In this document: positions 1 through 12,485 of the stretch, piece after piece
Numbering within the stretch: the first letter of the stretch is position 1
Layout: every line of letters starts with the position of its first letter
Assembly: GCA_015655225.1 (NCBI GenBank)
Contig: JAATFK010000036.1
Location: 1-12,485 of the forward strand
Direction: 5' to 3'
Source: Solirubrobacterales bacterium
Lineage (GTDB): Bacteria; Actinomycetota; Thermoleophilia; Solirubrobacterales; Solirubrobacteraceae
Length of the DNA stretch: 12,485 nucleotides
Made by a program: the position numbers and the translations under genes
Notes under the pieces: model-generated
Told to the model about the DNA's origin: nothing
What the model saw: the letters and a program-made list of their open reading frames with translations, nothing else
The model's database searches: none

Positions 1-7
1 GGAGGGG
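1..7 (+). promoter_or_regulatory. Ribosome binding site of the first gene
   Basis: GGAGGGG lies four bases before the ATG at 12. It supports that ATG as the true start of the 257-residue protein. The promoter of this operon is outside the window. Confidence 0.6.
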
Positions 8-11
8 CGGG

Positions 12-785
12 ATGTCGATCACGCTCGATGGGATCGAGACGGCGGAGCTGCGCCACGCGCTGTTGGAGGATCTGCCGGTGGTCGCAAGGCAGTTCGAGGA
101 CGTCTCTGACGAGGACGCCGGCCGGCTGCGGTGGTGCTTGTGGCAGGAGCTGGTGCTGTTGCGCGCCTTGGGGTGGCGGGGTGTGCTGTTCGAGCAAGAG
201 CGCGAATTGGACGGCGCGTGCCTGCTCGGGGTCCAGCAGCTCTTCCGCCGCGCGATCAAGCTGCTTGCCGAACGGGTTCGTGCTGAGGATCAGCAGAGCG
301 TCCGGGTGTTGGGGGCGTGTGAGCGGGTTTTGACGCCGTTGGCGATCGTGAGCACGCCGGAGCTTGAGCGTCGCCTCGCCCGCCGACCGTTCGGTGAGAC
401 GGGGTTGTTGCGGGCTGCTTCGACGGTGTCGCGGTCGGATGCGGAGGTGTTGCGCCGTCAGCTCGTGCAGATGACGGTTGGGCGCCTGCGGCAGGACGGG
501 GCGTGTTCGAAGGGGGAGATTGAGCGGGTGCTGGAGGACCTGCGGCCGCGTGGCGGCGTGGAGCGGTCGTCGTATCTGCTGAGCGCGCCAGCGGGGGTGA
601 TCGCGCGGGTTGCGGCGGACGCGGCTCATGGTGCGTGTGGGCGGTTGCGGTTCGTCGTCTCCCGTCAGTCGAATCGCGAGCCGCTGCTCGCCGCCGTGTC
701 GGCGGTCGGGGTCTGCGCGCGGTTGTGTGAGCGGGTTGTTGCGTTGGGCGAGGTTGGGGGCGAGGGTGAGCGTGATGTGGCATGA
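12..785 (+). CDS. Hypothetical protein, 257 aa, first gene of an HTH-regulator operon
   Basis: I do not recognise a family. The protein is predicted soluble, with no signal peptide or membrane segment. It is rich in Leu, Arg and Glu and looks mostly helical: a first helical region at about residues 8-120 contains a Trp/Leu-rich stretch near residues 41-55, and a second part covers about 130-250. No catalytic motif is visible. The start is set by a strong GGAGGGG four bases upstream. The stop overlaps the start of the next gene in an ATGA (782-785), so the two are probably translationally coupled and functionally linked to the XRE regulators. T-ending codons (GTT, GGT, CGT, GAT) are much commoner than in the catabolic genes to the right, a hint of different ancestry. 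It could be a partner or effector of the regulators, but nothing in the sequence shows that. Confidence 0.75.
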   Translation: MSITLDGIETAELRHALLEDLPVVARQFEDVSDEDAGRLRWCLWQELVLLRALGWRGVLFEQERELDGACLLGVQQLFRRAIKLLAERVRAEDQQSVRVLGACERVLTPLAIVSTPELERRLARRPFGETGLLRAASTVSRSDAEVLRRQLVQMTVGRLRQDGACSKGEIERVLEDLRPRGGVERSSYLLSAPAGVIARVAADAAHGACGRLRFVVSRQSNREPLLAAVSAVGVCARLCERVVALGEVGGEGERDVA

Positions 786-1057
786 GCGACCCGAGAGAGG
801 TGTTGCGGGTGCGTGTCGTCGCGCTCGGGCGTGCGATCACGGAGTTGCGCGTCGAGCGTGGCCTCTCGGTCGTGCAGCTCGCCGAGCGCGTCGGGATGGC
901 GCGGGCGTATGTCGAGGCGGTCGAGGCCGCTGACTTCTCGATCACCTACAGCGTCCTCTGGCGCGTTGCGGACGGCCTCGGCATCCCCGCGCACGAGCTG
1001 GTCCAGCTCGCCTACGAACTGCCGTCCGATGACGAGCGCGCGGGGTCGGGCGAATGA
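782..1057 (+). CDS. XRE-family helix-turn-helix regulator, 91 aa
   Basis: Small DNA-binding protein with a lambda-repressor/Cro-like (HTH_3) fold filling nearly the whole chain. The first helix has the pattern LGRAITELRVERGLS (about residues 15-29), followed by QLAERVGMARAYVEAVE as the helix-turn-helix (about 32-48) and a closing helix near VLWRVADGLGIPAHEL. There is no extra effector or peptidase domain. Its ATG lies in the ATGA overlap with the preceding gene and its stop overlaps the next gene in the same way. The turn region is less canonical than in the following gene (a Val-Glu-Ala stretch replaces the usual Ile-Glu-Arg-Gly). It is a transcription factor by fold; the target is unknown, and autoregulation of this operon would be the default expectation. 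Confidence 0.85.
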   Translation: MSDPREVLRVRVVALGRAITELRVERGLSVVQLAERVGMARAYVEAVEAADFSITYSVLWRVADGLGIPAHELVQLAYELPSDDERAGSGE

Positions 1058-1323
1058 GCCGGCCGTCGCAGGGCGTCTACTGGGAGCGGCTCGGCTACGT
1101 GATCCGGGAGCTGCGCAGAGCGAGGTCGCTCTCGCAGGAGCAGCTTGGGTTCGACAGCGATCTGCACCGCAACTACGTCGGCTCGATCGAACGCGGCGAG
1201 ATCAACCCGACCTTCCGGATCCTCCTCCAGCCCGCGCAGGGTCTCGGGATGCGGCTCTCGGAGATCATCGTCATCTCCGAGAACACGCCGAGCATCCCGG
1301 CCTCCCGGAAGTGGGGCCGGTAG
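1054..1323 (+). CDS. XRE-family helix-turn-helix regulator, 89 aa, controller-protein-like
   Basis: Single-domain HTH_3 protein. The sequence shows IRELRRARSLSQEQLG (about residues 17-32) and then LHRNYVGSIERGEINPTF (about 37-54), the classic XRE core with Ser-Gln-Glu, Arg-Asn-Tyr and Glu-Arg-Gly-Glu landmarks. This LHRNYxGxIERGExNP pattern is shared with controller proteins of restriction-modification systems and many mobile-element regulators, although no methylase or nuclease gene is in view. A fourth helix (RLSEIIVI) closes the fold and a short basic tail ends the protein. Its ATGA overlap (1054-1057) makes it the second of two consecutive small XRE genes, so the two may act as a pair or heterodimer; this is inference. 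Confidence 0.9.
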   Translation: MSRPSQGVYWERLGYVIRELRRARSLSQEQLGFDSDLHRNYVGSIERGEINPTFRILLQPAQGLGMRLSEIIVISENTPSIPASRKWGR

Positions 1324-1500
1324 GTGCGGGTCACGATCAGCATCCCCACCCGACTCCTCGGTCCCCTGGCGGACGCGCTCGCTGCACGCTACGGGAGTTG
1401 GCCGGCGACGACGTGCTGCCTGGTCTTGACATACACGTGTGTTAGCTGGCGGCTGTTGGCGAAGTTCACGCCCATCTCTTCGCAGCTAAGAGTCGATTGA
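1324..1500 (+). CDS. Possible short ORF, 58 aa, ribbon-helix-helix-like N-terminus, maybe truncated
   Basis: A GTG follows the stop of the second XRE gene with no gap and opens a 58-codon frame ending at 1500. Its first 20 or so residues (VRVTISIPTRLLGPLADALA) resemble the beginning of a ribbon-helix-helix protein: a VTISIP strand followed by an amphipathic helix. The rest is Cys/Thr-rich, uses rarer codons and reads like non-coding DNA. The likeliest reading is that this is the start of a former fourth operon gene, cut at about position 1420 by a deletion or rearrangement. It could also be chance, as no independent ribosome binding site is needed for a GTG touching the previous stop. Confidence 0.3.
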   Translation: MRVTISIPTRLLGPLADALAARYGSWPATTCCLVLTYTCVSWRLLAKFTPISSQLRVD

Positions 1501-1504
1501 GAAT

Positions 1505-1521
1505 GCGCCTGCAGGAGGCGC
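1505..1521. terminator. Short hairpin between convergent operons
   Basis: GCGCCT (1505-1510) and AGGCGC (1516-1521) form a 6-bp stem with a 5-base loop. It sits 11 bases past the stop of the minus-strand M24-like gene and downstream of the plus-strand XRE operon, where a terminator is expected. There is no T-run in either direction, so it would be a weak or Rho-assisted terminator at best. Confidence 0.35.
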
Positions 1522-1532
1522 GCGTCAGCCGC

Positions 1533-2897
1533 TCAGTCGATGCCGAGGACGATGCCGGGCGTCAGCAGGCCGACCGGGAGCATCGCCTGGCGATCGGAGA
1601 ACGGGAGGACGTCCTCGTGGAGGTCGATGCCGAGCAGGTCGCGCATGTCGCTGCGGCGGCGCTCGACGCGCGCCCACATAGCCGGATGGCGCGACCGCAG
1701 CTCGGCGCGCAGCTCCTCGTCAGCGAGCGCGAGGCCGTCCTCGACGTTGGCGGCGTCGCCGGGGCGCGGACCGACGGGGATGATGTCGCACTGCAGCGCG
1801 GTGCCACTCGGCAGGGCGAATGACTGGCCTGCGACGAACGGGCTGTCGAGCCACTCGTCGAGGTGGACGAGGTGGCCGGGGTTCAGCAGCGGGCGCAGCC
1901 CCGCCTCGGCGAGCGAGGCGTGAGCGGTGGCCGCGATCGCGCCGGCGTCGGCGCCGACGCGCACAGACTCGTACCAGGTGGCGACCGCGCCGAAGTAGGG
2001 CGCCAGGAAGCGCTCGGCGAACGCCTCGGTCTCGGCCTCGTCGGCGTGGAGCAGCCGGCCGGCGCGGGAGGTGAGCCCGCCCCAGAGCCCGACGGCGGTC
2101 GAGAAGCGGTCGCCGTGCGCGAGCGGCCGGTCGGTCGGGCTGCGCATGCCGGCGACGGTGTCGGCGCCGCTGGTGCACATGACGTGGCACGCGAGCGCCA
2201 GCCCGTCGAGTCTCATCGCGGCGGCGATCTCCAGTTCGGTGGAGCCCGGACGCACCGCCTCCAGCGCGCGCCACACGTGCTGGGAGGCGCGCGTGGCGCG
2301 ATGCTCGTTGAGCGCCAGCTGGTCGGCCTCGCTGTCGGCTCGCAGCCCGTGCAGTCCCATCAGCACCGCGGTGGCGTCGACCAGCCGGCCGCAGTGGCTG
2401 GCGATCTGCGCGTGCATGAACTGAGGGACGGCGAAGGCCGCCTCGCCGCCGAGCCGGTCGCCGGCCGGGATCGGCTTCCAGCCGACGAGCCCGGCGACGG
2501 AGTCGACGCCGACCCCCGCCTGCGCGAGGGCGTCGGTCAGCAGCGGGCGCTCGGTGCGCGCCTGGGCGGGCAGGCTGAGCGACTGGCACAGCACCGCCGT
2601 GGTCGGGATCGCCGTGAACGGGACGAGCGAGACCGACTCGTTGCCGGTGATCACGACCGGGTCGCCGGCCGGGAGGATCGCGATCAGCGCCTCCTCGAAG
2701 CGGGGGTCGAAGCCGGTCAGGAAGGCGCCGTTGGCGTAGTGCTCGCGGTCGGCGTAGACGAGCAGCGCGTCGAGGCCGAGGTCGTCCATCCGCGCGCGCA
2801 CCGCGCGCAGGCGTCGCTCGTAGAGCGCCGCGGGCAGCAACGGCTCGGGCTCGAGCGCCGAGAGCGCCGGCAGCTCGATCGCGCGCGGCCCGATCAT
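1533..2897 (-). CDS. M24-family (creatinase/aminopeptidase P fold) protein, 454 aa, metal ligands apparently missing
   Basis: Last gene of the minus-strand operon. The N-terminal part (about residues 20-180) has the look of a creatinase N-terminal domain: ERRLRAVRARMDDLGLDALLVY, then YANGAFLTGFDPRFEEALI. The C-terminal pita-bread part spans about 185-454, with SGADTV...SPTDRPLAHGD near 243-263. Active M24 enzymes keep two Asp, one His and two Glu as metal ligands. Here the segments GDRFSTAVGLWGG (262-274) and LTSRAGRLL (275-283) show no Asp at the expected ligand positions, while His341, His345, Glu348 and Glu386 are near the places of the later ligands. It is therefore either a metal-free enzyme (as creatinase is) or a pseudoenzyme. 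The start at 2897 was preferred because it gives an ATGA overlap with the upstream gene and GGGG seven bases before; ATG 2903 would add two residues. Specific substrate unknown. Confidence 0.8.
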   Translation of the reverse strand: MIGPRAIELPALSALEPEPLLPAALYERRLRAVRARMDDLGLDALLVYADREHYANGAFLTGFDPRFEEALIAILPAGDPVVITGNESVSLVPFTAIPTTAVLCQSLSLPAQARTERPLLTDALAQAGVGVDSVAGLVGWKPIPAGDRLGGEAAFAVPQFMHAQIASHCGRLVDATAVLMGLHGLRADSEADQLALNEHRATRASQHVWRALEAVRPGSTELEIAAAMRLDGLALACHVMCTSGADTVAGMRSPTDRPLAHGDRFSTAVGLWGGLTSRAGRLLHADEAETEAFAERFLAPYFGAVATWYESVRVGADAGAIAATAHASLAEAGLRPLLNPGHLVHLDEWLDSPFVAGQSFALPSGTALQCDIIPVGPRPGDAANVEDGLALADEELRAELRSRHPAMWARVERRRSDMRDLLGIDLHEDVLPFSDRQAMLPVGLLTPGIVLGID

Positions 2898-3673
2898 GCG
2901 CATGCCCCGGACGTGAGCCAGCGAACGACGCCGTCCCAGATGGGCGCGTAGCCGTCCCACGCGACGAAGTCCGGGGGCGCCCAGTGGGGCGCGAGGTCGG
3001 AGGTGAACGCGGCGACGCGGCCGGCCCCCGATCTTCCCACGGCCAGCAGCGGGTCGGTGCCGATGCGCACCAGCTCGGTCGAGCCGGCGCCGATCTCGAC
3101 GCGGTTGTAGCCGAGCAGCGGGGGCCATGCGGTGGGGACGCCCGCGAGCGCCGGATGCTCGCCGAGGAGGACCTCGGCCTCGAGGCCCTCAGGCGTCTCG
3201 ACGCGATCGTCGACGTCGTCGACCTGGACCGGGAGCACGCTGCCGATCGGGCTGCGCCCCCAGCGCGCGCGCCCATCGATGCCGCTGAAGGAGAGGTAGC
3301 CGCCGACCATCAGCAGGCCCCCGCCGGCGCGCACGAACTCGGCGAGCGCAGTCAGCCGGTTGGGCGCGATCCGCGACTCGTTGAAGGTCTCCGGTGTCAG
3401 CAGGAAGCTGTTGGCCCCGATGTCGCTGAGGACGACGACGTCGGCGACCGCCGCGAGCGCCTCGGCCGAGGCCGGGAACGCCGTCGCGACCTCGTGCGCA
3501 CGGACGTAGGCGACGTCGTGCCCGGTCTCGCGCAGTGCCGCGAGGAACGCGCCGGCGCCCTCGACGTACTCGGTCGTCTGAAATGCGTCGAAGCCCTTCA
3601 GGTGGGTGCTGTGCGTGACCCACGACTCGCCCACGAGCAGCACCCGGGCTCCCGCCTCTCGGCCGGCGCTCAT
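2894..3673 (-). CDS. Putative glutamine amidotransferase-like protein (GATase1-like family), 259 aa
   Basis: Cytoplasmic protein with a flavodoxin-like class I amidotransferase fold. VLLVGESWVT (11-20) is followed by HLKGFDAF, then DVVVLSDIGANSFLL (78-92), GGGLLMVGGYLSFSGI (117-132), PPLLGYNRV (184-192) and a C-terminal GAGRVAAFTSDLAPHW (216-231) with a Trp-rich end. This pattern matches the family annotated as putative glutamine amidotransferase (PF07090 type, from memory). The elbow where amidotransferases carry the catalytic Cys reads GGYLSFSG and has none, so glutaminase activity is doubtful; it may bind or cleave another ligand. The ATG is in an ATGA overlap with the M20 gene upstream, and the stop overlaps the M24-like gene downstream, so all three should be made together. 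A longer upstream frame exists but lies inside the preceding gene. Confidence 0.8.
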   Translation of the reverse strand: MSAGREAGARVLLVGESWVTHSTHLKGFDAFQTTEYVEGAGAFLAALRETGHDVAYVRAHEVATAFPASAEALAAVADVVVLSDIGANSFLLTPETFNESRIAPNRLTALAEFVRAGGGLLMVGGYLSFSGIDGRARWGRSPIGSVLPVQVDDVDDRVETPEGLEAEVLLGEHPALAGVPTAWPPLLGYNRVEIGAGSTELVRIGTDPLLAVGRSGAGRVAAFTSDLAPHWAPPDFVAWDGYAPIWDGVVRWLTSGACA

Positions 3674-5019
3674 GAGGCCACGCCGCACCACGCGGCGATC
3701 GTCAGCGCGTAGGCACGGGTCGCCGCGGCGAGCGCGGCCTCGGGCAGCGCCTCGTCGACCTGGTGGGCGATCGCCGGGTCGCCCGGCCCGAAGTTCACCG
3801 TCGGGATCCCGGCGTTGACGAGCAGACCCATGTCGGTGTGGAACGGGCTGCCCCGCACGACGCCGGGGGAGCCGGACGCCGCGACGCATGCCGCCGTCGT
3901 CGTGACGAGAGGGTGGTCGGCGGGGATCTCAGCGCAGTCGGCGTCGACCGGCCAGTCGATCGTGATGCCCTCGGCGCGCAGCCAGGCATGGCGTCGCGCC
4001 CATTCGCGGATCGCGGCTTCGATCTGGTCCTTGACGTTGCCGCCGAGCTGGTGGTCGTCGCGCTCGGCGGGCAGGTACTGGACGTCGAGCGTGAGCTCGA
4101 ACCCGTCGGCCCAGGCGCTCGGCAACGCGCCGGCGCGGATCACGGAGGGGATCGCCTGGCACGCGACCGGCTGGAGTGGATGGCGCTTGCGCGGGTCGGT
4201 GCGCCAGCGGGCGTTGAGCTCGTCGATCGCGGTCAGTAGGTCGCGTCCGAGCGCGATCGCGTCGACCGCTCCCCCGTGGTCCCAGGCGGGTTGGGGAATC
4301 TCGATGTGTCCCGCCCGCCCGGGAATGCGGATCGTGCACCAGAGCACGCCGCGGCAGAGCGGCGCGATCTCGAGGCCGGTCGGCTCGGGGATGATCGCTC
4401 CGTCGGCCCGGTAGCCGCGGTCCACGAGCGAGAGGGCGCCCATCCCGCCGGTCTCCTCGTCGACGACCGAGGCAAAGAGCACGTCGCCCGCGAGCGTCAC
4501 GCCGAGCTGGTCGAGCAGCTCGAGGGCGGCGAGCGCGGCTGCCATCCCGCCCTTCATGTCGACCGCGCCGCGGCCGTAGAGGAGGCCGTCGCGGCGGACC
4601 GCCGCGAACGGGTCGACGCTCCAGCCGGGGCCGAGGCCGACGGTGTCGGCGTGGCCGAGCAGCAGCAGCGATCGGCCTCCGCCGGCGCCGCGCAGGCGCC
4701 CGACCAGGTTCGGTCGTCCGGTCAGGTCGCGGTCGGCGTGGTAGCCGGGGTAGCCGTCGTATCGGGCGAGGTCGGCGGCGTCGAACTCCCAGCGGTCGAG
4801 CTCGGCGCCGAGCGCCTGCAGGCGCGGCGTCAGCGCGTCCTGCATCCGTGCTTCCCGCTGGTCGTCGGGGTCACCGCCAAACCAAGGATTCACGCTGCGC
4901 GCCCGGACGAGGTCGGCGAGCAGTGAGAGGGGCGCCTCCGGATCGGCATCGACGGCGGCCAGGACCCGCTCGACGAGCTCGGCGTCCAGCGGGACGGTGG
5001 GCGACTTCAGCGGTTCCAT
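3670..5019 (-). CDS. M20-family metallohydrolase, ArgE/DapE type, 449 aa
   Basis: Predicted two-zinc amidohydrolase of the ArgE/DapE/aminoacylase group, hydrolysing an N-acyl amino acid or similar amide in the cytoplasm. All expected residues are visible: His123 and Asp125 in LLGHADTVG, bridging Asp154 in YGRGAVDMKGG, catalytic Glu188 and ligand Glu189 in VVDEETGG, Glu212 in IIPEPTGL and the final His419 in GDPAIAHQVDE. The lid/dimerisation domain is inserted at about 222-345 and contains RAGHIEIPQ. The length is normal for the family. ATG 5019 was chosen because AAGG stands seven bases upstream and the family N-terminus fits; the frame is open farther upstream but overlaps the preceding gene, whose last 13 bases overlap this start. 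Neighbours suggest a role in catabolism rather than arginine or lysine synthesis. The substrate is unknown. Confidence 0.9.
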   Translation of the reverse strand: MEPLKSPTVPLDAELVERVLAAVDADPEAPLSLLADLVRARSVNPWFGGDPDDQREARMQDALTPRLQALGAELDRWEFDAADLARYDGYPGYHADRDLTGRPNLVGRLRGAGGGRSLLLLGHADTVGLGPGWSVDPFAAVRRDGLLYGRGAVDMKGGMAAALAALELLDQLGVTLAGDVLFASVVDEETGGMGALSLVDRGYRADGAIIPEPTGLEIAPLCRGVLWCTIRIPGRAGHIEIPQPAWDHGGAVDAIALGRDLLTAIDELNARWRTDPRKRHPLQPVACQAIPSVIRAGALPSAWADGFELTLDVQYLPAERDDHQLGGNVKDQIEAAIREWARRHAWLRAEGITIDWPVDADCAEIPADHPLVTTTAACVAASGSPGVVRGSPFHTDMGLLVNAGIPTVNFGPGDPAIAHQVDEALPEAALAAATRAYALTIAAWCGVAS

Positions 5020-5774
5020 GGCTCGGCCTTCGCTTCCTCGGGTTGCTCGTACCACTGCACGCGGTCGCCGACGCGGGCGCGCAGCTTCCACCGGCGGCTC
5101 TTCGGAACGGCGTCCAGCGCTGAGAGCAGGGCATCGACCTGCTCTGCGGCCGCGAACGTGCCGATGCCGCGCAGGTCGAGCGACCCGGCGTGATCGCGGG
5201 TTCGGCGCAGTACCTCGGTGGTGGTGCGCCACAGTCCCCAGTCGGAGCTGCACAGCTCGGTCACGCGCTCGACCGAGATCGCCTCCGGATCGTCTTCCCC
5301 GAGGGGATGGTCAATCAGCAAGGTGATGATGTCGCCGTAGTCCTTGTCCGCCGTCTCGAACACCTGCAGCTTGGTCATCAGCAGGTCGGCCAGCGGCAGC
5401 GTCGGCCATGACAGCGCGAGTCGGTCGCCGAGCTCGAGCTCGTGGCACATCGCGAGGCGGTCGATCAGGACGTCCGCCTGGCGGCCGTGCGCCGGATCCC
5501 AGTAGATGAGGCGCTGACGGCCGTGCAGGAGGTTGACCTCCTCGTCCGGCACGTAACCGGCCGCCTCGAAGAGGCGCTCGATGCTCGGGCGCTCAGAGCT
5601 GCGCCCGGCCAGGTCGACGTCGCCGTAGGCCCTGCGCAGCGGCGGCGCCTGCGCGGAGGGGCACCGGAGCGAGACGGCCACGCCGCCCATCACCCGGAGC
5701 GTGAGCCCCGCCTCGCGTGAGGCCGTCACGATCCGCAGCGCCTCGCGGGCCGGGTCGGTGTCGGTCACGCCCAT
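5007..5774 (-). CDS. Nucleotidyltransferase-fold protein, 255 aa, first gene of the hydrolase operon
   Basis: The N-terminal half has the hallmarks of the DNA polymerase beta-like/AbiEii-type nucleotidyltransferase superfamily. Helix 1 leads into VMGGVAVSL (28-36, the Gly-Gly motif), then RRAYGDVDLAG (48-57) with Asp52 and Asp54 as the Asp-x-Asp metal pair, and a possible third acid at Asp101 in QADVLID. KLQVFETADKDYGDI (135-149) resembles the Lys-x-x-Asp helix of AbiEii-like proteins. The C-terminal third is charged and unassigned. The start at 5774 is supported by AGGAA five bases upstream (5780-5784). No toxin or antitoxin partner and no antibiotic-resistance context is present. Instead it leads an operon of hydrolases and sits directly behind a LacI-type operator. 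It might modify a metabolite, nucleic acid or protein; the sequence does not tell. Confidence 0.75.
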   Translation of the reverse strand: MGVTDTDPAREALRIVTASREAGLTLRVMGGVAVSLRCPSAQAPPLRRAYGDVDLAGRSSERPSIERLFEAAGYVPDEEVNLLHGRQRLIYWDPAHGRQADVLIDRLAMCHELELGDRLALSWPTLPLADLLMTKLQVFETADKDYGDIITLLIDHPLGEDDPEAISVERVTELCSSDWGLWRTTTEVLRRTRDHAGSLDLRGIGTFAAAEQVDALLSALDAVPKSRRWKLRARVGDRVQWYEQPEEAKAEPWNR

Positions 5775-5792
5775 CGGCGTTCCTGACTGAGT

Positions 5793-5810
5793 TGCAAAAA
5801 CATTTTTGCA
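5793..5810. promoter_or_regulatory. Operator O1, LacI-type, upstream of the hydrolase operon
   Basis: TGCAAAAACATTTTTGCA is an 18-bp inverted repeat with perfect 8-base arms and a CA centre. LacI/PurR-family operators are even palindromes, typically with a central CG; here one centre base differs. Its left half repeats the core found twice in front of the permease gene. The centre is about 27 bases upstream of the nucleotidyltransferase start, where a bound repressor would block transcription. It stands out as AT-rich in a GC-rich region. Confidence 0.75.
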
Positions 5811-5966
5811 TCGTTTCGCAGATGAGCCCCGCTTGCATCTGGCCGGGCGGCTAAACCGTCGCCGGGTCCATTGGCCATCCGGCAGATCGAGCGCCGATGC
5901 GACGCCGCGACGGCGACGGACGCCGCGCGGGTGGCACGGCGGCCGGCTCGCCGCGCGCATTTGGGG

Positions 5967-5987
5967 CGCCAGGCCGCCGCCTGGGCG
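5967..5987 (-). terminator. Hairpin downstream of the LacI-family gene
   Basis: CCAGGC (5969-5974) pairs with GCCTGG (5979-5984) around a four-base loop, and the stem can be extended with CGC/GCG if one G is bulged. It starts about 23 bases past the repressor stop. There is no T-tract, so its strength is uncertain, and the flanks are so GC-rich that chance pairing is possible. Confidence 0.25.
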
Positions 5988-6009
5988 GTTCGGGCGGCGA
6001 GGGTGTCTC

Positions 6010-7089
6010 TCAGCCGGCTTCGGCGGCCAGCTCGCCGAGCTGCTCGGCGAGCCCGACGGCGGGGAGGTTCCGACCGCGGCGACTCGATCGGCGCGTCGAG
6101 CCGCGCGAGATGATCCCGGTCGCGACGTACTCGTGCTCGGGAGCCGGTCGCTCCTCGAGCAGCGCGACGAGCAGCTCGACCGCGCGCGTCCCGACGTCGG
6201 TCGGGTTCAGGGTCAGGACCGTGAGCGAGGGGCTCGACATCCGCGCCGCGACGCTGTCGGTGCACCCGGCGACGAGCAGGTCGCGCGGCACCGAGAGGCC
6301 GCTCGCGTCGGCCGCCAGCAGGACGCCGAGCGCGAGGCGGTCGTAGCTCGTGTAGATGGCGTCGGGTGGGTCGGCCCGCTCCAGCAGTTGCAGCGCGGCG
6401 TCGAAGCCGGCGTGCTCGCTCAGGTCCCAGGCGGCCTCCGCGATCATCGGTGCCATCGCGGTGTCGGCGCAGAAGGCGGCGTAGGCCTCGCGCAGGTCGA
6501 GCCCGACCGAGCGGATCGGGGCACTATCGATCAGCGCGATGCGACGCGCACCGCGGCGGGCGAGGTGGTCGAGCATGGAGCGGGTGCCGGCGACGATGTC
6601 GTTGTCGACCCAGTAGGTCTCGATCCCGTCGGTCGGGCGGCCGGTGGTGACGAGCGGCATGTCGGCCTCGCGCAGCGCCGTGAGGACGGGGTCGCCGCGG
6701 ACCGGGTCGACGACGATCGCCCCGTCGAGCGCCCAGCGGCGCCACGGCTCCGACTGGCTGTTGGCGGCCGTCGCGAGCACGAGCGCGTAGCCGTGCTCCA
6801 GCGCCGCGCCGGTCGCCGCGCCGAGCAGCTCGGTGAAGTAGTTGTTGCCCGACAGGGTCGAGGGAAGACCCTCGGCCTCGGACATGAACAGGCCGATCAG
6901 GCCGCTGCGGCCGCCGCCCAGGTTGCGGGCCGCGATGCGCGGCGTGTAGCCCAGGTCGGCTGCCACGGCGCGGACGCGGGTCCGCGTCTCGAGCGGCAGG
7001 CGCCCCTTTCCGTTGAGCGCGTGCGAGACGGTCGTGACCGACACCCCCGCCGCCTCGGCGACCTCCCGGATCCCGACTGGCTTCGCCAT
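6010..7089 (-). CDS. LacI-family transcriptional repressor, 359 aa
   Basis: The N-terminal LacI HTH is canonical: GIREVAEAAGVSVTTVSHALNG (6-27), then a recognition and hinge region ending near YTPRIAARNLGGG. The periplasmic-binding-protein-like sensor domain follows, starting at SGLIGLFM and including YTSYDRLALGVLLAADASGLSVPRDLLVAG and TVLTLNPTDVGTRAVELL. Length and domain order are normal. The protein should bind an 18-bp palindrome with a CG-like centre and release it when it binds a small ligand, probably the imported compound or a breakdown product. Three matching sites lie on both sides of this gene. ATG 7089 was chosen because the HTH begins right after it; upstream ATGs would overlap the promoter. 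No ribosome binding site is present and the likely transcription start is next to the ATG, so the mRNA may be leaderless. Confidence 0.92.
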   Translation of the reverse strand: MAKPVGIREVAEAAGVSVTTVSHALNGKGRLPLETRTRVRAVAADLGYTPRIAARNLGGGRSGLIGLFMSEAEGLPSTLSGNNYFTELLGAATGAALEHGYALVLATAANSQSEPWRRWALDGAIVVDPVRGDPVLTALREADMPLVTTGRPTDGIETYWVDNDIVAGTRSMLDHLARRGARRIALIDSAPIRSVGLDLREAYAAFCADTAMAPMIAEAAWDLSEHAGFDAALQLLERADPPDAIYTSYDRLALGVLLAADASGLSVPRDLLVAGCTDSVAARMSSPSLTVLTLNPTDVGTRAVELLVALLEERPAPEHEYVATGIISRGSTRRSSRRGRNLPAVGLAEQLGELAAEAG

Positions 7090-7096
7090 CGCGCCG

Positions 7097-7125
7097 AGTT
7101 TAGACGAAGTCATTGACATCAGCAA
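7097..7125 (-). promoter_or_regulatory. Predicted promoter of the LacI-family gene
   Basis: On the minus strand TTGCTG (7125-7120) and TAAACT (7102-7097) are separated by 17 bases, a fair sigma-70-type pair. The start point would fall around 7090, directly at the ATG at 7089. The -35 element overlaps operator O2, so the repressor would control its own synthesis. Confidence 0.5.
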
Positions 7126-7141
7126 AAACGTTCTCTACCTT
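7113..7141 (+). promoter_or_regulatory. Predicted promoter of the permease operon
   Basis: A perfect TTGACA (7113-7118) is followed after exactly 17 bases by TACCTT (7136-7141), a good housekeeping-sigma promoter for a high-GC actinobacterium. Operator O2 occupies the spacer and reaches into the -10, and O3 lies just past the expected start point near 7148. The 5' leader would be about 70 bases. Confidence 0.7.
7121..7138. promoter_or_regulatory. Operator O2, LacI-type half-conserved site
   Basis: AGCAAAAACGTTCTCTAC has a strong left half (GCAAAAACG with the central CG at 7129-7130) and a poor right half. It covers the spacer of the permease promoter and the -35 of the divergent repressor promoter, so one bound dimer could silence both directions. 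Confidence 0.65.
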
Positions 7142-7153
7142 GCCGCTTCCACA

Positions 7154-7171
7154 AGCAAAAACGTATTGCCT
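7154..7171. promoter_or_regulatory. Operator O3, LacI-type site
   Basis: AGCAAAAACGTATTGCCT repeats the first 11 bases of O2 exactly and has a better right half: GCAA and TTGC arms around the central CG at 7162-7163. Its centre is 33 bp from that of O2, close to three helical turns, so two dimers could sit on the same DNA face. It lies just downstream of the expected transcription start of the permease operon. Confidence 0.7.
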
Positions 7172-7206
7172 AATTCCTCGCGAACTCCCGGCGCGCGGGA
7201 TCAGCC

Positions 7207-7214
7207 AAAGGAGA
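7207..7214 (+). promoter_or_regulatory. Ribosome binding site of the permease gene
   Basis: AAAGGAGA lies five bases before ATG 7220. It decides this start over the in-frame ATG far upstream at 7013, which lies inside the repressor gene. Confidence 0.8.
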
Positions 7215-7219
7215 CGCTG

Positions 7220-8845
7220 ATGGCGGCCAAGACGCCCACCGAGGCGGAGACGGGCAGCGAGACGGCGAGCCGGCGCGTGTTTGCCCGGGATGCGACGGGA
7301 CTGCGGAAGGACGCGGGCCCGCTGGACATCTTCATCTACAACATCAACAACCAGAACGTCGCGCTCGGCGTGGTGTTCCTGTTCGGCGTGCTGGCTGCGT
7401 ATCCGGGGGGCAACTTCGCGCTCAGCGTGATCGGCGCGACGCTGCTCGTGATCCCGCTGTACATGGTCTACTCGCGCCTGTCGGCGGACATGCCGCGCTC
7501 CGGTGGGGATTACGTGTGGGTGAGCCGGATCTTCGGCACCTCGCTCGGTCCGTTCGTCGGCTTCACGCTGGCGGCGACGCTGATCATGACGGCGTTCACC
7601 GCGATCGGCGCGCCGATGGCGTTCATGACGCAGTACGGGATCGCTCCGATGATGCGCGAGCTGGGCGACGCGACGGGCTGGTCGTGGTGCGCCAGCTTCG
7701 GGACGTGGGCCTACGGGGAGACGGGGACCCTCGTCATCGGCACGGTCTTCCTCGCGGCGTTCACCGGCGTCATGATCGGCGGCGTCCGCCTCTACATGCG
7801 GATCCAGAAGTACGCCTTCCTGCTCGCGACGATCGGGCTCGTGCTCGGCATCGTGGTGATCTACGCGACCACGCGCTCGGGCCTGCACCACGACTTCGAC
7901 GGCTACGTCCAGCGGCTCGGCGGCAGACCGAACGCGAGCGCGCTGGCGGTCAGAGGGGGCACCGCGACGGCGAACAAGGGCTTCTCGTTCCACTCGACCT
8001 TCTTCGCGATGCTGTGGACGCTCTACATGGTGCTCTTCGGCGCCAGCTCCTGCTACATCGGCAGCGAGGTCCGCCAGCCCGCGCGGACGCAGCGGATCGG
8101 CATGTTCGGCTCGCTCGCGTTCACCGCGATCGGCATCCTGCTGCTCGTCGTCGGCCTGCTGCACCTCGGCGGCGAGTCGTTCTTCATGGGCCTGAGCGGC
8201 GCCGACCTCGGTCTCGCGTTCCCGCTCACCTACAACGAGCTCGTCTACGCGATGCTCGGGCACAGCTGGGTGTGGGCGCTGCTGATCGGCGGAACGTTCG
8301 TCTTCTGGACCTACGTCTGGATGCCGATCAACTTCTTCACCGCCACCCGCCTGCTGCTCGCGCTCTCGCTCGACGGCTACCTCCCGCGCCGCGTCTCGAC
8401 CGTGAATCGCAGATTCGGCACGCCGCACGTCGCGATCCTGATCTGCGCGCTGTTCGGCTGGCTCTCGCTGTTCCTGTTCGTCCACGGCACGATCTCGACG
8501 GTCACGCTCACGTTCGCGGCGATCGTGATGTTCGTCGTGAGCGGCGTCGGCGCGGCGCTCTACCCGTTCACGCTGCGCCGCGTCTGGCAGAGCTCGAAGC
8601 CGACGACGGTCCTGGGCGTCCCGGTGATCAGCATCTGGGGGACGCTCCAGGCGGCCTGCTCGATCGTGATCCTCTACATCTTCTGGAACGACCCGGGCGG
8701 AGGCATCCACCTCAGCCACACCAACGAGGTGCTGAACGTCGGCGCTCCGCTGCTGGCCCTCGTCCTCGCGGTCGTCGTGATCGTCGGCCGCCGCCTCGGC
8801 GGCACCGACCTGCGTCTCGCATCCGCGGAGATCCCGCCCGACTGA
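7220..8845 (+). CDS. APC-superfamily amino acid/amine permease, 541 aa
   Basis: Integral membrane secondary transporter of the amino acid-polyamine-organocation group, likely importing the compound degraded by the downstream enzymes. The first 35 residues are a charged cytoplasmic tail. Hydrophobic segments begin near 48-66 (VALGVVFLFGVLAAYPGG), then 67-85. MPRSGGDYVWVSR (91-103) is the signature loop of this superfamily. Further long hydrophobic stretches follow through the protein, consistent with about 12 helices; one is the pair of segments around FTAIGILLLVVGLLHLGG and VWALLIGGTFVFWTYVWMPINFF. The start is fixed by AAAGGAGA. It is the first gene of the divergent operon, has its own promoter with two operators, and is separated from the next gene by a 97-base gap holding a strong hairpin. 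Substrate class (amino acid, amine or guanidino compound) is inferred from context only. Confidence 0.9.
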   Translation: MAAKTPTEAETGSETASRRVFARDATGLRKDAGPLDIFIYNINNQNVALGVVFLFGVLAAYPGGNFALSVIGATLLVIPLYMVYSRLSADMPRSGGDYVWVSRIFGTSLGPFVGFTLAATLIMTAFTAIGAPMAFMTQYGIAPMMRELGDATGWSWCASFGTWAYGETGTLVIGTVFLAAFTGVMIGGVRLYMRIQKYAFLLATIGLVLGIVVIYATTRSGLHHDFDGYVQRLGGRPNASALAVRGGTATANKGFSFHSTFFAMLWTLYMVLFGASSCYIGSEVRQPARTQRIGMFGSLAFTAIGILLLVVGLLHLGGESFFMGLSGADLGLAFPLTYNELVYAMLGHSWVWALLIGGTFVFWTYVWMPINFFTATRLLLALSLDGYLPRRVSTVNRRFGTPHVAILICALFGWLSLFLFVHGTISTVTLTFAAIVMFVVSGVGAALYPFTLRRVWQSSKPTTVLGVPVISIWGTLQAACSIVILYIFWNDPGGGIHLSHTNEVLNVGAPLLALVLAVVVIVGRRLGGTDLRLASAEIPPD

Positions 8846-8850
8846 GCCGG

Positions 8851-8908
8851 CCCGCTCGATCGGCCGGCCGACGCCCGCGTCCCGCGCGGGCGTCGGCCGG
8901 CGAGCGGG
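8851..8908 (+). terminator. Long GC-rich hairpin between permease and ureohydrolase genes
   Basis: A 17-bp perfect stem pairs 8863-8879 with 8885-8901 around a 5-base loop. An outer 7-bp stem (8851-8857 with 8902-8908) extends it, with a few unpaired bases on the left. No T-tract follows. It begins five bases after the permease stop. It could be a partial terminator, or a 3' stabiliser that lets the membrane gene and the enzyme genes be expressed at different levels; no second promoter is obvious. Confidence 0.6.
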
Positions 8909-8930
8909 ACTCGCCTCATCTTCCTCACAC

Positions 8931-8936
8931 GAAAGG
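8931..8936 (+). promoter_or_regulatory. Ribosome binding site of the ureohydrolase gene
   Basis: GAAAGG lies six bases before ATG 8943 and fixes that start just after the intergenic hairpin. Confidence 0.7.
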
Positions 8937-8942
8937 CCTCAT

Positions 8943-9911
8943 ATGCAAGAGCTCGGAGTCAGCGGCGTGCTGCACAGCGGCCCCGCCACCTTCTTCGGCC
9001 TGCAGCACGAACCGAACCCCACGTCCGCGATCCGCGCCGCCATCGTCGGCGCGCCCTGGGACGAGGGCAACGGCGGCCGCAACGGCGCCAACTACGGGCC
9101 GCGCGGCGTGCGCGACGCGTCGAGCTGGTTCGCCTCCTACGACCTCGCCAGCCGCCGCGACGTCTGGGAGGCGCTCACCGTCGTCGACGGCGGCGACATC
9201 CCCTGCATCCCGTCCGACGCGGCGCGCACGATGGACTACTTCGCCGACCACGTCGCCGGGCTGCTCGAGGGCGGCGTCATGCCGGTCGTCGTCGGCGGCA
9301 ACCACAGCATCACGAACGGCACCGCCCGCGGCGCCGCGCGCGCCTGCGACGGCCGGATGGGCTACCTCAGCATCGACACGCACCTCGACACCACCGAGGG
9401 CTGGGCCGGCGCGCCGCTGGCCTCGGGCTGCCCGACCTACCGCGCCGCGGACCTGCCGAACGTCGACCCCGCCAACGTCGTCGTCTACGGGGTCCACGGC
9501 TGGCTCAACCCGCGCTCGCACGTCGAGACGGCCGAGGCGCTCGGGATTCGCTGGTACACGCGCGACGAGATCCGCGCGCGCGGGCTCGCCGAGACGCTCG
9601 CGGAGGCGATCGCGCGTGCGAGCGACGGGGTGGCGGGCCTCTACGTGACCTTCGACATGGACTGCATGGACAGCTCCTCGGCGCCCGGGACCGGGACGCC
9701 GGAGGCGGGCGGGTTCCTCGCCGACGAGGCGATCGAGATCGCTCGCGCGATCGGCCGCGCCCGTCCGTTCGCGTTCGACGTCGTCGAGATCGCGCCGATC
9801 TACGAGCAGTCCGGCGTCACGCAGCGACTGGCATGCACGATCCTGATGGAGATGTTCGCGGGCATGGCCGACGCCGACGCCGAGGAGACGGGATCCGATG
9901 GGGCTGCGTGA
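8943..9911 (+). CDS. Ureohydrolase (arginase/agmatinase/guanidino-acid hydrolase family), 322 aa
   Basis: Two-metal (usually manganese, sometimes nickel) hydrolase that removes urea from a guanidino compound, or formamide in formiminoglutamase-type members. All six expected metal ligands are visible: His121 in GGNHS (118-122), Asp145, His147 and Asp149 in DTHLD, and Asp238 and Asp240 in FDMDCMDSSSAPGTGTPE. The family Glu is present in VVEIAPIY (Glu282). The first motif reads GGNHS where agmatinases and arginases usually have GGDHS, and the third motif has Asp-Ser-Ser where Asp-Pro is usual, so the closest subfamily may be unusual. Length is normal. The last 14 bases overlap the metallophosphoesterase gene. 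With no arginine or polyamine genes nearby, a less common guanidino substrate (for example guanidinobutyrate, guanidinopropionate or guanidine) is as likely as agmatine. Confidence 0.9.
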   Translation: MQELGVSGVLHSGPATFFGLQHEPNPTSAIRAAIVGAPWDEGNGGRNGANYGPRGVRDASSWFASYDLASRRDVWEALTVVDGGDIPCIPSDAARTMDYFADHVAGLLEGGVMPVVVGGNHSITNGTARGAARACDGRMGYLSIDTHLDTTEGWAGAPLASGCPTYRAADLPNVDPANVVVYGVHGWLNPRSHVETAEALGIRWYTRDEIRARGLAETLAEAIARASDGVAGLYVTFDMDCMDSSSAPGTGTPEAGGFLADEAIEIARAIGRARPFAFDVVEIAPIYEQSGVTQRLACTILMEMFAGMADADAEETGSDGAA

Positions 9912-10872
9912 TCGGCTCGCGGCGCGCCGCGAGCGCGACCTGCGGATCTACTACACGGGCGACATCCACGGGTCGGAGCTGTGCTTCCGCAAGTTCCTCA
10001 AGGCGCCCGACTTCTACGACGCCGACGTCGCGGTGATCGGCGGCGACATCACCGGCAAGGCGATGGTCCCCGTGATCGCGCAGGGCGCGGGCTTCGCCGC
10101 CCGCGTTCAGGGCGAGGAGCGGGTCGTCGCCGCCGCGGACGTCGAGGAGCTCGAACGGGACATCCGGTTCGCCGGCTTCTACACGTACCGCTGCGACCAG
10201 CGAGAGCTGGAACGCCTGGAGGCGGATCACGACCACCGTGAGCGCACGTTCACCGCGCTCATGGTCGACCAGGTCGCGCGCTGGCGCGCACTCGCGGAGG
10301 AGCGCTTCGCCGGTCGCCCCTATCCCGTCTTCATCATGCCGGGCAACGACGACGAATTCGCGATCGACGCAGCGCTCGACGGCGAGACGGTCGTCAACCC
10401 CGACCTGCGGGTGGTCACGGTCGGCCCGGTGCAGATGCTGTCGTGCTCGTGGACCGGGCCGACGCCCTGGAGAAGCCCGCGCGAGGAGCCCGAAGACGAT
10501 CTCAGCCGGCGCCTGGAGGGAATCGCGAGCGCGCTCGACCCCGACATGCCGGCGATCTTCAACCTCCACTGCCCGCCGTACGACTCGACGCTCGACATGG
10601 CCCCGCTGCTGACCGAGGACCTGCGCGTCGTCTCCGACGGCGGTCAGGCGCGGATGGTGCCGGTCGGGTCCCACGCCGTCCGCGAGTTCATCGAGCGCCG
10701 CCAGCCGCTCGTCAGCCTGCACGGCCACATCCACGAGTCGCGGGCGATCGCGAACCTCGGGGCGACGATCTGCGTCAACCCGGGCAGCCAGTACTCCGAG
10801 GGCCGGATCGACGGTGCGCTCGTCGATCTCCGCGACGGCAGAGTCGTGCGAACGCAGCTCGTGTCGGGATGA
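9898..10872 (+). CDS. Calcineurin-like metallophosphoesterase, 324 aa
   Basis: Predicted two-metal phosphoesterase. The motifs appear in order: GDIHG (21-25, Asp22 and His24), GGDITG (48-53, Asp50), GND (149-151, in place of the usual Gly-Asn-His), His224 in NLHCPP and GHIH (276-279). A family-typical NPGSQYSEG follows at 294-302. Between motifs 2 and 3 there is a charged, probably helical insert of about 80 residues (70-140), which may form a cap over the active site. No signal peptide is seen, so it acts in the cytoplasm. It starts inside the end of the ureohydrolase gene (14-base overlap; GAGGAGA nine bases upstream) and ends in an ATGA with the next gene. Such tight coupling to C-N hydrolases is odd for a phosphatase; it might act on a phosphorylated intermediate or a nucleotide, which cannot be decided from sequence. 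Confidence 0.87.
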   Translation: MGLRDRLAARRERDLRIYYTGDIHGSELCFRKFLKAPDFYDADVAVIGGDITGKAMVPVIAQGAGFAARVQGEERVVAAADVEELERDIRFAGFYTYRCDQRELERLEADHDHRERTFTALMVDQVARWRALAEERFAGRPYPVFIMPGNDDEFAIDAALDGETVVNPDLRVVTVGPVQMLSCSWTGPTPWRSPREEPEDDLSRRLEGIASALDPDMPAIFNLHCPPYDSTLDMAPLLTEDLRVVSDGGQARMVPVGSHAVREFIERRQPLVSLHGHIHESRAIANLGATICVNPGSQYSEGRIDGALVDLRDGRVVRTQLVSG

Positions 10873-12110
10873 GCGCGATCGACCCCGCCCGCGTGATCGC
10901 GGAGCTGCGCGAGCTGCACGCCCTGACCGGCGGCCCGGCCGGAGCGCAGCGCCTCGCCTGGTCGTCGCAGGTCGCTCGCGCACGCGGGTGGCTGGACGAG
11001 CGGCTGCGTGAGCTGCCGGTCGAGATCTCCTACGACGCCGCCGGCAACCACTGGGCGACGTTGCCGGGGAGGCGGAAAGCCTCTCTGGTGCTCGGCAGCC
11101 ATCTCGACTCGGTCGCCGGCGGCGGCTGGCTCGACGGCTCGCTCGGCGTGCTCGCCGGCCTCGAGGTGATGCGCACGCTCTGCGACGCGTGGGAAGGCCG
11201 GCCCCCGATCACCCTGCGTCTGGTCGACTGGGCCGACGAGGAGGGCGCGCGCTTCGGACGCAGCCTGCTCGGCTCCAGCGCCGCGGCCGGCACGCTCGAC
11301 CTCGAGGAGATCCGCGGTCGCGTCGACGGCGACGGCGTCGCGATCGAGGCCGCGATGGCGGCGAGCGGCGTCGACCTCGAACGGCTGCTCGACTCCGGTC
11401 GCGAGCTGGCCGACATCGCCGCCTACCTGGAACTGCACATCGAGCAGGGCCCCGTGCTCGAGCGAGCCGGCGCTCCCGTCGCGGTCGTCGACGGCACCTG
11501 CGGCGCCGTGCGCTACCGCGTGCGCTTCGTCGGCGAGGCATGCCATCCTGCCGCCACGCCGCTCGACGCGCGTCGAGACGCGCTGCTTGCCGGCGCCAGG
11601 CTGATCGCCGGCGCCCACGAGATCGCCGAGCGGGCCAGCGCGCTCACGAGCATCGGCTCGTGCCAGGTCGAGCCGGGCCACATCACGATCATCGCCGGCG
11701 CCTGCACGATCGTCATCGAGCAGAACCACGTCGATCCCGCTGTGCTGCGTGCGGTGGAGGCGGAGACAGTGGGGCTGGCGCACGAGCTCGCGGCCGGCGC
11801 GGGACTGGAGGTCGAGGTGGACGACCTCTGGCGCATCGAACCGCTCGACTTCGACGCCGACCTGGTGGCGCGCGCCGACGCCGCGGTCCGCTCGCTTCAG
11901 GCGAAGCCATTCCACATGCCCAGCGGGCCGCTGCACGATGCCGGCGAGATGGTGCGCGCCGGGATCCCCAGCGCGATGCTGTTCGTCCAGAGCAGAGGGG
12001 GAATCTCGCACAACCCGCGCGAAGACACCGACGACGAGCATCTGGAGCTCGCCGTACGGGCGCTCGGCGCCCTCGCGGAGGACGTCCTCGGCGCCCTCGC
12101 GACGCGCTGA
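10869..12110 (+). CDS. M20-type Zn amidohydrolase, allantoate amidohydrolase/N-carbamoyl-amino-acid hydrolase-like, 413 aa
   Basis: Member of the AllC/HyuC/beta-ureidopropionase group, cytoplasmic dimers that hydrolyse ureido or carbamoyl amino compounds. Metal residues are intact: His78 in GSHLDSV, Asp89 in GGGWLDGSLGV, catalytic Glu124 and ligand Glu125 in DWADEEGARFG, His190 in LELHIEQGPVLE and His381 in GGISHNPRED. His226 in CHPAATPLDARRDAL matches the dimer-interface histidine. By contrast, the strand pair that normally carries an Asn and a carboxylate-binding Arg (xNVxPGxxxxxxDxRHxD) reads ITIIAGACTIVIEQNHVD (272-289), with Thr and Asn instead. The substrate may therefore lack the usual carboxylate. 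The ATG lies in an ATGA overlap, so this is the last gene of the permease operon. The name allantoate amidohydrolase should not be transferred. Confidence 0.88.
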   Translation: MSAIDPARVIAELRELHALTGGPAGAQRLAWSSQVARARGWLDERLRELPVEISYDAAGNHWATLPGRRKASLVLGSHLDSVAGGGWLDGSLGVLAGLEVMRTLCDAWEGRPPITLRLVDWADEEGARFGRSLLGSSAAAGTLDLEEIRGRVDGDGVAIEAAMAASGVDLERLLDSGRELADIAAYLELHIEQGPVLERAGAPVAVVDGTCGAVRYRVRFVGEACHPAATPLDARRDALLAGARLIAGAHEIAERASALTSIGSCQVEPGHITIIAGACTIVIEQNHVDPAVLRAVEAETVGLAHELAAGAGLEVEVDDLWRIEPLDFDADLVARADAAVRSLQAKPFHMPSGPLHDAGEMVRAGIPSAMLFVQSRGGISHNPREDTDDEHLELAVRALGALAEDVLGALATR

Positions 12111-12130
12111 CGAGATCCGCGCGTTCCGCT

Positions 12131-12364
12131 GTGGGCTCCGTGCTCGAGCTGGTCGCCGAAGGCGCCCTCGAGTTCGACATGCGGCAGGTTGGATCGAGAC
12201 AGTCTCGCCAGACCAATGCGCTTCGCCCCGCTGACACGAGCCTCTTCTCGTCCGCCGAGCTGGCGCTCGTGGACGAGCTTGCAGCGGCCTTGATCTCCAC
12301 GAAGCCGCCGCCGGATCGCGCTTTGAAACGAGGCCAGGAGCTCGCAGCTCAGCTCGGATGGTAG
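12131..12364 (+). CDS. Small hypothetical ORF, 77 aa
   Basis: A GTG-started frame with coding-like third positions (roughly three quarters G/C). The C-terminal half is a plausible amphipathic helix pair: SSAELALVDELAAALIS and ALKRGQELAAQLGW. No family is recognised and no ribosome binding site stands close to the GTG, so the start is uncertain; a nearby GTG at 12140 is an alternative. It lies 20 bases after the M20 gene and its last 16 bases overlap the minus-strand gene entering from the right. It might be a small helical protein, or the tail of a decayed gene. Confidence 0.35.
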   Translation: MGSVLELVAEGALEFDMRQVGSRQSRQTNALRPADTSLFSSAELALVDELAAALISTKPPPDRALKRGQELAAQLGW

Positions 12365-12483
12365 TTCGGGTGATAGCCCGCGACGCACGGGGATGAGCGC
12401 AACCGCGACAGGCCGCGCTGAAGCTTTTGGTATTGCGCGCCCGGGATCTGACGACACAGTCGCTTGTAGGCGTAGAAGTCGCT
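12349..12483 (-). CDS. C-terminal end of an unidentified gene, cut by the window edge
   Basis: Read on the minus strand, the last 44 codons before a TGA at 12349-12351 give a well-formed protein end. It has Tyr- and Arg-rich helix-like segments (FYAYKRLCRQIPG, QKLQRGLSRLR) and a compact SPCVAGYHPNYHPS tail. About 80 percent of third positions are G or C, and the residues look unlike translated noise. The family is not recognised. The gene converges on the small plus-strand ORF and must begin beyond the window. Confidence 0.45.
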   Translation of the reverse strand, partial: SDFYAYKRLCRQIPGAQYQKLQRGLSRLRSSPCVAGYHPNYHPS

Positions 12484-12485
12484 GA

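Follow-up and report, generated by a model that had tools for sequence, protein, structure and literature searches.

The 12,485-nucleotide stretch of DNA analysed here, referred to as the window, holds a repressor-controlled island for the uptake and breakdown of a nitrogen compound. The minus-strand operon starts with the gene for a nucleotidyltransferase (NT), followed by an M20 hydrolase of the ArgE/DapE type, a protein matching PF07090 ("GATase1_like") and an M24-fold protein, with adjacent genes overlapping by a few bases. On the plus side, an amino-acid-permease-family transporter (APC) is followed by a ureohydrolase, a metallophosphoesterase (MPE) and an M20 hydrolase of the hydantoinase/carbamoylase type, the final three genes again overlapping. 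All of these genes had been named in the initial annotation, which had placed the outer ends of the island correctly (1533 to 12110); the two operons are divergent and are accompanied by the gene for a LacI-type repressor. Start codons of the island genes were picked from the sequence (Table 1). Within the island, the APC permease, NT and MPE form a three-gene core that is a recurrent unit across many bacteria and one archaeon.

Table 1. Genes and operator-like sites of the island, in window coordinates
Feature	Coordinates	Strand	Basis
M24-fold protein, divergent, two of five metal ligands lost	1533..2903	-	Pfam, alignment
PF07090 protein, relative of Salmonella STM1381	2894..3673	-	Pfam
M20 hydrolase, ArgE/DapE-type deacylase	3670..5019	-	TIGR01910
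NT, opening gene of the minus operon, nucleotidyltransferase with ANT(2'')/LnuA/MenT fold	5007..5774	-	Alignment, model, solved folds
Palindromic operator-like site GCAAAAACATTTTTGC, some 20 bp upstream of the NT start codon	5794..5809	-	15/16 against the 16-mer
LacI-family repressor	6010..7089	-	PF00356/PF13377
Operator-like site GCAAAAACGTTCTCTA, upstream of APC	7122..7137	+	
Operator-like site GCAAAAACGTATTGCC, also upstream of APC, at 33 bp from the site at 7122	7155..7170	+	
APC, transporter of the amino-acid permease family (discrete subfamily), C-terminal tail EIPPD	7220..8845	+	PF13520, tail, subfamily search
Ureohydrolase, agmatinase/proclavaminate amidinohydrolase/guanidinobutyrase group	8943..9911	+	PF00491, PDB relatives
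MPE, calcineurin-like metallophosphoesterase, metal motifs kept	9898..10872	+	
M20 hydrolase, N-carbamoyl-amino acid/allantoate amidohydrolase group	10869..12110	+	TIGR01879

Three copies of an operator-like sequence resembling GCAAAAACGTTTTTGC stand in front of the two operons. Each of the sites at 5794, 7122 and 7155 matches the operator 16-mer at 12 or more of 16 positions, whereas first-order Markov copies of the window (n = 40) had 0.025 such sites on average; the 16-mer was selected after the sites had been seen. Related loci also have operator copies in pairs, and LacI relatives (48–54% identical) are found at ten full-length related module loci. The repressor would presumably bind these predicted sites. 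Co-regulation of the two operons, which had been asserted without evidence, is supported by a common predicted operator, and the operator-like sites link the split halves of the APC–MPE–NT unit. In a riboswitch search nothing in the window reached an Rfam gathering score, and no sigma-70-type promoter was found between 5700 and 9000.

The ureohydrolase (PF00491, 236.5 bits) falls within the ureohydrolase superfamily and keeps the metal motifs GGNHS, DTHLD and DMDCMD, corresponding to GGxH, DxHxD and DxDxxD, which we take to be the Mn motifs of this superfamily. The M20 hydrolase of the plus operon scores 294.9 bits with TIGR01879 (hydantoinase/carbamoylase family M20), above the cut-off of 204, and its closest solved structure is an N-carbamoyl-L-amino acid hydrolase. 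More specific names were rejected for both enzymes, as the ureohydrolase lies below the curated cut-off for agmatinase (TIGR01230, 148.8 against 174.3 bits) and the M20 hydrolase below that for the allantoate deiminase AllC (TIGR03176, 201.6 against 597.75 bits). The M20 deacylase of the minus operon is above the cut-off of TIGR01910 (224.4 against 217.6 bits), and relatives of 38–41% identity adjoin APC–MPE at six loci (L094, L116, L119, L122, L124 and L127).

The last two proteins of the minus operon had been described as amidotransferase-like and as a creatinase-like M24 hydrolase, and both descriptions needed correction. The PF07090 protein has a single Cys, which is its last residue but one; because this sole Cys adjoins the C terminus and offers no nucleophile in place of the core cysteine, the protein is amidotransferase-like in fold only, and it was rejected as a class I glutamine amidotransferase. 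The M24 protein matches PF00557 at 25.7 bits, just above the 23-bit cut-off, and Creatinase_N at 21.6 bits, just below the cut-off of 22, and no PDB chain matched it at E≤0.01. It keeps Asp265, His344 and Glu388; Gly276 replaces the second metal Asp and Ile374 the fourth ligand Glu of the set D, D, H, E, E that we take to be the M24 metal ligands. All five are kept in six relatives, and the protein was rejected as an M24 metallopeptidase.

The initial annotation had read these genes as a possible system for the catabolism of a guanidino, ureido or acyl compound. Such a role fits the presence of a ureohydrolase plus a carbamoylase-type M20 enzyme; allantoinase, hydantoinase and creatininase have no Pfam match among the window's ten proteins. 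The full nine-gene set was not found elsewhere among the searched genomes, so a single conserved pathway is not supported. When 59 of 61 MPE-centred loci (39 + 20) were checked for the M24 protein, the PF07090 protein and the carbamoylase-type M20 enzyme, the sole match was a 31% identical M20 enzyme at one locus (L123). Some MPE-centred loci have different M24-family proteins (22–26% identical), and relatives of the PF07090 protein are located elsewhere, outside the MPE-centred loci. At 44 loci anchored on the PF07090 protein (39 from a contig scan, close relatives only, and 5 from further related genomes, in stretches of less than 4 kb), the ureohydrolase, MPE, NT, APC, M24 and carbamoylase-type M20 genes were absent at E≤1e-8; only LacI and 28–31% identical relatives of the M20 deacylase were shared. 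Searches for the ureohydrolase at E≤1e-90 in 396 genomes of the phylum and E≤1e-70 in 399 genomes of the class returned only the window; ureohydrolase relatives of 57–71% identity are present in public protein sets. MPE and NT look less like steps of this pathway than like members of a permease unit whose catabolic neighbours differ greatly from one locus to another.

The unit was recognised as APC, MPE and NT within 10 kb, an arrangement found in the window. Across 146 genomes of the family, MPE is present in 28, NT in 27 and the APC subfamily in 26; all three occur jointly in 25 genomes, and 117 genomes lack all three. Of the MPE places, 38 of 43 have APC within 10 kb, as 38 of 41 APC places have MPE (median gap 45 bp), and the figures for NT are similarly 34 of 43 MPE places and 34 of 38 NT places (median gap 44 bp). 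At the level of the phylum, MPE was found in 49 of 396 genomes, and 20 loci picked from these had APC at 20/20 and NT at 17/20. The APC subfamily was found in 19 of 159 phylum genomes, and all 19, counted from the APC-positive genomes, are MPE-positive; 29 of 33 phylum APC places have MPE within 10 kb. Permeases that stand without MPE (3/41 family and 4/33 phylum places) are partly fragments or at contig edges. NT was not found in the examined stretch at 7/39 family and 3/20 phylum loci, some of these being contig ends; the loci L087, L116, L122 and L124 look like genuine absences. Profiles A1–A3 were derived from MPE-centred loci and thus favour linked members. Translations with an internal stop or under the length limit were excluded, as was a locus anchored on the PF07090 protein (L135) from the module counts.

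Further families of this phylum carry the unit too, as does the archaeon Halobellus limi. An APC–MPE pair was found on a plasmid of Thermomicrobium roseum, where NT of this unit's family was not found. A separate HEPN pair lies near this APC–MPE pair. Among 72,556 plasmid records there are only two near-full-length MPE matches, both adjoining APC, and the only NT match adjoins one of these two APC–MPE places. A phage origin was rejected, with NT and MPE unmatched in 50,697 phage records. Gene order is variable across 48 triads, with five same-strand arrangements as well as mixed ones. The catabolic genes around the unit also differ, and include agmatinase/nitrilase, choline/betaine-type, serine dehydratase, glutamine-synthetase-like and M20 genes. 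Distance matrices of the 48 triads correlate (r 0.62–0.87, with 0 of 2000 permutations equally high), partly through species descent, and the nearest neighbour by MPE is the nearest by NT in just 18 of the 48. For loci L195–L214, the single best match per gene was used in the distance-matrix and gene-order analyses.

The active sites of both enzymes are intact throughout the 48 triads. NT shows the signature of Pol-beta-type nucleotidyltransferases (a G motif with DxD, plus the third Asp), and its catalytic triad D50/D52/D99 (numbered in the 253-residue translation) is present in 48/48; H109 is also invariant and would fit a common acceptor. The C-terminal part is conserved as well (W227, R230, G234 and W239). 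NT has no Pfam match at E≤0.001, the weak match to PF14907 being at E 0.0048. The structure model has a pLDDT of 93.3, and the closest solved folds among the 50 matches listed are MenT1, ANT(2'') and LnuA, at 15–17% identity. Membership in MenAT or HEPN–MNT systems was rejected, the scanned neighbours at related loci being permease, MPE and catabolic genes. In MPE, residues D22, H24, D50, N150, D151, H224, H277 and H279 are invariant and account for DxH, GD, GND, H and GHxH, which we take to be the metal motifs of calcineurin-like phosphoesterases; K32, K54, W129 and R195 are additional invariant residues. In fold, MPE is similar to phosphodiesterases, MPPED2 and Rv0805 among them.

The permease has a fixed tail. 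The motif [EQ][ILV]Pxx ends 58/58 permeases examined, with a small control of eight weak profile matches that lack it, only three of which, near-identical and haloarchaeal, are annotated as APC permeases. The permease ends have no conserved Ser, Thr or Tyr, and the conserved Y98 and S102 lie inside an inner loop motif.

We favour, with a probability of roughly 40%, a reading in which MPE and NT are dedicated permease partners that probably run a reversible nucleotidylation cycle controlling uptake. When the nitrogen compound is present, LacI would leave its operators and the island would be switched on. The permease would import the compound, for which an amine bearing a guanidino, ureido or acyl group is the likeliest candidate, and the ureohydrolase and the two M20 enzymes would dismantle it. 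MPE and NT would stand outside this breakdown route; NT would add a nucleotide to a target common to all modules, and MPE would strip it off again, so that uptake would be tuned post-synthesis. The most plausible target would be the permease or else a protein docked on the permease tail. Against NT acting on the permease is the fact that its closest folds act on small molecules or are toxins. The broader proposal, that NT and MPE reversibly nucleotidylate the APC permease or a tail-held partner as a cargo-independent control gating the uptake of amines and other nitrogen compounds in bacteria and archaea, must be held more tentatively.

The drug modifiers ANT(2'') and LnuA among the closest folds of NT raise the possibility that the imported compound itself is the acceptor, with NT tagging it for trapping, masking or activation and MPE freeing it for the catabolic enzymes. 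The phosphodiesterase likeness of MPE would suit this, as would the finding that each module carries its own MPE copy and usually its own NT copy. We consider this possible but on balance unlikely, since the adjoining catabolic genes imply very different compounds, yet in nine same-genome pairs NT is 36–51% identical (MPE 37–48%) and the permease 21–26%, and agmatine-type compounds have no hydroxyl acceptor. Less probable is a small nucleotide, made by NT and degraded by MPE, that would act by binding to the permease. Invariant residues surrounding the NT active site and the phosphodiesterase-like fold of MPE are consistent with such a local signal, and PMC10710835 describes the deactivation of KUP-family K+ transporters by cyclic-di-AMP; a cyclic-dinucleotide synthase is absent among the 50 NT fold matches listed.

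The island's proteins are all members of broad known superfamilies or share the fold of one, as would be expected of an ordinary catabolic island with MPE and NT as passengers. This reading is already strained by the co-occurrence counts, and with the unit recurring in many families and an archaeon with differing cargo, gene order and regulators, it is quite improbable. The poorest candidate, and a very improbable one, is a toxin–antitoxin or defence unit lying beside permeases by chance: MenT1 is among the closest folds of NT and MPE has a weak PADLOC match (PDC-S10, 26.8 bits), but NT has no PADLOC match at E≤0.01, neither enzyme matches the phage records, no antitoxin or HEPN gene was found among the window's ten scanned proteins, and the operator-like site of a metabolic repressor precedes NT.

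In the PII (GlnK)–AmtB system with uridylylation, described in PMC10710835, transport is regulated by putting a nucleotide group on a protein and taking it off. The transporter there is an ammonium channel working with PII, whereas here an APC permease adjoins NT and MPE, and the window has no PII gene. NT differs from the small-molecule nucleotidyltransferases ANT(2'')-Ia and LnuA and the toxin MenT1 in its low identity, its conserved C-terminal part and its permease and MPE partners. MPE likewise forms a family of its own relative to aq_1956, TT1561, MPPED2 and Rv0805, with its additional invariant residues and its place beside APC. The likeness to agmatine, creatinine, allantoin and hydantoin pathways is limited to single enzymes of the same superfamilies, given the missed agmatinase and AllC cut-offs, the lost M24 ligands and the missing Pfam matches. 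A search of open PubMed Central found no description of a joint role for APC, MPE and NT among the matches listed; most subscription journals lay outside it, which leaves the case for an unpublished unit weak.

If the favoured reading is true, nucleotidylation would be an additional control of amine and amino-acid uptake in bacteria and archaea, and large families that so far lack a role would gain a testable function; NT-like proteins number at least 2,179 and MPE-like ones at least 3,162. A simple rule for locating such permeases is the combination of the [EQ][ILV]Pxx tail with MPE. The source names shown for the NT-like proteins are mostly "hypothetical protein."

The window's LacI-family repressor gene is flanked by two divergent operons, in a source assembly that is 77% complete (729 contigs, 3.9 Mb). 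The genes of the minus-strand operon overlap, as do the last three of the plus-strand operon. The permease–ureohydrolase gap holds a very stable hairpin (−64.5 kcal/mol, z −5.7) with no T-run, which may uncouple permease expression from the remainder of that operon.

Features of the window, with gene order in each operon
Feature	Position	Strand	Placement or remark
Upstream open frame	12–785		unmatched in Pfam, NCBIfam, and PADLOC at the thresholds applied
M24-fold protein, divergent	1533–2903	−	minus operon, fourth
PF07090 protein (amidotransferase-like)	2894–3673	−	minus operon, third
ArgE/DapE-type M20 (M20E)	3670–5019	−	minus operon, second
Nucleotidyltransferase (NT)	5007–5774	−	minus operon, first
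LacI-family repressor	6010–7089	−	between operons
APC permease	7220–8845	+	plus operon, first
Hairpin	8843–8942		permease–ureohydrolase gap
Ureohydrolase	8943–9911	+	plus operon, second
Calcineurin-like metallophosphoesterase (MPE)	9898–10872	+	plus operon, third
Carbamoylase-type M20	10869–12110	+	plus operon, fourth

The initial annotation proposed checking whether the gene set is conserved as a block. Within the searched genomes the full set is not conserved, whereas a subset is, namely APC, MPE, and NT. At 39 Solirubrobacteraceae loci with MPE relatives, APC is present in 37 and NT in 32; the two loci without APC lie on short contigs (4.8 and 3.1 kb) that stop close to the unit. At 44 nonwindow loci with PF07090 relatives, the other window genes are absent except LacI and distant M20E-like ones.

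Three separate searches of the 146 family genomes gave 43 MPE, 38 NT, and 41 APC places, with a clean split among APC matches (no E value between 1e-60 and about 1e-99). All three genes occur in 25 genomes and none in 117. Within 10 kb, APC lies near 38/43 MPE places and NT near 34/43; conversely, MPE lies near 38/41 APC and 34/38 NT places. Across Actinomycetota, MPE is found in 49/396 genomes, and 20 hand-picked loci have APC in 20 and NT in 17. The APC subfamily occurs in 19/159 genomes, all 19 with MPE, and 29/33 APC places have MPE within 10 kb. Some loci (L204, L208, L209) have one permease flanked by two MPE copies, and several L204 gene clusters are common to the other two. Three genomes of just 1.0–1.4 Mb (G203, G343, G547; family f31) retain MPE, with APC and NT at the G203 locus (L213), which suggests that its role merits retention even at small genome size.

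Among 72,556 plasmid records there are three MPE matches, two near full length. A plasmid of the archaeon Halobellus limi carries MPE-NT-APC, including the only plasmid NT match, next to aldehyde and iron-containing alcohol dehydrogenase genes; one from Thermomicrobium roseum carries APC-MPE-nitrilase, with a separate nucleotidyltransferase-domain/HEPN pair 2.4 kb past MPE (L216, 13320–14055). The few named NT or MPE relatives include Solirubrobacteraceae, Gaiellales, Thermoleophilaceae, and Thermomicrobium, so that the window's host probably belongs to Thermoleophilia. A haloarchaeal locus (L248, 3764–7402) pairs an APC permease lacking the C-terminal [EQ][ILV]Pxx tail with a universal stress protein, followed by a longer metallophosphoesterase.

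The unit is not tied to any one catabolic cargo. Classed by Pfam, its neighbors at some loci are ureohydrolase with CN-hydrolase, M24, and histone-deacetylase-like amidohydrolase. Elsewhere they are serine dehydratase, glutamine-synthetase-like proteins with AllG or formamidase, FGGY kinase with BtpA, or M20E. L198 (sulfatase, Fe-alcohol and aldehyde dehydrogenases, betaine-type binding protein) and L204 (GMC oxidoreductase, DAO-GCV_T fusion) look, by their gene content, like choline or betaine use. Nearby regulators also differ (LacI, DeoR, GntR, PucR-like, IclR), and the 48 complete triads show five same-strand gene orders plus mixed-strand arrangements.

Whatever is imported, a permease of this subfamily nearly always has its own MPE, mostly its own NT, and the fixed tail, which suggests that the target of the two enzymes is the permease, or something shared among these permeases, and not the cargo. 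Nucleotidyltransferases and phosphodiesterase-like enzymes are natural opposites; NT would add and MPE remove. We hold permease control tentatively, at a probability of about 0.4. Counting against it, the tails have no conserved hydroxyl residue to mark a target, NT is missing next to some permeases, and small-molecule modifiers are among NT's nearest folds. This last point favors modification of the imported substrate by NT, which we consider somewhat less probable than permease control.

Both operons are very likely governed by one repressor, and with them the NT gene, which in the window is split from MPE. Two direct repeats of AGCAAAAACGT lie 33 bp apart in the LacI–APC gap, and the near-palindrome GCAAAAACATTTTTGC lies ~20 bp upstream of NT. 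At 12 or more matches to GCAAAAACGTTTTTGC, the window has exactly 3 sites versus a mean of 0.025 in 40 Markov copies. Among 13 related LacI loci, window included (LacI scoring >450 against a local profile), such a site adjoins LacI in 12, L096 being the sole exception, and 11 have a pair 33–38 bp apart. The window sites and this recurrence support the proposed coregulation, presumably through repressor binding at the putative operators. PF07090 proteins closely related to Salmonella STM1381, one more family without a known role, recur in several genera next to LacI-type regulators.

A guanidino, ureido, or acyl amine compound, as first proposed, remains the likeliest window substrate. The M24 protein retains only three of its five metal ligands, and a nucleophile cysteine is missing from the PF07090 protein, which makes the usual catalytic role of either doubtful.

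In nine same-genome module pairs, permeases share 21–26% identity versus 37–48% for MPE and 36–51% for NT. Distances over the 48 triads correlate at 0.87 (APC-MPE), 0.71 (MPE-NT), and 0.62 (APC-NT). Nearest-neighbor agreement is weaker (26/48, 18/48, and 20/48, respectively), and therefore module parts have also been swapped. The window APC is closest to permeases of LacI-type loci (L081, L088, L082, L195, L086), its MPE and NT have their nearest relatives in other modules, and its ureohydrolase is 33–40% identical to the best family members; the island is thus a mosaic.
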